Assembly (NCBI RefSeq): GCF_900302485.1
Contig: NZ_OMOI01000001.1
Coordinates: 1,178,001 to 1,242,000, forward strand
Length of the DNA stretch: 64,000 nucleotides
Reading direction: 5' to 3'
Origin: Aliiroseovarius pelagivivens
Lineage (GTDB): Bacteria; Pseudomonadota; Alphaproteobacteria; Rhodobacterales; Rhodobacteraceae
The notes under the pieces were generated by a model, which did not search any database, was not told the origin of the DNA, and saw only the letters and a list, made by a program, of their open reading frames with translations. Below, piece after piece: positions 1 through 64,000 of the stretch. Made by a program: the position numbers and the translations under genes. How positions within the stretch are numbered: position 1 is the first letter of the stretch; each line of letters starts with the position of its first letter.

Positions 1-404
1 AGATCGGCCGCACGGCGCGCAACAGCAGTGAAGCTGTAAACCGAGATGTCCATGGTCATGCGGAAGTTCTCGGGGCTGGTGTCGACATAACGGCCGCGAA
101 GCTCGTTTTTGTCCGAGAAACCAATGGCGTGGACGATGAAGTCCAACTTGCCCCATTTCTCTTCCAGAGCGGCAAACAGGGCATCAATCGATGGCTGATC
201 TGCCACATCGCATTCCAGAACAATGTCCGAACCAAGCTGGTCTGCTAGTGGTACGACCCGTTTCTTCAGCGCCTCACCCTGATAGGAAAATGCAAGCTCG
301 GCTCCGGCGTCGGCGCAGGCTTTGGCAATTCCCCATGCAATGGATTTATCATTCGCGAGACCCATAATCAGGCCACGCTTTCCCTTCATCAATTCGGTCG
401 ACAT
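1..404 (-). CDS. fabI: Enoyl-[acyl-carrier-protein] reductase FabI (5' part)
   Basis: Enoyl-ACP reductase performs the last reduction of each fatty-acid elongation cycle in the cytoplasm, using NADH. Only the first 134 codons are present and the gene leaves the window on the left. The start ATG is at 404..402. Residues 11-30 contain GLIMG and KSIAWGIA, the unusual Gly-rich cofactor-binding loop of FabI-type short-chain dehydrogenases, and HAIGFSDKNELRGRY begins near residue 92, a stretch typical of FabI. The catalytic Tyr and Lys would lie beyond the window edge. It diverges from pdxH across about 150 bp. The family call is secure; FabI rather than a paralogue is likely. Confidence 0.93.
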   Translation of the reverse strand, partial: MSTELMKGKRGLIMGLANDKSIAWGIAKACADAGAELAFSYQGEALKKRVVPLADQLGSDIVLECDVADQPSIDALFAALEEKWGKLDFIVHAIGFSDKNELRGRYVDTSPENFRMTMDISVYSFTAVARRAAD

Positions 405-562
405 AAATGTTCCTCGTCCCGCGATACTGCGTTAAGACCGTTTATGCGATTGACGGTGCGTCTTCAAGTCCGGCATGGCGCTATGTAGTTGTGAAATGGC
501 GGGATTTGGCCAGCCTTTTATAGGTGACCATGCGATTGTGACCCGTATGAGAAGGAATGCAA

Positions 563-1168
563 ATGTCTGAACGTGACGGAATTTTCTCGGGTGATGACCC
601 ATTTGTCATCGCGCGAAGCTGGTTGGCTGAAGCCGAAAAAAGTGAAGTAAATGATCCCAACGCAATCGCTCTGTCCACAGTTGATGCGGATGGTTTGCCC
701 AATGCGCGCATGGTGCTTCTGAAAGACATCGAAGATGACGCCTTCGTTTTTTATACGAACTATGGCTCGGTCAAAGCGCAGGAAATCGAGCAGGCGGGGA
801 AGGCTGCCTTCGTCATCCACTGGAAAAGCTTAAGGCGGCAGATTCGCGTTCGTGGCACCGTAACTCGTGAAGAAGGCGTGCAGGCGGACAATTACTTTGC
901 GTCACGTTCCCTTAAAAGCAAACTAGGAGCTTGGGCGTCACGACAAAGCCAGCCCTTGTCGTCGCGCGCCAATTTGATGGCCAAAGTTGCGAAGGTGACG
1001 GCGCAGCACGGACCAAGCCCGCAACGCCCTGACTTCTGGGGTGGATACCGTATCCTGCCAAGCGAAATCGAGTTTTGGGCGGATGGTGCATTCCGGCTGC
1101 ATGATCGGTTTCGCTGGACGCGTTCGGGGCAGGACCAAAACTGGCAAGTAGAGCGCCTGAACCCCTGA
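563..1168 (+). CDS. pdxH: Pyridoxamine/pyridoxine 5'-phosphate oxidase
   Basis: FMN-dependent oxidase that makes pyridoxal 5'-phosphate from PNP or PMP, the last step of vitamin B6 synthesis and salvage. The protein is about 201 residues, normal for Pdx[22 protein letters not shown] and [15 protein letters not shown] are the FMN- and substrate-binding segments, and the C-terminus WQVERLNP is the classical PdxH ending. I chose ATG 563 because GAAGGA (551-556) lies six bases upstream; the in-frame ATG at 557 directly abuts that site. The gene stands alone, divergent from fabI. Confidence 0.95.
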
Positions 1169-1282
1169 AAATCTTACTGCTTCGTGGCTCTACCTATCCA
1201 AAAATACAGGTGTGAAGGGCTTGCGTCGCTCGTGCAAACGCCCCAATAGTAAAGATGGGGATGAAATGTGCTAGAGGTTGAT

Positions 1283-1828
1283 ATGTCGCAGATTGGTGAC
1301 GCCCACGCGGCAGATGTTGTGCAGGGGCAGGTCAAATGGTTTGATCCGAACAAGGGGTTCGGGTTTGTGGTTGCGAATGAAGGCGGCGCAGATATTCTGT
1401 TGCATGCCAATGTTTTGCGTAATTTTGGCCAGAGTTCTGTTGCCGATGGTTCCAGCATCGAAATCACCGTTCAGGCGACCGATCGTGGCCGTCAGGCAAT
1501 CAGCGTGTTGTCAATCACACCCCCGGAAGGGGAAAGCATCCATCAGTTGGAAGAGATCGTTGAAGGGTTGGTTGACCCCGACAGCATCGGCGAGATGGAA
1601 CCAGCCCGCGTCAAATGGTTCGACAAGGCCAAAGGTTTTGGGTTCGCCAATGCATTCGGAAGCTCAGACGACATCTTCGTGCATATCGAAGTGCTGCGTC
1701 GCTCGGGCCTTGCCGATCTTCAACCAGGAGAGGCGATCAGCATCCGCGCGGCCGATGGAAAACGCGGAAAAATGGCGGTTTCCGTACATGCTTGGGATGC
1801 TGCCGTCGACGACGAGACCGCATCTTGA
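1283..1828 (+). CDS. Cold-shock protein with two cold-shock domains
   Basis: Nucleic-acid-binding protein of about 181 residues with two CspA-like OB-fold domains. The first (about residues 13-80) contains [15 protein letters not shown], and the second (about 108-175) contains [15 protein letters not shown] followed by [10 protein letters not shown], so both keep the RNP1 motif; RNP2 is clearest in the second. An acidic linker joins them. Such proteins act as RNA chaperones; the exact targets are unknown. The start is ATG 1283, preceded by AGAGG at 1273-1277; a GTG at 1268 is in frame but lacks a ribosome site. The stop overlaps the likely start of the next gene. Confidence 0.9.
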
Positions 1829-2331
1829 ACTTATCCCTGCGCAAGGGTGTGATAGCTTTTTGCGCGTTTCTTCCCGCCACTCTGAGCGCCCATTGGGCCC
1901 AAGCCTCTGACTGCCATTCGAATCGCATCAGTATTCGCGGTGACTGGGGCCAAGCAGCCTTTACGGTCGAGGTCGCGGACGACCCGCGCGAACGAGCCCA
2001 GGGGCTGATGTTTCGCGAACATATGCCGACGACCCATGGAATGCTGTTTCTCTTTGAGACTCCTCAGCAGGTCGGATTTTGGATGAAAGACACGCTGATA
2101 GCGCTGGATATGATTTTTATCCAACCTGATGGCACGGTGTCCCGGATACATGAAAATGCGATCCCTCACGACACAACCGTGATCGACGGAGGGCCGGGCG
2201 TCCTAGCTGTTCTTGAGGTGAACGGTGGGCTGTCTGCGCGATTTGGTATCTCCGAAGGCAGTGAGTTGCAGCACCCCGCTTTAGATCAAGCACTGGCCGC
2301 ATGGCCTTGTGATGCACCGAGCGCGGATTAA
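1825..2331 (+). CDS. DUF192 family secreted protein
   Basis: A protein of about 168 residues with an N-terminal hydrophobic signal ([19 protein letters not shown], cleavage probably after AQA near residue 25) and a DUF192 domain. Typical DUF192 signatures are [40 protein letters not shown] and VLEVNGG. The function of DUF192 is unknown; many members are exported. No ATG fits before the signal, so TTG 1825 is the probable start, overlapping the TGA (1826-1828) of the cold-shock gene and implying translational coupling. An upstream in-frame extension into the cold-shock gene is possible but would bury the signal peptide. The start is less certain than the domain. Confidence 0.82.
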
Positions 2332-2403
2332 TCGACCAACATTTCACTTTGTGAGGATTTCTCTCTTTTCATTGCCGAAACACATCGGTAAGGAAGAGGC
2401 GTT

Positions 2404-2480
2404 CGGGGCGTAGCGCAGTCTGGTAGCGCACCTGTTTTGGGTACAGGGGGTCGCAAGTTCGAATCTTGCCGTCCCGACCA
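2404..2480 (+). tRNA. tRNA-Pro (anticodon TGG)
   Basis: A 77-nt cloverleaf. The acceptor arms CGGGGCG (2404-2410) and CGTCCCG (2470-2476) pair fully with one G-T, followed by discriminator A and an encoded CCA (2478-2480). The anticodon arm is CCTGT-TTTGGGT-ACAGG, giving anticodon TGG for proline CCN codons. The T-arm has GCAAG-TTCGAAT-CTTGC. The D-arm region AGCGCAGTCTGGTAGCGC is normal. Confidence 0.97.
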
Positions 2481-2530
2481 CTCTTCACCAATAGAGTTTG
2501 TCGTTCGAGAGATCAGTGTGACGGAAGTCA

Positions 2531-2546
2531 CCACTATATATGGTGG
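2531..2546. promoter_or_regulatory. NrdR-box-like palindrome, distal
   Basis: CCACTATATATGGTGG fits the NrdR box form ACACWATATATWGTGT apart from the outer bases and one W position. It lies about 630 bp before nrdJ, 50 bp after tRNA-Pro. A clear partner at the usual 31-32 bp spacing is not visible, although 2563-2578 keeps a CAC half. It may be a distant auxiliary site or a chance AT-rich inverted repeat. Confidence 0.4.
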
Positions 2547-2906
2547 TCTCCGGCCGATTTTCGCACGCTAATTTACATCCCAAATCCAGTGCGATGTCAC
2601 GCAGAGGTGAGTCGGTTTTTTGGCGGGATTGGCCACCGACCCCTCGCAGATCGGACGCGTGCTTTCCTAAACCAACCGCTCATGTGTCGCAGAAGTCGCA
2701 GGTGTTCCGTTTGTGCACTATCGCTTGTGGGGAAATGCCTCGCTTCAAGCAACATGTAGTGTTCGAAGTGTAAACTAGCCAATTTACTAGCAAAAGAAGG
2801 TTTCTAGCTAAGGTTGAATATAGTTAGAATCAACCGGGCGACATCCGATGGTTGTGCGCCCACCTGCGTCAACAGAAAAGAGTTGGGGATATCTTTGAAT
2901 TTATCG

Positions 2907-2972
2907 TTGACGGTATAGGGATGTCTACGCCAGATTGTGGGGGCTAGTCGAAAGGGCCACAATATATAGTGG
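2907..2972 (+). promoter_or_regulatory. Candidate nrdJ promoter with tandem NrdR boxes
   Basis: CCACAATATATAGTGG (2957-2972) is a good NrdR box. Exactly 32 bp upstream, CTACGCCAGATTGTGG (2925-2940) matches 11 of 16 positions, which reproduces the three-helical-turn spacing of paired NrdR boxes. TTGACG at 2907-2912 could be a -35, with a weak -10 (CAGATT, 2931-2936) buried in the upstream box, so bound NrdR would block the promoter. NrdR is an ATP/dATP-sensing repressor of ribonucleotide reductase genes; the nrdR gene itself is not in the window. Confidence 0.55.
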
Positions 2973-3173
2973 CTCGCGGTTGGTAGGGTGAAACAGGGGC
3001 CAAGCTTTGATTTGGAAGTTTCAAGGGTGCGTCACTTCGATGGTGCGCGGCTCTCGACGGTATTCCTGTGTCTTATCCTCACGCTGTTCGACTAGCACGA
3101 ATTTGATCGAAAAGGGCAGATCCCTTGCACTGACGGGGCGCAAGGGACCACTAAAGGGACTGGACAGGGCACA

Positions 3174-6100
3174 ATGAAGATTGAACGCAAATTCACTAGA
3201 TCGGGGCAGGGCGCGTATTCAGAGCTGGATTTCACCACCACGGTGTCAGAAATTCGCAACCCGGACGGAACAATCGTTTTCAAACTGGACGAATGCGAAG
3301 TGCCGACAAGCTGGAGCCAAGTGGCATCCGATGTGATTGCGCAGAAATACTTCCGGAAGGCCGGCGTTCCGGCTGCTCTTAAAAAGGTTAAGGAAAAGGG
3401 CGTTCCTGAATTCCTGTGGCGTTCAGTTCCCGATGAAAAAGCCATGGCCGATCTGCCCGAAGATCAGCGCTTTGGCGGTGAAACCTCGGCCAAACAGGTG
3501 TTCGACCGTCTGGCAGGCGCATGGGCCTATTGGGGCTGGAAGGGTGGCTACTTTACCACCGAAGAAGACGCTCGCGCCTATTTCGACGAAATGCGTCACA
3601 TGCTTGCCAGCCAGCGCGCCGCGCCGAACTCGCCCCAATGGTTCAACACCGGTCTGCATTGGGCCTATGGCATCGATGGTCCTGCACAGGGCCACTATTA
3701 TGTGGATCACAAGACCCGCAAGCTGACTCGCTCGAAGTCCAGCTATGAGCATCCGCAGCCGCACGCCTGTTTCATTCAGTCGGTTGGCGATGATCTGGTT
3801 GGCGACGGCGGCATCATGGACCTGTGGGTTCGCGAAGCGCGCCTGTTCAAATATGGTTCGGGCACTGGCACCAACTTTTCGTCCCTGCGTGCAGCGAATG
3901 AAGAGCTGTCGGGTGGCGGTAAATCCTCGGGTCTGATGGGCTTCCTGAAAATCGGCGACCGTGCCGCGGGCGCGATCAAGTCGGGTGGCACCACGCGCCG
4001 CGCCGCTAAGATGGTGATCGTCGATGCGGATCACCCGGATATCGAGGAATACATCAACTGGAAGGTCAAGGAAGAGCAGAAGGTGGCCAGCCTGGTTGCT
4101 GGCTCGAAGATGCATGAAGAGCATCTGAACCACATCTTTGCGGCCATCCGTGCCTGGGACGGCAAAGCAGAAGATGCCTATGATCCCAAAACCAACGACA
4201 CGCTGAAAGAGGCCATTCGCGCCGCGAAAAAAGTCGCGATCCCCGAAAACTACGTCAAGCGCGTGTTGGATTATGCAAAGCAGGGTTTCGGCTCGATCGA
4301 ATTCCCGACCTATGACACCGACTGGGACAGCGAGGCTTACGCCACCGTTTCGGGCCAGAACTCGAACAACTCGGTCCGCGTCACCGACAGCTTCCTGAAG
4401 GCTGTTGAAGCCGACGCAGATTGGGAACTGATCCGCCGCACCGACGGCAGCGTAGCGAAGACCATCAAGGCGCGCGACCTGTGGGAACAGATCGGCCACG
4501 CCGCATGGTCTTGCGCAGATCCCGGCATTCAGTATCACGATACGGTCAACGCGTGGCACACCTGCCCTGAAGACGGTGCGATCCGCGGCTCGAACCCGTG
4601 CTCGGAATACATGTTCCTGGACGACACCGCGTGTAACCTTGCTTCGATGAACCTGCTGACCTTCCTGAAGGATGGCGAGTTCCAGGCTGAAGATTACATG
4701 CACGCCACCCGCCTGTGGACCATCACGCTGGAAATCTCGGTCATGATGGCGCAGTTCCCGTCGAAAGAGATCGCGGAATTGTCCTATGTTTTCCGCACCT
4801 TGGGTCTTGGGTATGCCAATATCGGCGGCCTACTGATGAACATGGGTTATGGCTATGACAGCGACGAAGGCCGTGCACTGTGCGGGGCCTTGACGGCGAT
4901 CATGACCGGTGTGGCCTATGCGACCTCGGCCGAGATGGCGAACGAGCTGGGCGCCTTTGAAGGCTACGAGCGCAACAAAGAGCACATGCTGCGCGTCATC
5001 CAGAACCACCGCAACGCCGCCTATGGTGCAAGCGATGGGTATCAGGATCTGGCCGTGAAGCCGGTGCCGCTGGATATGAAAAACTGCCCCGATGCCAAGC
5101 TGGTCGATCTGGCCATGGGCGCGTGGGACGAAGCCTATGCGCTTGGCGAAAAGCACGGTTATCGCAACGCGCAGGTGTCCGTGATTGCACCCACCGGCAC
5201 CATTGGTCTGGTGATGGACTGCGACACGACGGGGATCGAGCCCGACTTTGCTTTGGTAAAGTTCAAGAAACTGGCCGGTGGCGGTTACTTCAAGATCATC
5301 AACCGATCGGTGCCTGCGGCCCTTGAGAAACTGGGCTATGACAGTGCGCAGATTGAAGAAGTCATCGCCTATGCTGTCGGTCACGGCACCATGGGGAACG
5401 CGCCTGCGATCAATCACACGACCCTGATTGGACACGGGTTCGGACAGAACGAGATCGAGAAGATCGAGGCTGCTCTGTCGTCCGCCTTCGACATCCGTTT
5501 CGTGTTCAACCAGTGGACGCTGGGCGAGGAATTCTGCACCAATGTGTTGGGTATTCCCACTGAGAAGCTGAACGACCCAGAGTTTAACCTGCTGCGTCAC
5601 CTTGGCTTTACGCGTCAGGACATCGAAGCCGCGAACGATCACGTTCTGGGCACGATGACGCTGGAAGGTGCTCCGCATCTGAAGGAAGAGCACTATAACG
5701 TCTTTGATTGCGCCAACCCGTGTGGCAAAAAAGGCAAGCGTTTCCTGAGTGTTGATAGCCATATCTACATGATGGCCGCGGCTCAATCGTTCATCTCGGG
5801 TGCGATCTCGAAAACGATCAACATGCCGAATGATGCCACCATTGAAGACTGCCAGAAGGCTTATGAACTCAGCTGGTCGCTGGGCGTGAAGGCCAACGCG
5901 CTCTATCGCGACGGCTCGAAGCTCAGCCAGCCTCTGGCTGCGGCTCTGGTCGAGGATGACGAAGAGGCAGAGGAAATCCTGGCCTCGGGATCGCCCCACG
6001 AAAAAGCTGTGACGCTGGCTGAAAAGATCATCGAAAAAGTGGTGATCAAAGAAGTCGCACGTGGTCGCGAGAAACTGCCCGAGCGCCGCAAGGGCTATAC

Positions 6101-6878
6101 CCAGAAGGCTATCGTAGGCGGCCACAAGGTCTATCTGCGTACGGGCGAATATGAGACCGGCTCGTTGGGTGAGATCTTCATCGACATGCATAAAGAAGGC
6201 GCTGGCTTCCGTGCGATGATGAACAACTTCGCCATCGCGGTGTCGGTTGGCCTGCAATACGGCGTACCGCTGGAGGAGTTCGTGGACGCCTTCACCTTCA
6301 CGAAGTTCGAACCGGCAGGCATGGTTCAGGGCAACGACTCGATCAAGAACGCGACGTCGATCCTTGACTATATCTTCCGCGAGCTGGCCGTGTCCTATCT
6401 GGACCGCACTGATCTGGCGCATGTGAAACCGCAGGGTGCATCGTTTGATGATCTGGGCCGTGGCGAGGAAGAAGGCGTATCGAACGTGCAAGAGCCGTCC
6501 GAAACTGCCGCGACCAAGTCCTTGGAAGTGCTGAAACAAATCAGCTCGTCCGGTTATCTGCGCAAGCGTTTGCCGCAGGAACTGGTGGTTCTGCAAGGTG
6601 GTGTGGAAGCGGGGGGAACGGCATTGACCGGGACCGATCCCATCGGTGCGCTGAACACATTGGTGCCGGAAACATCTGGTGACACGGCTGTGGTCGAAAT
6701 GTCCATCACCGAGGCGTCGGTTACGACCGGCACAGTGAACACCATTGATGCACGGACCAAGGCCAAAATGCAGGGCTATGAGGGCGATCCCTGTGGCGAA
6801 TGCGGCAACTATACGCTGGTGCGTAACGGTACCTGCATGAAGTGCAACACCTGCGGCTCGACCACGGGCTGTAGCTAA
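3174..6878 (+). CDS. nrdJ: Vitamin B12-dependent (class II) ribonucleotide reductase
   Basis: A 1234-residue adenosylcobalamin-dependent ribonucleotide reductase that reduces ribonucleotides to deoxyribonucleotides with or without oxygen. The catalytic barrel includes [20 protein letters not shown], with the conserved NPCSE motif, and further on [20 protein letters not shown], characteristic of the long class II family. The C-terminus is a zinc-ribbon-like tail with Cys1207, 1210, 1221, 1224, 1227 and 1233; the cysteines are thought to re-reduce the active site. The start ATG 3174 has only a weak ribosome site (CAGGG). The promoter carries NrdR-like boxes, and cobalamin synthesis genes lie elsewhere in this window. 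The family call is very secure. Confidence 0.97.
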
Positions 6879-6890
6879 CGGTTTCGTCTA

Positions 6891-7081
6891 GGCCGCCGTG
6901 TCCCAAGTGGCGGCCCAGGCAAGGTTAGGGTGGGTACGGGGGATGCCCGCCATCCTAACATGGGGCAGGTGCGCTTGCCCCCGACACAGATAGGGCCGCA
7001 GGCAAATAAACCGAGCGGTACCAATGATGAGCCCTATCAGTGAAACTGGGGTGTCCTGCGGGGCACCCCGTTTTTCTTTTT
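6891..7081 (+). ncRNA. Candidate structured RNA or 3'UTR element ending in a terminator
   Basis: The 376 bp between nrdJ and the next gene hold no coding region, but a row of inverted repeats. Hairpin 1: GGCCGCC 6891-6897 with GGCGGCC 6909-6915. Hairpin 2: GTTAGGGTGG 6924-6933 with CCATCCTAAC 6950-6959 (one G-U). Hairpin 3: GGGGCA 6962-6967 with TGCCCC 6976-6981. Hairpin 4: GATAGGG 6989-6995 with CCCTATC 7032-7038, enclosing CCGC 6996-6999 with GCGG 7015-7018. Last, GGGGTG 7048-7053 with CACCCC 7064-7069 followed by TTTTTCTTTTT, an intrinsic terminator. It could be a processed 3'UTR RNA or an independent small RNA. I do not recognise it as 6S, SRP, RNase P or tmRNA. Confidence 0.4.
7048..7081 (+). 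terminator. Rho-independent terminator downstream of nrdJ
   Basis: Stem GGGGTG/CACCCC (7048-7053 and 7064-7069) with a short loop, followed at once by G and a run TTTTTCTTTTT. It would end the nrdJ transcript about 170 nt after the stop codon. Confidence 0.8.
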
Positions 7082-7254
7082 GATCCCTTACGAACGGGAT
7101 GGCTCTTGTGCGTGGCAGGCCACGCGCCCAACAAAGTTAACAACTGTCATAAAACTTAAACAAACAGGAAATACTGGAAGCAAAAGCCACTAGCTCTCCA
7201 AGCAGGAAGGGTATTCGGCTGACAGGCGTCGATAGAAGGGTGAAGGAGGGATCA

Positions 7255-7542
7255 ATGCTTGGTCTGGTGCTGTGGTATGATGACAAGACCGGGAACGGTC
7301 TGGTCTGGTGCGAGGATCAAGGGCCGCTGGCGTGTATCCGGTCGAGGGACACAGTCCTGGAAGGCATCGACAGGCTGGAGCAAGGGCAGCTTGTCCGCTG
7401 CAAGGTCGCAAAACGGGATGAGCATCGCATGGTCATGATTGTCACGGGTGTTGAAGGGGATATCCCATCTGAAGACCTGCGCAATATCCTGACACAAAAC
7501 CGGGAACGCCGGGAAAGGCCATCGTTGAAAGTGGTCGCCTAG
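7255..7542 (+). CDS. Divergent cold-shock-fold protein
   Basis: A 95-residue protein of no established function. The N-terminal 65 residues follow the spacing of a cold-shock domain (MLGLVLWYDDKTGNGLVW, then GIDRLEQGQLVRCKV and a final V-rich strand), so an OB fold is likely. The RNA-contacting aromatic motifs are lost: KGFGF is replaced by TGNGL and the VFVH motif by LACIR. The C-terminus is charged (residues 85-91 are rich in Arg and Glu). The start ATG 7255 has an excellent ribosome site, AAGGAGGG (7243-7250). It is flanked by a terminator on each side, so it is probably monocistronic. Confidence 0.75.
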   Translation: MLGLVLWYDDKTGNGLVWCEDQGPLACIRSRDTVLEGIDRLEQGQLVRCKVAKRDEHRMVMIVTGVEGDIPSEDLRNILTQNRERRERPSLKVVA

Positions 7543-7566
7543 GATCACAGGGACTCTCCAATAGAA

Positions 7567-7596
7567 AACGCCCGGTCGCAGAGGCAACCGGGCGTT
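7567..7596. terminator. Bidirectional terminator between convergent genes
   Basis: Perfect stem AACGCCCGGT (7567-7576) and ACCGGGCGTT (7587-7596), followed by CTTCTTTT on the plus strand and preceded by AAAA for the minus strand. It separates the small cold-shock-like gene from ilvN, which is convergent. Confidence 0.85.
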
Positions 7597-7616
7597 CTTC
7601 TTTTCAGGTGGCAGGC

Positions 7617-8177
7617 TTAGACGCCGCGGGGCAGGGCGGCGACACCAGTACGTGCTACTTCGCTCAGTCCCAGCGGGCGCATCAGCTCGGCAAAGGCGTC
7701 GATTTTCTCGGTCGTACCGGTGATCTCGAACACAAAGCTGTCCAGCGTGCTGTCCACAACATTTGCGCGGAAGATGTCGGCCAGACGCAGAGCCTCGACG
7801 CGCTTGTCGCCAGCGCCTTCGACTTTCAAAAGCGCCAGTTCCCGCTCGACCGCCGGACCTTCGACCGTCAGATCGTGCACTTCGTGCACCGGAACGATGC
7901 GACCCAACTGCGCCTTGATCTGTTCGATCACGGCGGGTGTGCCAGTGGTCACGATGGTGATGCGCGACAGATGACCTTCGTGATCAACCTCGGCCACGGT
8001 CAGGCTTTCAATGTTGTACCCACGACCGGCGAACAAGCCGATCACGCGGGCTAGGACGCCCGCTTCATTGTCCACCACACAGGCCAGCGTATGGCGTTCG
8101 ATGATGTCCGAATTGGGGTCGCGCAGGTCATAGGCGGACTTGCGGGAGGAACCTTTTTTGATTTTTAGTGCAGACAT
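7617..8177 (-). CDS. ilvN: Acetolactate synthase small (regulatory) subunit
   Basis: Regulatory subunit of acetohydroxyacid synthase, the first common enzyme of valine, leucine and isoleucine synthesis; it confers valine feedback inhibition. It has 186 residues. An N-terminal ACT domain (about residues 27-105) shows ERHTLACVVDNEAGVLARVIG and GRGYNIESLTVAEVDHEG, followed by the IlvN/IlvH C-terminal domain. The start ATG is preceded by AGGAGGG. It lies 13 bp after ilvB on the same strand and shares its attenuator-controlled transcript. Confidence 0.96.
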   Translation of the reverse strand: MSALKIKKGSSRKSAYDLRDPNSDIIERHTLACVVDNEAGVLARVIGLFAGRGYNIESLTVAEVDHEGHLSRITIVTTGTPAVIEQIKAQLGRIVPVHEVHDLTVEGPAVERELALLKVEGAGDKRVEALRLADIFRANVVDSTLDSFVFEITGTTEKIDAFAELMRPLGLSEVARTGVAALPRGV

Positions 8178-8190
8178 TTAAAAGCCCTCC

Positions 8191-9945
8191 TTAAACCAGT
8201 GTTGCGCCAGCGGCACCGATAACGCCTTGCGTCTCGGCTTCGCCCATCAGCATGTCATTATGCGGTGCGCCCGACGGGATCATCGGGAAGCAGTTGGCGT
8301 GTTTTTCAACCAGAACGTCCAGAATGAACGGGCCGTCATAGTCCAGCATCTCTTGAATGGCGTCGTCCAGCTCGGCCGGGTCCGAGACCTGACGGCCCTT
8401 GCAGCCAAAGGCATCTGCCAGTTTCACGAAATCAGGCAGGCTTTCCGACCAGCTGTGCGAATAGCGTTCACCGTGCAGCAGTTCTTGCCACTGGCGTACC
8501 ATGCCCAGACGTTCGTTGTTCAGGATGAACTGTTTGATCGGCGCGCGGAACTGAACCGCTGTGCCCATTTCTTGCATGTTCATCAGCCACGAGGCGTCGC
8601 CCGCCACGTTGATCACGCAGGCGTCGGGATGTGCGATCTGCGCACCCAGCGAGGCCGGCAGGCCATAACCCATCGTGCCCAAGCCACCCGAGGTCAACCA
8701 GCGGTTCGGATCTTCGAAGCCCAGGAACTGCGCGGCCCACATCTGGTGCTGGCCCACTTCGGTCGCAACATAGCGGTCCTTGTCCTTGGTCAGCGCCTCA
8801 AGGCGTTCCAGCGCGTGTTGAGGCTGAATGACGTCATCGGTTTTCTGATAGGACAGGCAGCGACGCTCTTGCCATTCGCCGATCTGTCCGGTCCATTTGG
8901 CCAGACCGTCTTTGTTGGTCTTACGCCCGCGCGCTTTCCAGACCTTCAGAAGGTCCTCAAGTACATGCCCAACATCGCCGATGATCGGCAGATCCACGTG
9001 GATCACTTTGTTGATCGAGCTCGGGTCGATGTCGATATGCGCTTTCTTCGAGTTGGGACTGAACGCATCCAGGCGGCCGGTGATCCGGTCGTCGAAACGC
9101 GCACCAACGCAGATCATCAGATCGCAGTCATGCATCGCCATATTGGCTTCATAAAGACCGTGCATGCCCAGCATGCCCAGCCAATGTTCACCCGAAGCGG
9201 GGTAGGCGCCCAGACCCATCAGGGTCGAGGTGATCGGGAAGCCAGTCGCGTCTACCAGTTCGCGCAACAATTGACTGGCCGCAGGTCCAGAGTTGATCAC
9301 GCCGCCGCCGGTATAGAAGATCGGACGCTCGGCGGTTTCCATCAGCTCGGCCAGTTCGGTGATCGCGTCGATGTCACCGCGCATCTGCGGCTGGTAGTGA
9401 CCAGTTTCGGTCTTGGCAGGCGGTGTATAGCTGCCGGTCGCAAACTGAACATCCTTCGGAATGTCGATCAGCGTCGGTCCTGGACGGCCCGACATCGCCA
9501 CGTGGAACGCCTGATGGATGGTCTCGGACAGCTTGTCAGTCTCTTTCACCAACCAGTTATGCTTGGTGCAAGGGCGGGTGATGCCAACGGTGTCGGCTTC
9601 CTGAAAACCGTCGGTGCCGATCATGAATGTCGGAACCTGACCGGTCAGAACAACCAGCGGGATCGAATCCAGCAAAGCGTCAGTCAGGCCGGTTACGGCG
9701 TTCGTCGCACCGGGACCCGAGGTTACCAAAACAACGCCGGGCTTGCCGGTCGCGCGGGCATAGCCCTCGGCGGCGTGGACGGCGCCCTGTTCGTGGCGCA
9801 CAAGGATGTGACGAATATCGTTCTGCTGAAAGATCTCGTCATAAATTGGTAGGACGGCGCCCCCGGGATACCCGAATACTGTGTCCACACCCTGATCCTT
9901 CAGGGCTTGAACTACCATTTTCGCTCCGGTCATCTGACGTGTCAT
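8191..9945 (-). CDS. ilvB: Acetolactate synthase large (catalytic) subunit
   Basis: Thiamine-diphosphate enzyme that condenses pyruvate with pyruvate or 2-oxobutyrate in branched-chain amino-acid synthesis. It has 584 residues, normal for the family. Visible landmarks are [16 protein letters not shown] near the N-terminus (with the catalytic Glu in [15 protein letters not shown]), [12 protein letters not shown] in the FAD/central domain, and the ThDP motif [16 protein letters not shown] near residue 470. I chose ATG 9945 because GGAGAA lies just upstream and the encoded [15 protein letters not shown] is the usual start; an in-frame start at 9993 would sit inside the attenuator hairpin. It is co-transcribed with ilvN. 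Confidence 0.96.
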
Positions 9946-9975
9946 CTTCTTCTCCGTTCCACGTGCGCTTCTCAC

Positions 9976-10002
9976 AAAAAAGCCCCCGATCATTTCGGGG
10001 GC
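9976..10002 (-). terminator. ilvBN attenuator (leader terminator)
   Basis: In the minus-strand RNA, GCCCCCGA (10002-9995) pairs with TCGGGGGC (9989-9982), followed by TTTTTT (9981-9976). This intrinsic terminator stands 30 nt before the ilvB start and downstream of a leader peptide. An alternative 10-bp pairing (GGCGCATGGG at 10043-10034 with CCCATGCGCC at 10009-10000) overlaps its first three stem bases and can act as the antiterminator. Confidence 0.85.
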
Positions 10003-10026
10003 GCATGGGGTTCCATTATGGTTCCG

Positions 10027-10089
10027 TTACCGGCCCATGCGCCAATTTCTAACAAGTACTAGGACGCTGCCCATTTCGGGTTTTCCCAT
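10027..10089 (-). CDS. ilvBN leader peptide
   Basis: A 20-residue reading frame from ATG 10089 to TAA 10029..10027, encoding MGKPEMGSVLVLVRNWRMGR. The consecutive Val-Leu-Val-Leu-Val codons (10065-10051) are what a leader sensing charged tRNA-Val and tRNA-Leu needs. The following codons form the 5' arm of the antiterminator (10043-10034), so a ribosome that reaches the stop masks it, while one stalled on the Val/Leu run leaves it free. A TTG at 10101 in the same frame has AAGGA five bases upstream and may be the true start (24 residues). There is no Ile codon run. Confidence 0.8.
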   Translation of the reverse strand: MGKPEMGSVLVLVRNWRMGR

Positions 10090-10137
10090 GTTCTTGCCCA
10101 AGGGGATCCTTGAAGGCTTCATCAATATATGCGCGGG

Positions 10138-10166
10138 ACATTATGAGCGGTCGGCGGGGGCGTCAA
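10138..10166 (-). promoter_or_regulatory. Sigma-70-type promoter of ilvBN
   Basis: On the minus strand, TTGACG (10166-10161) is separated by exactly 17 bases from TAATGT (10143-10138), close to consensus. Predicted initiation near 10131 would give a leader of about 185 nt containing the leader peptide and attenuator. Confidence 0.75.
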
Positions 10167-10282
10167 CCGCGAAAGCGTGTATAAAATGTCGTGCAGGCGA
10201 ATTTTTTGTAATTTTTGGTCTTCTTGGGGTGGGTCGGGCGCAATTTATGGAAATTCAGGCGGTATTCGGTCCGTTTTTCCAT
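10163..10282 (-). CDS. Possible small basic protein (39 residues)
   Basis: A short open frame from ATG 10282 to TGA at 10165..10163, encoding a 39-residue protein very rich in Lys, Arg and aromatic residues (starts MEKRTEYRLNFHKLRP). It sits between bpt and the ilvBN promoter; its stop overlaps the ilvBN -35. Only a weak ribosome site (GAAG five bases upstream) is visible, and no family is recognised. It may equally be non-coding spacer with a chance frame. Confidence 0.22.
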   Translation of the reverse strand: MEKRTEYRLNFHKLRPTHPKKTKNYKKFACTTFYTRFRG

Positions 10283-10338
10283 GAATTCTTCGCGCCAAAC
10301 CATGCACGCGCAGCAACGCGCCGAACTTTTGCGTCTTG

Positions 10339-11196
10339 TCAGGCTTCGCGATGGCTCTTGCTGGCCGTGTCCGGCAAAGTGATGCTGGCCACCTGTTCTG
10401 CGATTGGATCGGTGGATAGGGGGTGCAGCTCGGCCGAGTAATCTTCGTCCGTAATCAGTGGTGTCCAATGATTGTCGCGGTAGATCTCGATGGATGAAAA
10501 CGTGGCCTTATAGTCCATCTTCGGGCTGCCGGGCACCCAGTAACCCAGATAGACGTATGGAAGGCCAGCCTCGCGCGCGATGTTGATGTGATCGAGGATC
10601 ATATAGGTGCCAAGGGATTTGCGATGCCATTCGGGATCGTAAAAGGAATAGACCATGGACAACCCGTCCTCGAGCACATCGGTCAGGCAGACCGCGCGCA
10701 ATGGACCATTCGCGTCATCCCCCGGATGCTGATCCGGGCCACGCTCGGCATATTCGATCACACGGCTTTTGATCGGGGTTTCTTCGATCATCGCGGCAAA
10801 CTCGAACACATCCATATCCGCCATGCCACCTTCGGCGTGGCGATTGTCCAGATAGCGGCGGAAAAGTTCGTACTGATCTTCGCTGGCCCACGGGGCGCGG
10901 GCGCGGCGTTCAAGGATCGCATTGCGCTTGGCTGTGCGGCGTTGGCTTTTGGTGGGTTTGAAATCAGCGACTCGGATCCGCGCGGACAAACAGGCCGAGC
11001 ATTCGGCGCAGGACGGGCGATAGAGGACGTTTTGCGATCGTCGGAACCCTTGCTTTGACAGGGTGTCGTTCAGTGTTTCCGCATGCTCGCCCTGAAGGGC
11101 CGTGAACAGCTTGCGTTCCATGCGCCCGTCAAGATACGGGCACTCCTGCGGAGCAGTCACATAGAACTGAGGGGCAAGCGGAAGTGTATGGCGCAT
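10339..11196 (-). CDS. bpt: Aspartate/glutamate leucyltransferase (N-end rule)
   Basis: Aminoacyl-tRNA-protein transferase that adds leucine to proteins with N-terminal Asp or Glu, marking them for ClpAP degradation. It has 285 residues. The N-terminus contains [16 protein letters not shown] and a cysteine-rich [16 protein letters not shown], and the C-terminal half contains the acyltransferase-fold sequence [20 protein letters not shown] and [15 protein letters not shown]. These are the marks of Bpt/Ate1-type transferases. GAGAG precedes the start. It follows an RDD protein gene on the same strand, with a hairpin between them. Confidence 0.93.
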
Positions 11197-11255
11197 GGTC
11201 TCTCGAAATCATCTCAAATCGAAACGAGCCTAGCCTGACCTTGCGGCTTCGGGCA

Positions 11256-11289
11256 AGCCCCCGTTGATTATCAGAGTAAACGGGGGCTT
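11256..11289. terminator. Inverted repeat, probable terminator between RDD and bpt genes
   Basis: AGCCCCCGTT (11256-11265) and AACGGGGGCT (11279-11288) can form a 10-bp stem. On the plus strand it is followed by TTTT, on the minus strand by TGCCC, so the T-run is better on the strand without an upstream gene. In context it probably reduces read-through from the RDD gene into bpt. Confidence 0.5.
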
Positions 11290-11306
11290 TTCCGCGTAAT
11301 CCGGCG

Positions 11307-11792
11307 TTAGCGCCGCTCGGACGTGCGGTTGATGGCGGCGGTGCCCAGCACCATGTCACTAAGCCCTTGGCCACGTGCGGTGGTGAACATCATGACCAAC
11401 GAGATCATCTGAAGCACCCCTGTCGACACGGACATGTAATATCCCAAGGTGTGCAGGGCGGCGGTTTGGCGGTCAAACCGCTGACCGTCATGGCGGCGTA
11501 GTTCGATTGCGGTCAAGCGCATTCCGATGGTTGCGGACTTATTGGTCAGTGTGGTCATTCGATAGACAAAACCAACCGCCAGATAGACAAGTCCCGACAG
11601 GAAAAATCCAATCCCAAAGGTCAAAATCCCGATGCAAAAGAACATCCCAAAGATCAGCACCACGTCGATGAACCACGCCAGAAGGCGTTTCAGCGTCACA
11701 TCCTGATAGAACTCGGCCTGAGTGTCAGGGTCCGGCAAGCCCCAAAGGCCTGCGCCGTTGGGATTGCTGCGATGGTCGTAAGAATGGGTCAT
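11307..11792 (-). CDS. RDD-family membrane protein
   Basis: A 161-residue inner-membrane protein with an RDD domain. KRLLAWFIDVVLIFGMFFCIGI carries the RDD-type Arg...Asp arrangement at the start of the first membrane segment. Two further hydrophobic segments follow (about residues 56-77 and 120-140), and TIGMRLTAIELRR is the typical RDD loop. No transport function is established for this group. AGGACG lies before the start ATG at 11792. Confidence 0.88.
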   Translation of the reverse strand: MTHSYDHRSNPNGAGLWGLPDPDTQAEFYQDVTLKRLLAWFIDVVLIFGMFFCIGILTFGIGFFLSGLVYLAVGFVYRMTTLTNKSATIGMRLTAIELRRHDGQRFDRQTAALHTLGYYMSVSTGVLQMISLVMMFTTARGQGLSDMVLGTAAINRTSERR

Positions 11793-11871
11793 TGCGTCCT
11801 AGGCATTTTCTTGGGTCATGCAGAACCCGGCCCCCAAAAAGGGCCGGGAGAATTGTAAACTCGCGTCAAGT

Positions 11872-12396
11872 TTACTTCTTTTTGCGCTTGGGTTCATCCA
11901 GGATTTCGACATCCTCGGCCACGTCTTCAACATCATCTTCCGACAGGTCACCCTCGTCGATGGTCGAGTTGCGAGCGGCTTCAGCGCGATCGTCCATGAA
12001 CTGGTCAAACTCGGACTTGTCCTTTGCGGCGCGCAGACGTTCAAGGAAGGCTTCAAAGGCTTCCTGTTCGCTCATCAAACGGCGCAGGGTCTCGGCCTTA
12101 TAGGCGTCAAACGCGGTGTTGCCCGAGCTTGCAAAGCCGTGGCGGTGCGACATGTGGCGGTCCTGCCAAGCCTGGCTGTCATGGGTGCGGCGGTGAGAAC
12201 AGGATTTCGAAAACATGCGTTTGCTCCAGATCATATATGCAAGAAGGGCAAGGCCGACTGGCCAGAAAAGGATGAAGCTGACGACCATGGTGGCGATCCA
12301 AGCGCCTTTACCACGAGCGTCCAGCCATGCCTCGGCGCGAGAAAACCAACCACGGGGGGCGGTTTCATAATGAGTGGTATGGGCGGCGGTGTTCAT
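11872..12396 (-). CDS. DUF2852 family membrane protein
   Basis: A 174-residue protein with one strongly hydrophobic segment (about residues 31-55, ATMVVSFILFWPVGLALLAYMIW), then a His/Ser-rich stretch, a coiled-coil-prone helical region and an acidic tail ending KRKKK. DUF2852 has no known function. I chose ATG 12396 because GGAG lies six bases upstream; the in-frame ATG 12 bases earlier has no such site. Two copies of a 19-bp palindrome lie 35-112 bp upstream, so the gene is likely under a dedicated repressor. It is downstream of, and on the same strand as, the b561 gene pair, but a terminator separates them. Confidence 0.78.
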   Translation of the reverse strand: MNTAAHTTHYETAPRGWFSRAEAWLDARGKGAWIATMVVSFILFWPVGLALLAYMIWSKRMFSKSCSHRRTHDSQAWQDRHMSHRHGFASSGNTAFDAYKAETLRRLMSEQEAFEAFLERLRAAKDKSEFDQFMDDRAEAARNSTIDEGDLSEDDVEDVAEDVEILDEPKRKKK

Positions 12397-12430
12397 AATG
12401 GTCTCCATCGTGCTGACTGTGTTTCGTTTA

Positions 12431-12449
12431 ATGTGAATGCCTTTCACAT
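12431..12449. promoter_or_regulatory. 19-bp palindrome, copy 1
   Basis: ATGTGAATGCCTTTCACAT: perfect 7-bp arms ATGTGAA/TTCACAT with a 5-bp centre. It lies 35 bp upstream of the DUF2852 start. A second copy is 59 bp further upstream. This is a probable operator; I cannot assign the regulator family. Confidence 0.6.
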
Positions 12450-12489
12450 GACTAAGATGTGGGGACTTAACGGTTGGGTTCAAGGATAA

Positions 12490-12508
12490 ATGTGAAAGTA
12501 TTTTACAT
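12490..12508. promoter_or_regulatory. 19-bp palindrome, copy 2
   Basis: ATGTGAAAGTATTTTACAT: arms ATGTGAA/TTTACAT with one mismatch and the same 5-bp centre length as the copy at 12431-12449. Together they give the pattern ATGTRAA-N5-TTYACAT. The site lies between the terminator of the b561 operon and the DUF2852 gene. Confidence 0.6.
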
Positions 12509-12540
12509 TATTTTCGAAGTGCATTGAAATAATGAGATAA

Positions 12541-12571
12541 ATAAAGAAAAAGAGCGGTGAAAACTCACCGC
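12541..12571 (-). terminator. Terminator of the cytochrome b561 operon
   Basis: In the minus-strand RNA, GCGGTGA (12571-12565) pairs with TCACCGC (12560-12554) across a four-base loop, followed by TCTTTTTCTTTAT. Confidence 0.82.
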
Positions 12572-12597
12572 CCTTTTGGGTTTCACAAGGTCGAAAG

Positions 12598-13086
12598 TCA
12601 GGCCGGAAGGGCGCTGGAGGGTGCTTTTTGACCTAGCCGTGGCTTGAACGCGCCCATGATCAGCTCTGTTACAAGTGGCAGCACGTTGGACATCCCAACG
12701 AGCGCCTCGCGTGCTTCCAGTGCGTGGAACGCGTCGCTCACTGGTTCTGCCGGGTCGCCTGCTTCTGCAAGGGCAAGCAGGTCGGGCATCATCGGCACAA
12801 GGAAGACAAATGCGTTCACTGCTAGGAACGCCTGACAGGCAAGCTTGACGATCATCCAGCGCGCGCGCTCTTTCCAGATGAAGAACAGTGCCAAGTCGCA
12901 CGCGAGTTTAAGACCCAGACCTGGCAGGATAAGGATATAGGCGCTGGTCAGCTTGTAATTGTAGACCGTCACCGCGGTTGCGCCATCTGGTGTTCCGATG
13001 ACAGCTCCAATCACGATGTGAGAGAGAATACCGCCGACATATAGAATGCCGGCGATCTCGTTTACGAAATCGAGGGTCCTGCGCAC
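12598..13086 (-). CDS. Integral membrane protein, unknown function
   Basis: A 162-residue protein with four predicted membrane segments (about residues 7-29, 45-70, 78-98 and 130-146). It lies three bases after the cytochrome b561 gene on the same strand, so the two are surely co-transcribed, and both diverge from a MarR regulator. It resembles the broad class of DUF2269-like four-helix proteins, but I cannot confirm that from sequence alone. A role beside the b561 in membrane electron transfer is inference. Confidence 0.75.
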   Translation of the reverse strand: MRRTLDFVNEIAGILYVGGILSHIVIGAVIGTPDGATAVTVYNYKLTSAYILILPGLGLKLACDLALFFIWKERARWMIVKLACQAFLAVNAFVFLVPMMPDLLALAEAGDPAEPVSDAFHALEAREALVGMSNVLPLVTELIMGAFKPRLGQKAPSSALPA

Positions 13087-13089
13087 GGC

Positions 13090-13623
13090 TCAGGCGTCCC
13101 GATTTCCAAACCACATGCGGCTGAACAGCCCGTCTTTCAGCTTGAACTGGTGATAGGCCCAACCCGCGATATGAGCCACAATGGTGAGCATCAACAGTTT
13201 TGACAGGATACCATGCGCTGTGCGCGGCACGAGGTGGTCAAAGCTTTCTGGCAGAGGTGCTCCGGAGCCGAAGAATACAATATCTGGCAGCCCTGCACCC
13301 ATCGCGATGCCCATGCCGCTGGCGACCATCAGGAACACAAGAATATAGAGAACCCAATGGGCGGCGCCGCCCGCAAAGTTCAAGAAGCCGTTTCCAGTGT
13401 CGGCTTTCGGTGGATGTGCGCTGCGCAGGCGCGTGACAAGGCGCACGATCATCAGGACGCCGACTATGATGCCGATCGACATGTGGCCGCGTAGGCTGAA
13501 CATTTTGTCTGGGTGATCATTTGGTAGAGCAGCAAGAACATTCGACCCCATGACCAAAGCAACAAGGATCATTAGGGCGAGAACCCAGTGAAGGGAGACA
13601 AGTAAGGGGTGATAACGTTTCAT
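13090..13623 (-). CDS. Cytochrome b561 family protein
   Basis: A 177-residue four-helix di-heme membrane cytochrome. Candidate heme-ligating histidines are visible in SLHWVLALMI (helix 1), LRGHMSIGII (helix 2), AAHWVLYILVFL (helix 3) and IVAHIAGWAYHQF (helix 4), as in bacterial b561 proteins, which oxidise quinol or pass electrons to periplasmic partners. I start at ATG 13623 (MKRYHPLLVSLHW), which gives the family's usual N-terminus. The divergent MarR gene and the TTGCAA-rich palindromes between them suggest direct regulation. Confidence 0.88.
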   Translation of the reverse strand: MKRYHPLLVSLHWVLALMILVALVMGSNVLAALPNDHPDKMFSLRGHMSIGIIVGVLMIVRLVTRLRSAHPPKADTGNGFLNFAGGAAHWVLYILVFLMVASGMGIAMGAGLPDIVFFGSGAPLPESFDHLVPRTAHGILSKLLMLTIVAHIAGWAYHQFKLKDGLFSRMWFGNRDA

Positions 13624-13662
13624 GGCTTTGATTTTCTCATTAGCTGGTAATGCGCCCAAGAT

Positions 13663-13701
13663 ACTTGCAAATGCAAATATTGCAAGTGGAAAGTTGCAAC
13701 T
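13663..13701. promoter_or_regulatory. Probable MarR operator(s)
   Basis: In the 137-bp divergent region, ACTTGCAA (13663-13670) and TTGCAAGT (13680-13687) form a perfect inverted repeat with a 9-bp centre. A second perfect palindrome, AGTTGCAACT, follows at 13692-13701. Repeated TTGCAA/TTGC elements between a MarR gene and its divergent neighbour are the usual layout of an autoregulated MarR operator. Confidence 0.6.
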
Positions 13702-13760
13702 GCAAGTGTTGTCGCTTATGTTGTGCTCGAACGACACGACAAACCTGCCGAGGTATGACC

Positions 13761-14240
13761 ATGAACAAGCCCGACTCTGTGCTTTCGGATTTACGCGATC
13801 AGGCACATATGACGCGCACCTCAAGCGCGGGTTGGATGCTTCAGCGGCTGGCTTGTATGACCGACACCCAGATGCAAGCCCGCTTGAAAGCCCACGGGTT
13901 AAAGATGGATCACTTCATCGTTTTGATGGCCCTGACCGAGAAAGAAGGGGCCAGCCAGACCGAGATCGGCGAAGGGCTGAGGATCGCGGGATATACGGTC
14001 TCGCGCGCACTTGATGCTCTTGAAAAGCGGGAGTTGGTTGAGCGTAAGCAGGACGAGCAGTCTCGTCGTACCCATCGGGTGTTTCTGACAGACGAAGGAC
14101 AGGCACTGATGCCCGTCATTTTTGGGATCATCGGCGAGCAGAACAAGGCTCTGCTGGGCCAATTGTCGCCGGATGATCAGCGCGAGTTCCTGCGTTTGCT
14201 GACGCTTCTAACCAATGCAGCGGGTTCTGATTGCGGCTGA
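13761..14240 (+). CDS. MarR-family transcriptional regulator
   Basis: A 159-residue winged-helix regulator. The helix-turn-helix is about residues 59-85 (SQTEIGEGLRIAGYTVSRALDALEKRELVER), followed by the wing QDEQSRRTHRVFLTDEGQAL. I chose ATG 13761 because GAGG at 13750-13753 is seven bases upstream. It is divergent from the cytochrome b561 gene, with candidate operators in between. MarR proteins usually sense small phenolic or oxidising signals and repress the adjacent genes; the ligand is unknown. Confidence 0.9.
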   Translation: MNKPDSVLSDLRDQAHMTRTSSAGWMLQRLACMTDTQMQARLKAHGLKMDHFIVLMALTEKEGASQTEIGEGLRIAGYTVSRALDALEKRELVERKQDEQSRRTHRVFLTDEGQALMPVIFGIIGEQNKALLGQLSPDDQREFLRLLTLLTNAAGSDCG

Positions 14241-14243
14241 TCC

Positions 14244-14711
14244 CTAGGTGAAGTCACCTAGCGTTGCGCCACAGATACGGATCAGATCGCGGGGCGCGGC
14301 AGGGAAAACATGCCGTGGCGTACCGGCGGCGGCCCAGACCTCATCAAACTCCAACAGGCGGGCGTCGTAAAAGGCGCGGACCGGATTGGTCAGCCCGACC
14401 GGAGATACGCCGCCGATGGCAAATCCAGTTTCAGCGCGGATCAGTTTCGCATCAGCTTTTCCCAAGGGTTCGCCCGCCAGGGCCGAGGCTTTGGCCGCAT
14501 CCACCTGATTGCCACCAGCCGTTAGAAACAACAGGACATGGCCCGAGGTTTCGCCGCGAAAGATGACGGATTTCGCAATCTGATCGATTTCGCAACCACA
14601 AGCGCGGGCCGCGTCTGCAGCGGTGCGCGTGCTGTCGGACATTTCGATGACGTTGGCGGCAATGCCCCCGTCTGCCAGCGCGGCTTTGACCCGTTTTAGG
14701 CTTTTGGACAT
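14244..14711 (-). CDS. YbaK/EbsC-type aminoacyl-tRNA deacylase
   Basis: A 155-residue protein of the YbaK/ProX fold, which hydrolyses mischarged Cys- or Ala-tRNA-Pro. DQIAKSVIFRG carries the conserved catalytic Lys, and FAIGGVSPVGLTNPVRAFYD is the GGVSPxG loop of the family. ATG 14711 follows AGGA with normal spacing. It is divergent from glnE and convergent with the MarR gene. Which mischarged tRNA it edits cannot be read from the sequence. Confidence 0.88.
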   Translation of the reverse strand: MSKSLKRVKAALADGGIAANVIEMSDSTRTAADAARACGCEIDQIAKSVIFRGETSGHVLLFLTAGGNQVDAAKASALAGEPLGKADAKLIRAETGFAIGGVSPVGLTNPVRAFYDARLLEFDEVWAAAGTPRHVFPAAPRDLIRICGATLGDFT

Positions 14712-14843
14712 TCCGGTTCCTGTCGTCTGCTTTGATCCTTTCAGGGACTGTAGCCTTTCAATGGCCATAGGCAAGCTGGCTCGAATGGTCGCAACCTGCT
14801 TTCCCATGTTGACCCGCCCCGCCGCCCGGCGCAATTTGCGCAT

Positions 14844-17639
14844 ATGAGCCAGAACACCTTCGCCGCCCGCATCGCCCGCACTCCAATCGCCTACGACGCC
14901 GAGCCCGCGGCAGATATCGACACACTATTTGCGGATCTGACGCCAGATCTGCGCGAGATCTTGTCTGGGGCGGCTGGCTGTTCGCCATACCTGAAAGGTT
15001 TGATGGAAAAGCAGGCCGATTGGTTGCGCGCCGCGCTGAGCATCGCGCCAGAGGATGCCATTACGGCAGCCATGCAGGATATGAATACGGACAGCGACAG
15101 CGCGTTGCGGAAGTCTTTGCGCGTGGCAAAGCAGCGTATCGCACTTCTGACGGGGCTTGCGGATCTGGCCGGGGTTTATCAGCTGGAGCAGGTCACCGGC
15201 GCGCTGACGGATCTGGCGGATTTTGCCACCCACACGGCCATGACCTTTCAGGTGGGCAATGAAATTCGGCGCGGCAAGTTGCCGGGAATGACGGATGCGG
15301 ATGTCGAGACCGCCGGGGGCATGGTTGCTCTTGCCATGGGTAAGATGGGTGCCCACGAGCTGAATTATAGCTCGGATGTCGATCTGATCATGCTGTTTGA
15401 TGACAGCCGCTTCGAAGGCGCCGACTTTCATGAAGCGCGGTCCAGCCACGTGCGCGCCACCCGCAAGATGAGCGCCATGCTGTCCGAGTTGACCGAAGAC
15501 GGATACGTCTTCCGCACCGATTTGCGGTTGCGGCCGGACCCGTCCGTGACACCCGTCTGTGTCTCTATGGAAGCGGCAGAGCGTTATTACGAAAGCCTTG
15601 GTCGCACATGGGAGCGGGCCGCCCACATCAAGGCGCGTCCGTGCGGCGGAGACATTGCAGCCGGCGAGGCCTATCTGACCCGCCTGCGCCCCTTCATCTG
15701 GCGCAAGCATCTGGATTTTGCGGCCATCCAAGACGCCCATGACATGCGCTTGCGCATTCGCGAGCACAAAGGTTTGTTTGGTGACATCACACTTCCCGGC
15801 CATGATATGAAGTTGGGGCGCGGTGGCATCCGCGAGATCGAGTTTTTCACGCAGACCCGCCAAATTATCGCTGGTGGCCGCGACGAAGGGCTGCGCATGC
15901 GCGAAACTGTGCCGGGATTGGCTGCTTTGGCTGCCAAGGACTGGATCCCCACCGATGTGGCCGAGATCCTGACACGGCACTATCGCTTCCACCGCGAGGT
16001 TGAGCACCGCGTGCAGATGTTCCGCGATGCTCAGACCCACAACTTGCCCAAAACGGACGACGAATTTGACCGGCTGGCCCGAATGATGGGAGAGGGCGAC
16101 ACCGAAGTGCTAAAAACCCGCATCCATGATGCGTTGGCCGAGGTCCACGAGCTGACCGAGAGCTTCTTCGCGCCGGACGATACCACGGCTGACAGTCGCG
16201 AACTTACGGAAAGCGAGGCCGAAATCGTAGCCCGCTGGGAAACCTATCCCTGTTTGCGCTCGGCACGCGCCGTCGAAATTTTCAACCGCCTGAAGCCCGA
16301 CTTGCTGGCACGTTTGGCCGACGCACCACGTCCGCACGACGCGCTGATCCAGTTTGATGGGTTCCTGAAACGTCTGCCCGCGGGCGTGCAGCTCTTCTCG
16401 CTGTTTGAGGCCAACCCGACGCTTGTCGATCTGATCGTCGACATTGCCGCCACGGCCCCCGCGCTGGCGGCCTATCTTGGCCACAACGCGCAAGTTCTGG
16501 ATGCGGTGATTGGCGGCGGCTTCTTCGAGCCTTGGCCCGGAGGCGACGCGCTTGAGGCAGAGCTGGCCGCGCGGTTGGACAAGGCGCCTGACTATGAGGC
16601 CAAGCTTGATGGCACGCGCCGCTGGATGAAAGAATGGCATTTCCGCATCGGCGTGCACTTCCTGCGCGGGCTGATCCACGCGCGCGAGGCGGGTGTGCAA
16701 TACACAGACCTTGCAGACGCCGTCATTCGCGGCCTCTGGCCCGTTGTGGTGGATAACTTCGCCCTGAAGCACGGTATGCCACCCGGCGCTGGGGCTGCGA
16801 TCATTGGTATGGGGTCGCTTGGCGCACGGTCGTTGTCTGCGACCTCGGATCTGGATCTGATCGTCATCTATGACCCGAAAGGCGAGGATATGTCGGACGG
16901 CCGCCGCCCGTTGGCGACACGGCCTTATTATGCGCGCCTGACACAGGCGTTTCTGACCGCACTGTCCGCCCCGATGGCGGAAGGGCGGCTTTATGAGGTC
17001 GACATGCGCCTGCGCCCATCGGGACGCCAAGGAGCGGTGGCCACCTCGATCGAAAGCTTCAAGGCTTACCAGCGGGATGAAGCCTGGACGTGGGAGCATC
17101 TGGCCCTGACCCGCGCGCGTGTTGTGGCAGGACCAGAAGGGCTGGCCAAGGACTACGAGGCCGCCCGGGCCGAGGTGCTTGGGTTTGACCGCGACCCGGC
17201 CAAGGTGATCGCGGATGTGATCGAGATGCGCAATCGCATCGCGGACGCCAAACAGGCGGGCGGGGCGCTGGACGCCAAGTTGGGAGAAGGCCATCTGCAG
17301 GATGTCGAACTGGTGGCTCAGGCGGCTGCGTTGCTGTCCAAGGACACACCGCGGGAACCGGACCGTCAAATCGCTCAAGGTGTCGCCATTGAGTGGTTTT
17401 CCGACGGTCAGGCGCGATCTTTGGTGCAGTCGCATGACCTAATGTGGCGCTTGCAGGCCGCGTCCAAACTGCTCTCCGAGGGTCCTTTGGACCTTGAAGA
17501 TTTAGGGCAGGGCGGTCAGGATCTGCTACTACGCGAGACCGGGGCCGAGAGTGAGGCTGCCCTGATCGAGGATCTGGAGGAGAAGGCGCGGGCTGCGGCC
17601 CTAGCCATTGACGAGGTGCTGGCCAACCCGCCTGGGTAA
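14844..17639 (+). CDS. glnE: Glutamine synthetase adenylyltransferase/deadenylylase
   Basis: Bifunctional enzyme of 931 residues that adenylylates glutamine synthetase (inactivation) and removes AMP again, under control of PII proteins. Two nucleotidyltransferase domains are visible: GKMGAHELNYSSDVDLIMLFD near residues 167-187 and GMGSLGARSLSATSDLDLIVIYD near 653-675, each with the GS/DxD-type metal site, followed by helical regulatory segments. The length matches GlnE. No clear ribosome site precedes ATG 14844. A small conserved gene follows after 18 bp. Confidence 0.96.
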   Translation: MSQNTFAARIARTPIAYDAEPAADIDTLFADLTPDLREILSGAAGCSPYLKGLMEKQADWLRAALSIAPEDAITAAMQDMNTDSDSALRKSLRVAKQRIALLTGLADLAGVYQLEQVTGALTDLADFATHTAMTFQVGNEIRRGKLPGMTDADVETAGGMVALAMGKMGAHELNYSSDVDLIMLFDDSRFEGADFHEARSSHVRATRKMSAMLSELTEDGYVFRTDLRLRPDPSVTPVCVSMEAAERYYESLGRTWERAAHIKARPCGGDIAAGEAYLTRLRPFIWRKHLDFAAIQDAHDMRLRIREHKGLFGDITLPGHDMKLGRGGIREIEFFTQTRQIIAGGRDEGLRMRETVPGLAALAAKDWIPTDVAEILTRHYRFHREVEHRVQMFRDAQTHNLPKTDDEFDRLARMMGEGDTEVLKTRIHDALAEVHELTESFFAPDDTTADSRELTESEAEIVARWETYPCLRSARAVEIFNRLKPDLLARLADAPRPHDALIQFDGFLKRLPAGVQLFSLFEANPTLVDLIVDIAATAPALAAYLGHNAQVLDAVIGGGFFEPWPGGDALEAELAARLDKAPDYEAKLDGTRRWMKEWHFRIGVHFLRGLIHAREAGVQYTDLADAVIRGLWPVVVDNFALKHGMPPGAGAAIIGMGSLGARSLSATSDLDLIVIYDPKGEDMSDGRRPLATRPYYARLTQAFLTALSAPMAEGRLYEVDMRLRPSGRQGAVATSIESFKAYQRDEAWTWEHLALTRARVVAGPEGLAKDYEAARAEVLGFDRDPAKVIADVIEMRNRIADAKQAGGALDAKLGEGHLQDVELVAQAAALLSKDTPREPDRQIAQGVAIEWFSDGQARSLVQSHDLMWRLQAASKLLSEGPLDLEDLGQGGQDLLLRETGAESEAALIEDLEEKARAAALAIDEVLANPPG

Positions 17640-17657
17640 AGCCCGCCGGAGGACCAA

Positions 17658-17930
17658 ATGACGAACCTTATCGACGCCATCGACCAACGCGGGTTGATCC
17701 GCGACAGCTATGTGATCGAAGGGATCATGCCCGGTGAATGCCGTTCGATCTTTCTGGACTGGGCGCTGTTTGAAGACCATGACATGCCTCAGGCTGAGCG
17801 GATCAAGACGCTGCTTGCGCATTACGGTCCGAAAAATCCGGACCATCCAATGACCGCGGTACTGCACGCAGCTCTGGAAGATGCAGCGCCCCCCAAGCGA
17901 CGCGGTGGTCGTGCGGGGCGTGTGGGATAA
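17658..17930 (+). CDS. Conserved small hypothetical protein
   Basis: A 90-residue protein without a recognised domain, mostly helical by composition, ending in a basic tail KRRGGRAGRVG. It has a strong ribosome site (GGAGGA seven bases before the ATG) and follows glnE by 18 bp, so it is co-transcribed with it. The reading frame, codon use and operon position support a real gene. Function unknown. Confidence 0.72.
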   Translation: MTNLIDAIDQRGLIRDSYVIEGIMPGECRSIFLDWALFEDHDMPQAERIKTLLAHYGPKNPDHPMTAVLHAALEDAAPPKRRGGRAGRVG

Positions 17931-17993
17931 GAAAGCGGACATCGAGGCTGGATTATCAGTTTGGTAATTCCCATGTGAAATGCTGCCTGCATT

Positions 17994-18953
17994 ATGCAAC
18001 GCAGATACGCTTTTCTCGTCTCTTTTCTTTCTAGTTTCTGGGTGTCAGACACGCTGGCGAACGACACGCGGATCTGCCGCGATGTGTCCGAACTTCAAGC
18101 GGCTTATATGCGATTTCAGGATGCAAACCACGTGGCGGATCCGGCTGCTACGAAGCTATTGATGTCGACGCTATCCCAACGGATCAAACGTGTTCGCGAT
18201 TTTAATGTGCCGACAGGCGTGGTCAGCCAATCGGATGCGCTAGGTGTGATTTCCAATGCTTTGGATCGGGCCGTGGCGCAATCCCGCACGGGTGCCGTGC
18301 TTGTGGCGAACCTGTCGTCACTTCGCACGGATCTTGAGCTTCTGACGATCGTCTTTGGCTGCGAGTTTGTCACCTCATCTGATGTCGGAGGCGAGACTAA
18401 GCCGCTCGCGATCCGTAAAAAACCCGGTGCGGAACAGGCGGATGTTGGGATGCCTGCCCTAAGTGATCCGATGGTGCTGGGTGGCGGTGCGTTGGGCCTT
18501 CTGGCGGTGATGGCCGCGATCTTGGCCCGGCTTGCTCTACATGGCCGCGGCAAACGGGAAGTGTGCAACACGCCGGTGCTGGTTTCCATCAATGATAGAT
18601 GTACGATGACACGGATTGTCGACATCAATCGAAATGGCATGAAGATCGAGGCAGCGTCGATTCACGAGCAGGATGATTGGGTGGATCTCTATTTCTGCGG
18701 CCACAATTGTCGCGGAAAGATCAAGTGGAAGAACGAGTATTTTGCCGGGGTTCGGTTTCAAAAACGTATAAGCCCAACTGCTGTGACTGACATTCTTGAG
18801 AAAAGCCAATCGTCTTTGGAGGAGAGTGGTTTAGGGATGAATGCAACACCTTGCTTCAGCTTGGGCTGCCATGAGGGGTGCGGCAAGCATTGTCCAAGCG
18901 CGATGACAGAGCGAACGGTAAAGACCCTCGAAAGATCTTATCAGCAGCACTAG
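17994..18953 (+). CDS. PilZ-domain membrane protein with Cys-rich C-terminus
   Basis: A 319-residue protein: an N-terminal signal-like segment (residues 5-22), a helical extracytoplasmic region, a membrane segment (about 158-182), then a PilZ-like domain (about 186-272) and a short tail. PilZ domains bind cyclic di-GMP; here DINRNG (210-215) keeps the D-x-N-x-x-G form of the second motif, but the RxxxR motif is imperfect (RGKR, 185-188), so binding is uncertain. The tail has Cys287, 292, 296 and 300 spaced CX4CX3CX3C, with His293 and His299, possibly a metal site. There is no good ribosome site before ATG 17994, so the start is uncertain. Confidence 0.72.
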   Translation: MQRRYAFLVSFLSSFWVSDTLANDTRICRDVSELQAAYMRFQDANHVADPAATKLLMSTLSQRIKRVRDFNVPTGVVSQSDALGVISNALDRAVAQSRTGAVLVANLSSLRTDLELLTIVFGCEFVTSSDVGGETKPLAIRKKPGAEQADVGMPALSDPMVLGGGALGLLAVMAAILARLALHGRGKREVCNTPVLVSINDRCTMTRIVDINRNGMKIEAASIHEQDDWVDLYFCGHNCRGKIKWKNEYFAGVRFQKRISPTAVTDILEKSQSSLEESGLGMNATPCFSLGCHEGCGKHCPSAMTERTVKTLERSYQQH

Positions 18954-18987
18954 ATGGGATGTCCGCCGTATTTGGATGAGATCTTGT

Positions 18988-19013
18988 AAAAAACGCGCCC
19001 GTTTCCGGGCGCG
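18988..19013 (-). terminator. Terminator of the uracil permease gene
   Basis: In the minus-strand RNA, CGCGCCCG (19013-19006) pairs with CGGGCGCG (19001-18994) across a four-base loop and is followed by TTTTTT (18993-18988). Confidence 0.88.
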
Positions 19014-19035
19014 CTGTCTTAGATGAGAGGTTGGT

Positions 19036-20310
19036 CTAGGCCTCGATGTGTTCGGCCTCTTTGGGCAGGATCAGGTTCAAGATCACGCCAGCCACACCGG
19101 CAAGGCCAATGCCCGCCAACGAAAAGCCACCGCCAAACGGGATCGACAGCCCTCCGATACCGATGACCAAAACGGTCGAGACAATCACCATATTTCGGCT
19201 GTTGGTCAGCGCGTCAGCACCGATCCGAACCAGCACTGTCAGGCCGACCACGGTGACCATTCCGAACATCAGGATCATGATGCCGCCCATGACGGGCATT
19301 GGGATGGTGCCAAGCGCGCCCGAGACTTTGCCAACGAAGGCCAAAACAATCGCGAAAATCGCAGCCCAGGTCATGATCGCCGGGTTAAAGGCGCGGGTTA
19401 GGGTGACGGCCCCGGTGACCTCGGAATAGGTGGTATTGGGGGGACCGCCGACAAGGCCCGCGAACACGGTGGCCAGACCATCGCCCAGCATGGTGTTCTG
19501 GATGCCCGGCTCTTTCAAATAGTCCTTCTTGGTGACCGAGCTGATGGCCATGACGTCTCCGAAATGCTCAATCGCTGGGGCGATGGCGACGGGCAGAATA
19601 AACAGGATGGCCGCCATGTTGAACTCAGGCGCAACAAAGCCGGGAACGGCAATCCAAGCCGCATCCGAGAAGCTTTGGAAATTCACAAGGCTTTCGCCGG
19701 TGATGACCCCAAGGATCAATGCGGCACCGTAGCCTGCAATGACGCCGAAGATGATGGGAACAACCTTGATCATGCCACGACCCCGGATCGCGATCAGCAT
19801 CGTGGTGCCCAGCGAAATGGCTGCAATGATCAGAGCATAGGATTTCGGCATGATCTGCGTGTCACCAGCCAAGCCTGTTGCCATGTTGATCGCAACAGGC
19901 GCCAGCGCCAGACCGATCACCATGATCACGGGCCCCACCACGACGGGCGGCAGATACCGGTGCAACCAGTCCGAACCCCAGATGCGGATGGCGAAGCTGA
20001 TAGCCACATAAAACAGGCCAGCCGCTGCGAGACCGCCCAAAGTCGCTGGAAGTCCCCAAGTCTGTACGCCGTAAATAATGGGGGCGATGAAAGCAAAGCT
20101 GGATGCCAGGAATACCGGCACTTTGCCGCGGGTGACGATCTGGAAGATCAGAGTGCCGACACCCGCCGTGAACAGCGCCACGCTGGGGTCCAGCCCGGTC
20201 AGCAGGGGCACCAGAACAAGCGCCCCGAAGGCCACGAACAGCATTTGTGCGCCCACAAGCGCCTGTCCGGGGCTGAATTTATAGTCGGTCTGCGTGATGT
20301 CGCGACTCAT
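19036..20310 (-). CDS. uraA: Uracil/xanthine permease (NCS2 family)
   Basis: A 424-residue inner-membrane nucleobase:proton symporter with about 14 hydrophobic segments. Family marks are [14 protein letters not shown] (the TM3 motif with the Ser-rich half helix), [21 protein letters not shown], and in TM8-TM10 [21 protein letters not shown] followed by [22 protein letters not shown], which match UraA/RutG-type carriers and include the conserved Glu of TM8. The start follows GGAGAGACAGGATA. Uracil is the best substrate guess; xanthine or others are possible. Confidence 0.9.
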
Positions 20311-20389
20311 TATCCTGTCTCTCCTTCGGAATTTCCCGCTGTTTAGCGATTCCGAGAAGAAGCGACAGCCGAAAAAGGAACTGGATGGA

Positions 20390-21631
20390 TCAGGCCTCGT
20401 CCGCAGGTCGCATCATTAGCCAAATCAGCGAAGCGCCTGCAAGAGCAAGGAAGGGCACCATGGCGATGTTCACCGCGCTCCAGCCCTCGACAGCGGTGCC
20501 GCCCGAGCAGTTCATTAGCCCGCCAGAGGCCAGTGATGCGATGGTCACACAGCCAAAGACGATCATGTCGTTCATGCCCTGGACGCGCCCGCGTTCTTCG
20601 GGGGCATGGGCGCCTGCCAGCATCGACGTCGCGCCGATGAAGCCGAAGTTCCAACCGACACCCAAAAGGACCAGCGCAACGAAGAAATTCTCAAGCTCGA
20701 CCCCTTGCAATGCGACGACCCCGGCAAGGCCAAGAATGGCCAGACCAGCGGCGATGACTTTGCGCGTGCCGAAGCGGGCAATCAGGTGGCCGGTAAAGAA
20801 ACTGGGCACGAACATGGCCAACACATGTGCGGTGACGACATTGCCCGCCATGTCGGTCTCAAACCCGCAGCCCACGACCGCCAACGGGGTCGAGGTCATG
20901 ACAAGGTTCATCAGAGCGTAAGAGACCATGCCACAAATGATCGCCACGGCGATCACCGGGTCGCGCAGAAGTTCCATGCGGGAACGGCCCTTGGGCGCGT
21001 CCTCGTGCGGTTTTTCCGGCTTGGGAATGTCCAATCCCAGAAACAGAAGGGAACCCAGAAGGTTGATCACAATGATCGTCAGGTAGGCGCCAAGGAATGG
21101 GACGACCATCGCGTCATTGGTCAGGTTGAACAATTGGGGTCCGATAATGGCCGAGGCCAATCCACCCGCCATAACATAGGAAATCGCCTTGGGCCGGAAC
21201 GCAGCCGAGGCCGTGTCGGCGGCCGCAAAGCGATAGAAACCCTGCGCGGACTGGTAGAGCCCCATGAAGAACGACCCGATCAGGAAAATCGTGAAGTCGA
21301 ACTGCATCAAGCCATAAGCACTGATGGCTGCGCCGACTGTGCCGCCCAGTGTGCCCAGCCAGAACCCAATCCGACGTCCGAAGGTTTGCATGACCCAGCT
21401 GACTGGGTTGGCAAAGATCATTGACCCACCCACCATCAGGGAAATCGGCAGCGTCGCCCAGCAGGGGTTTGACGCCAGCGATTGTCCGGCCAGACCGGCC
21501 ATGGTGAAGATCATCGGCATCTGCGCACCCAGAATGGCCTGCGCAAGCACAAGTATGGTCACATTGCGCTTGGCACGTGCATCATCAGCGGGGGTCAGGG
21601 TCGCGTCTGTCATGCGCACATGCGTATCCAT
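20390..21631 (-). CDS. MFS transporter
   Basis: A 413-residue Major Facilitator Superfamily carrier with 12 predicted membrane segments. The loop between helices 2 and 3 contains the RRIGFWLG form of the MFS motif, and the second half contains ARFGTRKVIAAGLAIL, its counterpart. The substrate is not evident. It lies about 56 bp downstream of cobB on the same strand, so co-transcription with the cobalamin genes is possible, but YnfM-like drug or metabolite carriers also look like this. The start is uncertain: ATG 21631 and ATG 21613 are both possible and neither has a strong ribosome site. Confidence 0.83.
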   Translation of the reverse strand: MDTHVRMTDATLTPADDARAKRNVTILVLAQAILGAQMPMIFTMAGLAGQSLASNPCWATLPISLMVGGSMIFANPVSWVMQTFGRRIGFWLGTLGGTVGAAISAYGLMQFDFTIFLIGSFFMGLYQSAQGFYRFAAADTASAAFRPKAISYVMAGGLASAIIGPQLFNLTNDAMVVPFLGAYLTIIVINLLGSLLFLGLDIPKPEKPHEDAPKGRSRMELLRDPVIAVAIICGMVSYALMNLVMTSTPLAVVGCGFETDMAGNVVTAHVLAMFVPSFFTGHLIARFGTRKVIAAGLAILGLAGVVALQGVELENFFVALVLLGVGWNFGFIGATSMLAGAHAPEERGRVQGMNDMIVFGCVTIASLASGGLMNCSGGTAVEGWSAVNIAMVPFLALAGASLIWLMMRPADEA

Positions 21632-21687
21632 GCATGTTCGAATTGACCAGAGTAAATTTAGCTAGATGCAGCGTGGCGATGTCGCAG

Positions 21688-22965
21688 TCAAACTTGGTCA
21701 ATCAAATGCGCAAAGCTGCCAGACACATGGCCCTCGATCAACCCCATCGGGGCGAGAGCACGGCCTTCTGCATCCGTGGCGTTAAACAGCGGCGCGCCTT
21801 CTGCAAGAAGCGTGGTGGCATAGTGGAACTCATGCGCATTCCAGCGTCCGGCGAACGGACCATGATCTGCGTGCAGAGACCGGTACCCAAGGTGTAGCTT
21901 GCGCTTTGCAAAACTGGTTTCGAGCCCCAGCAACCCAAGCATTTCATGGCGAACTCCGTTCTTGTCGGTGATCGCGCGGCCAAGGGTCATATAGCCGCCA
22001 CACTCGCCATAGATCGGGCAGGTGGCCGCGAGCATTCCCTGCTTGAATGTCTGTGCTGCGGCCAGCTTTCCTGCGTGCAGCTCGGGATACCCGCCGGGCA
22101 GGAAGATGAAATCAGCATCAGGAATTGGCGCTTCGTCGGCGAGGGGAGAGAAGGGCAGAACCTCGGCCCCAGCCGCGCGCCAGTCCGAAAGGATATGTGG
22201 ATAGGCAAAGGCAAACGCTTTGTCCGAGGCGACTGCGATCCGCTGGCCGGGTGGTGCAAGCCGTGTCGCAGTGCTGGGCGTTGCGCTTACATGGCTTGCC
22301 AAAGCAACCAGCGCGTCAAGATCAATGGCGGCCTCGACCACATCCGCAACGCGGTCCAGATAGGCTTGCAGGTCAGGATGTTCCTCGGCCTGAACAAGAC
22401 CCAAATGGCGCGAAGGATGTTCAAGACCCGCTTGGCGATACACGGCCCCCAGAACGGGGATCAGGCTGTCTTGCAGGCTGGCGCGAAGCATGGCCTCGTG
22501 CCGTGGACTGCCCACGTGGTTCAGGATGACGCCCGCCACGCGGACCGCGGGGTCGTGTTGGGCAAAGCCATTGACCAGCGGCGCAACCGAATGCGCAAGA
22601 CGCGCGCAATCCACCACCAGAACGACCGGAAGCCCGAAGGTGCGCGCCAGATCTGCTGTCGCGCCGCGTCCTTCCGGGGGCGCACCGTCAAACAGACCCA
22701 TGGCCCCTTCGATCAACAGCAGCTCGGCACCAGAACGGGCCAGATCGTGCAAACGTGCCGGACCCATCGCCCATGCATCCAAATTGGGGCATTCGCGCCC
22801 ACAGGCAGCGGCGTGAAAACGGGGGTCGATGTAATCCGGGCCGGATTTTGCACCGCTGACATCCACGCCACGGCGCGATAGCGCCCGCAACAGGCCAAGG
22901 GTCAGGGTGGTTTTGCCGCTGCCAGATGAAGGCGCGGACAGAATCAAGCCGGTTGGCGCTGACAT
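21688..22965 (-). CDS. cobB: Cobyrinate a,c-diamide synthase (CobB/CbiA)
   Basis: Amidates the a and c side chains of (hydrogeno)byrinic acid using glutamine and ATP in cobalamin synthesis. It has 425 residues. The N-terminal P-loop domain shows SAPSSGSGKTTLTLGLLRAL and KSGPDYIDPRFH; the C-terminal class I glutamine amidotransferase domain has YGECGGYMTLG with the nucleophile Cys. The start ATG 22965 overlaps the cobA stop by one base, which shows coupling. CobB (aerobic) and CbiA (anaerobic) cannot be separated by sequence alone. Confidence 0.94.
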   Translation of the reverse strand: MSAPTGLILSAPSSGSGKTTLTLGLLRALSRRGVDVSGAKSGPDYIDPRFHAAACGRECPNLDAWAMGPARLHDLARSGAELLLIEGAMGLFDGAPPEGRGATADLARTFGLPVVLVVDCARLAHSVAPLVNGFAQHDPAVRVAGVILNHVGSPRHEAMLRASLQDSLIPVLGAVYRQAGLEHPSRHLGLVQAEEHPDLQAYLDRVADVVEAAIDLDALVALASHVSATPSTATRLAPPGQRIAVASDKAFAFAYPHILSDWRAAGAEVLPFSPLADEAPIPDADFIFLPGGYPELHAGKLAAAQTFKQGMLAATCPIYGECGGYMTLGRAITDKNGVRHEMLGLLGLETSFAKRKLHLGYRSLHADHGPFAGRWNAHEFHYATTLLAEGAPLFNATDAEGRALAPMGLIEGHVSGSFAHLIDQV

Positions 22966-23834
22966 CAGCGGTCCTCGGCCGGGCGGCCTCGGCCCAGCGG
23001 ATCGGTGTCGCGTGGCGCCAGACCTGAGGCCAGCGCCTGCCAATCCAAGGCCTGCCGCATCAAAACCGCACGCCCCACGCAGATGATGGCCGGAGCGCCG
23101 ATCCCCTCGCGCGCGGCGTCTTCGACACAGGTGCCTAGGGTGGTTTCCAGCACGCGCTGGTCCGGTGTTGTGGCATTCATGGTGATGGCGACGGGCTCGT
23201 CGTTTGGGCGACCGGCGTCGATCAACTCGGACCGGATGCGGTCCAGATGCTTCATCCCCATATATATAACAATGACTTGCGAGCCGCGGGCGATTGCGGA
23301 CCAGTCCAAGGAACCAGTCGCGTTGCCTGATTGATCGTGGCCGGTAACGAAAGTAACGGACTGGTTCACATCACGATGGGTGACCGGGATGCCGGCATAG
23401 GCCAGCCCGCCGATCCCGGCCGAGATGCCGGGGATGATGCGGATCGGTACGCCGTGCTGAACAAGGGTCTGCCCCTCTTCGCCACCACGTCCAAAAACAA
23501 AGGGATCGCCGCCTTTCAGGCGCAATACGCGTTTGCCCTCGCGGGCCAGATCCACCAGCCTCAACGAAATATCGCGCTGCTTGGCCGAGGGCTTGCCGCC
23601 ACGTTTGCCAGCATAGATTACTTCGGCTTCAGGGCGCGCCCAGCTTAAGATCTCGGGCGAGACCAGCGCATCATGTACGATCACATCCGCCTGCATCAGC
23701 GCATTCACCGCGTGAATGGTCAGAAGGCCGGGGTCTCCGGGTCCAGCACCACATAGCCAAACCCAGCCGGGCTCCAGCGTGGGCCAGTTATGGCCGGGTA
23801 AAACAGGGACGGTATATGCATGCGAGTCAGTCAT
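22965..23834 (-). CDS. cobA: Uroporphyrinogen-III C-methyltransferase
   Basis: SAM-dependent enzyme that methylates uroporphyrinogen III at C2 and C7 to precorrin-2, the branch point to cobalamin (and siroheme). It has 289 residues. CGAGPGDPGLLTIHAVNAL near residue 28, then YAGKRGG and LRLKGGDPFVFGRGGEE, are the SUMT motifs; MNATTPDQRVLE and the C-terminal GAPAIICVGRAV follow. I start at ATG 23834 (MTDSHAYTVP). There is an N-terminal extension of about 20 residues before the methylase core. It diverges from cbiD. Confidence 0.95.
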   Translation of the reverse strand: MTDSHAYTVPVLPGHNWPTLEPGWVWLCGAGPGDPGLLTIHAVNALMQADVIVHDALVSPEILSWARPEAEVIYAGKRGGKPSAKQRDISLRLVDLAREGKRVLRLKGGDPFVFGRGGEEGQTLVQHGVPIRIIPGISAGIGGLAYAGIPVTHRDVNQSVTFVTGHDQSGNATGSLDWSAIARGSQVIVIYMGMKHLDRIRSELIDAGRPNDEPVAITMNATTPDQRVLETTLGTCVEDAAREGIGAPAIICVGRAVLMRQALDWQALASGLAPRDTDPLGRGRPAEDR

Positions 23835-23931
23835 GCGCCCCTTATGCACCTGTTGGTCGCCCTCGAAAAGCGTAACTGCGACCACACAGAACGGATTGGC
23901 GGCGCGGATTTGCATGCCTATAGTCTTTGGA

Positions 23932-24984
23932 ATGGAAAAGACTGATCCCCAGAAACTACGCCGTGGCTGGACCACAGGCGCCTGTGCCACCGCTGCAGTG
24001 AAAGCCGCCTTGGACGCGCTGTGGGGGCAGGGTGCGCCCGCACGGGTGACGATCACGCTTCCACGTGGAGAAACACCGGATTTCTTGATCTATGACCTGA
24101 TTACAGGGGATAACTGGGCGGAAGCTGCGGTCGTGAAGGATGCGGGCGACGATCCGGACGTGACTCACGGCGCAGTGATCCGGGCGCGTGTTGCGCCTGC
24201 CAAACCGGGGCAAGGCGTGTTTTTCGTCGCCGGGGACGGCGTGGGCACGGTGACGAAACCCGGCCTGCCGATTCCCGTAGGACAACCTGCCATCAACCCT
24301 GTGCCGCGCCAGATGATCAAAGGCGTCGTGCACGAGGCCGCCGCGACCTATGTCCAGTCGGCGGATGTGATTGTCACCATCTCGGTCGAAGATGGCGCAG
24401 CGCTGGCCGAAAAGACATGGAACCCTCGGCTTGGTATCAAGGGTGGGCTGTCCATTTTGGGCACCACTGGCATTGTGCGCCCGTTCTCTTGTTCAGCGTG
24501 GATCGCGTCGATCCACCGGGGCATTGATGTGGCGCGGGCCGAGGGGCTGACGCATGTTGCGGGCTGCACCGGCGCGACCTCGGAAAAGGTGGTGCAGGGG
24601 CTGTTTGACCTGTCTGATGGGGCGATGTTGGACATGGGCGATTTCGCTGGCGGGATGCTGAAATATCTGGCGCGGAACCCGATTGACCGGGTGACCATCG
24701 GGGGCGGCATTGGAAAGCTGACGAAGCTGGCGCAAGGTGCACGGGATTTGCATTCGGGACGCAGCCAGGTGGATTTTGATGTGCTCGCAGATTGGCTTGA
24801 AGATCCTGAAGTGGACAACATGAATACAGCGCTGCAAGTCTTTGAGAAACATGGGGAAGTAATGTCATCAATGGTTGCCGAAAAGGCGCGGGAGCAGGCG
24901 ATCCAAATCCTGCGTGGCGCACCGATTTCAGTGGACATTGTCGTGATCGACCGAAAGGGCGAGATTATCGCACAGGCGCAGTGA
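23932..24984 (+). CDS. cbiD: Cobalt-precorrin-5B C1-methyltransferase (CbiD)
   Basis: Methylates C1 during corrin ring contraction. It has 350 residues. RRGWTTGACATAAVKAAL at the N-terminus is the CbiD signature, with GAVIRARVAP, GDGVGTVTKPGLPIPVGQPAINPVP and GTTGIVRPFS following. CbiD belongs to the anaerobic (early cobalt) route, where it takes the place of the aerobic enzyme CobF. I prefer ATG 23932 (MEKTDPQKLRRGW); an in-frame ATG at 23914 is also possible. The stop overlaps the GTG start of cobK. Confidence 0.93.
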   Translation: MEKTDPQKLRRGWTTGACATAAVKAALDALWGQGAPARVTITLPRGETPDFLIYDLITGDNWAEAAVVKDAGDDPDVTHGAVIRARVAPAKPGQGVFFVAGDGVGTVTKPGLPIPVGQPAINPVPRQMIKGVVHEAAATYVQSADVIVTISVEDGAALAEKTWNPRLGIKGGLSILGTTGIVRPFSCSAWIASIHRGIDVARAEGLTHVAGCTGATSEKVVQGLFDLSDGAMLDMGDFAGGMLKYLARNPIDRVTIGGGIGKLTKLAQGARDLHSGRSQVDFDVLADWLEDPEVDNMNTALQVFEKHGEVMSSMVAEKAREQAIQILRGAPISVDIVVIDRKGEIIAQAQ

Positions 24985-25712
24985 AGATCCTGCTTCTGGC
25001 CGGAACAGGCGAGGCGCGAGCTCTGGCAAAACTCTTGGCGGATCACGGGCAGGATGTACTGGCATCCTTGGCTGGCGTGACACGAGAGCCGATGGCGTAT
25101 CCCGTGCCAACCCGCGAGGGTGGCTTTGGTGGAGAGGCCGCGCAGCGTGCCTTCATGATCGACCAAGATTTTGATGCTGTGGTGGATGCGACGCACCCTT
25201 TTGCGGTGCAGATTTCAAATCGAAGCCATAAGATTAGCGTAGAGCTTTCAAAGCCTTATCTGCGGTTATTAAGGTCAGAATGGCGCGAGGAGGATGGCGA
25301 TGACTGGTACTTTGTCGATCAGCCCGGAGAAGCCTCAACGCATATCCCATCCGGTGCGCGGGTGTTTTTGGCAACTGGGGCCGCGTCTGTGGCGGATTGG
25401 GCAGAGCTGGCTGAAGGGCGCACACTGTTTTGTCGCCGTGTGGACGCGACCGACGATCCCTTTCCCTACGAAGGGGACTGGATCGTAGGGCGTCCTCCGT
25501 TCTCGTTGGAGGAAGAATTGGACACTTTGCGCACGCTTGGCATCACCCATCTGGTCAGCAAAAATGCGGGCGGGCCAACCAGCGCCAAGCTGTTGGCGGC
25601 ACGCCAATTGGGCCTTCCGGTGGTGATGCTGAACCGTCCCGCGTTGCCTGATTGCGATTTCGTTGAAACCCCGCAAGAGGCGCTGGCATGGCTGACACGC
25701 TTGAGCCACTAA
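24981..25712 (+). CDS. cobK: Precorrin-6A reductase (CobK/CbiJ)
   Basis: NADPH-dependent reductase of the corrin ring. It has 243 residues, with a Rossmann-type start MKILLLAGTGEARALAKLLA and the signature VVDATHPFAVQISNR near residue 67, then HLVSKNAGGPTSAKLLAARQLGLPVVML near the C-terminus, both characteristic of CobK/CbiJ. It starts with GTG 24981, overlapping the cbiD stop by three bases (GTGA). Confidence 0.94.
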   Translation: MKILLLAGTGEARALAKLLADHGQDVLASLAGVTREPMAYPVPTREGGFGGEAAQRAFMIDQDFDAVVDATHPFAVQISNRSHKISVELSKPYLRLLRSEWREEDGDDWYFVDQPGEASTHIPSGARVFLATGAASVADWAELAEGRTLFCRRVDATDDPFPYEGDWIVGRPPFSLEEELDTLRTLGITHLVSKNAGGPTSAKLLAARQLGLPVVMLNRPALPDCDFVETPQEALAWLTRLSH

Positions 25713-26329
25713 TCCAAGGACAGGCCTGCCTGCAACGCGGTGCGCTGGCACTTTGCCTACAAGAGCCGCGCTTTCAGCTCATTTTTGATCAGCTTGAAGA
25801 CATTCCCCTTCGGCTGCGCCCGGACGGGTTTTCGGCGCTGATGTTTGCCATCGTGGGGCAGCAAGTCTCGACCGCATCAGCGGCGGCAATCTGGGGGCGG
25901 GTGCAGGCGGCGGGGTTTGATGAAACCGACAACGTCGCGCGTGCCAGCGATCAGGATCTGGCAGATGTGGGCCTGTCGCGCCCAAAAATCCGCTATGCCA
26001 AGGCGCTGGCTGAAGCAGGAATTGATTATCCGACGCTGCATGAACAGCCAACGGATCAGGTGATCAAAACCCTGACCGCCGTGCCGGGCATTGGAATGTG
26101 GACGGCCGAGATCTATGCACTGTTTGCATTGGCCCGTTCGGATGTGTTCCCTGCCGGTGATCTGGCCCTGCAAGAGGCGGCAAAACGCCTGTTTGATTTA
26201 CCCGACAGGCCGAAAGAAAAGGCCATGCGCATCATGGCGCAGGACTGGTCACCCAACAGGGGCGTTGCGGCGCGGTTGCTGTGGGCCTATTACCGCATGG
26301 AAACAGAACGCGAAGGGATAGGCGAATGA
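25688..26329 (+). CDS. DNA-3-methyladenine glycosylase II (AlkA-type, HhH-GPD)
   Basis: Base-excision repair glycosylase of 213 residues that removes alkylated purines. The helix-hairpin-helix is LTAVPGIGMWTAEIYALFAL (about residues 119-138), followed by the catalytic Asp in FPAGDLALQEAAKRLF. VGQQVSTASAAAIWGRV is the typical preceding helix. Its start ATG 25688 lies 25 bases inside cobK, so it is translationally coupled to the cobalamin genes although functionally unrelated. Confidence 0.92.
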   Translation: MADTLEPLIQGQACLQRGALALCLQEPRFQLIFDQLEDIPLRLRPDGFSALMFAIVGQQVSTASAAAIWGRVQAAGFDETDNVARASDQDLADVGLSRPKIRYAKALAEAGIDYPTLHEQPTDQVIKTLTAVPGIGMWTAEIYALFALARSDVFPAGDLALQEAAKRLFDLPDRPKEKAMRIMAQDWSPNRGVAARLLWAYYRMETEREGIGE

Positions 26330-27009
26330 CCCGCATCTTGGAAAGCAAACGGCGCGAAGCGGCCTCGGGCACCACCAAATCTGTGGTGGTGTTCCTGCAT
26401 GGCTATGGCGCGGATGGTGCAGATTTGCTGGGGCTGGCCGATCCGCTGTCCGAGCACATGCCGGACACCACCTTTATTGCGCCCGACGCGCCCGAAAAAT
26501 GCCTGGGCAACCCGATGGGTTACCAGTGGTTCCCGATCCCGTGGTTGGACGGCTCGTCGGAAGAAGACAGCATGCGCGGCGTCGATATGGCCACTGCTGA
26601 CATCAACGCCTTCCTTGATCAGGTGCTGGAAGACGAGGGCATCGAGCCGTCTCAGCTTATCGTCTTCGGCTTCTCGCAAGGCACGATGATGAGCCTTCGC
26701 GTGTTGCCCCGCCGGGATGAACCGATTGCTGGATTGGTGGCGTTTTCCGGTCGGATGCTGGAACCTGATCAGTTTGCTGAAAATGTGGTGTCGAAACTGC
26801 CCATTCTGCTGGTGCATGGCGATCAGGATGACATGGTACCTCCGGGTCATTTCAGCGAAAGCGGAGAAGTTTTGCAGGCCGCAGGTTTTGAAACCTACGG
26901 CTTCATCATGAAGGGCACAGGGCACGGAATCGCGATGGACGGCCTGTCTGTGGCGCTCAGCTTCATGCGGGACAATCTGGGGATGACCCCGGCAAAGGCC
27001 GCAAACTGA
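26326..27009 (+). CDS. Phospholipase/carboxylesterase family hydrolase
   Basis: A 227-residue alpha/beta-hydrolase of the acyl-protein-thioesterase/carboxylesterase family. It shows VVVFLHGYGADGADL (oxyanion-hole HG), the nucleophile elbow GFSQGTMMSL, HGDQDDMVPPGHF (Asp) and GTGHGIAMDGL (His), a complete catalytic triad. It starts at ATG 26326, overlapping the glycosylase stop by four bases (ATGA). The substrate is unknown; short-chain esters or lysophospholipids are usual for the family. Confidence 0.9.
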   Translation: MTRILESKRREAASGTTKSVVVFLHGYGADGADLLGLADPLSEHMPDTTFIAPDAPEKCLGNPMGYQWFPIPWLDGSSEEDSMRGVDMATADINAFLDQVLEDEGIEPSQLIVFGFSQGTMMSLRVLPRRDEPIAGLVAFSGRMLEPDQFAENVVSKLPILLVHGDQDDMVPPGHFSESGEVLQAAGFETYGFIMKGTGHGIAMDGLSVALSFMRDNLGMTPAKAAN

Positions 27010-27084
27010 TCACATCTGGCCCACCGGCTGTCACATCCCTGAGATAATCTGATGATATCCCGCTGGCGACCCCATATGTTGGGG

Positions 27085-27112
27085 TTGTCAGGTTGTCTTA
27101 TCAATATATAGT
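27085..27112 (+). promoter_or_regulatory. Candidate promoter for the HNH gene
   Basis: TTGTCA (27085-27090), a 16-bp spacer and TATAGT (27107-27112), about 78 bp before the HNH start. Just downstream, GGGGCGGG (27127-27134) and CCCGCCCC (27139-27146) form a perfect 8-bp hairpin without a T-run, which would lie in the leader. Confidence 0.45.
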
Positions 27113-27189
27113 CAACCTATAAGCATGGGGCGGGTGTCCCCGCCCCGACAACCGATTGAGGATGTATACGGGCGAGGATTGGATGCGTC

Positions 27190-27774
27190 ATGGATGGAGA
27201 TTTCAGGACAGACTTTGTACGTGAAGGCGGTGGTGTCAAACAGCACTCGGCCTTGGTGTTGAACGCGGATTTTAGGCCCTTGTCCTATTATCCGCTGTCC
27301 CTGTGGCCGTGGCAGGAGGCCGTGAAAGCGGCGGTGCTAGATCGGGTGAATATATTGGCCGAATATGACGAGGTGGTCAGAAGCCCGTCACTTGAGCTGA
27401 AGATCCCCTCGGTCGTGGTTCTGAAAGACTATGTGAAACCTCAAAAGCGCGTGGCCTTCACGCGCTTTAATTTGTTCTTGAGGGACGAATTTTGCTGCCA
27501 ATACTGCGGTGCGAAGGGGGATCTGACCTTTGACCACGTGGTGCCGCGCGCCGCTGGGGGCGTAACCAGCTGGGAAAACGTGGTGGCGGCCTGTCAGCGG
27601 TGCAACTTGCGCAAGGGCTCGAAACCCTTGCGGCGGTCGGGGCTGTCCCTGCGCAAGCCTGCGCGTCAGCCCACCGCCGAAGAGCTGCGCAATGTCGGAC
27701 GCAAGTTCCCACCCGGCCATTTGCACGACAGTTGGATGGACTTTCTGTACTGGGATACGGAACTCGACGCCTGA
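27190..27774 (+). CDS. HNH endonuclease domain protein
   Basis: A 194-residue protein. Residues 102-140 are an HNH domain with a zinc ribbon: Cys103 and Cys106, DHVVPR (115-120) carrying the first catalytic His, Asn130, then Cys135 and Cys138 with Asn139. The N-terminal 100 residues (VLNADFRPLSYYPLSLWPW) match the widespread, chromosomally encoded HNH family seen in many bacteria. No restriction or toxin partner lies beside it, so a housekeeping DNA-repair or nucleic-acid role is more likely than defence, but this is inference. Confidence 0.88.
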   Translation: MDGDFRTDFVREGGGVKQHSALVLNADFRPLSYYPLSLWPWQEAVKAAVLDRVNILAEYDEVVRSPSLELKIPSVVVLKDYVKPQKRVAFTRFNLFLRDEFCCQYCGAKGDLTFDHVVPRAAGGVTSWENVVAACQRCNLRKGSKPLRRSGLSLRKPARQPTAEELRNVGRKFPPGHLHDSWMDFLYWDTELDA

Positions 27775-27843
27775 ACTGTCGGATTTCGCATGACGGCGCG
27801 AGGCTGACCCGCTAGCGTCCTTGCAAACAGCAGCGAGGCCACA

Positions 27844-28794
27844 ATGTCAGATCCGTTTTTCACCCCCGTTTCAGGTTTTGATCTGCCGCGCTTTGCCGGC
27901 GTGCCGACCTTCATGCGGTTGCCCCATGTAGACTTTGACCATCCCCGGTTTTCAGACGTACAGGTTGGATTGATCGGCGCGCCCTGGGATGGCGGAACCA
28001 CCAACCGGCCGGGTCCACGTCACGGCCCGCGCCAGCTGCGTGACATGTCCACGATGATCCGTGCGCAGAACGGGGCGACGGGCGTGCGCCCGTTCGAAGC
28101 GCTGAATTGCGCTGACCTTGGCGACGTGGCCCCTAATCCTGCAGATGTGATGGATAGCCTGAAACGGATGGAGGCGTTCTATGCCAGCGTCCACGCAGCT
28201 GGCATCCGTCCGTTGACCGGCGGCGGAGACCACCTGTGCACACTTCCGATTCTGCGCGCGCTGGCCAAGGACGGACCGGTTGGCATGGTGCATTTCGACA
28301 GCCATACCGACCTGTTCCATTCCTATTTTGATGGCACGATGTATACCCACGGCACGCCGTTCCGTCGCGCGGTGGAAGAAGGTCTGCTGGACCCCAAACG
28401 TGTGGTGATGATCGGCATCCGTGGCACGGCCTATGACAACGAGGATCGAGACTTTGCCGACAGCGTGGGGATCCGGGTGATTCCCATCGAAGAGTTCCAC
28501 GCGCGCGGAGTTGATGACGTGATGGTAGAGGCCCGCGAGATTGCCGGGCAGGGCGCGACCTATGTCAGCTATGACATTGATTTCGTTGATCCCGCCTTCG
28601 CACCGGGCACCGGCACACCCGAGGTGGGTGGCCCGAATTCCTTTCAAGCCCTGCAGGTCGTGCGTGCCCTTCAAGGGCTGAACATCATCGGCGCTGATCT
28701 GGTCGAGGTGTCACCCCCCTTTGATCCCAGTGGCGCGACCGCATATCTGGGTGCCTCGATCATGTTTGAACTTCTTTGCGTGATGGCCAGATAG
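27844..28794 (+). CDS. Agmatinase/arginase-family ureohydrolase
   Basis: A 316-residue binuclear manganese hydrolase that releases urea from a guanidino compound. Metal-binding motifs are GGGDH (about residues 126-130), HFDSHTDL (about 148-155, D-x-H-x-D) and SYDIDFVDPAFAPGTGTPE (about 241-259). The overall pattern is agmatinase-like (SpeB), but 4-guanidinobutyrase and 3-guanidinopropionase share it, so the substrate is open. GAGG precedes the ATG at 27844. Confidence 0.9.
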   Translation: MSDPFFTPVSGFDLPRFAGVPTFMRLPHVDFDHPRFSDVQVGLIGAPWDGGTTNRPGPRHGPRQLRDMSTMIRAQNGATGVRPFEALNCADLGDVAPNPADVMDSLKRMEAFYASVHAAGIRPLTGGGDHLCTLPILRALAKDGPVGMVHFDSHTDLFHSYFDGTMYTHGTPFRRAVEEGLLDPKRVVMIGIRGTAYDNEDRDFADSVGIRVIPIEEFHARGVDDVMVEAREIAGQGATYVSYDIDFVDPAFAPGTGTPEVGGPNSFQALQVVRALQGLNIIGADLVEVSPPFDPSGATAYLGASIMFELLCVMAR

Positions 28795-28817
28795 ACTGAT
28801 CCCTGAACGTCATGTGC

Positions 28818-28845
28818 TTGTGACCCGCCACAAGGATGCTAGACT
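28818..28845 (+). promoter_or_regulatory. Candidate promoter of zwf-pgl-pgi
   Basis: TTGTGA (28818-28823), a 16-bp spacer and TAGACT (28840-28845). Initiation near 28852 would place the palindrome at 28885-28896 about 35 bp downstream of the start point, where a bound repressor could act as a roadblock. Confidence 0.4.
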
Positions 28846-28884
28846 TGGTTGGGCGAAGCGGATAGTAGACCGTTGAACGGTTTA

Positions 28885-28896
28885 GTTAGCGCTAAC
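28885..28896. promoter_or_regulatory. LacI-type operator upstream of zwf
   Basis: GTTAGCGCTAAC is a perfect 12-bp palindrome with the central CG and TTAGCGCTAA form seen in many LacI-family operators. It lies 17 bp before the zwf start codon. Control of glucose catabolism by a LacI-family repressor is plausible; no such regulator gene is in the window. Confidence 0.55.
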
Positions 28897-28912
28897 ATAT
28901 TTGGAGTTTCTG

Positions 28913-30367
28913 ATGGTCTCGCGTGTTATTCCAGTCGATCCTTTTGATCTGGTGATTTTTGGGGGCACAGGTGACCTGTCGCGTCGCAAAATCCTGCCGG
29001 GCCTCTATCGGCGCTTCCGTGACGGGCAGATGCCCGAAGGGGCACGGATCATCGGGGCTGCGCGCAGTGATCTTGACGACGAAGGCTTTCGCGATTTCGT
29101 GGAAGAGGCCGTGCGCAGCTTTGTTTCCAAGCGCAAATGTGATCCAGAAACCTTGGCGGCGTTTCGTAAAACGCTGTTCTTTGTACAAGTGGATGCTTTG
29201 GGTGATGACGGCTGGGCGGAACTAAAAGACAGAAGCAAACCTGATCGGGTGCAGGCGTTCTATTTCTCGGTCGGGCCGCGTCTATTCGGGCCGATTGCTG
29301 AACGGTTGCACACCAAAGGGATTGCAGGACCGCAGGCGCGGATCGTGGTTGAGAAACCCTTTGGTCACGACATTGAAACGGCCCGCGCGTTGAACGCCAC
29401 GCTGGCTGAACATTTCGACGAAAGCCAGATCTACCGCATTGATCACTATCTTGGAAAAGAGACGGTACAAAACCTGATGGCACTGCGGTTTGGCAATATG
29501 CTGTTCGAGCCGCTTTGGAATGCGCAATACGTGGACCACATCCAGATCACCGTAGCCGAGACGGTCGGTGTCGAAGGACGGGGCGACTATTATGACAAGT
29601 CAGGTGCCATGCGTGACATGGTGCAAAACCACCTGATGCAACTTCTGTGTCTGACGGCAATGGAACCCCCCTCGAAGTTTGATTCGGATGCGGTGCGGGA
29701 TGAAAAGCTGAAGATCATTCGCGCTCTTGATCCTATCGCTCCTGAAGATCTGGTGAGGGGGCAGTATGCGGGGGACGACGAAACCGCCTCGTATCTGGCT
29801 GATGCAGAAACTGACAGCAGTGATACGGAAAGCTTCGTAGCGATGAAGCTGCATATCGCAAACTGGCGCTGGAATGGCACTCCGTTTTACCTGCGCACAG
29901 GTAAACGGCTTAAGGCGCGCATGTCAGAGATTGTCGTGCGTTTCAAAGAGCCGCCCCATTCGATTTTCGAAGCCGACACAGGACAATCCGCCAACGAGCT
30001 GTCCATTCGGTTGCAACCGAATGAAGGTATGGACCTGAAAGTTACGATCAAAGAGCCGGGGCCGGGCGGTATGCGCCTGATCGATGTGCCTTTGGACATG
30101 ACCTTTGCCGATGCTTTGGGGGAAGAACTGGCTGATTCACCAGACGCTTATGAACGCCTGATCATGGACGTGATCCGTGGCAACCAGACGCTGTTCATGC
30201 GTGGGGACGAAGTCGAGGCCGCTTGGGCCTGGACGGATCCGATCATCGAAGATTGGGAGCGGCGACGTGATAAACCCACCGTCTACGAGCCGTTCTCGAC
30301 CGGGCCGGAAGAGGCGCTTATGCTGCTTCACAAGGATGGCCGTCGCTGGAGGGAGATTCGCGAATGA
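28913..30367 (+). CDS. zwf: Glucose-6-phosphate 1-dehydrogenase
   Basis: Oxidises glucose-6-phosphate to 6-phosphogluconolactone with NAD(P), feeding the Entner-Doudoroff or pentose-phosphate route. It has 484 residues. The cofactor motif is FGGTGDLSRRKILP near residue 16; the active site is RIDHYLGKETVQN near residue 178 with its catalytic His; VEKPFGHD is the conserved Lys region. I start at ATG 28913 with GGAG upstream. It overlaps pgl by four bases. Confidence 0.96.
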   Translation: MVSRVIPVDPFDLVIFGGTGDLSRRKILPGLYRRFRDGQMPEGARIIGAARSDLDDEGFRDFVEEAVRSFVSKRKCDPETLAAFRKTLFFVQVDALGDDGWAELKDRSKPDRVQAFYFSVGPRLFGPIAERLHTKGIAGPQARIVVEKPFGHDIETARALNATLAEHFDESQIYRIDHYLGKETVQNLMALRFGNMLFEPLWNAQYVDHIQITVAETVGVEGRGDYYDKSGAMRDMVQNHLMQLLCLTAMEPPSKFDSDAVRDEKLKIIRALDPIAPEDLVRGQYAGDDETASYLADAETDSSDTESFVAMKLHIANWRWNGTPFYLRTGKRLKARMSEIVVRFKEPPHSIFEADTGQSANELSIRLQPNEGMDLKVTIKEPGPGGMRLIDVPLDMTFADALGEELADSPDAYERLIMDVIRGNQTLFMRGDEVEAAWAWTDPIIEDWERRRDKPTVYEPFSTGPEEALMLLHKDGRRWREIRE

Positions 30368-31038
30368 ATCTGATTGAATATGCGGATCGAGACATGATGA
30401 TGTTGGATCTGGCCGATGTGCTGGCCTCCGAGCTGTCCTCGATGCTGGATCACGAAGAGCGGGCATCGTTGGCGGTGCCGGGCGGGACAACGCCGGGACC
30501 GGTTTTCGATGCGCTTAGCGCCGTGGATCTGGATTGGGCGCGTGTTGATGTTCTGCTGACTGACGAACGCTGGGTGCCCGAGGATAGCCCTCGGTCGAAC
30601 ACTGCGCTGCTGCGCTCGCGGCTGTTGGTTGGGCATGCTGCCAAGGCCAATCTGGTACCGCTTTATGCAGATAGCCCACGGCCCGAAGATGCCTTGCCCG
30701 AACTGTCGCGCGGGATTGACGCGATCACTCCGATTTCCGTCGTGCTTTTGGGTATGGGCGAAGATATGCACACGGCGAGCCTGTTTCCGGGCGCTGATCA
30801 TTTGGATGAAGCCCTTTCACGCCACGCACCAGCTTTGCTTCCAATGCGCGCGCCCGGGGCGGATGAGCCCCGCGTGACGTTGACAGCACCTATTTTAAAC
30901 GGAGCTATGTCCAAGCATCTTTTGATCCTAGGTGACGCGAAGCGTGACGCGCTGAACAAGGCCATGGCCGAGAAACACGCCCGTCTTGCGCCGGTGAAGG
31001 CGGTGATGTCGGATATGACCGTACACTGGGCGGAATAA
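30364..31038 (+). CDS. pgl: 6-Phosphogluconolactonase
   Basis: Hydrolyses 6-phosphogluconolactone. It has 224 residues of the DevB/NagB fold: VPGGTTPGPVFDAL (phosphate loop, about residues 38-51), VLLTDERWVPEDSPRSN (about 61-77) and LGMGEDMHTASLFPG (about 126-140, with the catalytic His). ATG 30364 overlaps the zwf stop (ATGA), so the two are translationally coupled. Confidence 0.95.
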   Translation: MNLIEYADRDMMMLDLADVLASELSSMLDHEERASLAVPGGTTPGPVFDALSAVDLDWARVDVLLTDERWVPEDSPRSNTALLRSRLLVGHAAKANLVPLYADSPRPEDALPELSRGIDAITPISVVLLGMGEDMHTASLFPGADHLDEALSRHAPALLPMRAPGADEPRVTLTAPILNGAMSKHLLILGDAKRDALNKAMAEKHARLAPVKAVMSDMTVHWAE

Positions 31039-31069
31039 ACCGGGCGAATGTCTGCCCCCGGGGAGAATT

Positions 31070-32698
31070 ATGAGTATTGAAAAGCTTATTGAGCATCAGA
31101 GTACATTAACGGCGACACGTTTGACCGACCTGTTCGAGGCTGATCCCAGCAGGGCCGGACGCTATAGCTCTCAGGCTGCTGGATTGTATTTCGACTGGTC
31201 AAAAACCGGTCTGGATGATCAGGCTGTGGACCTGCTTTTGTCATTTGCAGACGACGCAGGAATGGCGGCTCGACGTGACCAGATGTTTCAGGGCGACAAG
31301 ATCAACGTGACCGAGGATCGTGCTGTTTTGCATACCGTTCTACGTGCCGGGTCAGAGGTCGAGGTGCGGGTGGATGGTGAAGATGTCATTCCCGGTGTCC
31401 ACGACACGCTTGCGCGGATGCGGGATTTCGCAACGCGCCTGCGCTCGGGTCAGATCCGCGCTCCGGGCGGTGGGCGCTATCGGGATGTTGTGAACATCGG
31501 GATTGGCGGATCGGATCTTGGTCCAGCGATGGCCACGCGGGCGCTTTCGCCCTATCACGATGGGCTGCGGGTGCATTTCGTGTCCAATGTGGATGGGGCA
31601 CAGATTGCGGATGTTTTGCGCGGGCTGAACCCGGCAGAGACGCTGATCATGGTGGCCTCGAAAACCTTTACCACCATTGAGACCATGACCAACGCGGCCA
31701 CCGCGCGCGATTGGCTTTTGCGTGATGTGCATGCCGATGTAGTTGGTCTGCATTTTGCGGCGCTGTCATCAAACTTGGAAAAAACTGCCGAGTGGGGCAT
31801 CGCTGCCGAGCGCGTCTTTGGATTCGAAGACTGGGTTGGTGGACGGTATTCCATGTGGGGACCGATCGGCCTGTCACTGATGATCGCCATCGGGCCAGAC
31901 AGGTTCGATCAGATGCTGGCCGGCGCGCGCGCGATGGACCAGCATTTTCAAACCTCCGAAGGCCGCGCGAACATGCCTCTGATGTTGGCCTTGGTCGGTT
32001 TTTGGCACCGGCAGGTCTGCGGTTATCCGACCCGCGCGGTTTTGCCGTATGAACAGCGTCTGGCGCGTCTGCCTGCCTATCTTCAACAGCTAGAGATGGA
32101 GAGTAATGGCAAACGCGTTGCACTGGATGGGACGGCGCTGGATCTGCCGTCCGGGCCGGTGGTTTGGGGCGAGCCGGGGACAAACGGCCAGCATGCGTTT
32201 TACCAACTGATCCATCAGGGCACGGACATCATTCCTTGCGAGTTCATGGTCGGGGCGGAAGGGCACGAGCCAGATCTGGCGCACCAACATTTGCTATTGG
32301 TTGCCAACTGCCTGGCGCAGTCGCAGGCCCTGATGACCGGGCGCAGCCTGTCCGAAGCCCGCACGCTCATGCAGGAAAAAGGCTTCGAGGGGGATGAGTT
32401 GGAGCGTCAGGCGGCCCATCGCGTCTTTCCGGGCAATCGCCCGTCGACCACATTGGTCTATCCCAAACTGACGCCCGAGGTGTTGGGCGCCATCGTCGCT
32501 CTCTACGAACACCGCGTTTTTGTAGAAGGGGTTCTGCTTGGCCTCAACTCGTTCGATCAATGGGGGGTTGAGCTGGGCAAAGAACTTGCCGTCGCATTGT
32601 CACCGGTGTTGCAGGGCGATGAGGCTGCCGAGGGTCTAGACGGATCAACGCGTGCACTGATTGATGTGCTGGATAAGTTTGGGTCCACAAGAGATTGA
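31070..32698 (+). CDS. pgi: Glucose-6-phosphate isomerase
   Basis: Interconverts glucose-6-phosphate and fructose-6-phosphate. It has 542 residues. NIGIGGSDLGPAMATRAL (sugar-phosphate loop near residue 142), VASKTFTTIETMTNA near 195, VGGRYSMWGPIGLS near 257 and GTDIIPCEFMV are the PGI landmarks. GGGGAGA precedes ATG 31070, 31 bp after pgl. The three genes together form an Entner-Doudoroff entry operon; edd and eda are not in the window. Confidence 0.96.
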   Translation: MSIEKLIEHQSTLTATRLTDLFEADPSRAGRYSSQAAGLYFDWSKTGLDDQAVDLLLSFADDAGMAARRDQMFQGDKINVTEDRAVLHTVLRAGSEVEVRVDGEDVIPGVHDTLARMRDFATRLRSGQIRAPGGGRYRDVVNIGIGGSDLGPAMATRALSPYHDGLRVHFVSNVDGAQIADVLRGLNPAETLIMVASKTFTTIETMTNAATARDWLLRDVHADVVGLHFAALSSNLEKTAEWGIAAERVFGFEDWVGGRYSMWGPIGLSLMIAIGPDRFDQMLAGARAMDQHFQTSEGRANMPLMLALVGFWHRQVCGYPTRAVLPYEQRLARLPAYLQQLEMESNGKRVALDGTALDLPSGPVVWGEPGTNGQHAFYQLIHQGTDIIPCEFMVGAEGHEPDLAHQHLLLVANCLAQSQALMTGRSLSEARTLMQEKGFEGDELERQAAHRVFPGNRPSTTLVYPKLTPEVLGAIVALYEHRVFVEGVLLGLNSFDQWGVELGKELAVALSPVLQGDEAAEGLDGSTRALIDVLDKFGSTRD

Positions 32699-32712
32699 TG
32701 GCAAAAGATTAA

Positions 32713-33678
32713 TCAGGATTCCCTATCGGACCCTTCGGTGTGCGCTAGCCAGTGGATTGCGTCATAAACCTGCGCACGTATCGGCTCGGCTTCCATCAGA
32801 ACTTCGTGTTCACAGCCCTGCATCAGATCAAGCCGACCTTCGCGCCACCGTCCCATCAACTCGTGAATTGGCTCTGATTCTACGATGCGTTCTTGCGTCC
32901 CCAAGAAGGTCACACAGGGCGTCTTCGGGGTCTGCAGCTTCATCAAATCCGTGGTCTCGCGCAGTGCGGCGTACAGCCAGCCCGCCGTCGGCCCACCCAA
33001 CGTCAGCTCGGGACGGGCACTGGCCTGAAGTTGCATCAGCGCGTACATCTCGGGATCGGTGGTCAGCATGTTGTCTTCAAACGGCTGAATGTCGACATAG
33101 GTCTTTCGCGCCGTGCCGGGGGTCAACATCAGCTTCCACGGTGTCTGATGGAGCGCCCAAGACACGCCCCAAGCTATCGGGCGCAAGGCCGAGGCGATGG
33201 TAATTCCCCACATCGGCGCAGAAAAACAGGCGCCCTTGACGTCCAGCCCTTCATGAAGTGACCGCAAGCCGATGCAGCCCCCCATGGAATGCCCCGTTAG
33301 GATGAAGGGGCGGGGTAGGTCCAATTCCTCGGCCAGTGTCATCATGGCGGCCACATCTAACTGGTACTCAGAGAAGTGCCCGACATGGCCCAGCAGGCGA
33401 TCCTGATCTGCGCGATCTGATAAGCCTTGCCCACGCCAGTCGATGCTGAGGGTGGCAAATCCGAGATTTGCCAATTCTGCGGCGATCAGGCCGTATTTCT
33501 CGACATATTCAGTGCGGCCTGGAAACAGCAGCACCGTACCGGCCTGGCCTGTGTCTTTGGATGCAGGCCAAAACCCAAGCCGGATCCGCACACCATCCGA
33601 CGTCTCACGCCAAAAGGCCCGCCCATTGGCGGGTCCTTGAGCGATGTCGTCGAACAAAGGGGCGTCGGAGTTCTTCAT
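32713..33678 (-). CDS. pldB: Alpha/beta-hydrolase, lysophospholipase L2-like
   Basis: A 321-residue alpha/beta hydrolase. The nucleophile elbow is FILTGHSMGGCIGLRSL, preceded by FPGRTEYVEKYGLIAAELANLGFATLSIDWRGQGLS, typical of monoglyceride lipases and PldB-type lysophospholipases; the C-terminal CEHEVLMEAEPIR holds the catalytic His. It is convergent with pgi (14 bp apart). The exact lipid substrate is inferred from family. Confidence 0.85.
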   Translation of the reverse strand: MKNSDAPLFDDIAQGPANGRAFWRETSDGVRIRLGFWPASKDTGQAGTVLLFPGRTEYVEKYGLIAAELANLGFATLSIDWRGQGLSDRADQDRLLGHVGHFSEYQLDVAAMMTLAEELDLPRPFILTGHSMGGCIGLRSLHEGLDVKGACFSAPMWGITIASALRPIAWGVSWALHQTPWKLMLTPGTARKTYVDIQPFEDNMLTTDPEMYALMQLQASARPELTLGGPTAGWLYAALRETTDLMKLQTPKTPCVTFLGTQERIVESEPIHELMGRWREGRLDLMQGCEHEVLMEAEPIRAQVYDAIHWLAHTEGSDRES

Positions 33679-33708
33679 TCCGCGGATCCTTGCCGAATAG
33701 TCGTGGTT

Positions 33709-33999
33709 TTACGCCAGTACAGCGCCAAGCTGCATGGCAAGACCCATATTGCCGTCTACAGCCAGTTTCCCGGTCATGAAGGCCGTGGTCGGGTTCAGTT
33801 CGCCCGACAACATGTCTTGGAAGACGTCGGCATCTGCAGTCAGGGTTACGTCTGCCTCTTCATCGCCAGCTCGAACGCCGTCACCGTCAATGATGATGCC
33901 GCCTTCGCCATTGATGACGAATTTGGCTGTGCCACCATCAAATCCGGTGCCTACTTTGTCGCTCAGAGCGGCCACTGCCGTGTTGATCACTTCGCTCAA
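33709..33999 (-). CDS. SCP-2 sterol-transfer family protein
   Basis: A 96-residue single-domain protein of the SCP2 fold, which binds hydrophobic ligands such as fatty acids or acyl-CoA. FVINGEGGIIIDGDGV, ADVTLTADADVFQDMLSGELNP and TAFMTGKLAVDGNMGLAMQLG are the family pattern. It starts with TTG 33999, since GGAGGA lies six bases upstream and no ATG is available. It is upstream of the pldB-like gene by 30 bp on the same strand, suggesting a shared lipid role. Confidence 0.88.
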   Translation of the reverse strand: MSEVINTAVAALSDKVGTGFDGGTAKFVINGEGGIIIDGDGVRAGDEEADVTLTADADVFQDMLSGELNPTTAFMTGKLAVDGNMGLAMQLGAVLA

Positions 34000-34184
34000 T
34001 TCTATTCCTCCGAAAATGGCCCATTGGGCGTGGATGTCACGATCATGCTAGATCAAAGTTTCCGCGAACGTAAACCGGTTTTCGCGCAGTCGACGCAAGG
34101 GAACGCAATGTTTCTGCATGTATTGATCGCGACTTACACGCGAATGTCACTATTCCCGAAGGATTTCTCGCGCTAACATTTCGT

Positions 34185-34739
34185 ATGCGCATGTTTTCGC
34201 TGATCATACTGTTTGTTGTGTTGGTTGGGGTGACCCCACCGACGGCGATGTTTGCGCAGGATAGCAAAGAACAGTTGGATGATCTGTTTTCGCAGCTTCA
34301 AACTGCCGACGACAGCAATTGGGAAGCGCTTGAAGACGAGATCTGGGAGCTCTGGTCGCGTTCTGGTTCAGATGCGATGGATCTTCTGTTGCAGCGTGGT
34401 CAGAACGCGCTTGAAAAGGGCGATCTGGAACGTGCAATTGCCCACCTCAGTGCGCTTACCGATCACGCCCCGAGCTTCGCAGAGGGGTGGAATGCCCGCG
34501 CCACGGCATTTTACATGTCCGGAGAGCTGGGGCTTTCCCTGAATGACATCGCGCAAACACTGTCATTGGAGCCGCGCCATTTCGGTGCGTTGACGGGACT
34601 GGGATTGATCCTGGAGGAGCTGGGAAATGAAACTCGCGCACTTGAAGCTTACCGCCACGCCCTTGCTATACATCCGCACAGTGACGACATAAAAGGCGCA
34701 GTGGCCCGTTTGGAACAAAAACGGGTGAAGGATATTTGA
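34185..34739 (+). CDS. Secreted tetratricopeptide-repeat protein
   Basis: A 184-residue protein with an N-terminal signal peptide (MFSLIILFVVLVGVTPPTAMFAQ, cleavage near residue 25) and about three TPR motifs between residues 65 and 170 (GDLERAIAHLSALTDHAPSFAEGWNARAT, then SLEPRHFGALTGLGLILEELGNETRALEAYRHALAIHP). TPR proteins are scaffolds; the partner is unknown. Two start codons (34185, 34191) are close together and neither has a clear ribosome site. Confidence 0.82.
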   Translation: MRMFSLIILFVVLVGVTPPTAMFAQDSKEQLDDLFSQLQTADDSNWEALEDEIWELWSRSGSDAMDLLLQRGQNALEKGDLERAIAHLSALTDHAPSFAEGWNARATAFYMSGELGLSLNDIAQTLSLEPRHFGALTGLGLILEELGNETRALEAYRHALAIHPHSDDIKGAVARLEQKRVKDI

Positions 34740-34777
34740 TCGCCTGAACTTTGGGCGGGGCGTCGAAAGGGCAGAGC

Positions 34778-37588
34778 ATGGTTTCCGACAGCGCGCGAGG
34801 TGGCCCGCGGATCACTGCCGTTCTGGGTCCGACGAATACTGGCAAAACGCATTATGCGCTTGAGCGGATGCTGGGCTATCGCACCGGTGTGATTGGCTTG
34901 CCGCTGCGCCTTTTGGCGCGCGAGGTTTACGACAAGCTGGTTGGTCTGCGTGGCCCCAATGCGGTTGCACTTGTCACCGGCGAAGAACGCATCGTTCCCG
35001 ATCGCGCCCAATACTGGGTCGCCACAGTCGAGGCTATGCCATTGGGGCTAGGGGCTGAATTCGTCGCCATCGACGAAGTCCAGCTATGTACGGATGCCGA
35101 GCGGGGACATGTCTTTACCGACCGGCTGCTGAACATGCGTGGGACGCAGGAAACCCTGTTTTTGGGGGCCGATACGATGCGGCCCGTCATCGCGGGGCTG
35201 GTGCCAGATGTGCAGTTTCTGCGCCGAGAACGGTTTTCCGAGCTGATCCATGCCGGATCGAAGAAGCTTAGCCGCATGCCCGGGCGGTCGGCCATCGTGG
35301 GGTTCTCGGTCGACAACCTTTATGCCATTGCCGAATTGATGCGCCGTCAAAAGGGCGGGGTGGCTGTGGTGATGGGCGCGCTGTCGCCGCGCACTCGGAA
35401 TGCTCAGGTCGAGATGTATCAGAACGGAGATGTCGACTATCTGGTCGCCACAGATGCCATCGGTATGGGGTTGAACCTTGATATCGACCACGTGGCGTTC
35501 TCGGCGTTGACCAAGTTTGACGGCCACCGGATGCGTCCTTTGTTGCCCAGCGAGCTGGCACAGATTGCGGGCCGGGCAGGGCGACATATGAACCACGGCT
35601 CGTTCGGCGTGACGGGCGAAGCGCCGCTGATGTCCGATGAGGTTGCGGATGCAATCTGTTCGCACCAGTTCGCCCCCGACAAGAAGCTTTTCTGGCGCAA
35701 CCGCGATCTGGTCTTCGGCTCGATTCAGGCCTTGATCCGGTCGCTTGAGGCTCCGACCAGCAATGATTGGCTGACTCGTGGGCGGGATGCCGACGATGTT
35801 ATGGCGCTGAAGCTTCTGGCCAAGGATGCCGAGGTGACTGCGCGCGCCACCGATGGGCGGTCTGTGTCGCTTCTATGGGAGCTCTGCCAGCTGCCGGACT
35901 TCCGGGGTATCAGCCATGGGGAACACGCGGGGCTGATCACGCAGCTTTTCAACGATATCCATCAATATGGTCAGGTCAAACGCGACTGGTTCGCACGGCA
36001 GGTCAAGCGCATCGATCGCACGGATGGCGACATTGATGCACTGTCCAAACGCTTGGCCTATATCCGCACATGGACCTATGTGGCGCAACGCCGCGACTGG
36101 TTGGACGATGTTAGCCATTGGCGAGGCGAGACTCGTGCTGTAGAAGATCGCCTGTCGGATGCGTTACACGAGCGTCTGACCCAAAGATTTGTTGATCGGC
36201 GCACAAGCGTTTTGCTGCGCCGGTTGAAGCAGAAGGAGAGCCTTGTGGCTGACGTGAACGATAAAGGTGAAGTGACGGTAGAAGGCCAGTTTGTTGGCCG
36301 ATTGGAGGGGTTCCGGTTCAGCCAGGACACCGCCCAGACACCGGAAGAAGCCAAAACCCTGCGGGCTGCCAGCCTGAAGGCTTTGGCACCAGAATTTCAC
36401 CTGCGGGCAGACCGTTTTTATAACGCGCCCGACACCGAGATGGACTTCACCGAACAAGGTGGCCTGATGTGGGGCGAGCATGCCGTGGGCAAGCTGGTCA
36501 AAGGTGATGACGTGGCCAAGCCGCGCGTACAGGCTTTTGTCGATGACGAGGCCGGTTCGGATGTCGCTGAAAAGGTCACGCGCCGTTTGCAGCATTTCAT
36601 CGACCGCAAGGTGCAGGCGTTGTTCGAGCCTCTGACCACGATCGAGAAAGACGAGACCCTGACCGGCATGGCCCGTGGCTTCGGCTTCCGCATGATCGAA
36701 AATCTGGGCATCATCCCGCGCGATCAGGTCGCCGGCGAGGTCAAGGATCTGGATCAGGACGCCCGTGGCGCGCTGCGCAAGCACGGTGTGCGTTTTGGTC
36801 AGTTCACCATTTTCATGCCGCTTCTGCTGAAGCCCGCGCCGACTCGTTTGCGTCTGGTGCTGGATGGCTTGTGGAAAGGTCTAGACGAATTCCCCGAAAG
36901 CCCGCCCCCCGGTCTGGTAACGATCCCTGTGGTCGAAGGCGTGGACAGCTCGGCCTATCTTCTGTCGGGCTATCGCCCCTCAGGAACTCGTGCGATCCGC
37001 ATCGATATGCTGGAGCGTCTGGCCGATCAGCTGCGCGTAGAAGACAGCCGTGGCGGGTTTGAAGCCAAGGCCGATATGCTGTCGATTACCGGCATGACGC
37101 TGGAGCAGTTCTCGGACTTGATGCAAGGTCTGGGTTACAAGGCTGAGAAGGGCGAGCGCGCGAAAGTCAAAGCGGTGGCCGAGGCCGCTGCTGAAGACGT
37201 TTCTTCCGAAGCACCTGCTGCAGAAGCCCCCGCCGAAGCCCCGACTGCTGAAGAAGCGCCTGTTGAAGCTGCGTCTGAGGCCACCGAGGCTGCTGCCGAA
37301 GGCACCGGCCCCGAAATGGAGACCTTCTTCACCTTCACATGGGGTGGCTTTGGTCGCGCCCGTCAGGGTGGCGCTGGTAAACCGCGTGGCGAACGCGGGC
37401 AGGGCAAACCGGGCGGCAAACCGCGTGGTGATCGTTCGGGCGGCAAGCCCAAACGCGGCAAGGGTCCGAACAAAGGCCCGCGCGACATGAAGCCGAAAAG
37501 CTATCAGTCCGGTCCGAAGAAAGAAAAAGCCATCGACCCGGACAACCCCTTTGCAGCGGCCCTGATGGGTCTGAAAGACAAGGGCTAA
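34778..37588 (+). CDS. SUV3-like superfamily II RNA helicase
   Basis: A 936-residue protein. The N-terminal helicase core has Walker A GPTNTGKTHYALERML (about residues 18-33), Walker B IDEVQL (DEVQ box, about 98-103) and C-terminal motif VI QIAGRAGRH, closely resembling mitochondrial SUV3. A long central region follows, and the last 120 residues are low-complexity: an Ala/Glu-rich acidic segment (about 800-850) and a Gly/Lys/Arg/Pro-rich basic tail (about 865-920). A role in RNA turnover is inferred from SUV3. ATG 34778 has AAAGG upstream. Confidence 0.88.
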   Translation: MVSDSARGGPRITAVLGPTNTGKTHYALERMLGYRTGVIGLPLRLLAREVYDKLVGLRGPNAVALVTGEERIVPDRAQYWVATVEAMPLGLGAEFVAIDEVQLCTDAERGHVFTDRLLNMRGTQETLFLGADTMRPVIAGLVPDVQFLRRERFSELIHAGSKKLSRMPGRSAIVGFSVDNLYAIAELMRRQKGGVAVVMGALSPRTRNAQVEMYQNGDVDYLVATDAIGMGLNLDIDHVAFSALTKFDGHRMRPLLPSELAQIAGRAGRHMNHGSFGVTGEAPLMSDEVADAICSHQFAPDKKLFWRNRDLVFGSIQALIRSLEAPTSNDWLTRGRDADDVMALKLLAKDAEVTARATDGRSVSLLWELCQLPDFRGISHGEHAGLITQLFNDIHQYGQVKRDWFARQVKRIDRTDGDIDALSKRLAYIRTWTYVAQRRDWLDDVSHWRGETRAVEDRLSDALHERLTQRFVDRRTSVLLRRLKQKESLVADVNDKGEVTVEGQFVGRLEGFRFSQDTAQTPEEAKTLRAASLKALAPEFHLRADRFYNAPDTEMDFTEQGGLMWGEHAVGKLVKGDDVAKPRVQAFVDDEAGSDVAEKVTRRLQHFIDRKVQALFEPLTTIEKDETLTGMARGFGFRMIENLGIIPRDQVAGEVKDLDQDARGALRKHGVRFGQFTIFMPLLLKPAPTRLRLVLDGLWKGLDEFPESPPPGLVTIPVVEGVDSSAYLLSGYRPSGTRAIRIDMLERLADQLRVEDSRGGFEAKADMLSITGMTLEQFSDLMQGLGYKAEKGERAKVKAVAEAAAEDVSSEAPAAEAPAEAPTAEEAPVEAASEATEAAAEGTGPEMETFFTFTWGGFGRARQGGAGKPRGERGQGKPGGKPRGDRSGGKPKRGKGPNKGPRDMKPKSYQSGPKKEKAIDPDNPFAAALMGLKDKG

Positions 37589-37594
37589 GCCGCG

Positions 37595-38023
37595 ATGGCG
37601 GACACTCAGGGGAAGGGCGGTTCGCCGCCCGCCCCGACAGGATCGAAAATGCGCGTGGACAAATGGTTGTGGCACGCGCGTTTTTTTAAGACCCGAGGGC
37701 TGGCCACCAAACTGGTTTCAGCCGGACATATGCGGGTCAATGGCGACAAGATCGCGAAAGCTTCACATGGAATCACCACAGGCGACGTCCTGACCTTTCC
37801 GCAGGCCAAACAGGTGCGCGTGATCCGTATTGTGACCCTGTCGACACGCCGTGGCCCGGCGCCAGAGGCGCAAGAGCTTTACGAAGACCTTGATCCCCCC
37901 GCCCTGAAGACGGACAATGTTCCGCAATCACAAGCATCAGCGCCAAAAACGGTCGGGAAGGGCCGTCCGACTAAGAAAGATCGTCGCATCTTGGATCAAA
38001 CCCGCAGGTCCATGCTTGATTGA
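37595..38023 (+). CDS. S4-domain RNA-binding protein (Hsp15-like)
   Basis: A 142-residue protein with an S4 domain near residues 19-80: MRVDKWLWHARFFKTRGLATKLVSAGHMRVNGDK, as in Hsp15/HslR, which binds free 50S subunits with stalled peptidyl-tRNA. It lies six bases after the helicase gene, so both are co-transcribed and RNA-related. ATG 37595 is used here, but ATG 37649 gives the family's usual N-terminus (MRVDKW) and has AGGA upstream; I cannot decide between them. Confidence 0.88.
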   Translation: MADTQGKGGSPPAPTGSKMRVDKWLWHARFFKTRGLATKLVSAGHMRVNGDKIAKASHGITTGDVLTFPQAKQVRVIRIVTLSTRRGPAPEAQELYEDLDPPALKTDNVPQSQASAPKTVGKGRPTKKDRRILDQTRRSMLD

Positions 38024-38072
38024 TCCCGCGCGCTGTCCTAAGTGAGGCCAAGACCAAATTGAAGGTGCCACA

Positions 38073-38408
38073 ATGACCTATGTCGTCCAAGATAACTGCA
38101 TCGCCTGCAAATACACTGACTGTGTGGAAGTTTGCCCCGTAGATTGTTTCTATGAAGGTGAAAACATGCTGGTCATTCATCCAGACGAATGCATCGACTG
38201 TGGTGTGTGTGAACCGGAATGTCCGGCGGACGCCATTCGTGCGGATACCGAGCCGGGGACGGAAAAATGGGTTGAGTTCAACCGCAAATACTCGGAACTG
38301 TGGCCCGTGATCATCGAGCGCAAGGACCCGCTGCCCGAAGCTGAAGAGCGTGACGGTGAAGACGGCAAGCTCGAGAAATATTTCTCGGAAGAACCTGCCG
38401 AGCAATAA
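38073..38408 (+). CDS. fdxA: 7Fe-type ferredoxin FdxA
   Basis: A 111-residue small electron carrier. [19 protein letters not shown] and [12 protein letters not shown] give the cysteine pattern of ferredoxins with one [3Fe-4S] and one [4Fe-4S] cluster (the first CxxxxxxC lacks one ligand). GAAGGTG precedes the ATG. The fdxA-carD neighbourhood is common in alphaproteobacteria. The partner enzymes are not shown by the sequence. Confidence 0.94.
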
Positions 38409-38513
38409 GCCATTTCTGCCGATTGGTGGGGTTGTCGAAATCTGCAGTCACGGCAGAGGTTGACCGACTGGTCAAACTTCTGCATTGCAGCGCTTTTCCA
38501 AGCCCTGTTTTTA

Positions 38514-38522
38514 TGGTATACT
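38514..38522 (+). promoter_or_regulatory. Extended -10 promoter between fdxA and carD
   Basis: TGGTATACT is an extended -10 element (TGnTATACT). A -35 is weak (TTTTCC at 38494-38499, 17 bp upstream). Initiation near 38529 would produce a transcript that meets an intrinsic terminator after about 45 nt, so this may drive a very short RNA or an attenuated leader of carD. Confidence 0.45.
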
Positions 38523-38547
38523 AACAACAAATCTTGGGTCGATTGTG

Positions 38548-38577
38548 ACGCCCTGTACCTGAGGCAGGGCGTTTTAT
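38548..38577 (+). terminator. Terminator between fdxA and carD
   Basis: ACGCCCTG (38548-38555) and CAGGGCGT (38565-38572) form a perfect stem followed by TTTATTT. It ends either the fdxA transcript or a short RNA from the promoter at 38514. Confidence 0.82.
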
Positions 38578-38688
38578 TTCGGTGAGTCGTGACTTTTTTG
38601 CGCGGGCTTTCAGCGCCGCCAACTCGTTTTGTCCGATTGCGCCGATCCATGACACCCGACTGTAACAAAGACGCGAAGGATCGCTATA

Positions 38689-39201
38689 ATGAGCAAGAAG
38701 AAACTGGATTTCCGCCCGAACGAATACGTTGTCTATCCGGCCCATGGTGTTGGACAGGTCGTATCGATCGAGGAACAGGAAGTTGCCGGGATCAAGCTTG
38801 AGTTGTTTGTGATTTCATTTGAGAAAGACAAGATGACTTTGCGGGTGCCCACCAACAAAGCCACCGAAGTTGGAATGCGTGGACTGTCCAGCCCGGACGA
38901 AATTACCCAGGCAATGACCACCTTGAAAGGCAAAGCCCGTGTGAAACGCGCCATGTGGTCGCGTCGTGCGCAGGAATATGAACAGAAAATCAACTCGGGC
39001 GATTTGATCGCAATTGCCGAGGTCGTGCGCGATTTGCACCGCACCGATGATCAGCGCGAGCAGAGCTATTCCGAGCGTCAGCTTTATGAAGCTGCGCTGG
39101 AGCGTCTGACCCGCGAAGTTGCTGCCGTGGGTGGCGGTGACGAGCTGGCCGCACAGAAAAAGGTCTCGGACGTTTTGATGTCGCGCGCTGCTGCTGCGTG
39201 A
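38689..39201 (+). CDS. carD: CarD/CdnL-family transcription regulator
   Basis: A 170-residue RNA-polymerase-binding protein that stabilises open promoter complexes. The N-terminal CarD_CdnL_TRCF domain (about residues 8-65) reads EYVVYPAHGVGQVVSIEEQEVAG and ends with MTLRVPTNKATEVGMRGL, and the helical C-terminal domain contains WSRRAQEYEQKINSGDLIAIAEVVRDL, which in relatives contacts promoter DNA. GAAGGA precedes the ATG with eight bases between. It has its own terminator, shared with cobS. Confidence 0.94.
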   Translation: MSKKKLDFRPNEYVVYPAHGVGQVVSIEEQEVAGIKLELFVISFEKDKMTLRVPTNKATEVGMRGLSSPDEITQAMTTLKGKARVKRAMWSRRAQEYEQKINSGDLIAIAEVVRDLHRTDDQREQSYSERQLYEAALERLTREVAAVGGGDELAAQKKVSDVLMSRAAAA

Positions 39202-39220
39202 TCTCGTCCTAAGTCGTTAG

Positions 39221-39255
39221 AAAAGCCGTCTGCCATGTGCAGGCGGCTTTTTTTA
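39221..39255. terminator. Bidirectional terminator, carD and cobS
   Basis: AAAAGCCGTCTGC (39221-39233) and GCAGGCGGCTTTT (39239-39251) pair with one G-U and are followed by TTTT on the plus strand; on the minus strand the AAAA run gives TTTT as well. It lies between convergent carD and cobS and overlaps the cobS stop region. Confidence 0.85.
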
Positions 39256-40029
39256 TGAGATCAGGCTGACCATGACAGCCAGACCTATGATCTCGCTGAT
39301 CTGTTGCGACGCGCCCAGCACATCTCCGGTCTGTCCGCCGATCTTGGCTTTCGCCAGTGCCGCCAGTGCAAGGGCGCCGATCCCGAGGCAGACCAAAAGC
39401 GGCAGCAGGACGCTTGGCATCGCGATCAACACGACCAGACCCGTGACGCCGCTTGCACACCAAGCTGTGACCGCCGGGGGACGCCCGACCTGACTGGCCA
39501 AGCCATGTCCGCGCGCATTGGGCAGGGCTGCCATCAGAAGGACCATAGGAAGGCGGCTGCTGACGGCGATGACGACTAGCACGGATAGCACACCCGGGGT
39601 GGTCAGCAGTACGGCAAGGGCCGAGACGCGCAGACCTAGCGACAAAATCAACCCAATCACGCCATAGGCCCCGATCCGGCTATCTTTCATGATGTCTAGC
39701 CGCCGATCTCGATCGTAGCCGCCCCAAAACCCATCTGCGACATCGGCCAAGCCGTCCTCGTGCAGGGCGCCGGTGACCATGATTTGTCCCAACAGTGCCA
39801 GACAGGCTGCAAATAGCGGCGGAAGCCCGGTAGACAGGGCCGCTACGCCCAGTCCCCATCCGATCAGCGCTGGCACCAGCCCGGCCAGCGGCCACGCCCA
39901 CGCAGACCGAGCAGCCCGTTGGGTCGCAAGCTCTGCGTCCACCCGTATCGGTAGACGTGTCAAAAGCCCTATCGCCGCTGGGATATCCGCCGGATGCAGG
40001 ATTGGCTTCGATCTGTCGTGTTTCGTCAT
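39253..40029 (-). CDS. cobS: Adenosylcobinamide-GDP ribazoletransferase
   Basis: Membrane enzyme joining the alpha-ribazole nucleotide to adenosylcobinamide-GDP, the last step of cobalamin assembly. It has 258 residues and about six hydrophobic segments. FLTRLP-like [11 protein letters not shown] near the start, [37 protein letters not shown] (about residues 90-125, the metal-binding D-x-x-x-D region) and [16 protein letters not shown] are family motifs. ATG 40029 starts MTKHDRSK. It is divergent from cobT. Confidence 0.94.
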
Positions 40030-40110
40030 ATTTGGTCTTTTGCAGTCTGGTTGCAGTTGTCCCCCATCGGTAAAGAGGGTGAGGAAATGAATCAATCAAG
40101 GAGTCTCGCC

Positions 40111-41130
40111 ATGTCGCAACAGCCATTCTCGACCCTGGCCGAGTTCAAGGCGCTGCTTGAGGCGGCGAACGGCCCGGATGCGGCGGCGATCCAAGCAGCA
40201 CAAGAGCGCAACGGCCAGTTGACCAAGCCCCCCGGCGCGCTGGGTCGGTTGGAGGAACTGGCGATTTGGGTAGCTGGCTGGCAAGGAAACGGGCGTCCCG
40301 AGCTGAATGCGCCTCAGGTCGTTGTGTTTGCAGGCAACCATGGTGTGACCGCGCAAGGCGTGTCGGCTTTCCCGGCGGAAGTGACCGAACAGATGGTGCT
40401 GAACTTCCAGCATGGCGGGGCGGCGATCAATCAGCTGTCCAAGGCCGCAGGCGCCCAGATGGACGTTCACGCGCTGGAGCTGGATCGCCCTACACAAGAT
40501 TTCACCCAAGGCCCAGCCATGAGCGAGGACGAGGTTGTATCGGCGCTTCTGGTTGGCTGGAACGCAGTCAGCGAGGGTGCCGACCTTCTGGTGACGGGCG
40601 AGATGGGGATCGGTAACACGACCTCTGCCGCCGCATTGTTCTTGGCGCTTTATGGTGGCGAGGCCGAGGATTGGGTCGGGCGTGGAACCGGCGTTGACGA
40701 TGATGGTCTGGTCCTGAAAGCCCGCGTCATCCGCGAAGGTTTGGCCGCCAACCCTGCAGTCTCGGGCAATGGGCTTGAAGCTCTTCGTTGTCTGGGGGGC
40801 CGCGAGGTCGCGGCGATGGCCGGCGCCATGGCGCGCGCGCGTGTGCTGGGCGTTCCGGTGATCCTTGATGGGTTCATCTCGACCGCCGCTGCCGCCTGTT
40901 TGCAGGATAGTGTGCCGGGGTCATTGGATCACACGGTTGCCGGTCACGTTTCAGCCGAGCTGGCACATGCCAACGCACTGGACCGTCTTGGCAAAGAACC
41001 GCTTTTGTCGCTGGGCATGCGGCTTGGTGAAGGCTCGGGCGCCGGGGTTGCGATCAATATCCTGAAGGCTGCCATCGCCTGCCATTCGGGCATGGCGACC
41101 TTTGCCGAGGCCGGAGTTTCGGACGGTTAA
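40111..41130 (+). CDS. cobT: Nicotinate-nucleotide-DMB phosphoribosyltransferase
   Basis: Makes alpha-ribazole-5'-phosphate from dimethylbenzimidazole and nicotinate mononucleotide for the lower ligand of B12. It has 339 residues. [14 protein letters not shown] near residue 32, [18 protein letters not shown] (about 70-87), [16 protein letters not shown] (about 162-177) and GVGLG-type ending [20 protein letters not shown] with the catalytic Glu are clear. AAGGAG lies seven bases before ATG 40111. It forms a divergent lower-ligand pair with cobS; no riboswitch is visible in the 81-bp gap. Confidence 0.95.
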
Positions 41131-41156
41131 CCACAGTTCATATCTGATTGGTGTTG

Positions 41157-41192
41157 GGCCGAAGCGTGAAAGCGTTTCGGTCCTTCTTGTTT
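41157..41192 (+). terminator. Terminator of cobT
   Basis: GGCCGAAGCG (41157-41166) pairs with CGTTTCGGTC (41173-41182), with two G-U pairs and a six-base loop, followed by CTTCTTGTTT. Confidence 0.65.
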
Positions 41193-41221
41193 GCGGGCGA
41201 GCGCAGCAGGGTCTGATCGCG

Positions 41222-44020
41222 TCAGCTGAAGGGCAGGATGTCCAACGTCACGGTCCGACCACCTTTTTGGTAGATCAGCTTGGTGGTCGAAATCGATACC
41301 ACCTTGCCGCCATCCAGACGACTTCCCACACCGACCTTGACGTAACGACCAGATGGCATGCGGATCAACGCGCGCCGGGACGAGGCCGGGCCGTAGATGC
41401 CGATCAGACTGACCTTGCGTAGATTGATGGCGTTTTTGATGGTGGCCTGCTTTGCGACGGATGCCCGTGTGGGAATCGATGGGGCAGAGGTCTGGCGCGG
41501 CGTCGCAGCAGCCACTGCAACACTGCCATCCGATGCCCCGCCATTCGGGCGCGCCTGCGCCACAATGCGTGAGAAATTCTTGGGTCGCGCTTTTGGGGTC
41601 GCAGACCGAGCGACTGCGAGTGCGGTGGGTGCGATGCCTGCTGCAGCCGCGTTCTCCCCTGACAGCGCGGCTGCAATGGCGTCAGCCTGCGCCTGAGCTT
41701 GTGCTTGCGCAGCTGCGACGACCGCTTCCGGACGACTGCGAGGGCGCAATTGTGCCAGTTCAGTACGCGTGCGGCCCCCTAAGATAAGGCGCTCGTTCCC
41801 CTCGATAATGCCCTCAGGGCGCGCGCGCGGCCGGATCGACGGCGTAGCCTCTGCCGCTTCAGTTGCGGCATCCGTGGTATTGTCTGTCGGGGCCTCTTCT
41901 GCTGCCACCTGAGTTTGTTCAGGCCGAGGAGCGGGGGCCGGGATCACATCTGGGCGACCTGCGAAGACCAAGGCACCTTCAGGGGTCAATGCGCCTTCTG
42001 GGGTGGCCTGGACAAGACCGCGTTCATCCAGATTGAACACCGTACCAAGTGGTGGTGGCGGGTTTGTATTCGGCAAAGGGCCACCCATCTGATCCGCGCG
42101 GAACGGAGTCAGGGCAACAGCATCATGTCCAACCGTTTGCGGGTCGATCGAGGCCACATACAGGTCATCAATCCGTCCCGTAGTGGTGTCTTCCAAAGGC
42201 TCGGGAGCGCGTTGCCAGATCCCCGTTGCGGCATAGCGCGCTTGCGCGGCCTCTTCGGAAAGGGGCTCGGGAAGTTGGCTGCCCAGCACCTCATCCCCTT
42301 CGACAAGGGCAGGATCGATCAAGCTGCTGTCGCTGCCAAAGACGTCGTTGTCATCGGCTTCTGACTGTGCGGTCGAGATGGCAGCTTCAAACTGATCAAT
42401 CTGGCTGGAATCGCGCGAAGTGGTCGTGTCTGTCAGAAACAACATCGACCAGATGACCAGAATGGCCAAGAAAATCAGAAAACCCAGAACAAGGTACAGC
42501 GCCAAGAAACGGGGTTTGCCGCCAACCTGTTGGGTTTGCCGCGCGCCGAAAATGGTTAGGGATTCGGCCTCGCGCGTCCAGCGGCCTTTCGGTTCCGAGG
42601 ACATTCCGTCTTCGTCGGTGACCGGAGGGGGGGCAACAGCGGTGACGGCCGGTTCAGCCGTCTGCGCTGGTTTTGACTGTCCTTTGCGCAAAATCTGCCC
42701 ACCCATCTGTGTCAGGGCAGCGGCGCGGCCGGCTTTTTTTTCCACATCCGCCGAAGTGTCTGCACCTGCCTTGGATGAGGGTATTTTGCTGGCGGCCTGT
42801 CGACCTAAAGCACTGGCGCGTTCAGCGGCGGCGGTCAGCCCGGCGGCCCCCTTGCGTGCAGCCTTGGTCAGGCTCTCTTTGCCACGTTCCGCGGTGGCTT
42901 TCGCCTTTGCCGTTGTAGTGGGTTTTGGATCGACTTCGAACGCCACTGGAGCGGTCACAGGTACGTGGACCGTGGATGGCGGCGCCGGCGGAATGGCCGC
43001 TTTGATGGAATTGGGTACGGGCTCTGCTGGGGGTAGGCCAAGAGACAAACGGGGTTCGGCCGGCAAGGGGTCAGACTCAGTCGAGGTCTGAGGCGTCTCT
43101 GCAGAAGCTTCCGGGGCTACAGGCGCGACCTCGGCCTGTTCCTCGGCGGATCGGCTCGATGAAAAACCAATGACAGGTGCCGGGGGCTCTTCCGGATCTG
43201 GTGATGGCGTTTTGGTGTCCGCCGGTTCAGCTGTCTGTTTTTCCGACGACGAGAGTGGGGGCTCGGACTTCGTCTGCCGTTTTTGGGCGCGTGGCTTCGG
43301 AGTTTCTTCCACGTCCGCCGAAGGCTCGTCTGGCGTCGGCGGGAAGGGGGCAAGTTCGGGAATATCTCCGCCAGGCGTTGGCGTCGGCGGCTCTGGTTCT
43401 TCCTGTGCTGGGATGGGGAACGGGTCTTCCAACGTGAGAGGTGCGGCGTTCTTATCCGTGTCGGTCTCAATCGTCAGCGGCTCGGTTTCCAGAAGCTTCG
43501 GAACCGGGCGCTTTTCGCGATCCAGAACCGCACTGCCACCTTCTATCGACCCAAAATAGACCTCGCCCGAAAACGTGCCTTTGGGACGCGCGACAAACCC
43601 CACCGGGTTCATCGCGTGTTCCTGCGCAAAACCCAAAGCCTCGTCCAGCGTTACGCGAGCGACAACGGCCACGTGGACCATCGCCTCTTCTTCGGCGTCG
43701 AGCTGCCAGTCAAAAACAAGTTCTTCGACAGGGTAGGGTGTCAGCCCTTCCAACCCTTCCCGAATGCGCGCTTCACGCGTGACATCATCGGGGCCGGGTG
43801 CGGTCACTGAAGTGAACAGTATTTGCGATCCGGGTATGATCAGCTTGGTTGCAAGCTGGCCAGAGCCAAGCGATTTAGCAGTATCGCGCAATTCAGCAAA
43901 TGCCGCGCCCAAATCGGGAACGTCCAGTGCGACCTTGCCAACAAGCTGCCAACCGTCCTTGCCGCGATGGACAAGGCCGATCCCATCGTGATTGAGATCA
44001 AGCGCAAAGCTTGGTTTCAT
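41222..44020 (-). CDS. Large membrane protein with PilM-like and PilP-like ends
   Basis: A 932-residue protein not assigned to a named family. Residues 1-150 resemble the PilM/GspL actin-like fold used in type IV pilus and type II secretion platforms: a start FALDLNHDGIGLVHRG, then LIIPGSQILFTSV and the diagnostic TPYPVEELVFDWQ. Residues about 170-480 are a long Pro/Glu/Ala-rich disordered region. One membrane segment lies at about 505-528. The C-terminal 70 residues (INLRKVSLIGIYG, then ALIRMPSGRYVKVGVGSRLDGGKV) resemble PilP/GspC-type HR domains. No other pilus genes are adjacent. ATG 44020 follows AGGGG. Function unknown; a role in an envelope-spanning assembly is inference. Confidence 0.75.
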   Translation of the reverse strand: MKPSFALDLNHDGIGLVHRGKDGWQLVGKVALDVPDLGAAFAELRDTAKSLGSGQLATKLIIPGSQILFTSVTAPGPDDVTREARIREGLEGLTPYPVEELVFDWQLDAEEEAMVHVAVVARVTLDEALGFAQEHAMNPVGFVARPKGTFSGEVYFGSIEGGSAVLDREKRPVPKLLETEPLTIETDTDKNAAPLTLEDPFPIPAQEEPEPPTPTPGGDIPELAPFPPTPDEPSADVEETPKPRAQKRQTKSEPPLSSSEKQTAEPADTKTPSPDPEEPPAPVIGFSSSRSAEEQAEVAPVAPEASAETPQTSTESDPLPAEPRLSLGLPPAEPVPNSIKAAIPPAPPSTVHVPVTAPVAFEVDPKPTTTAKAKATAERGKESLTKAARKGAAGLTAAAERASALGRQAASKIPSSKAGADTSADVEKKAGRAAALTQMGGQILRKGQSKPAQTAEPAVTAVAPPPVTDEDGMSSEPKGRWTREAESLTIFGARQTQQVGGKPRFLALYLVLGFLIFLAILVIWSMLFLTDTTTSRDSSQIDQFEAAISTAQSEADDNDVFGSDSSLIDPALVEGDEVLGSQLPEPLSEEAAQARYAATGIWQRAPEPLEDTTTGRIDDLYVASIDPQTVGHDAVALTPFRADQMGGPLPNTNPPPPLGTVFNLDERGLVQATPEGALTPEGALVFAGRPDVIPAPAPRPEQTQVAAEEAPTDNTTDAATEAAEATPSIRPRARPEGIIEGNERLILGGRTRTELAQLRPRSRPEAVVAAAQAQAQAQADAIAAALSGENAAAAGIAPTALAVARSATPKARPKNFSRIVAQARPNGGASDGSVAVAAATPRQTSAPSIPTRASVAKQATIKNAINLRKVSLIGIYGPASSRRALIRMPSGRYVKVGVGSRLDGGKVVSISTTKLIYQKGGRTVTLDILPFS

Positions 44021-44194
44021 ACAGCCCCTGTCCTTCTCAATACCACCTACGATCAGGCACACCTTTTGCGGCCTTGCAGCCGCTCAATACCAGATTGAAT
44101 TTACAGCAGGAATTTGCTCATGGGAAGGGGGCGTATGGTCACGGACTTGCCTGTGGCGGAAGACAGCGCAATCTGTCCGAAAAAGGAGCACAAG

Positions 44195-44887
44195 ATGCGG
44201 AAACTTTTATCCATTCTCGCGATTTCCATTGCCGCAGCAGGTGTCGGTCACGCCGAAATGGCGTCTGTCCCGCAGTTGACGGTGACCGGACAGGGTGTTG
44301 CGCAGGTCGTGCCGGATGTCGCGCGGATCAGTCTGGGCGTCAGTGAGCGGTCGGACGATGCAGGGCAGGCGCTTGATGCGGTCGCCGGGTCGATCGCGCG
44401 TATGTTGACCAAATTGACCGAGGCCGAGGTTGGAGAGCATGATGTCCAAAGCACGCAGGTCAATCTGTCGCCGCAATACGACTATAATCGCAAGAACAAT
44501 GGGGCACCGGTTTTGATCGGGTTTGTTGCCAGCTCGACCCTGTCGGTGACGGTGCAGGACCTGTCGACGCTTGGGGCGATCATGTCGGCGGTGACTTCGG
44601 TCGGGGCGAACGAGATCCACGGGTTGCAGTTCGACATCAAGGACCGCGCAGGTGCCGAAGACACAGCCCGTGCGCTGGCTGTGAAGGACGCGATGGATCG
44701 CGCCACAGTGCTAGCCGAGGCTGCGGGCCTGAAACTTGGATCCGTCCTGATGATGCAGGAAGGCGGCGAAGCACCCGGCCGTCCGGTCATGATGGCGATG
44801 GAACGCGCCTCGGCAGACATGCCGATTGCTGCGGGTGAAATGGGTGTTAATTCCAGCGTCACGATGGTATTTGAATTGGTTGAATAA
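44195..44887 (+). CDS. SIMPL-domain (DUF541) periplasmic protein
   Basis: A 230-residue exported protein with a signal peptide (residues 1-17, cleavage at GHA-EM) and a SIMPL/DUF541 domain: LTVTGQGVAQVVPDVARISLGVSER, VQSTQVNLSPQYDYNRKN, IGFVASSTLSVTVQDLSTLG and LAVKDAMDRATVLAEAAGLKLGSV. Members are periplasmic or outer-membrane proteins of unclear function, some linked to oxidative stress. AAAGGAG precedes ATG 44195. A shared terminator follows. Confidence 0.9.
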   Translation: MRKLLSILAISIAAAGVGHAEMASVPQLTVTGQGVAQVVPDVARISLGVSERSDDAGQALDAVAGSIARMLTKLTEAEVGEHDVQSTQVNLSPQYDYNRKNNGAPVLIGFVASSTLSVTVQDLSTLGAIMSAVTSVGANEIHGLQFDIKDRAGAEDTARALAVKDAMDRATVLAEAAGLKLGSVLMMQEGGEAPGRPVMMAMERASADMPIAAGEMGVNSSVTMVFELVE

Positions 44888-44914
44888 CAAAGTTTAACCT
44901 GCTGAAAATAAAAA

Positions 44915-44945
44915 GAACCCCGCCGATGAGGCGGGGTTCTCAATT
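44915..44945. terminator. Bidirectional terminator, SIMPL gene and metZ
   Basis: GAACCCCGCC (44915-44924) and GGCGGGGTTC (44930-44939) with a five-base loop; the plus strand continues TCAATTTTT and the minus strand has TTTTTATTTTC after the stem. Confidence 0.88.
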
Positions 44946-44961
44946 TTTAAGCTGGCGCTTC

Positions 44962-46254
44962 TTACGCCGTCGCAGCCGCCAGCGCCTGATCCAGATCGGC
45001 GATGATATCGGCAGGGTCTTCCGTCCCGATCGAGATGCGAACTACGTTGGGGGCAGCGCCCGCAGCGATCTGCTGTTCTTCGTTCAGCTGACGGTGCGTG
45101 GTCGAGGCTGAGTGGATGATCAGCGAGCGTGTGTCGCCCAGGTTGGCCACGTGGCTGAACAGTTTCAGGTTGTTGACCAGCTTCACGCACGCCTCGTAGC
45201 CGCCTTTCACGCCCACGGTGAACAAGGCACCCGGGCCTTTGGGCGAGATCGCCTTGGCGCGGTCGTGATAGGGCGAGGACGGCAGGCCGGCATAGCTGAC
45301 GCTTTCGATGCGGTCGTCGGCCTCAAGCCATTCGGCAACCTTCTGGGCGTTTTCGACGTGCCTTTGCATCCGCAGCGACAGGGTCTCGATCCCCATCAGT
45401 GTGTAATGCGCGCCTTGCGGGTTCATGGTCATGCCCAGATCGCGCAGGCCGATGGCGATGCCGTGGAACGTATAAGCCATCGGGCCAAGCGCCGCGCCGA
45501 AGGTCAAGCCGTGATAGGCTGGTTCCGGCTGGCTGAACGATGGGAATTTGTCCGAGGCCATCCAGTCGAAGTTTCCTGAATCGACCACACAGCCACCGGT
45601 CACGGTGCCGTTGCCGGTCAGGTATTTGGTGGTCGAGTGCACGACGATTGTGGCACCCATCTCGATCGGCTTGATCAAATAGGGCGTGGCCGAGGTGTTG
45701 TCCACGATCAGCGGTACGCCTGCCTTATCGGAAATTGCAGCGATGGCCGGAATGTCGGTGGGAACGCCTGCCGGGTTGGCGAGGCTTTCACAGAACACGG
45801 CGCGGGTGTTGTCGTCGATGGCAGCCTCGACCGCGGCCGGATCGTCGAAATCCACCAGCTTGGCTTCCCAGCCGAAGCGTTTGAAAGTCTGGGTGAACTG
45901 GGTGACGGTGCCGCCATACAGCTTGTTCGACGCGACGATGTTCAGGCCCGGGCCCATCAGCGGGAACAGTGCCATGATTTGCGCCGCGTGGCCGGACGAG
46001 CAGCAGAAACCGCCAGCGCCACCTTCAAGTGCCACGATCCGGTTGGCTAGTGCGCCAACGGTCGGGTTGGTCAGGCGCGAATAGATATAGCCGATTTCTT
46101 CCAGATTGAAGAGCCGTGCGGCGTGATCCGCGTCTTTGAAGACATAGGCGGTGGTCTGGTAGATCGGCACCTGACGCGCGCCAGTGGCCGGATCAGGTTC
46201 AGTACCTGCGTGGATTTGCAGTGTGTCAAAGCTAAGTGGGCGCTCGTCGGACAT
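44962..46254 (-). CDS. metZ: O-acetylhomoserine sulfhydrylase
   Basis: PLP enzyme of the Cys/Met metabolism family that makes homocysteine from O-acetylhomoserine and sulfide (homologues are named MetY or MetZ). It has 430 residues. QTTAYVFKDADHAARLF near residue 33, YSRLTNPTVGALANRIVALEGG near 58, IVDNTSATPYLIKPIEMGA and the PLP lysine in VVHSTTKYLTGNG (about residue 210) are clear. Near the C-terminus SLIIHSASTTHRQL is typical. ATG 46254 follows GGAGA. It directly uses sulfide, so it sits well in a sulfur-active organism. I found no SAM riboswitch upstream. Confidence 0.93.
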   Translation of the reverse strand: MSDERPLSFDTLQIHAGTEPDPATGARQVPIYQTTAYVFKDADHAARLFNLEEIGYIYSRLTNPTVGALANRIVALEGGAGGFCCSSGHAAQIMALFPLMGPGLNIVASNKLYGGTVTQFTQTFKRFGWEAKLVDFDDPAAVEAAIDDNTRAVFCESLANPAGVPTDIPAIAAISDKAGVPLIVDNTSATPYLIKPIEMGATIVVHSTTKYLTGNGTVTGGCVVDSGNFDWMASDKFPSFSQPEPAYHGLTFGAALGPMAYTFHGIAIGLRDLGMTMNPQGAHYTLMGIETLSLRMQRHVENAQKVAEWLEADDRIESVSYAGLPSSPYHDRAKAISPKGPGALFTVGVKGGYEACVKLVNNLKLFSHVANLGDTRSLIIHSASTTHRQLNEEQQIAAGAAPNVVRISIGTEDPADIIADLDQALAAATA

Positions 46255-46434
46255 GGTTCTCTCCCTCATTCTTGGTCGCGGGAAGGCTAGGGGAAAGGGG
46301 GCCGGTCTTCAACGCCTCAGCAGCGCTTAACCCGCGAAATTTTGCGCTTTAGACGGCTTGTCGCGTTTTATGCACGGGCTGGTCCTTCGTTCCAGTTTTG
46401 ATAAGCTAAATAGGAAATCATTCTGGATACCATT

Positions 46435-46848
46435 ATGCTGACGCCCTTCCACCTTGCCATCAATGTGACCGATCTTGACGAAACACGCGCTTTCTATGGC
46501 GGTGTACTAGGCTGTACCGAAGGCCGATCAACCGAAACGTGGGTCGATTATAGCTTCTTTGGCCATCAGCTGAGCTTTCACCTGGGTGCACCATTTGAAA
46601 CCGCCAACACCGGCAAGGTCGGCGAACACATGGTCGCCATGCCGCATTTCGGCGTGGTGCTGGCCTATGACGACTGGCGCGCACTGGCGGATCGGTTAGA
46701 GGCCGCGGGCACCGACTGGGTCATCGCCCCTACGGTACGGTTCGAAGGGGAACCTGGCGAGCAATGGACGATGTTCTTTCGCGATCCCTCGGGAAACCCG
46801 ATCGAGGTGAAGGGGTTTCGGGATATGGATCGGGTGTTTGCAGCTTAG
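46435..46848 (+). CDS. VOC-superfamily (glyoxalase/dioxygenase-like) protein
   Basis: A 137-residue protein of the vicinal-oxygen-chelate fold: two beta-alpha-beta-beta-beta modules starting TPFHLAINVTDLDETRAFYGGVLG and ending MFFRDPSGNPIEVKGF, with the metal-ligand His (LAINV region, FHLAI) and Glu (IEVKG). Substrate unknown. The upstream ribosome site is weak. The gene is divergent from metZ. Confidence 0.86.
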   Translation: MLTPFHLAINVTDLDETRAFYGGVLGCTEGRSTETWVDYSFFGHQLSFHLGAPFETANTGKVGEHMVAMPHFGVVLAYDDWRALADRLEAAGTDWVIAPTVRFEGEPGEQWTMFFRDPSGNPIEVKGFRDMDRVFAA

Positions 46849-46986
46849 CAGGGACGAAGCTGCTGTGGGTGGTCAGAATTGAGTTTCCCCCAAAACCAAA
46901 GCATAAATGGAAGAAATCCCGCTTTCGATAAGATGCAGGACATTTGATTTCAGACATTGCGATTTGATGGACGGAGAAACGTAGTT

Positions 46987-47307
46987 ATGGCTTCACCTGT
47001 GAGTGGCGGTTGGCACAGAATTGAAACTAGAGAAGAATTTGTTGACGCGTTTGCGGATAAGCCGCTCGTGGATGAAGGAATTCACTTTATTCTCACCGCC
47101 GATGGTCGGATTTCGGGATCAGTCGACAAGCAGCCGTTCTCGGGGAAGTGGTATTGGTCGGATGGTTATTTCTGCAGAACGGTATGTCTGGACGGCGAAG
47201 ACCTCGGGCAGGACTGTGAAATTATTGAGCGGCGCGGGTATCAAATGCGGTACACGCGTGAAAAGGGGAGTGGCGACACCTCGATTGTAGAAATCAAGTT
47301 GCCGTAG
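46987..47307 (+). CDS. Small hypothetical protein
   Basis: A 106-residue soluble protein, no family recognised. It begins MASPVSGGWHRIETREEF and contains GRISGSVDKQPFSGKWYWSDGYFCRTVCLDGED, a beta-rich pattern reminiscent of small lipocalin-like domains, with three cysteines. GGAG lies about ten bases before ATG 46987. The composition is slightly more AT-rich than the neighbours. Confidence 0.6.
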   Translation: MASPVSGGWHRIETREEFVDAFADKPLVDEGIHFILTADGRISGSVDKQPFSGKWYWSDGYFCRTVCLDGEDLGQDCEIIERRGYQMRYTREKGSGDTSIVEIKLP

Positions 47308-47391
47308 AAATAGAAACTTTCACGCGGCGTGTTGGGCTCAATCCAGATTTTCGCTCTGCCCTCTGCTGCCATCCGGCCTGCAATGCCGCAA

Positions 47392-48417
47392 TTACCGCAT
47401 CCAAAACCCTTCGCGCTTGATCGTATTGCGGATGGCTTGTTCTTTCTTAGGCAGGTTGTCCCGGTCAAATAGCGCGCGGACTTTCTGGCCGCGTCCCTGA
47501 AAGATCATCCGCTTCATCGGATCATATTCCTTCAGAACCTTCTTGATCTTGTTGGGGGCAGTGGCGGCCTCGATCACTTCAATCGCTTTGTCGCTTTCGC
47601 GGGCATAGGCCAAGGGCAGGATGCGCCAGTGGCAACTGACATCGCTGTCCAGACCGTCCAGTTCAGGCCCTGGACGGCCTCCGCCAAAGCTTGAGATCAC
47701 GAGCGGCAGGGCGATTTGGTCCAGCCATGGGTAGAGCGTCTGGCAGACAATTTCTTCTGGGCCGTCATGGTGGATTGCGACGGCGTAGTCCTTGAAACGG
47801 CGGCCAAATTCGCGGGGGCAGGGACCGAAGAACCAACCTGCGTTGAAATACATATACCGCTGCCAGTATTCGTCCGGCTGGCTGAGATCCAACGAGGCCT
47901 CGAAATCCAGCCCGAACTTATCATAGAGAGACTTCCAAGTCTGGGTGTAGCCCGGACCATAGAGCTCGATCGTGGGCCATGTGTTTTCGCGTTTCATGGA
48001 CGCCGAAGGCCGATCATAGGGGATTGGCAGCTCGGACAGTTTGCCGGTGATCACTGTGTCCGTGTCAAAAAACAGAAATGGCTCGCCTTCGGGCAGGGCC
48101 AGCAGCGCCTCGATCTTGTTGCCATTGGGGTAGTGACGGCCAAATTGCTGGCAGTCGAAGGGGACAATTTCGGCGCCTAACGCTTCTAGTGTTTCACGGA
48201 TATGCGGCTTTAGGCGCGGGTCATCCAACCATAGATCACCGGGCTGCGGCTCGGCTACCAGAAGGCGGCCTTTGAAATCGGGATCACTGTGACGCAAGCT
48301 GGCGGCGAAAAGGATCGCTTCATAGGCCAGACGGCCATCTTGCGCGACGATGACAACATTGGGTGCGGTTGTGGTGCGCAAAGTTGCCGTATCCGGGGAA
48401 TCCGAGGTTTTTGTCAT
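47392..48417 (-). CDS. Glycosyltransferase-like protein
   Basis: A 341-residue protein with features of a GT-A-type glycosyltransferase: NVVIVAQDGRLAYEAILFAASLR near the N-terminus, GNKIEALLALPEGEPFLFFDTDTVITG (a DxD metal site, about residues 108-125), YFNAGWFFGPCPREF and C-terminal basic residues. There is no signal peptide, so it is probably cytoplasmic. Donor and acceptor are unknown. ATG 48417 gives MTKTSDSPDT; earlier in-frame starts are not supported by a ribosome site. Confidence 0.7.
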   Translation of the reverse strand: MTKTSDSPDTATLRTTTAPNVVIVAQDGRLAYEAILFAASLRHSDPDFKGRLLVAEPQPGDLWLDDPRLKPHIRETLEALGAEIVPFDCQQFGRHYPNGNKIEALLALPEGEPFLFFDTDTVITGKLSELPIPYDRPSASMKRENTWPTIELYGPGYTQTWKSLYDKFGLDFEASLDLSQPDEYWQRYMYFNAGWFFGPCPREFGRRFKDYAVAIHHDGPEEIVCQTLYPWLDQIALPLVISSFGGGRPGPELDGLDSDVSCHWRILPLAYARESDKAIEVIEAATAPNKIKKVLKEYDPMKRMIFQGRGQKVRALFDRDNLPKKEQAIRNTIKREGFWMR

Positions 48418-48531
48418 CACTGCTTTGCCCGCGCTGTTCTTTGGGGCAGTATAGGCAGGAATGAAACGAGTTTGGAAGGGCGCAGGCGGGTTTGCTGGCG
48501 CATTCCCAGACGTTATCCAAGGGCCGAGTAC

Positions 48532-48945
48532 ATGCGTAAATTTCTTGCTTTGACAGTGCTTTGTGTTGGGTTTGCCGCGCCAGTTGCGGCGCAAAACTTC
48601 ACCACAGCATCCGAAGTGCGCCCCATCTTGAATGCCACACAGGCAAACTGGGTGGCTGTGCGGGAATATGATGGGCAGGATCTTTTGTATTTCACCCATC
48701 TTTTGGCATGGCGCTGCGGGCTTGAAGCCATTCATTTCAGCGTGAACGGCGGTGACGAACAGCAGTTCGAGGCCGAGCCTTGCTATGAGGACGAGCCCAC
48801 ACCCAACGCGCTGAAAGTCACAGATATATTGCCCTATCTGCGGTTCGATCTGCAATCTGTGGAAACGGTAGAGGTTCGCATTGTCTATGACGACGGTGCC
48901 GAGACCATCGCCAAGTTCGACCGTGCTCAGATACAGATTCCGTAA
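48532..48945 (+). CDS. Small exported hypothetical protein
   Basis: A 137-residue protein with a clear signal peptide (MRKFLALTVLCVGFAAPVAAQ, cleavage after AAQ or VAA) and a short beta-rich mature part containing two cysteines (WRCGLEAIHFSVNG and EPCYEDEP), likely a disulfide. No family recognised. It is divergent from the glycosyltransferase-like gene and convergent with a flavin reductase gene. Confidence 0.7.
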   Translation: MRKFLALTVLCVGFAAPVAAQNFTTASEVRPILNATQANWVAVREYDGQDLLYFTHLLAWRCGLEAIHFSVNGGDEQQFEAEPCYEDEPTPNALKVTDILPYLRFDLQSVETVEVRIVYDDGAETIAKFDRAQIQIP

Positions 48946-48948
48946 GGC

Positions 48949-49443
48949 CTAGCTGGTTGGCGTAAAACGGCCGAAATGCCCAGCTTGAAAGGCCAACGGT
49001 GCGCCGGGGTCCAGCGTGACGCGCAAAACCTCTCCGATCATGATCGAATGATCGCCACCGGGGTGCACCGCGTGGGTCGCGCATTCAAAACGCGCCAGAC
49101 AATCCTCGAACAAGGGAAGATCATGTGCGCCGTTGATCAACTCTATTGGTGAGAAATCTGCGCCATTCATGGCGAAATGGCGGGCCAGATCCGTTTGATC
49201 TTCTTTCAGGACATGAATAGCGAAATGGGATGCGTCTACAAAGGCCTCGTGCCGCTCGGACACATGCGCCGGGCACCACAGGACAAGCGGCGGGTCCAAC
49301 GAGACCGAGGTGAAGCTGTTCACGGTCATAGCAATCGGGCCGGTATCTGACGCAGCTGTCACCACAGTCACACCCGTTGCGAATTGCCCTAGGGCCTGAC
49401 GGAATTCACCCGCGTGGTCCGGGCTGGGGGTGAAGCTGCTCAT
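48949..49443 (-). CDS. Flavin reductase-domain protein
   Basis: A 164-residue FMN-binding protein of the flavin reductase-like family, which supplies reduced flavin to monooxygenases. FRQALGQFATGVTVVTAASDTGPIAMTVNSFTSVSLDPPLVLWC is the FMN-binding region, and HVLKEDQTDLARHFA and GGDHSIMIGEVLRV follow. No partner oxygenase is adjacent. I prefer ATG 49443 (MSSFTPSP) over a TTG six bases upstream. Confidence 0.88.
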   Translation of the reverse strand: MSSFTPSPDHAGEFRQALGQFATGVTVVTAASDTGPIAMTVNSFTSVSLDPPLVLWCPAHVSERHEAFVDASHFAIHVLKEDQTDLARHFAMNGADFSPIELINGAHDLPLFEDCLARFECATHAVHPGGDHSIMIGEVLRVTLDPGAPLAFQAGHFGRFTPTS

Positions 49444-49579
49444 TGGCAATCCGTCCTGTGTTCGCGCAGTCAGTACAGGGTGCGCTGACAGACGGCGCGA
49501 CCATGCGTTCAGGCGCGGACACTAGCCCGAGTGAAACAGGTAGGAAAGGGCGAAAAACGACGTTTGTGTCTGCGAATGC

Positions 49580-50638
49580 TCACTCGGCCACTGCAAAGCC
49601 TTGGATCAACTGGCGCAAGCCAAGCGCGGCACCTGCAATGATTGCAAGAAACGTTACCGGGGCACCGTAATACAGGATAGAGAAGGCAGATAGGCCCTGC
49701 CCAATCGAGCACCCAAACCCGATCACCGCGCCGAAGCCCATAATCACCGCGCCACCAATCTGACGTTTCAGCTCGCGCGGGTCTTCGCAGGCTTCCCAGC
49801 GGAAATGGCCTTTGAACAGGCTGCCGATGAACGCGCCTGCCAGAACGCCGACGACGGATCCGACGCCAAAGTTCAAATTGTTACCGGACGACGTCATCAG
49901 ATAGATGATCATGTCACCGAGAGGCGCCGAATAGGTATGGCTCTCAACGGGGATTGCTGAAAAGCCGTTTTTCAGAACCCAAGCCGTGCCGCCCCAGCCG
50001 ATGACGACGGCGATCCCGGCGATTGCGGACCAGAAAAGCTCGGTTCTGGCATGGCGTAGCTCGTGATTTGCGAGCATGGCCAGCAACAGAATAAGCCCTA
50101 CGGCAATCCCGACATAGGCCGCCGAGAGACCGCTGAGACGTTCAATCGCGAACGCAAGAGAGGGCAGGGCATAAGCATCGACGGGAGTTTCGGGAAACAA
50201 AGCGACCCGCAGGCCTGACAAGGGGCCCGAGATGGCAACATAGGCCGACAGCCCCATCACCAGCACGATGACGAAAGACCGAAGATCCCCGCCGCCCAGG
50301 CGCGCCAATGCACCGAAGCCGCAGTTGCCAGACAATGCCATGCCATAGCCAAACAAAAGACCGCCGATGATCGATGCCAGTGGGTTCCAGCCAAGACGCA
50401 AGTAAGTCGCTTCGGCCGCGGGAAGGTGCCCGCTCGCGATAAGCAGGTGACTGCCAATCATCGCGACACCGATTGCAACGCCCCACATACGCATGCGCAA
50501 TCCCGACCGCGCATAAAGTGCGTCTTCGATAGCGCCTAGTGTGCAGAAACGCCCAAGTCGGGCAGACAGGCCCAGCAAAATGCCGCCGATCAGTCCAACT
50601 ATTGCGGCAAGAGAAGCATCGCTGATCCAGTCGTACAT
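49580..50638 (-). CDS. soxT: SoxT-like YeeE/YedE sulfur-transport protein
   Basis: A 352-residue inner-membrane protein with about nine hydrophobic segments. Two YeeE repeats are visible, marked by GYGMALSGNCGFGALARLGGG and GFGCSIGQGLSA, whose conserved cysteines conduct thiosulfate in characterised YeeE proteins. SoxT homologues sit beside soxR in Sox clusters and are thought to import a sulfur signal or compound. GAGG lies four bases before the ATG. It follows soxR by 51 bp on the same strand. Confidence 0.85.
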   Translation of the reverse strand: MYDWISDASLAAIVGLIGGILLGLSARLGRFCTLGAIEDALYARSGLRMRMWGVAIGVAMIGSHLLIASGHLPAAEATYLRLGWNPLASIIGGLLFGYGMALSGNCGFGALARLGGGDLRSFVIVLVMGLSAYVAISGPLSGLRVALFPETPVDAYALPSLAFAIERLSGLSAAYVGIAVGLILLLAMLANHELRHARTELFWSAIAGIAVVIGWGGTAWVLKNGFSAIPVESHTYSAPLGDMIIYLMTSSGNNLNFGVGSVVGVLAGAFIGSLFKGHFRWEACEDPRELKRQIGGAVIMGFGAVIGFGCSIGQGLSAFSILYYGAPVTFLAIIAGAALGLRQLIQGFAVAE

Positions 50639-50689
50639 GGAACCTCACAATTCCAGATGGCGTCGGACAGGCTTGCGAATGCGCGACCT

Positions 50690-51058
50690 TTATTCGGCCG
50701 CTTTACGTTCTTCCGAAGCCGGTGTGTCGATCGAGCAGAACAGCTCGTAGATCACTTCCAATATACGCCGTGGGCGATCATCTGTCAGCGAATAATAGAT
50801 CGTCTTACCTTCGCGACGCGGCGTAACAAGACCTTCAAGGCGCAAGCGGGCCAGCTGTTGCGAAACGGCGGCCTGACGGGCGTGAAGCAGCTTTTCAAGC
50901 TCGGTCACGGATTTCTCGCCTGTCACCAGATGGCATAGGATCATCAAACGCCCTTCATGGCTGATGGCCTTGAGAAGGGTCGAAGCATCGCAGGCGCTGG
51001 TCATCATCTTGTCCAGCTCGTCGTGCGACATGTCTTCTTTTATGACAGGCAGTACCAT
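50690..51058 (-). CDS. soxR: SoxR, ArsR-family sulfide/persulfide-responsive repressor
   Basis: A 122-residue winged-helix ArsR regulator. The helix-turn-helix is about residues 51-80 (VTELEKLLHARQAAVSQQLARLRLEGLV), then the wing RREGKTIYYSL. Cys42 (LMILCHL) and Cys108 (YELFCSI) correspond to the two reactive cysteines of SqrR/BigR, which form a tetrasulfide bridge with persulfide and release DNA; Cys23 is a third. SoxR represses sox genes in relatives. ATG 51058 has AGGA directly adjacent; ATG 51031 (MSHDELDK) is an alternative start. Confidence 0.9.
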   Translation of the reverse strand: MVLPVIKEDMSHDELDKMMTSACDASTLLKAISHEGRLMILCHLVTGEKSVTELEKLLHARQAAVSQQLARLRLEGLVTPRREGKTIYYSLTDDRPRRILEVIYELFCSIDTPASEERKAAE

Positions 51059-51199
51059 TCCTACAGGTCCTTGTGGTCCATTACTGTTTCAGGCCCCTAA
51101 TAATGGGCGGGCGCTATTTTTGCAATTGCCGTTGTAGTCTGATGAACAAGACGTGTTCTGACTGCAATAGCTTTGAAACTAAGGGCGCGCGGCGTGATG

Positions 51200-51604
51200 T
51201 CAGCTTCCTTCCTGATCGACCGTTGGCGTCACGTAGTCCGTATTCTCGACCAGCATCTGTTCCAAGATGCCCCAGAAGAAGTCTTCGCCCGGATAGCCCT
51301 GAAGGCGGGCAATTTCCTTGCCATCTTCAACCAGCAGGAATGTCGGGGTAAAGACGACGGGTCGCGCTGGCACTACGCCAAGCGTGTCCGGTCCATCCGA
51401 CCGTTTCAGGTCACGCAATTCAACTTTGCGCAGCGGTGCGTATTTGCCTTCCGAGGTCTTCGGATAGATATCGCCCAGTTCGCTTTCCCATTTTGCGCAC
51501 CATGCGCAGCCGGGCTCTTCGACCATGACAAGTTCGGCAGCCTGCGCGGCAAATCCAAATCCAATCAAAGCAGTAGAGAGCAAACTCAATGTAAATTTCC
51601 GCAT
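51200..51604 (-). CDS. soxS: SoxS periplasmic thioredoxin-like protein
   Basis: A 134-residue exported thioredoxin-fold protein with a signal peptide (residues 1-22, ending AAQA-AE) and a CAWC active site near residue 33 (EEPGCAWCAKWE). FTPTFLLVEDGKEIARLQGYPGEDFFW is the cis-Pro region. In Paracoccus, SoxS keeps the SoxYZ carrier in its reactive reduced state. It diverges from soxV across an 85-bp region; soxR lies 141 bp further on the same strand. Confidence 0.88.
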   Translation of the reverse strand: MRKFTLSLLSTALIGFGFAAQAAELVMVEEPGCAWCAKWESELGDIYPKTSEGKYAPLRKVELRDLKRSDGPDTLGVVPARPVVFTPTFLLVEDGKEIARLQGYPGEDFFWGILEQMLVENTDYVTPTVDQEGS

Positions 51605-51658
51605 CCCGGAGCCCAGTTCTTGACAATCGGTTGATCTTCGTCTCATGCAATAGATAAA

Positions 51659-51679
51659 TTGAATATGTTGTAAATTCAA
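51659..51679. promoter_or_regulatory. Inverted repeat at the soxV translation start region
   Basis: TTGAAT (51659-51664) and ATTCAA (51674-51679) form a perfect 6-bp inverted repeat with a 9-bp centre, in the divergent soxS-soxV region and touching the soxV ribosome site (AAGGA, 51678-51682). The half-sites run in the opposite sense to the ATTC-N8-GAAT boxes elsewhere in the cluster, so it may be a different operator or a weak variant. Confidence 0.4.
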
Positions 51680-51689
51680 GGAAGCCTTC

Positions 51690-52427
51690 ATGCTGGACAT
51701 ATCCTTTGCCGGAGCGGCGCTTGCGGGGCTTCTGTCGTTCTTCTCGCCCTGCATCCTTCCGATGGTTCCATTCTATCTGTGTTATATGGCCGGGCTGTCG
51801 ATGACCGAGTTGACGGGTGAAGGGAAGATCAATCCAGGCGCGCAACGCAGGCTGGTTCTTGCGGCAATTGCCTTTGCCTTTGGCGTTACGTCGATCTTCA
51901 TGTTGCTGGGGCTTGGTGCCACGGCGTTGGGCGCGGCGTTTGCACAGTACCAGCAGGAACTCAGTTATTTGGGTGCGGTGATACTGGTTTTGTTCGGACT
52001 ACATTTTCTGGGGGTTATGCGAATCCCCTTTCTGTATCGCGAGGCGCGACTGGAGGGGCCAACACAGCCCAGCTCTATTCTTGGCGCCTATCTGATGGGG
52101 CTTGCATTCGGATTTGGATGGACGCCCTGCGTCGGCCCTGCGCTGGCTTCGATCCTGATGATCGCAAGTGGGATGGGTGATTTGTGGCGGGGTGCCTTGC
52201 TTCTGGCAGTTTACGGCCTGGCCATGACGCTGCCATTCGTTTTGGCAGCCATGTTCGCACGACCCTTTCTGGCTTGGGTCGGACGCAACAGGAAGTACTT
52301 GCCTTGGGTCGAGAAGGTCATGGGCGCTATGCTGGTCCTGTTTGCGGTTCTGATCGTGTCAGGGCAGGTGAATAGGATCGGCCAGTGGATGCTTGAGACA
52401 TTTCCGACCCTCGGAAATGTCGGCTAG
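51690..52427 (+). CDS. soxV: SoxV, CcdA-family thiol-disulfide electron carrier
   Basis: A 245-residue inner-membrane protein with six hydrophobic segments that moves reducing equivalents from cytoplasmic thioredoxin to the periplasm. The two CcdA repeats carry the redox cysteines in FFSPCILPMVPFYLCYM (residues 17-33) and FGWTPCVGPALASIL (about 142-156). In Sox systems SoxV reduces SoxW or SoxS and through them SoxYZ. AAGGA precedes ATG 51690. No soxW gene follows; soxX is next. Confidence 0.93.
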   Translation: MLDISFAGAALAGLLSFFSPCILPMVPFYLCYMAGLSMTELTGEGKINPGAQRRLVLAAIAFAFGVTSIFMLLGLGATALGAAFAQYQQELSYLGAVILVLFGLHFLGVMRIPFLYREARLEGPTQPSSILGAYLMGLAFGFGWTPCVGPALASILMIASGMGDLWRGALLLAVYGLAMTLPFVLAAMFARPFLAWVGRNRKYLPWVEKVMGAMLVLFAVLIVSGQVNRIGQWMLETFPTLGNVG

Positions 52428-52505
52428 GCTATCTTTCTGACGGGTTCTTGCGTTTGCGTGAAATAAAGCAATCACGAGTCGTTCTTTTTTTGCAAGATAA
52501 TATTA

Positions 52506-52521
52506 ATTCAAATAACGGAAT
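52506..52521. promoter_or_regulatory. SqrR/BigR-type box upstream of soxX
   Basis: ATTC (52506-52509), 8 bp, GAAT (52518-52521), exactly the ATTC-N8-GAAT form I recall for the SqrR operator. It lies 62 bp before the soxX start in an AT-rich 156-bp intergenic region, and SoxR encoded nearby is the obvious candidate to bind it. Confidence 0.65.
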
Positions 52522-52583
52522 TTGATGTTGCGAAAATTTCCTCACCTGCGTAGTTTGGCCGGACAACGGTTATGGGAGGAAAC

Positions 52584-53060
52584 ATGAAGCGGACAACGAT
52601 CGCGCTTTGCACCCTGCTCAGCGCAGGGCTGGGAGCGGCACAAGCCGAAACGGTAGCGCCAACCGCAATTGCGTTCGAAGAGGGGGCTGTTGCCCAATCT
52701 TTGACCGGTGTTGCAGGAAATGCAGAAGAGGGCGCCAAAGTCGTTTCAGCGAAATCGCAGGGCAATTGTGTTGCCTGTCATGAAATCACGGATCTGGCCG
52801 ATGTGCCGTTCCACGGGGAAGTTGGCCCCATGCTGGATGGTGCGGGTGACCGCTGGAGCGAAGCAGAGCTTCGCGGCATCCTTGTGGACGCCAAGATGAC
52901 ATTCGATGAATCGATGATGCCATCATTCTACAAGACCGAAGGTTTTATTCGCCTTGGCAAAGCCTACACCGGCAAAGCCCATGAAGGTGATGTCGAACCG
53001 CTGCTGAGTGCTCAGCAGATTGAAGATGTCGTTGCCTATCTGATGACGCTCAAAGACTGA
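52584..53060 (+). CDS. soxX: SoxX, c-type cytochrome subunit
   Basis: A 158-residue periplasmic monoheme cytochrome. It has a signal peptide (residues 1-21, AAQA-ET), heme motif CVACH at 62-66 and a probable Met axial ligand at 111 or 112 (ESMMPSFY). SoxX pairs with SoxA to attach thiosulfate to the SoxY cysteine and takes up the two electrons. GGGAGGA precedes ATG 52584. It heads the soxXYZA run. Confidence 0.95.
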   Translation: MKRTTIALCTLLSAGLGAAQAETVAPTAIAFEEGAVAQSLTGVAGNAEEGAKVVSAKSQGNCVACHEITDLADVPFHGEVGPMLDGAGDRWSEAELRGILVDAKMTFDESMMPSFYKTEGFIRLGKAYTGKAHEGDVEPLLSAQQIEDVVAYLMTLKD

Positions 53061-53100
53061 GCGGATCGGGGCAAGGAAATACACTCACAGGAGACTAGAG

Positions 53101-53517
53101 ATGAAGTTCACTCGACGTGATGCTCTGGCACTTGGGCTCGGCGCGACAGCCGTTGCCATGTTGCCGATGCGCGCACTGGCTGCTGCCGATGAAGCGATTG
53201 CTGCTTTCACCGGTGGTGCCGAGACTGGCGAAGGTGGGATCACCCTGACCGCGCCGGAAATCGCTGAGAACGGCAACACCGTTCCGGTTTCGGTCGACGC
53301 CCCCGGCGCCGTTTCGATCTTGATGCTGGCCGCAGGCAACCCGACTCCGGGTGTCGCACAGTTCAACTTCGGCGAGGCTGCAGGTTCGCAGTCGGCTTCG
53401 ACCCGTATTCGTCTGGCTGGCACGCAAGACGTAGTTGCAATCGCCAAGATGGCCGATGGCAGCTTCGTGAAAGCATCGTCGACCGTAAAAGTAACCATCG
53501 GCGGCTGCGGCGGCTAA
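53101..53517 (+). CDS. soxY: SoxY, sulfur substrate carrier
   Basis: A 138-residue protein exported by the Tat pathway (twin Arg at 5-6, MKFTRRDALALGLG). The C-terminus is GGCGG, with Cys136 the covalent sulfur-carrying residue on a flexible arm. With SoxZ it presents the sulfur chain to SoxAX, SoxB and SoxCD in turn. AGGAG lies upstream of the ATG. Confidence 0.96.
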   Translation: MKFTRRDALALGLGATAVAMLPMRALAAADEAIAAFTGGAETGEGGITLTAPEIAENGNTVPVSVDAPGAVSILMLAAGNPTPGVAQFNFGEAAGSQSASTRIRLAGTQDVVAIAKMADGSFVKASSTVKVTIGGCGG

Positions 53518-53537
53518 TAGATTAGGAGACCAGAGAT

Positions 53538-53867
53538 ATGGCAAAAGGTGCAAAGCCCCGCGTAAAAGTCCCCAAGACGGCAGCTGCCGGCGACGTGGTG
53601 ACCCTGAAGACCCTGATCAGCCACAAGATGGAATCGGGTCAGCGCAAGGACAAAGAGGGTAACCTCATCCCGCGCTCGATCATCAACCGCTTCACATGCG
53701 AGCTGAACGGCAAGATGGTTATCGATGTAACGCTGGAACCAGCGATTTCGACCAACCCCTATGTAGAATTCGATGCCAAAGTCGACGAAGCCGGTGAGTT
53801 CAAATTCACTTGGTATGACGATGACGGCGATGTCTACGAGACGACAAAGCCGATCGCGATCGCTTGA
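53538..53867 (+). CDS. soxZ: SoxZ, sulfur carrier partner
   Basis: A 109-residue immunoglobulin-like protein without its own signal peptide; it is co-exported with SoxY through SoxY's Tat signal. PRVKVPKTAAAGDVVTLKTLISHKMESGQRKD and PRSIINRFTCELNGKMV match SoxZ. TAGGAGACC precedes the ATG, 20 bp after soxY. Confidence 0.95.
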   Translation: MAKGAKPRVKVPKTAAAGDVVTLKTLISHKMESGQRKDKEGNLIPRSIINRFTCELNGKMVIDVTLEPAISTNPYVEFDAKVDEAGEFKFTWYDDDGDVYETTKPIAIA

Positions 53868-53891
53868 GGTCAGCGCAGGGAGGAGAACATA

Positions 53892-54740
53892 ATGAAAAAA
53901 GGCATCGCAGCACTCGTAGCTGCCTCGACCATCTTCGGGGCAGCCGCCGCAACAGCCGATGAAAGCGCTGAACTCACCATCAATGGTGAGATCGACATCG
54001 TAACGAAAACGGCCGCGCCCGCGCATCTATCGGATGCACTGGACGAGGTTCTTTCAGGTTGGCGTTTCCGGTCGGATCAGACCCAGGAAATGCAAATGGA
54101 TGACTTTGACAACCCCGGCATGCTGGGCGTTGAAGCAGGCATCGAAGTCTGGAACACCGTTGACGGTTCGAAGGGCAAATCCTGTGCGGATTGCCACGGC
54201 GAGCCCGAAGAAATGGCAGGCGTGAAAGCCGTCTATCCGAAGTGGAATGATCAGGCCGAGCAGGTCTTCACCCTTCAGATGGCGACCAACAACTGCCGCG
54301 AAAACGCGATGGGCGCCGAGCCTTGGAAGTATGATGCTTCCGACGCGATCAATATCGAAGCACTGTTGTCTTCGGTTTCGCGCGGTATGCCCGTGAATGT
54401 CGCCATTGACGGTCCGGCCGAAGCCATGTGGGAGCAGGGCAAAGAGCTCTACTATACCCGCACTGGTCAGCTGGAAATGAGCTGTGCCAACTGTCACGAA
54501 GACAATTATGGCAACATGATCCGCGCCGATCACCTGTCGCAGGGTCAGATCAACGGCTTCCCGACCTATCGTCTGAAAAACACCAAGCTGAACGGGGTGC
54601 ATTCGCGCTTCAAAGGCTGTGTACGTGACACACGTGCCCACACCTACAGCCCGGGCTCGGAAGAGTTCATTGCTCTTGAGCTTTATGTCGCATCGCGCGG
54701 CAATGGTCTGTCGGTCGAAGGCCCGTCTGTCCGCAACTAA
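53892..54740 (+). CDS. soxA: SoxA, diheme cytochrome subunit
   Basis: A 282-residue periplasmic protein with a signal peptide (cleavage near residue 22), heme motifs CADCH (98-102) and CANCH (198-202), the conserved Cys135 in the first domain, and the catalytic Cys243 in RFKGCVRDTRA, which becomes a persulfide heme ligand. It is the catalytic partner of SoxX. GGGAGGAG lies before the ATG. A strong terminator follows, before soxB. Confidence 0.95.
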   Translation: MKKGIAALVAASTIFGAAAATADESAELTINGEIDIVTKTAAPAHLSDALDEVLSGWRFRSDQTQEMQMDDFDNPGMLGVEAGIEVWNTVDGSKGKSCADCHGEPEEMAGVKAVYPKWNDQAEQVFTLQMATNNCRENAMGAEPWKYDASDAINIEALLSSVSRGMPVNVAIDGPAEAMWEQGKELYYTRTGQLEMSCANCHEDNYGNMIRADHLSQGQINGFPTYRLKNTKLNGVHSRFKGCVRDTRAHTYSPGSEEFIALELYVASRGNGLSVEGPSVRN

Positions 54741-54747
54741 ATCAAAG

Positions 54748-54784
54748 ACCCCGCCCGAACGGATTTCGGGCGGGGTTTTCTTTA
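54748..54784 (+). terminator. Terminator between soxA and soxB
   Basis: ACCCCGCCCG (54748-54757) and CGGGCGGGGT (54767-54776) pair perfectly with a nine-base loop, followed by TTTCTTTATT. It divides the sox region into soxXYZA and soxBCD transcripts, or lowers the level of the latter. Confidence 0.88.
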
Positions 54785-54851
54785 TTCGAACACATTCAAT
54801 CCCCGGCATGGGTGAGGCGTGCAAGGGCTTGAAAATCAAGGAAAACCGCTC

Positions 54852-56549
54852 ATGATTTCTCGCCGCGACTTTCTTCAGGTCTCGATGGCTGCGTCTGCGC
54901 TTTATGGAACGTCTGGCTTTGGCAACTGGGCCAAACTGGCGGCTCAGCAAGCGCTGACCCAAGATGACCTTCTGAAGTTCGACACGTTTGGCAATGTCAG
55001 CCTGATCCACATCACTGACATTCACGCCCAGCTGAAACCGATTTATTTCCGCGAGCCCGAGATCAATCTGGGCGTTGGTGCTGCCAATGGGCAGATGCCG
55101 CACGTCACGGGTGCGGACTTCCGCAAGGCCTACGGAATCGATGATGGTTCGCCGTCGGCCTACGCTCTGACCTATAACGATTTCACCTCGCTGGCAGGGG
55201 CCTATGGCAAAGTCGGCGGCATGGATCGCGTGGCGACCGTTGTGAACGCCATTCGCGCTGATCGCCCTGACGCACTGCTTCTGGACGGCGGCGATACGTG
55301 GCACGGCTCGTACACCTGTCACCACACTGAAGGTCAGGATGTGGTAAACGTGATGAACGCGCTGAAGCCCGATGCGATGACCTTCCACTGGGAGTTCACG
55401 CTGGGATCTGAGCGTGTAAACGAGATCGTCGAAGGTCTGCCCTTCGCGGCTCTTGGTCAGAACATTTTTGACGCCGAGTGGGATGAGCCCGCCGAGCTGT
55501 TCAAGCCTTACAAATTCTTCGAGCGTGGTGGCGTGAAGGTGGCCGTGATTGGTCAGGCCTTCCCCTATATGCCGATCGCTAACCCGCGCTGGATGTTCCC
55601 CGAGTACTCGTTCGGGATCCGTGACGAGAACATGCAAGAGATGGTGGACGAAGTGCGTGCCGCTGGTGCCGAGCTTGTTGTCTGCCTAAGCCACAACGGC
55701 TTTGACGTGGACAAGAAGATGGCCACCCGCGTGACGGGCATCGACGTGATCCTGTCGGGTCACACCCATGACGCGCTGCCCGAGCCGGTGCAGGTCGAAC
55801 AGACCTTCATCATCGCGTCGGGCTCGAACTCGAAATTTGTCAGCCGCATCGATCTGGATGTGCGCGACGGCAAGATGATGGGTATCCGCCACAAGCTGAT
55901 CCCGATCTTCGCTGATGTCATCACGCCCGATGCAACGATCACTAAGCTGATCGATGACCAGCGCGCGCCGTATAAAGCCGAGCTGGAAGAGGTGATCGGC
56001 CACACCGACTCGCTTCTGTATCGCCGTGGCAACTTCAACGGCAGCTGGGATGACCTGATCTGTGACGCGCTGATCAACGAGCGTGAAGCCGATATCGCCA
56101 TGTCGCCCGGCGTGCGTTGGGGTCCGTCGATCCTGCCCGGTCAGGCGATCACCCGCGAAGATATCTGGAACGTGACCTCGATGTCCTATGGCGAGGTGTA
56201 TCGCACGGAAATGACTGGTGAATTCATTCACACCATTTTGGAAGATGTGGGCGACAACCTGTTCAACCCTGATCCCTACTATCAGCAGGGTGGTGACATG
56301 GTGCGCATCGGTGGCATGGGCTATCGCATCGACATCAACAAGCCGCAGGGCGAACGCATCACCGATATGACACTTCTGAAAACCGGCGAGAAGATCGATC
56401 CGGCCAAGACCTATGTGGTCGCAGGCTGGGCTTCGGTCAACGAAGGTACCGAAGGTCCGCAGATCTGGGATGTCGTCGAAAGCCACATCAAGAAACAAGG
56501 CACCATCAAGCTGGATCCGAACAACTCGGTTCAGGTGGTGGGCGCGTAA
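54852..56549 (+). CDS. soxB: SoxB, sulfate thiohydrolase
   Basis: A 565-residue dimanganese enzyme of the 5'-nucleotidase family that hydrolyses the terminal sulfonate from SoxY-bound thiosulfate. Tat-type signal MISRRDFLQ at the N-terminus; metal ligands in TDIHAQ (about 55-60), GGDTWHGS (146-153), SHNGFD and GHTHDALPEP; FHWEFTLG (178-185) is the SoxB version of the GNHEFD motif. ATG 54852 has AAGGA upstream. Confidence 0.96.
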   Translation: MISRRDFLQVSMAASALYGTSGFGNWAKLAAQQALTQDDLLKFDTFGNVSLIHITDIHAQLKPIYFREPEINLGVGAANGQMPHVTGADFRKAYGIDDGSPSAYALTYNDFTSLAGAYGKVGGMDRVATVVNAIRADRPDALLLDGGDTWHGSYTCHHTEGQDVVNVMNALKPDAMTFHWEFTLGSERVNEIVEGLPFAALGQNIFDAEWDEPAELFKPYKFFERGGVKVAVIGQAFPYMPIANPRWMFPEYSFGIRDENMQEMVDEVRAAGAELVVCLSHNGFDVDKKMATRVTGIDVILSGHTHDALPEPVQVEQTFIIASGSNSKFVSRIDLDVRDGKMMGIRHKLIPIFADVITPDATITKLIDDQRAPYKAELEEVIGHTDSLLYRRGNFNGSWDDLICDALINEREADIAMSPGVRWGPSILPGQAITREDIWNVTSMSYGEVYRTEMTGEFIHTILEDVGDNLFNPDPYYQQGGDMVRIGGMGYRIDINKPQGERITDMTLLKTGEKIDPAKTYVVAGWASVNEGTEGPQIWDVVESHIKKQGTIKLDPNNSVQVVGA

Positions 56550-56631
56550 TCCATTGAACACCCGCCGTCCGGCCATCACGGCAAGACGGCGGAATATCTT
56601 TAGCCAAACAGCCAAATAGGAGGTTTGACAT

Positions 56632-57912
56632 ATGTCGACTGAAACCAAAGGCACCGGGACCTCGCGTCGCGGTTTCCTGAAAGGGGCCGCTGCAACGGGT
56701 GCAGCCCTTGGGGCCGCAGGTGCTGCCCGTGCCGAGGGCGATCCGCTGATCACCGAAGTGCAGGAATGGGCATCCGGCCTGGGCGAGGGCGTAGATGCCA
56801 CGCCGTATGGTATGCCGATCGAATTTGAAAGCGATGTTGTGCGTCGCAACGTGGAATGGCTGACCGCCGACACGATTTCCTCGATCAACTTCACACCGAT
56901 CCACGCACTGGACGGTACGATTACCCCGCAGGGGTGTGCGTTTGAGCGCCACCATTCGGGTGCGATCACGCTGAAGAAAGAAGACTATCGTCTGATGATC
57001 AACGGTCTGGTCGATACACCGCTGGTGTTCACCTATGCAGACCTCGAGCGTTTCCCGCGTGTGCAGCAAACATTCTTCCTAGAATGTGCGGCCAACACCG
57101 GCATGGAATGGGCGGGCTCGCAGTTGAACGGCGCGCAGTACACCCACGGTATGATCCACAACATGGAATACACCGGCGTTAGCCTGCGTACCCTTTTGGA
57201 AGAGGCTGGTCTGGATACTGCCGGCGAGCTGAAAGACAAGTGGGTTTATGTCGAAGGTGCGGATGCCTCGTCGAACGGCCGCTCGATCCCGATGGAAAAA
57301 GCGCTGGACGACTGCATGGTGGCCTTTAAAGCCAACGGCGAAGCGCTGCGGATGGAGCATGGCTATCCGGTTCGACTGGTTGTTCCCGGTTGGGAAGGCA
57401 ACATGTGGGTTAAGTGGCTGCGCCGTATCGAGGTTATGGATGCCCCGGTCGAAAGCCGCGAAGAGACCTCGAAATACACTGACACGCTGGAAGACGGCAC
57501 CTCGCGCAAGTGGACTTGGGCGATGGACGCAAAGTCGGTTGTCACCAGCCCCAGCCCGCAGATGCCGATTCAGCACGGCAAAGGCCCGCTGGTTGTTACT
57601 GGTCTGGCATGGTCTGGCAACGGTGCGATCACCGCAGTCGATGTGTCGCTGGATGGCGGCGTGACTTGGCAAGAGGCGCGCCTGGCTGAACCCGGCAAGA
57701 AAATGGCGTTGACCCGTTTCTATCTGGATATCAATTGGGATGGATCCGAGATGTTCGTTCAATCGCGCGCGATGGACGAAACCGGATACGTTCAGCCCAC
57801 CAAAGCGCAACTGCGCGAAGTGCGCGGTCTGAACTCGATCTATCACAACAACTGCATCCAGACGTGGCACGTCAACGCAAACGGGGAGGCAAACAATGTC
57901 GAAGTTTCCTAA
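56632..57912 (+). CDS. soxC: SoxC, molybdenum sulfane dehydrogenase subunit
   Basis: A 426-residue periplasmic protein of the sulfite oxidase family. Tat signal with twin Arg at 12-13 (SRRGFLKG). The molybdenum-coordinating Cys is Cys152 in FLECAANTGMEW. The C-terminal dimerisation domain contains GLAWSGNGAITAVDVSLDGGVTW. With SoxD it oxidises the sulfane sulfur remaining on SoxY, six electrons, which prevents sulfur globule formation. TAGGAGG lies before the ATG; the stop overlaps soxD. Confidence 0.95.
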   Translation: MSTETKGTGTSRRGFLKGAAATGAALGAAGAARAEGDPLITEVQEWASGLGEGVDATPYGMPIEFESDVVRRNVEWLTADTISSINFTPIHALDGTITPQGCAFERHHSGAITLKKEDYRLMINGLVDTPLVFTYADLERFPRVQQTFFLECAANTGMEWAGSQLNGAQYTHGMIHNMEYTGVSLRTLLEEAGLDTAGELKDKWVYVEGADASSNGRSIPMEKALDDCMVAFKANGEALRMEHGYPVRLVVPGWEGNMWVKWLRRIEVMDAPVESREETSKYTDTLEDGTSRKWTWAMDAKSVVTSPSPQMPIQHGKGPLVVTGLAWSGNGAITAVDVSLDGGVTWQEARLAEPGKKMALTRFYLDINWDGSEMFVQSRAMDETGYVQPTKAQLREVRGLNSIYHNNCIQTWHVNANGEANNVEVS

Positions 57913-58987
57913 AATCCTGATGGCAGCTTCGGTTGCCGCTTTGACCGCCGCCCCTGCGATGGCCGAGAAGCTCGGCCTTGGCCGGACTGCGACAGACGCA
58001 GAAATCGCAGCTTGGAACCTGGATGTCTTCCCGGACGGATCGAACCTGCCGGAAGGTAAGGGCGATGTGTGGACCGGTGAAGAAGTTTTCGCCGACGCCT
58101 GTGCCGCATGTCACGGTGAGTTCGCGGAAGGTGCGGGCAACTGGCCGAAACTGGCGGGTGGTGCGGATACGCTTGACCACGAAGATCCGCTGAAAACGGT
58201 CGGCTCCTACTGGCCGTATCTGTCGACCACGTTCGACTATGTGCGCCGTTCGATGCCGTTTGGTGCCGCTGGTACGCTGTCGGATGACGATGTCTATGCC
58301 ATCGTCGCCTACATCCTGTACTCGAACGATCTGGTGGATGATGATTTCGTCCTGTCGAAAGAGACATTCAGCGATGTGGTCCTGCCGAATGCAGAAGGCT
58401 TCATCGTGGATGATCGCGCTGAAACCGAGTACGGCACCTTTAACAACCGCTGCATGAGCGATTGTAAAACAGGCGCAGTCGAGATCACCACAACTGTGGT
58501 TTTCCCCGGCGACCCGAACTCGGGTTTTGACGCGACCCCGATCAGCCAAGCTGTGATGGGCACCGCGGGCGCTGCAGCGGAACCAGCTGAAGAAGCCGCG
58601 ACTGAAGCAGCAGCGGAAGAGCCTGCCGTTGTCGAAGAAGCAGCTGCTCCTGTCGCTGCACTGGATGCCGAATTGGTCGCCAAAGGCGAAAAGGTCTTCA
58701 AGAAATGTAAGGCCTGCCACAAGATCGGTGACAAAGCCAAAAACGGCACCGGTCCTATGCTGAATGGCGTGTTTGGTCGCAATGCAGGTACGGTTGATGG
58801 GTTCAAATACTCTAAACCGATGCTGGCTGCTGCCGAAGGTGGTCTGGTTTGGGACGAAGCCGAACTGGCTGCCTATCTGGCCAACCCGAAGAAATACATG
58901 AAGGGCACCAAGATGTCTTTTGCGGGTCTGAAGAAGGACAAGGATGTCGCGGCGATTCTGGAATTCCTGAAGTCGCACAGCCAATAA
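57896..58987 (+). CDS. soxD: SoxD, diheme cytochrome subunit
   Basis: A 363-residue periplasmic cytochrome that takes electrons from SoxC. Signal peptide residues 1-23 (APAMA-EK); heme motif 1 CAACH at 69-73; heme motif 2 CKACH at 271-275, in a class I cytochrome c domain joined by an Ala/Glu/Pro-rich linker (about 224-255). The start overlaps soxC by 17 bases, with GGGGAGG upstream. Full length, unlike some single-heme SoxD versions. Confidence 0.94.
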   Translation: MSKFPKILMAASVAALTAAPAMAEKLGLGRTATDAEIAAWNLDVFPDGSNLPEGKGDVWTGEEVFADACAACHGEFAEGAGNWPKLAGGADTLDHEDPLKTVGSYWPYLSTTFDYVRRSMPFGAAGTLSDDDVYAIVAYILYSNDLVDDDFVLSKETFSDVVLPNAEGFIVDDRAETEYGTFNNRCMSDCKTGAVEITTTVVFPGDPNSGFDATPISQAVMGTAGAAAEPAEEAATEAAAEEPAVVEEAAAPVAALDAELVAKGEKVFKKCKACHKIGDKAKNGTGPMLNGVFGRNAGTVDGFKYSKPMLAAAEGGLVWDEAELAAYLANPKKYMKGTKMSFAGLKKDKDVAAILEFLKSHSQ

Positions 58988-59008
58988 TCTCGGATATCAT
59001 GAATTCGA

Positions 59009-59041
59009 AAACGGGCGCTGCAGATAATGCAGCGCCCGTTT
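59009..59041 (+). terminator. Hairpin between soxD and soxE
   Basis: AACGGGCGCTGC (59010-59021) and GCAGCGCCCGTT (59029-59040), perfect 12-bp stem with a seven-base loop, flanked by AA and followed only by TGCC. The T-run is too short for a strong terminator; it may act as a processing or 3'-end protection hairpin. Confidence 0.6.
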
Positions 59042-59128
59042 GCCATTGCGCAACATTATTGCCTCTTATGCATGCATTTGTATATGATAGTTATTGAGTG
59101 GATTGGGCTTGCAGTTTATGGTGTCCCC

Positions 59129-59839
59129 ATGAACTGGATTAGAAACGCTGCGATTGGGCTGACGGTTGCGATATGCGCCACAACGCCTTCTTTTTCCAAT
59201 GAAATCGGCAATGCCGAAGATGGTGAAAAACTCTGGACGGAATGTAAGTCTTGCCATGCAATTGGCAAAGGCGCCAAGAACCGTGTGGGACCCCATCTGA
59301 ATGGTATTTTCGGCCGCCGGGCCGGATCAGAAGAGGACTTCAATTACTCCAAAGGGCTGGCGCGCATGGGCAAGGATGGCTTGATGTGGGAGTTTGATCT
59401 TTTGGATCGCTATATCGAAAACCCAAAGGCCTTCGCGTCCGATACGCGCATGTCTTATCGTGGGTTGAAAGACGAACAGAAACGGGCTGATCTGCTCGCA
59501 TTTCTGCGTCGATACTCGGACAATCCCGGCGACATTCCGGAAGCGGCACCCACCGTGGCAGGCACAGATCACGATGTTGACCCCGCTATTCTCGCTATCC
59601 AAGGCGACCCGGAATATGGTGAATATCTGTCCTCAGAATGCACCACTTGCCACCAACTGACAGGCGACAACGAAGGCATTCCGGGGATTATCGGTTGGCC
59701 GGCAGAAGATTTCGTGATCGCCATGCACGCCTATAAAGACAAATTCCGCCCGCATCCTGTGATGCAGATGATGGCCGGGCGCCTGTCCAACGACGAGATT
59801 GCGGCTTTGGCCGCTTACTTCGAAGAAGTTGATCCGTAG
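59129..59839 (+). CDS. soxE: SoxE, diheme c-type cytochrome
   Basis: A 236-residue periplasmic cytochrome with a signal peptide (residues 1-23) and two CxxCH motifs, CKSCH (39-43) and CTTCH (171-175). The first domain is class I cytochrome c-like (GKGAKNRVGPHLNGIFGRRAG, with a Met ligand near MSYRGL). SoxE pairs with flavoprotein SoxF as a flavocytochrome c. I chose ATG 59129 (MNWIRNAAIG), which gives the signal peptide directly; longer frames upstream run into the soxD hairpin. Confidence 0.9.
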   Translation: MNWIRNAAIGLTVAICATTPSFSNEIGNAEDGEKLWTECKSCHAIGKGAKNRVGPHLNGIFGRRAGSEEDFNYSKGLARMGKDGLMWEFDLLDRYIENPKAFASDTRMSYRGLKDEQKRADLLAFLRRYSDNPGDIPEAAPTVAGTDHDVDPAILAIQGDPEYGEYLSSECTTCHQLTGDNEGIPGIIGWPAEDFVIAMHAYKDKFRPHPVMQMMAGRLSNDEIAALAAYFEEVDP

Positions 59840-59917
59840 TTAAATTTTACGTAGACCTGAATGGGTTTACGAACACGCGACGGTTGTGCGCCTTTCACAA
59901 CCAATAGGGAGGAAGAC

Positions 59918-61192
59918 ATGAAAATTAACAGACGTTTGTTCATGGGCGGTGCGGCCGCCGGGGCCGCAGCGACCACGCTGACTGCGCCGATGGTGCATGC
60001 GGCCGGACATGGTAAGCCGAAAGTCGTTGTGGTTGGCGGCGGGGCAGGCGGTGCGACCGCTGCGCGCTATATTGCAAAGGACTCGAAAGGTGAAATCGAA
60101 GTTACTTTGGTTGAACCGAGCCGCAGCTATTACACCTGCTTCTTCTCGAACCTCTATATGGCGGGCTTCCGCGAGCTGGGGTCGATTGCGCATAGCTATG
60201 GTAAACTGGCGTCGGAATACGGCATCAACGTGGTGCATGACTGGGCCATTGGCATCGACCGCGAAGCACGTACCGTGTCGCTTGCTGGTGGTGCTACACT
60301 GAACTATGACCGCTTGATCCTGTCGCCGGGCATCGATTTTGTCGACGGCGCGGTTGAAGGTTGGGACGTTACTCATCAGAACGCTATGCCGCATGCCTAC
60401 AAGGCTGGTTCGCAATCCGAGCTTTTGAAAGCGCAGGTCGAAGCCATGCCCGAAGGTGGTACTTTCGCTATGGTGGCTCCGCCCAACCCGTTCCGCTGCC
60501 CTCCTGGCCCGTATGAGCGTATCTCGATGATCGCGCATATCCTGAAGGAAAAGAACCCGACGGCGAAAATCATCATTGCGGACCCGAAAGAGAAGTTCTC
60601 GAAGATGGCTCTGTTCCAGGACGGTTGGTCGCGTCACTATGATGGCATGATTGACTGGATTGGTGGCGACTTTGGTGGCGGCAATGTCTCGGTCAATCCG
60701 CATGACATGACCGTTACAATCGATGGCGAAGTAAACAAGGTTGACGTCTGTAACGTCATTCCGGCGATGAAAGCGGGCAAGATCTGCGACATGGCTGGTA
60801 TCACCGAAGGTAATTGGGCCCCGGTGAACCCGCATACGATGCAGTCGCGCGTGGACGAAAATATCCATGTTCTGGGCGACGCAAGCTCGCAAGGCGATAT
60901 GCCGAAATCGGGCTTTGCGGCCAACAGTCAGGCAAAAGTCGCTGCGATGGCAGTACGCTCGGCACTGACCGGATCGAAGCTGTTCCCGGCGAAGTTCACC
61001 AACACCTGCTGGTCTTTGATCAGCGATGATGATGGTGTGAAAGTTGGCGCAAGCTACGAAGCCACGGACGAGAAGATCGCCAAGGTTGACGGCTTCATCA
61101 GCAAAGTGGGCGAAGACGCTGAACTGCGTCAGGCTACTTACGAAGAAAGTGTTGGCTGGTACGCCGGGATCACCTCGGACATGTTTGGCTGA
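59918..61192 (+). CDS. soxF: SoxF, flavocytochrome c sulfide dehydrogenase flavoprotein
   Basis: A 424-residue periplasmic FAD protein that can oxidise sulfide. Tat signal (NRRLFMGGAAAG, Arg 5-6). FAD motif VVVVGGGAGGATAAR (36-50); YYTCFFSNLYMAG and APPNPFRCPPGPYERISM hold the two redox cysteines; the C-terminal domain is FCSD-type (FTNTCWSLI). GGGAGGA lies before ATG 59918. With SoxE it forms the flavocytochrome; in Sox systems it helps restore activity of oxidised carriers. Confidence 0.94.
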   Translation: MKINRRLFMGGAAAGAAATTLTAPMVHAAGHGKPKVVVVGGGAGGATAARYIAKDSKGEIEVTLVEPSRSYYTCFFSNLYMAGFRELGSIAHSYGKLASEYGINVVHDWAIGIDREARTVSLAGGATLNYDRLILSPGIDFVDGAVEGWDVTHQNAMPHAYKAGSQSELLKAQVEAMPEGGTFAMVAPPNPFRCPPGPYERISMIAHILKEKNPTAKIIIADPKEKFSKMALFQDGWSRHYDGMIDWIGGDFGGGNVSVNPHDMTVTIDGEVNKVDVCNVIPAMKAGKICDMAGITEGNWAPVNPHTMQSRVDENIHVLGDASSQGDMPKSGFAANSQAKVAAMAVRSALTGSKLFPAKFTNTCWSLISDDDGVKVGASYEATDEKIAKVDGFISKVGEDAELRQATYEESVGWYAGITSDMFG

Positions 61193-61203
61193 TTTCCTTG
61201 CTA

Positions 61204-61223
61204 ATATTCGCCGTGGCGAATAT
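61204..61223. promoter_or_regulatory. SqrR/BigR-type box upstream of the DUF302 gene
   Basis: ATATTCGCC-GT-GGCGAATAT is a 20-bp near-continuous palindrome that contains ATTC (61206-61209), 8 bp, GAAT (61218-61221), the same spacing as at soxX and at 61858-61873. It lies just after the soxF stop and about 90 bp before the DUF302 gene. In RNA it could also form a tight hairpin. Confidence 0.6.
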
Positions 61224-61310
61224 GTTGAAATCAACGCGGGGTCCGGTAGTCCGGGCCCCGTTTCATTCAAGGGCTTTGCGCGAACGGCCCTCAAATCAGG
61301 AGGAAAACTT

Positions 61311-61772
61311 ATGCGCAAATTTCTTGGAACGGTTCTGGTGGCCGCCGCTGCTTTGACCGCACCGGCTTTTGCCGATGGTCATGGTAAACAGTTGAGCGAT
61401 CACGCCATCACTTATGCTTTTAACGGCGACTTTGGCGACGCAACCTTTGCGGTTGAAACTGCCATCGTGGGGCAGGGGCTGGTGATTGACTATGTCAGTC
61501 ATACCGGTGAAATGCTGGAGCGCACAAAAGGCGATGTCGGTTCGGATGTGAAGATTTTTGAGGCCGCAGATATTTTCCTGTTCTGCTCGGCCAAGGTCAG
61601 CCGTGAAGTGATGGAGGCGGATGCGGCCAACATCTCGTTCTGCCCCTATAGCATCTTTGTGACGGACACGAACGGCGAGGTCCGCGTTGGATATCGCACA
61701 TATCCGGATGGCGAGATGCAGAAAGTACAAGCTATGCTGGACGGAATTGTGCAGGAAGCGATTGCCGAATAA
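61311..61772 (+). CDS. Periplasmic DUF302 protein of the Sox cluster
   Basis: A 153-residue exported protein: signal peptide residues 1-21 (APAFA-DG), then a DUF302 domain with the typical pattern ADIFLFCSAKVSREVMEADAANISFCPYSIFVTDTNGEVRVGY. Two cysteines (FLFCSA and SFCPY) are conserved in this subgroup and suggest thiol chemistry, but no function is established. AGGAGG lies before ATG 61311. An ATTC-N8-GAAT box upstream and a terminator downstream suggest its own transcription unit. Confidence 0.85.
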   Translation: MRKFLGTVLVAAAALTAPAFADGHGKQLSDHAITYAFNGDFGDATFAVETAIVGQGLVIDYVSHTGEMLERTKGDVGSDVKIFEAADIFLFCSAKVSREVMEADAANISFCPYSIFVTDTNGEVRVGYRTYPDGEMQKVQAMLDGIVQEAIAE

Positions 61773-61793
61773 AGACGATTTGGCTTGAAAAAC

Positions 61794-61830
61794 AAGGCCC
61801 CGCATGTCGCAATGACACGCGGGGCCTTTT
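61794..61830 (+). terminator. Terminator of the DUF302 gene
   Basis: AAGGCCCCGC (61794-61803) and GCGGGGCCTT (61819-61828) form a 10-bp stem, with ATGT/ACAC extending it imperfectly; TTTTG follows. Confidence 0.8.
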
Positions 61831-61853
61831 GCTTGACGTGAGGGCGAGTGAAA

Positions 61854-61877
61854 TTACATTCAAAAAAATGAATGTAA
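61854..61877. promoter_or_regulatory. SqrR/BigR-type box upstream of the pmpA gene
   Basis: TTACATTC (61854-61861), eight bases AAAAAAAT, then GAATGTAA (61870-61877): a perfect palindrome of 8-bp arms containing ATTC-N8-GAAT. It lies 67 bp before the first YeeE gene, the position expected for the BigR-controlled pmpAB-blh operon of other alphaproteobacteria. Confidence 0.75.
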
Positions 61878-61943
61878 GTCTTGTTCTCGTCGGCGAGCTG
61901 CCCTAAATTTAACACGCGAACAGAAATTCTGGTGAGGCATGAC

Positions 61944-62378
61944 ATGATTGAAACTGAATTTACACCGCTGGCAGCATCTCTCGGAGGCGCCTTGATCGGC
62001 TTGGCCTCGGTGCTGTTGATGTGGGTGCGCGGCAATGTGCTGGGAGCGACCGGCATCTTGGCGGGGTTCATGCAACCCAGCAGTTCGGCTGACTGGGCTT
62101 GGCGCGCGGCCATTCTGGCCGGGATGTTGACTGGTCCTTTCGTCTATCTGTTCATCACTGGTGGTTTCCCTGAAATCCAAGTGCCTGTCAGCACGCTTTC
62201 GATGATCGTCGGGGGTGTCATTGTCGGGATCGGCGTGACCTATGGGTCAGGCTGTACGTCAGGGCATGGCGTCTGCGGAATGTCGCGCCTGTCACCGCGC
62301 AGTTTCGTCGCCACGATCAGCTTCATGGCGGGAATCACCCTCATGGTGTTCGTCACACGCCACATCTTTGGCCTGTAA
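61944..62378 (+). CDS. pmpA: YeeE/YedE half-transporter, PmpA-like
   Basis: A 144-residue inner-membrane protein, half the size of full YeeE, with four hydrophobic segments. TYGSGCTSGHGVCGMSRLSPRS is the YeeE signature with its conserved cysteines, thought to pass thiosulfate or a related sulfur species. It is paired with the next gene to make a heteromeric channel, as in bigR-pmpAB-blh operons. GAGG lies six bases before ATG 61944. Confidence 0.9.
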   Translation: MIETEFTPLAASLGGALIGLASVLLMWVRGNVLGATGILAGFMQPSSSADWAWRAAILAGMLTGPFVYLFITGGFPEIQVPVSTLSMIVGGVIVGIGVTYGSGCTSGHGVCGMSRLSPRSFVATISFMAGITLMVFVTRHIFGL

Positions 62379-62390
62379 GGAGGGTTCGAT

Positions 62391-62834
62391 ATGCATTTGA
62401 TCGTCATCTATGTCATCGGCCTGATCTTCGGCCTTGGTATCTCAATCTCGGGCATGGCCAATCCGGCTAAAGTCCTGAACTTCTTCGATTTCGCGGGCAT
62501 CTGGGATCCAAGCCTGATCTTCGTGATGGGCGCTGCCATTCTGGTCACCGCTCCCGGTTACTTTCTGGTTCTTCGCGGACCAAAACCTATCTTCGGCAAT
62601 GCGTTCACGCTGCCGGGCACCAAGTTGATTGATCGCCGTCTGGTTGGCGGATCCTTCACCTTTGGACTGGGCTGGGGACTGGCTGGCTTTTGCCCGGGTG
62701 CCTCGCTTCCCGTGATCTCGACCGGCAACCCGGACGTTCTGATTTTCACGGCCTCATTTATCGTGGGTATCTTCATTGCCCGCTACATGATCCAGCGCAG
62801 CGCGCACCAGCGCGACGCCGCACCAGCAAGCTAA
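62391..62834 (+). CDS. pmpB: YeeE/YedE half-transporter, PmpB-like
   Basis: A 147-residue inner-membrane protein with four hydrophobic segments, the second half of the YeeE pair. FGLGISISGMANPAKVLNFFDFAGIWDPSLIFVMG and GLAGFCPGASLP are typical of this half. AAGGAGGG lies six bases before ATG 62391, 12 bp after the partner gene. Confidence 0.9.
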   Translation: MHLIVIYVIGLIFGLGISISGMANPAKVLNFFDFAGIWDPSLIFVMGAAILVTAPGYFLVLRGPKPIFGNAFTLPGTKLIDRRLVGGSFTFGLGWGLAGFCPGASLPVISTGNPDVLIFTASFIVGIFIARYMIQRSAHQRDAAPAS

Positions 62835-62873
62835 CTCCGGATCCTAATCCGGGCCCCAAGGAAAGGACATGTC

Positions 62874-63761
62874 ATGACTGACTATCCCGTAAACACCGAC
62901 CTGATCCCCGAAGTGAAAGCTTTCTTCGAGCCGGATTCGAACACGATTTCCTATGTGGTCAAGGACCCGACCTCGGATGCTTGTGCGGTAATCGACAGCG
63001 TCATGGACATTGATTATGCCGCTGGCCGTATCTCGCATGAGCATGCCGATGAGATCATCGCGTATATCAAGGCCGAAGGGCTGAAGCTGGAGTGGCTGAT
63101 CGAAACGCACGTCCATGCTGACCACTTGTCGGGCGCGCCCTACATTCAAGAGCAGTTGGGCGGCAAGATCGGCATTGGCAGTCAGATCACTGTTGTGCAG
63201 GACGTGTTCGGAAAGGTCTTCAACGAAGGTACCGAATTCCAGCGCGATGGCAGCCAGTTTGATGCCCTTTTCGAGGATGGCGATACCTACAAGATCGGCA
63301 ACATGGACGTTTTTGCCATGCACACGCCGGGTCACACGCCCGCCTGTATGGTGCATGTGATCGGGAATGCTGGTTTCGTGGGGGACACCTTATTCATGCC
63401 GGATGGTGGCTCGGCCCGTGCCGACTTCCCGGGTGGGGACGCAGGTATCTTGTATGACTCGATCCAGAAGGTTCTGGCTCTGCCTGACGAAACCCGTCTA
63501 TTCATGTGTCACGACTACGGCCCCAATGGCCGTGACATTCAGTGGGAAACCACTGTGGCCGATGAAAAGGAGCACAACATTCATGTGGGTGCCGGGAAAA
63601 CGCGCGAAGAATTCGTGAAGTTCCGCACCGAGCGGGATGCTCAGCTGGACATGCCGCGCCTGATCATTCCATCGCTACAGGTCAACATGCGTGCGGGCGA
63701 GATGCCCCCCGCAGATGAGGACGGAAAAACCTTCCTGAAGGTTCCCGTAAACGCGCTTTAA
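62874..63761 (+). CDS. blh: Persulfide dioxygenase-like metallo-beta-lactamase hydrolase
   Basis: A 295-residue MBL-fold protein of the Blh/ETHE1 group. The metal motif is THVHADHLSG (79-84 HVHADH), followed by HTPGHTPACMVHV, VGDTLF and the final His in MCHDYGPNGRD. ETHE1-like enzymes oxidise glutathione persulfide to sulfite; Blh links sulfide oxidation to BigR. It lies in the putative BigR-type operon after the two YeeE genes. AAAGGA lies before ATG 62874. In Agrobacterium and Xylella Blh is fused to a DUF442 domain, here encoded by the next gene. Confidence 0.92.
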   Translation: MTDYPVNTDLIPEVKAFFEPDSNTISYVVKDPTSDACAVIDSVMDIDYAAGRISHEHADEIIAYIKAEGLKLEWLIETHVHADHLSGAPYIQEQLGGKIGIGSQITVVQDVFGKVFNEGTEFQRDGSQFDALFEDGDTYKIGNMDVFAMHTPGHTPACMVHVIGNAGFVGDTLFMPDGGSARADFPGGDAGILYDSIQKVLALPDETRLFMCHDYGPNGRDIQWETTVADEKEHNIHVGAGKTREEFVKFRTERDAQLDMPRLIIPSLQVNMRAGEMPPADEDGKTFLKVPVNAL

Positions 63762-63770
63762 GAGGTTCCA

Positions 63771-64000
63771 ATGCAAACCAGGAAACTAGATGACACCATC
63801 ACGGTGTCCCATCAGATTGCGATCGAAGATGTGCAAGCCATTCGCGATCAGGGGTTTACTCTGCTGATGTGCAACCGCCCGGATGGTGAGGATCCGGGGC
63901 AGCCCAATTGGGCAGACGTCCAAGCTGCGGCCGAAGCCGTGGGGTTGAAGACGGCCTTTCTGCCCGTGAGCTCGCGAGAAGATGCAATCGCCATGCGAGA
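63771..64000 (+). CDS. DUF442 phosphatase-like protein (5' part)
   Basis: The start of a gene running off the right edge; 76 codons are visible. TITVSHQIAIEDVQAIRDQGFTLLMCNRPDGEDPGQPNWADVQAAAEAVGL matches the DUF442 (TIGR01244-like) domain, a dual-specificity-phosphatase-like fold that forms the N-terminal half of Blh in some species. ATG 63771, preceded by AGAGG, lies nine bases after blh. The catalytic Cys loop would be beyond the window. Whether it is a stand-alone gene cannot be seen here. Confidence 0.85.
   Translation, partial: MQTRKLDDTITVSHQIAIEDVQAIRDQGFTLLMCNRPDGEDPGQPNWADVQAAAEAVGLKTAFLPVSSREDAIAMR

Follow-up and report, generated by a model that had tools for sequence, protein, structure and literature searches.

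Conserved ATTC-N8-GAAT palindromes suggest a SoxR sulfur regulon that may reach complex I in Aliiroseovarius pelagivivens

The operator-like palindromes of Aliiroseovarius pelagivivens suggest that one sulfur-sensing repressor, SoxR, runs the thiosulfate, sulfide, sulfur-transport and persulfide genes together with the main respiratory complex. Exact ATTC-N8-GAAT sites stand upstream of soxX, a DUF302 gene and pmpA in the window (the whole 64,000-nucleotide stretch of DNA that was analysed). We consider it likely that these palindromes are operators of a single SqrR/SoxR-type ArsR repressor, most likely SoxR in this genome, many relatives having two such proteins. In marine Rhodobacteraceae, thiosulfate and sulfide are usable as extra energy sources; among the papers found, in the parts available, the regulators described for this control are SqrR of R. 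capsulatus and SoxR of Hyphomicrobium. The conserved operators of the present genome, read from its sequence alone, trace a probable regulon, and they predict a direct tie of sulfane sulfur to complex I.

The sox-pmp region and its palindromes

The features of the region are the following, in window coordinates except for the last.

50690..51058, minus strand: SoxR, ArsR-type repressor and proposed regulator (Pfam HTH_5, 37.4 bits, cut-off 22)
51659..51679, plus strand: soxV promoter element TTGAATATGTTGTAAATTCAA; in most relatives its place is taken by a conserved element of different build, TGAATATGTGAAT
51690..52427, plus strand: soxV, DsbD-type transmembrane thiol transporter (Pfam DsbD_TM)
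52506..52521, plus strand: operator-like palindrome ATTCAAATAACGGAAT, exact match, upstream of soxXYZAB
52584..53060, plus strand: soxX, first gene of soxXYZAB (TIGR04485, 94.2 bits, cut-off 61); start picked from the sequence, ORF listed from 52572
59918..61192, plus strand: soxF (FCSD flavoprotein; Pfam FCSD_central and FCSD-flav_bind on ORF 59861-61192); start picked from the sequence
61206..61221, plus strand: operator-like palindrome ATTCGCCGTGGCGAAT, exact match, between soxF and the DUF302 gene
61311..61772, plus strand: DUF302 protein gene (PF03625, 26.4 bits, cut-off 23)
61858..61873, plus strand: operator-like palindrome ATTCAAAAAAATGAAT, exact match, upstream of pmpA
61944..62378, plus strand: pmpA, half-size YeeE/YedE transporter (PF04143; ORF from 61881)
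62391..62834, plus strand: pmpB, partner half (PF20398, DUF6691, 150 bits, cut-off 27)
62874..63761, plus strand: persulfide-dioxygenase part of Blh (NF040641 positions 140-423 only, 379.7 bits, under the cut-off of 625)
genome C1:1241771-1242100: sulfurtransferase part of Blh, a separate gene just downstream (PF04273, TIGR01244)

The products of soxY, soxZ, soxA and soxB all score above their profile cut-offs. Matches to SoxV, paralogues included, occur in 184 of 198 family genomes and DUF302 homologues in 62 of 120, and pmpA was found in all 21 genus genomes.

An exact motif scan of the window confirms the three positions given in an earlier note on this DNA, together with their intergenic placement; the sites lie 62 bp from the soxX ATG (52584), 89 bp from the DUF302 ATG (61311) and 70 bp from the pmpA ATG (61944). 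The scan also turned up a fourth exact match that had been missed, at 38175-38190 within a ferredoxin ORF (38073-38408). The accompanying claim that far less than one match is expected per 64 kb does not hold, as 100 dinucleotide shuffles of the window average 1.18 exact matches, with a maximum of 5, and 3 of the 100 reach 4. Allowing one mismatch gave 12 matches in the window, fewer than the shuffle mean of 27.2, and such scanning was dropped as useless.

After the soxX site comes TTGATGTTGCG; TTGTTGTTGCG occupies that place in 13 of 28 family loci, with variants in the others. Consensus promoter scans gave nothing at soxX; at pmpA they gave a single weak promoter, TTGACG-16-TACATT, which overlaps the site (1 vs 0.5 in shuffles). 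All other promoter boxes given here were read by eye, among them the TTGCTA -35-like and TATGTT -10-like boxes that flank the DUF302 site. The pmpA-site 16-mer recurs letter-identical before a rhodanese gene at genome position C1:1165133.

Upstream of soxV there is no ATTC-N8-GAAT in any of 30 family regions, which rules this gene out as a target of that form. Instead, 24 of the 30 carry TGAAT[AG]T[GAT]TGAAT, and the soxV promoter element is possibly a second kind of SoxR site. Our genome is without the form of its relatives, which counts against the explanation that we prefer.

Conservation and genome-wide distribution

It is conservation that supports a function of these sites, the rarity argument having failed. 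At soxX, an exact site is present in 24 of the 28 family upstream regions, this genome included (the count omits L060 and L063, no soxX having been found in either locus), and the rhodanese-gene site is present in 25 of 30 family loci, again including our own. Within the genus Aliiroseovarius, the site is found at pmpA in 19 of 21 loci, at DUF302 in 16 of 21 with a diverging spacer, and at sqr in 8 of 10, each count including this genome, and at yeeE2 in 6 of 8 relatives. In alignments of the genus loci, 17 of 18 relatives retain the pmpA site, a level that 0 of 154 neighbouring control windows reach; the DUF302 site is kept in all 15 relatives used (0 of 104 control windows), or in 15 of 18 if three omitted loci with different surroundings are counted as misses. 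Family-wide, with this genome included, the sites are rare at DUF302 (2/30), pmpA (3/30) and sqr (3/24). At genus locus L182, DUF302 seemingly precedes pmpA, and the site is absent from both.

The whole genome (3.33 Mb) holds 34 exact sites, compared with about 61 expected if the shuffle rate of the window held throughout; the motif is not over-represented. Judged by the length of the ORFs and by incomplete Pfam checks, 20 of the 34 lie inside genes and 14 are intergenic. The bare motif is thus a weak predictor. Seven of the 14 neighbour a sulfur gene: soxX, DUF302, pmpA, a second YeeE pair, sqr, rhodanese and tsoY. Further intergenic sites were seen before hlyD-RND, dnaN and an EF-hand gene (L003), and at L018, which is CDS-labelled and was counted as intergenic.

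The sites were ranked with a matrix trained on 46 soxX and rhodanese sites from other genomes, in which only the free positions are scored and which in part measures A+T richness. Its first five of 34 are the rhodanese, pmpA, hlyD-RND, soxX and yeeE2 sites. The sixth (L025), which was reclassed from in-gene to intergenic after its matrix score was known, stands 17 bp before a gene of the TsoY family (523 bits, cut-off 150); the operator search thereby pointed to a gene that had not been sought, and whose function we assume from its NCBIfam name. The DUF302 site scores -3.6, and three other intergenic sites are also below 0. The earlier note had held that many equally good sites inside unrelated genes would speak against a regulon; such sites do exist for the bare eight bases, but all 20 of them score below 0 in the matrix. 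A site before an AhpD-like (CMD) gene, with a matrix score of 7.0, was not counted, being present in only 6 of 20 genus relatives.

Taken together, the sites suggest a regulon wider than the window, with sqr, rhodanese, the second yeeE pair, tsoY, an RND pump, nuoA and an isocitrate-dehydrogenase-like gene as further candidate members. The tie to a single regulator that had been proposed for this region stands in so far as the sites do join sox, YeeE-type import and persulfide removal, and was incomplete in scope.

The regulator and rival explanations

SoxR carries cysteines at 23, 42 and 108. Its best PDB matches are 13ct/6o8k-6o8o (E 1.4e-37), chains that we take to be RcSqrR with a cysteine numbering one lower, and Cys42 and Cys108 align with the cysteine pair of the best chain. 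The sensing cysteines of SqrR are named C41 and C107 in the available part of PMC9995734, and SoxR combines an ArsR winged helix with two cysteines at these positions. Against the NCBIfam sulf_sens_BigR equivalog it scores 94.1 bits, below the cut-off of 155, which makes it a relative rather than BigR itself; this score, too, counts against the preferred explanation. The genes soxR, soxV and soxX occur together in 28 of the 30 best family SoxV loci, our own among them, as befits the SoxR subgroup.

Several other readings of the palindromes have to be weighed. If the bare motif were chance and the soxX site alone real, one would understand the shuffle mean, the majority of genome sites inside genes, and the near absence of the DUF302 and pmpA sites from the wider family; however, the genus conservation at pmpA, DUF302, sqr, yeeE2 and nuoA, with strongly diverged spacers at DUF302 and nuoA, and the family-wide conservation of the rhodanese site already largely refute this reading, which is barely credible. 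At 61206, the palindrome might be part of an RNA hairpin or terminator downstream of soxF and not an operator, considering that it is a perfect 20-base palindrome in this genome, 13 bp after the soxF stop, and that a second G+C-rich stem follows (61237-61260). This very unlikely candidate was rejected, as the genus loci lose the inner pairing (for example in the spacers GTCAGAAA, AGCAGTAA and GCAGGAAA) and keep ATTC and GAAT; moreover, a terminator scan found none at that place. A separate BigR/SqrR encoded elsewhere could bind the sites in place of SoxR: among the 101 family genomes with any SqrR/SoxR-like match, 46 have more than one, and the DNA that the E. coli and R. capsulatus members recognise is reported to be similar (PMC9774250, available part). 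The earlier note had named such a protein as a point against SoxR. In this genome, which is 99.96% complete, SoxR is the single match at E<=0.01, and none of three weak ArsR matches to the BigR model shows the sensing cysteine pair by eye; one is without cysteine, one has a single cysteine, and the third has several, with none at the first sensing position. No other close SqrR/SoxR relative having been found in the genome, a separate regulator is unlikely, and we see only a very slight chance of it. The ArsR gene beside the rhodanese gene was rejected as a player, its product being without cysteine.

The reading that weighs most concerns nuoA and the isocitrate-dehydrogenase-like gene. It holds that the sulfur sites are SoxR operators and that another regulator, with a similar palindrome, acts at these two sites and perhaps at others; its probability approaches an even chance. 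It draws on matrix scores of only 6.7 (nuoA) and 1.7 (dehydrogenase), on the presence of the dehydrogenase site in only 14 of 20 genus relatives (11 among the 12 best matches and 3 among the remaining 8), and on the position of the nuoA site, which ends 15 bp upstream of a TTGACC -35-like box, odd for a steric repressor; a literature search also found no paper linking SqrR/SoxR to nuo. On the other side, 18 of 20 genus relatives retain the exact 8-base frame upstream of nuoA even though their spacers diverge. Beyond the genus, a nuoA site occurs in 5 of 79 loci, at -108 to -122, two with the same letters, and one of these sites is letter-identical to the soxX operators of three family genomes. 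Tentatively, then, the single SoxR of Aliiroseovarius could be a general respiratory switch that governs the sulfur operons and nuo, and perhaps the isocitrate-dehydrogenase-like gene; we regard this as possible but somewhat doubtful. The conserved nuoA site, and less firmly the dehydrogenase site, are possibly new and would tie carbon respiration to the sulfur switch. If this is true, sulfane sulfur directly resets the balance of electrons from carbon versus reduced sulfur. At nuoA, SoxR bound upstream of the -35 box may act as other than a plain steric repressor.

Proposed mechanism and known systems

With SoxR as the regulator, we infer binding at each site, the signal and repression as follows. 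Without sulfane sulfur, a SoxR dimer would sit on ATTC-N8-GAAT, either at the promoter or immediately upstream of it, and would block soxXYZAB, DUF302, pmpAB-blh, the second YeeE pair, sqr and rhodanese, and probably tsoY and the RND pump. Once thiosulfate or sulfide yields per- or polysulfide, extra sulfur atoms from it would bridge Cys42 and Cys108; SoxR would then be released, and import, oxidation and persulfide removal would be switched on together.

Three known systems are close to this model. The transporter pair belongs to the BigR operon of Xylella and Agrobacterium. In the available part of PMC5823870, BigR represses a Blh-type dioxygenase and a sulfurtransferase, and genes of both kinds are present here. 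The pmpAB and blh genes recognised in the earlier note are indeed there, but Blh is split into two genes, unlike the single bifunctional gene of the BigR operon, and the operator here has the SqrR form. A bigR in the same operon would be of ArsR type, and no such gene is among the eight that were scanned from pmpA onward.

Our gene set resembles the R. capsulatus SqrR regulon in its operator form, in the sites before sqr and rhodanese, and in a SoxR that is a sequence relative of the chains we take to be RcSqrR. The deduced R. capsulatus SqrR site has the ATTC-N8-GAAT form (PMC9774250, available part), in agreement with the note, and exact half-sites at the N8 spacing stand here upstream of sulfur genes. 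As far as the available part of PMC9995734 goes, R. capsulatus SqrR targets sqr and a rhodanese gene and loses DNA when a tetrasulfide forms, and its control reportedly does not extend to the PDO, Blh-like and FCSD genes. Here, by contrast, the regulator gene lies within the sox cluster, and sites also precede sox, pmpAB-blh, yeeE2 and nuoA.

For the SoxR group, the available part of PMC10451225 describes repressor regions in sox intergenic DNA for SoxR of Hyphomicrobium denitrificans, Paracoccus denitrificans and Pseudaminobacter salicylatoxidans, and the H. denitrificans protein no longer binds in the presence of polysulfide. From gene neighbourhood, sox, sqr, rhd, PDO, RND and YeeE genes have been named as likely targets of the group, and H. 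denitrificans has two regulators, SoxR and sHdrR (PMC12423496, available part), whereas one regulator was found here. In our case the gene set is defined by operators and not by neighbourhood, with nuoA and the isocitrate-dehydrogenase-like gene as possible additions to the group.

Operator-like sites in the window and in the genome

The three ATTC-N8-GAAT palindromes described in the earlier note are confirmed at their positions, all on intergenic DNA, and a fourth exact site lies within an open reading frame. The sites and the proposed regulator are as follows.

52506-52521, SqrR-type palindrome, soxX
61206-61221, SqrR-type palindrome, DUF302 gene
61858-61873, SqrR-type palindrome, pmpA
38175, fourth exact site, within a ferredoxin ORF
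50690-51058, minus strand, SoxR, ArsR-type repressor

The same note had expected far less than one such site by chance, which proved wrong: shuffling the window gives a mean of 1.18 sites and at least four in 3 of 100 shuffles, thus the site count alone is thin evidence. Across the genome (3.33 Mb, 99.96% complete), 34 exact sites were found versus about 61 expected at the shuffle rate of the window, and the reversed pattern has 10 matches. By the ORFs around each site, together with Pfam/NCBIfam scans of some ORFs, 20 of the 34 were classed as in-gene and 14 as intergenic; sulfur genes adjoin seven of the latter. The intergenic sites outside the window are listed by contig (C1, C2) and position.

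C1:629762, second YeeE pair (yeeE2)
C1:795628, sqr (product's best match among solved structures: human mitochondrial SQR, E 1.7e-66)
C1:1165133, gene for a 117-aa rhodanese; same letters as the pmpA site
C2:118862, tsoY
C1:2193777, hlyD of an RND pump, AcrB-type partner confirmed
C1:951234, nuoA
C2:545397, isocitrate-dehydrogenase-like gene, divergent from a ribokinase-like gene
C1:1616443, AhpD-like gene, after the pyruvate dehydrogenase E2 gene
C2:264575, between dnaA and dnaN, no clear story
C1:340234, near an EF-hand gene, no clear story
C1:1678897, 3' end of a SoxG-type sarcosine oxidase gene, no clear story

Several neighbours of these sites deserve mention. The hlyD site reads ATTCACTAATTTGAAT (L072:3778-3810, upstream of hlyD and the AcrB-type gene) and is followed by ATGATCTTGATCAA, which we take to be one letter off an FNR-type site. 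Beside tsoY lies a three-domain thiamine-diphosphate enzyme (L356:1640-3559), possibly a sulfonate-related one, and 3' of the rhodanese gene a cysteine-free ArsR-type gene and an AHSA1 gene (L016:3181-3961) look like an unrelated ArsR-AHSA1 pair.

Conservation of the sites

Within Aliiroseovarius (21 genomes, this one included), all loci but L181 and L182 carry the pmpA site (19 of 21), whereas the DUF302 site occurs in 16 of 21 and is absent from L179-L182; the L175 locus is incomplete for both genes, yet carries the pmpA site. In L182, DUF302 apparently lies 5' of pmpA and both genes lack the site. When the letters of our genome were demanded at all eight fixed positions, the pmpA site was kept in 17/18 aligned relatives (L175 and L181 omitted), with 0/154 control windows as good, and the DUF302 site in 15/15 (L175, L179, L180, L181 and L182 omitted), with 0/104. 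The DUF302 spacer is free to vary (GCCGTGGC, GATTTGGC, GCATGAGC, GTCAGAAA, AGCAGTAA and others) and both half-sites are constant.

Elsewhere in the genome, the sqr site occurs in 8 of 10 genus loci, own included, and the following counts refer to genus relatives: yeeE2 6/8, nuoA 18/20, the dehydrogenase 14/20 (11/12 in the first set, 3/8 in the remainder) and the AhpD-like gene 6/20. Control windows kept as well as the site numbered 4/162 for nuoA and 4/114 for the dehydrogenase (first 12 relatives); we assume, without having gone through them singly, that they represent promoter boxes and the start region.

The picture in the family was drawn from the best 30 SoxV loci, own included, of 198 Rhodobacteraceae genomes. 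soxX is present in 28, its site is exact in 24 of these, and TTGTTGTTGCG follows 3' of the site in 13 of the 28, with variants in others. Of the 30 best family loci for the rhodanese gene, 25 have an exact site; the pmpA (3/30), DUF302 (2/30) and sqr (3/24) sites are rare, all four counts including our genome, and the genes surrounding pmpA and DUF302 often differ.

For nuoA, the best 80 of 581 relatives in named genomes were taken, one in the genus and 79 outside. A site lies within 300 bp upstream of nuoA in seven, namely the genus member and 6/79 outside, thus it is not confined to the genus and is uncommon beyond it; the rest of the same 80 loci holds 1 match in 241,196 bases. Five of the six outside sites stand at -108 to -122 and the remaining one at -190. 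Two of the five share letters, perhaps as near kin, and that of Primorskyibacter aestuariivivens, also among the five, agrees in every letter with the soxX operators found in three family genomes.

The sites were also ranked by a matrix that was built on 46 soxX and rhodanese sites of other genomes and leaves the eight fixed bases out of the score. The scores were rhodanese 14.5, pmpA 14.4, hlyD 14.3, soxX 11.3, yeeE2 8.7, locus L025 8.1, AhpD-like 7.0, sqr 6.8, nuoA 6.7 and dehydrogenase 1.7; all 20 sites classed in-gene fell below 0, if L025 is left aside, a site first labelled in-gene, re-examined because of its rank and so reassigned with its score already known. Its likely gene is on the opposite strand, with its start 17 bp away, and encodes a TsoY-family protein (523 bits against a cut-off of 150). 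Four intergenic sites also scored below 0 (L003 -2.0, DUF302 -3.6, L018 -9.0, dnaA-dnaN -10.6). Because the matrix favours A+T-rich spacers, a trait of intergenic DNA, we regard it as supportive, not decisive.

Neighbouring genes and promoter elements

The soxV-soxX gap (52427-52584) is only about 150 bp here, versus about 700 bp in most family loci, where it gives room for soxW; soxW seems to be missing in our genome. The soxV promoter (51620-51690) of relatives has an element of another build, TAATnTGAATATGTGAATnnnTCAAG, that is strongly conserved (core in 24/30) and whose second GAAT is replaced in our genome; SoxR may recognise this element as a further kind of site. Between the DUF302 site and the gene start, a G+C-rich stem is seen by eye at 61237-61260 (CGGGGTCCGG TAGT CCGGGCCCCG) and, also by eye, several genus loci keep a stem there, although its letters change and no T run is constant; it might be a structure of the leader and not a simple terminator. 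Blh, the persulfide dioxygenase/sulfurtransferase, is split over two genes, the dioxygenase part at 62874-63761 and the phosphatase-like sulfurtransferase part at L355:372-701; a SulP sulfate permease lies 3' of them and a TauE/SafE exporter three genes further.

The proposed regulator and known systems

SoxR has cysteines at 23, 42 and 108, and the latter two align with the cysteine pair of its best PDB relatives. No separate BigR/SqrR, which the earlier note had named as a refuting finding, was found, SoxR being the sole match in the genome at E<=0.01. Three weak ArsR matches to the BigR model have no cysteine, a single one and several, respectively; by eye, the last has none at the first sensing position. 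In the family, 101 of 120 genomes have a SqrR/SoxR-type match at E<=1e-20, and by manual count 46 of the 101 have two or more; most simply, a single regulator here would do the work that two paralogues could share in many relatives.

Judged by eye, the DUF302, yeeE2 and rhodanese sites coincide in part with promoter boxes, those of soxX and pmpA lie right against the -35 region, and the nuoA site ends 15 bp upstream of a -35-like TTGACC. Repression can fairly be inferred at DUF302, yeeE2 and the rhodanese gene. Judged from sequence, we regard the set as real, conserved SqrR-type operators, mostly of a known kind, which with the one regulator found outline a probable dispersed sulfur regulon; that it extends to complex I and carbon metabolism is possible. 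The literature covered, mostly non-subscription papers and hence not proof of absence, gave no link of SqrR/SoxR to nuo.

According to PMC9143464 and PMC9995734, SqrR is promoter-bound without persulfide and is released when an intramolecular tetrasulfide forms between two cysteines; its deduced site (PMC9774250) is ATTC-N8-GAAT. However, PMC9995734 reports the PDO, Blh-like and FCSD genes of R. capsulatus to be outside SqrR control, which speaks against simple carry-over to our genome. SoxR of H. denitrificans attaches to intergenic DNA of the sox genes, and this binding is lost with polysulfide (PMC10451225). From gene neighbourhoods, PMC12423496 considers it likely that the group controls sqr, sox, pdo, rhd, RND, TauE, SoxT and PmpAB.
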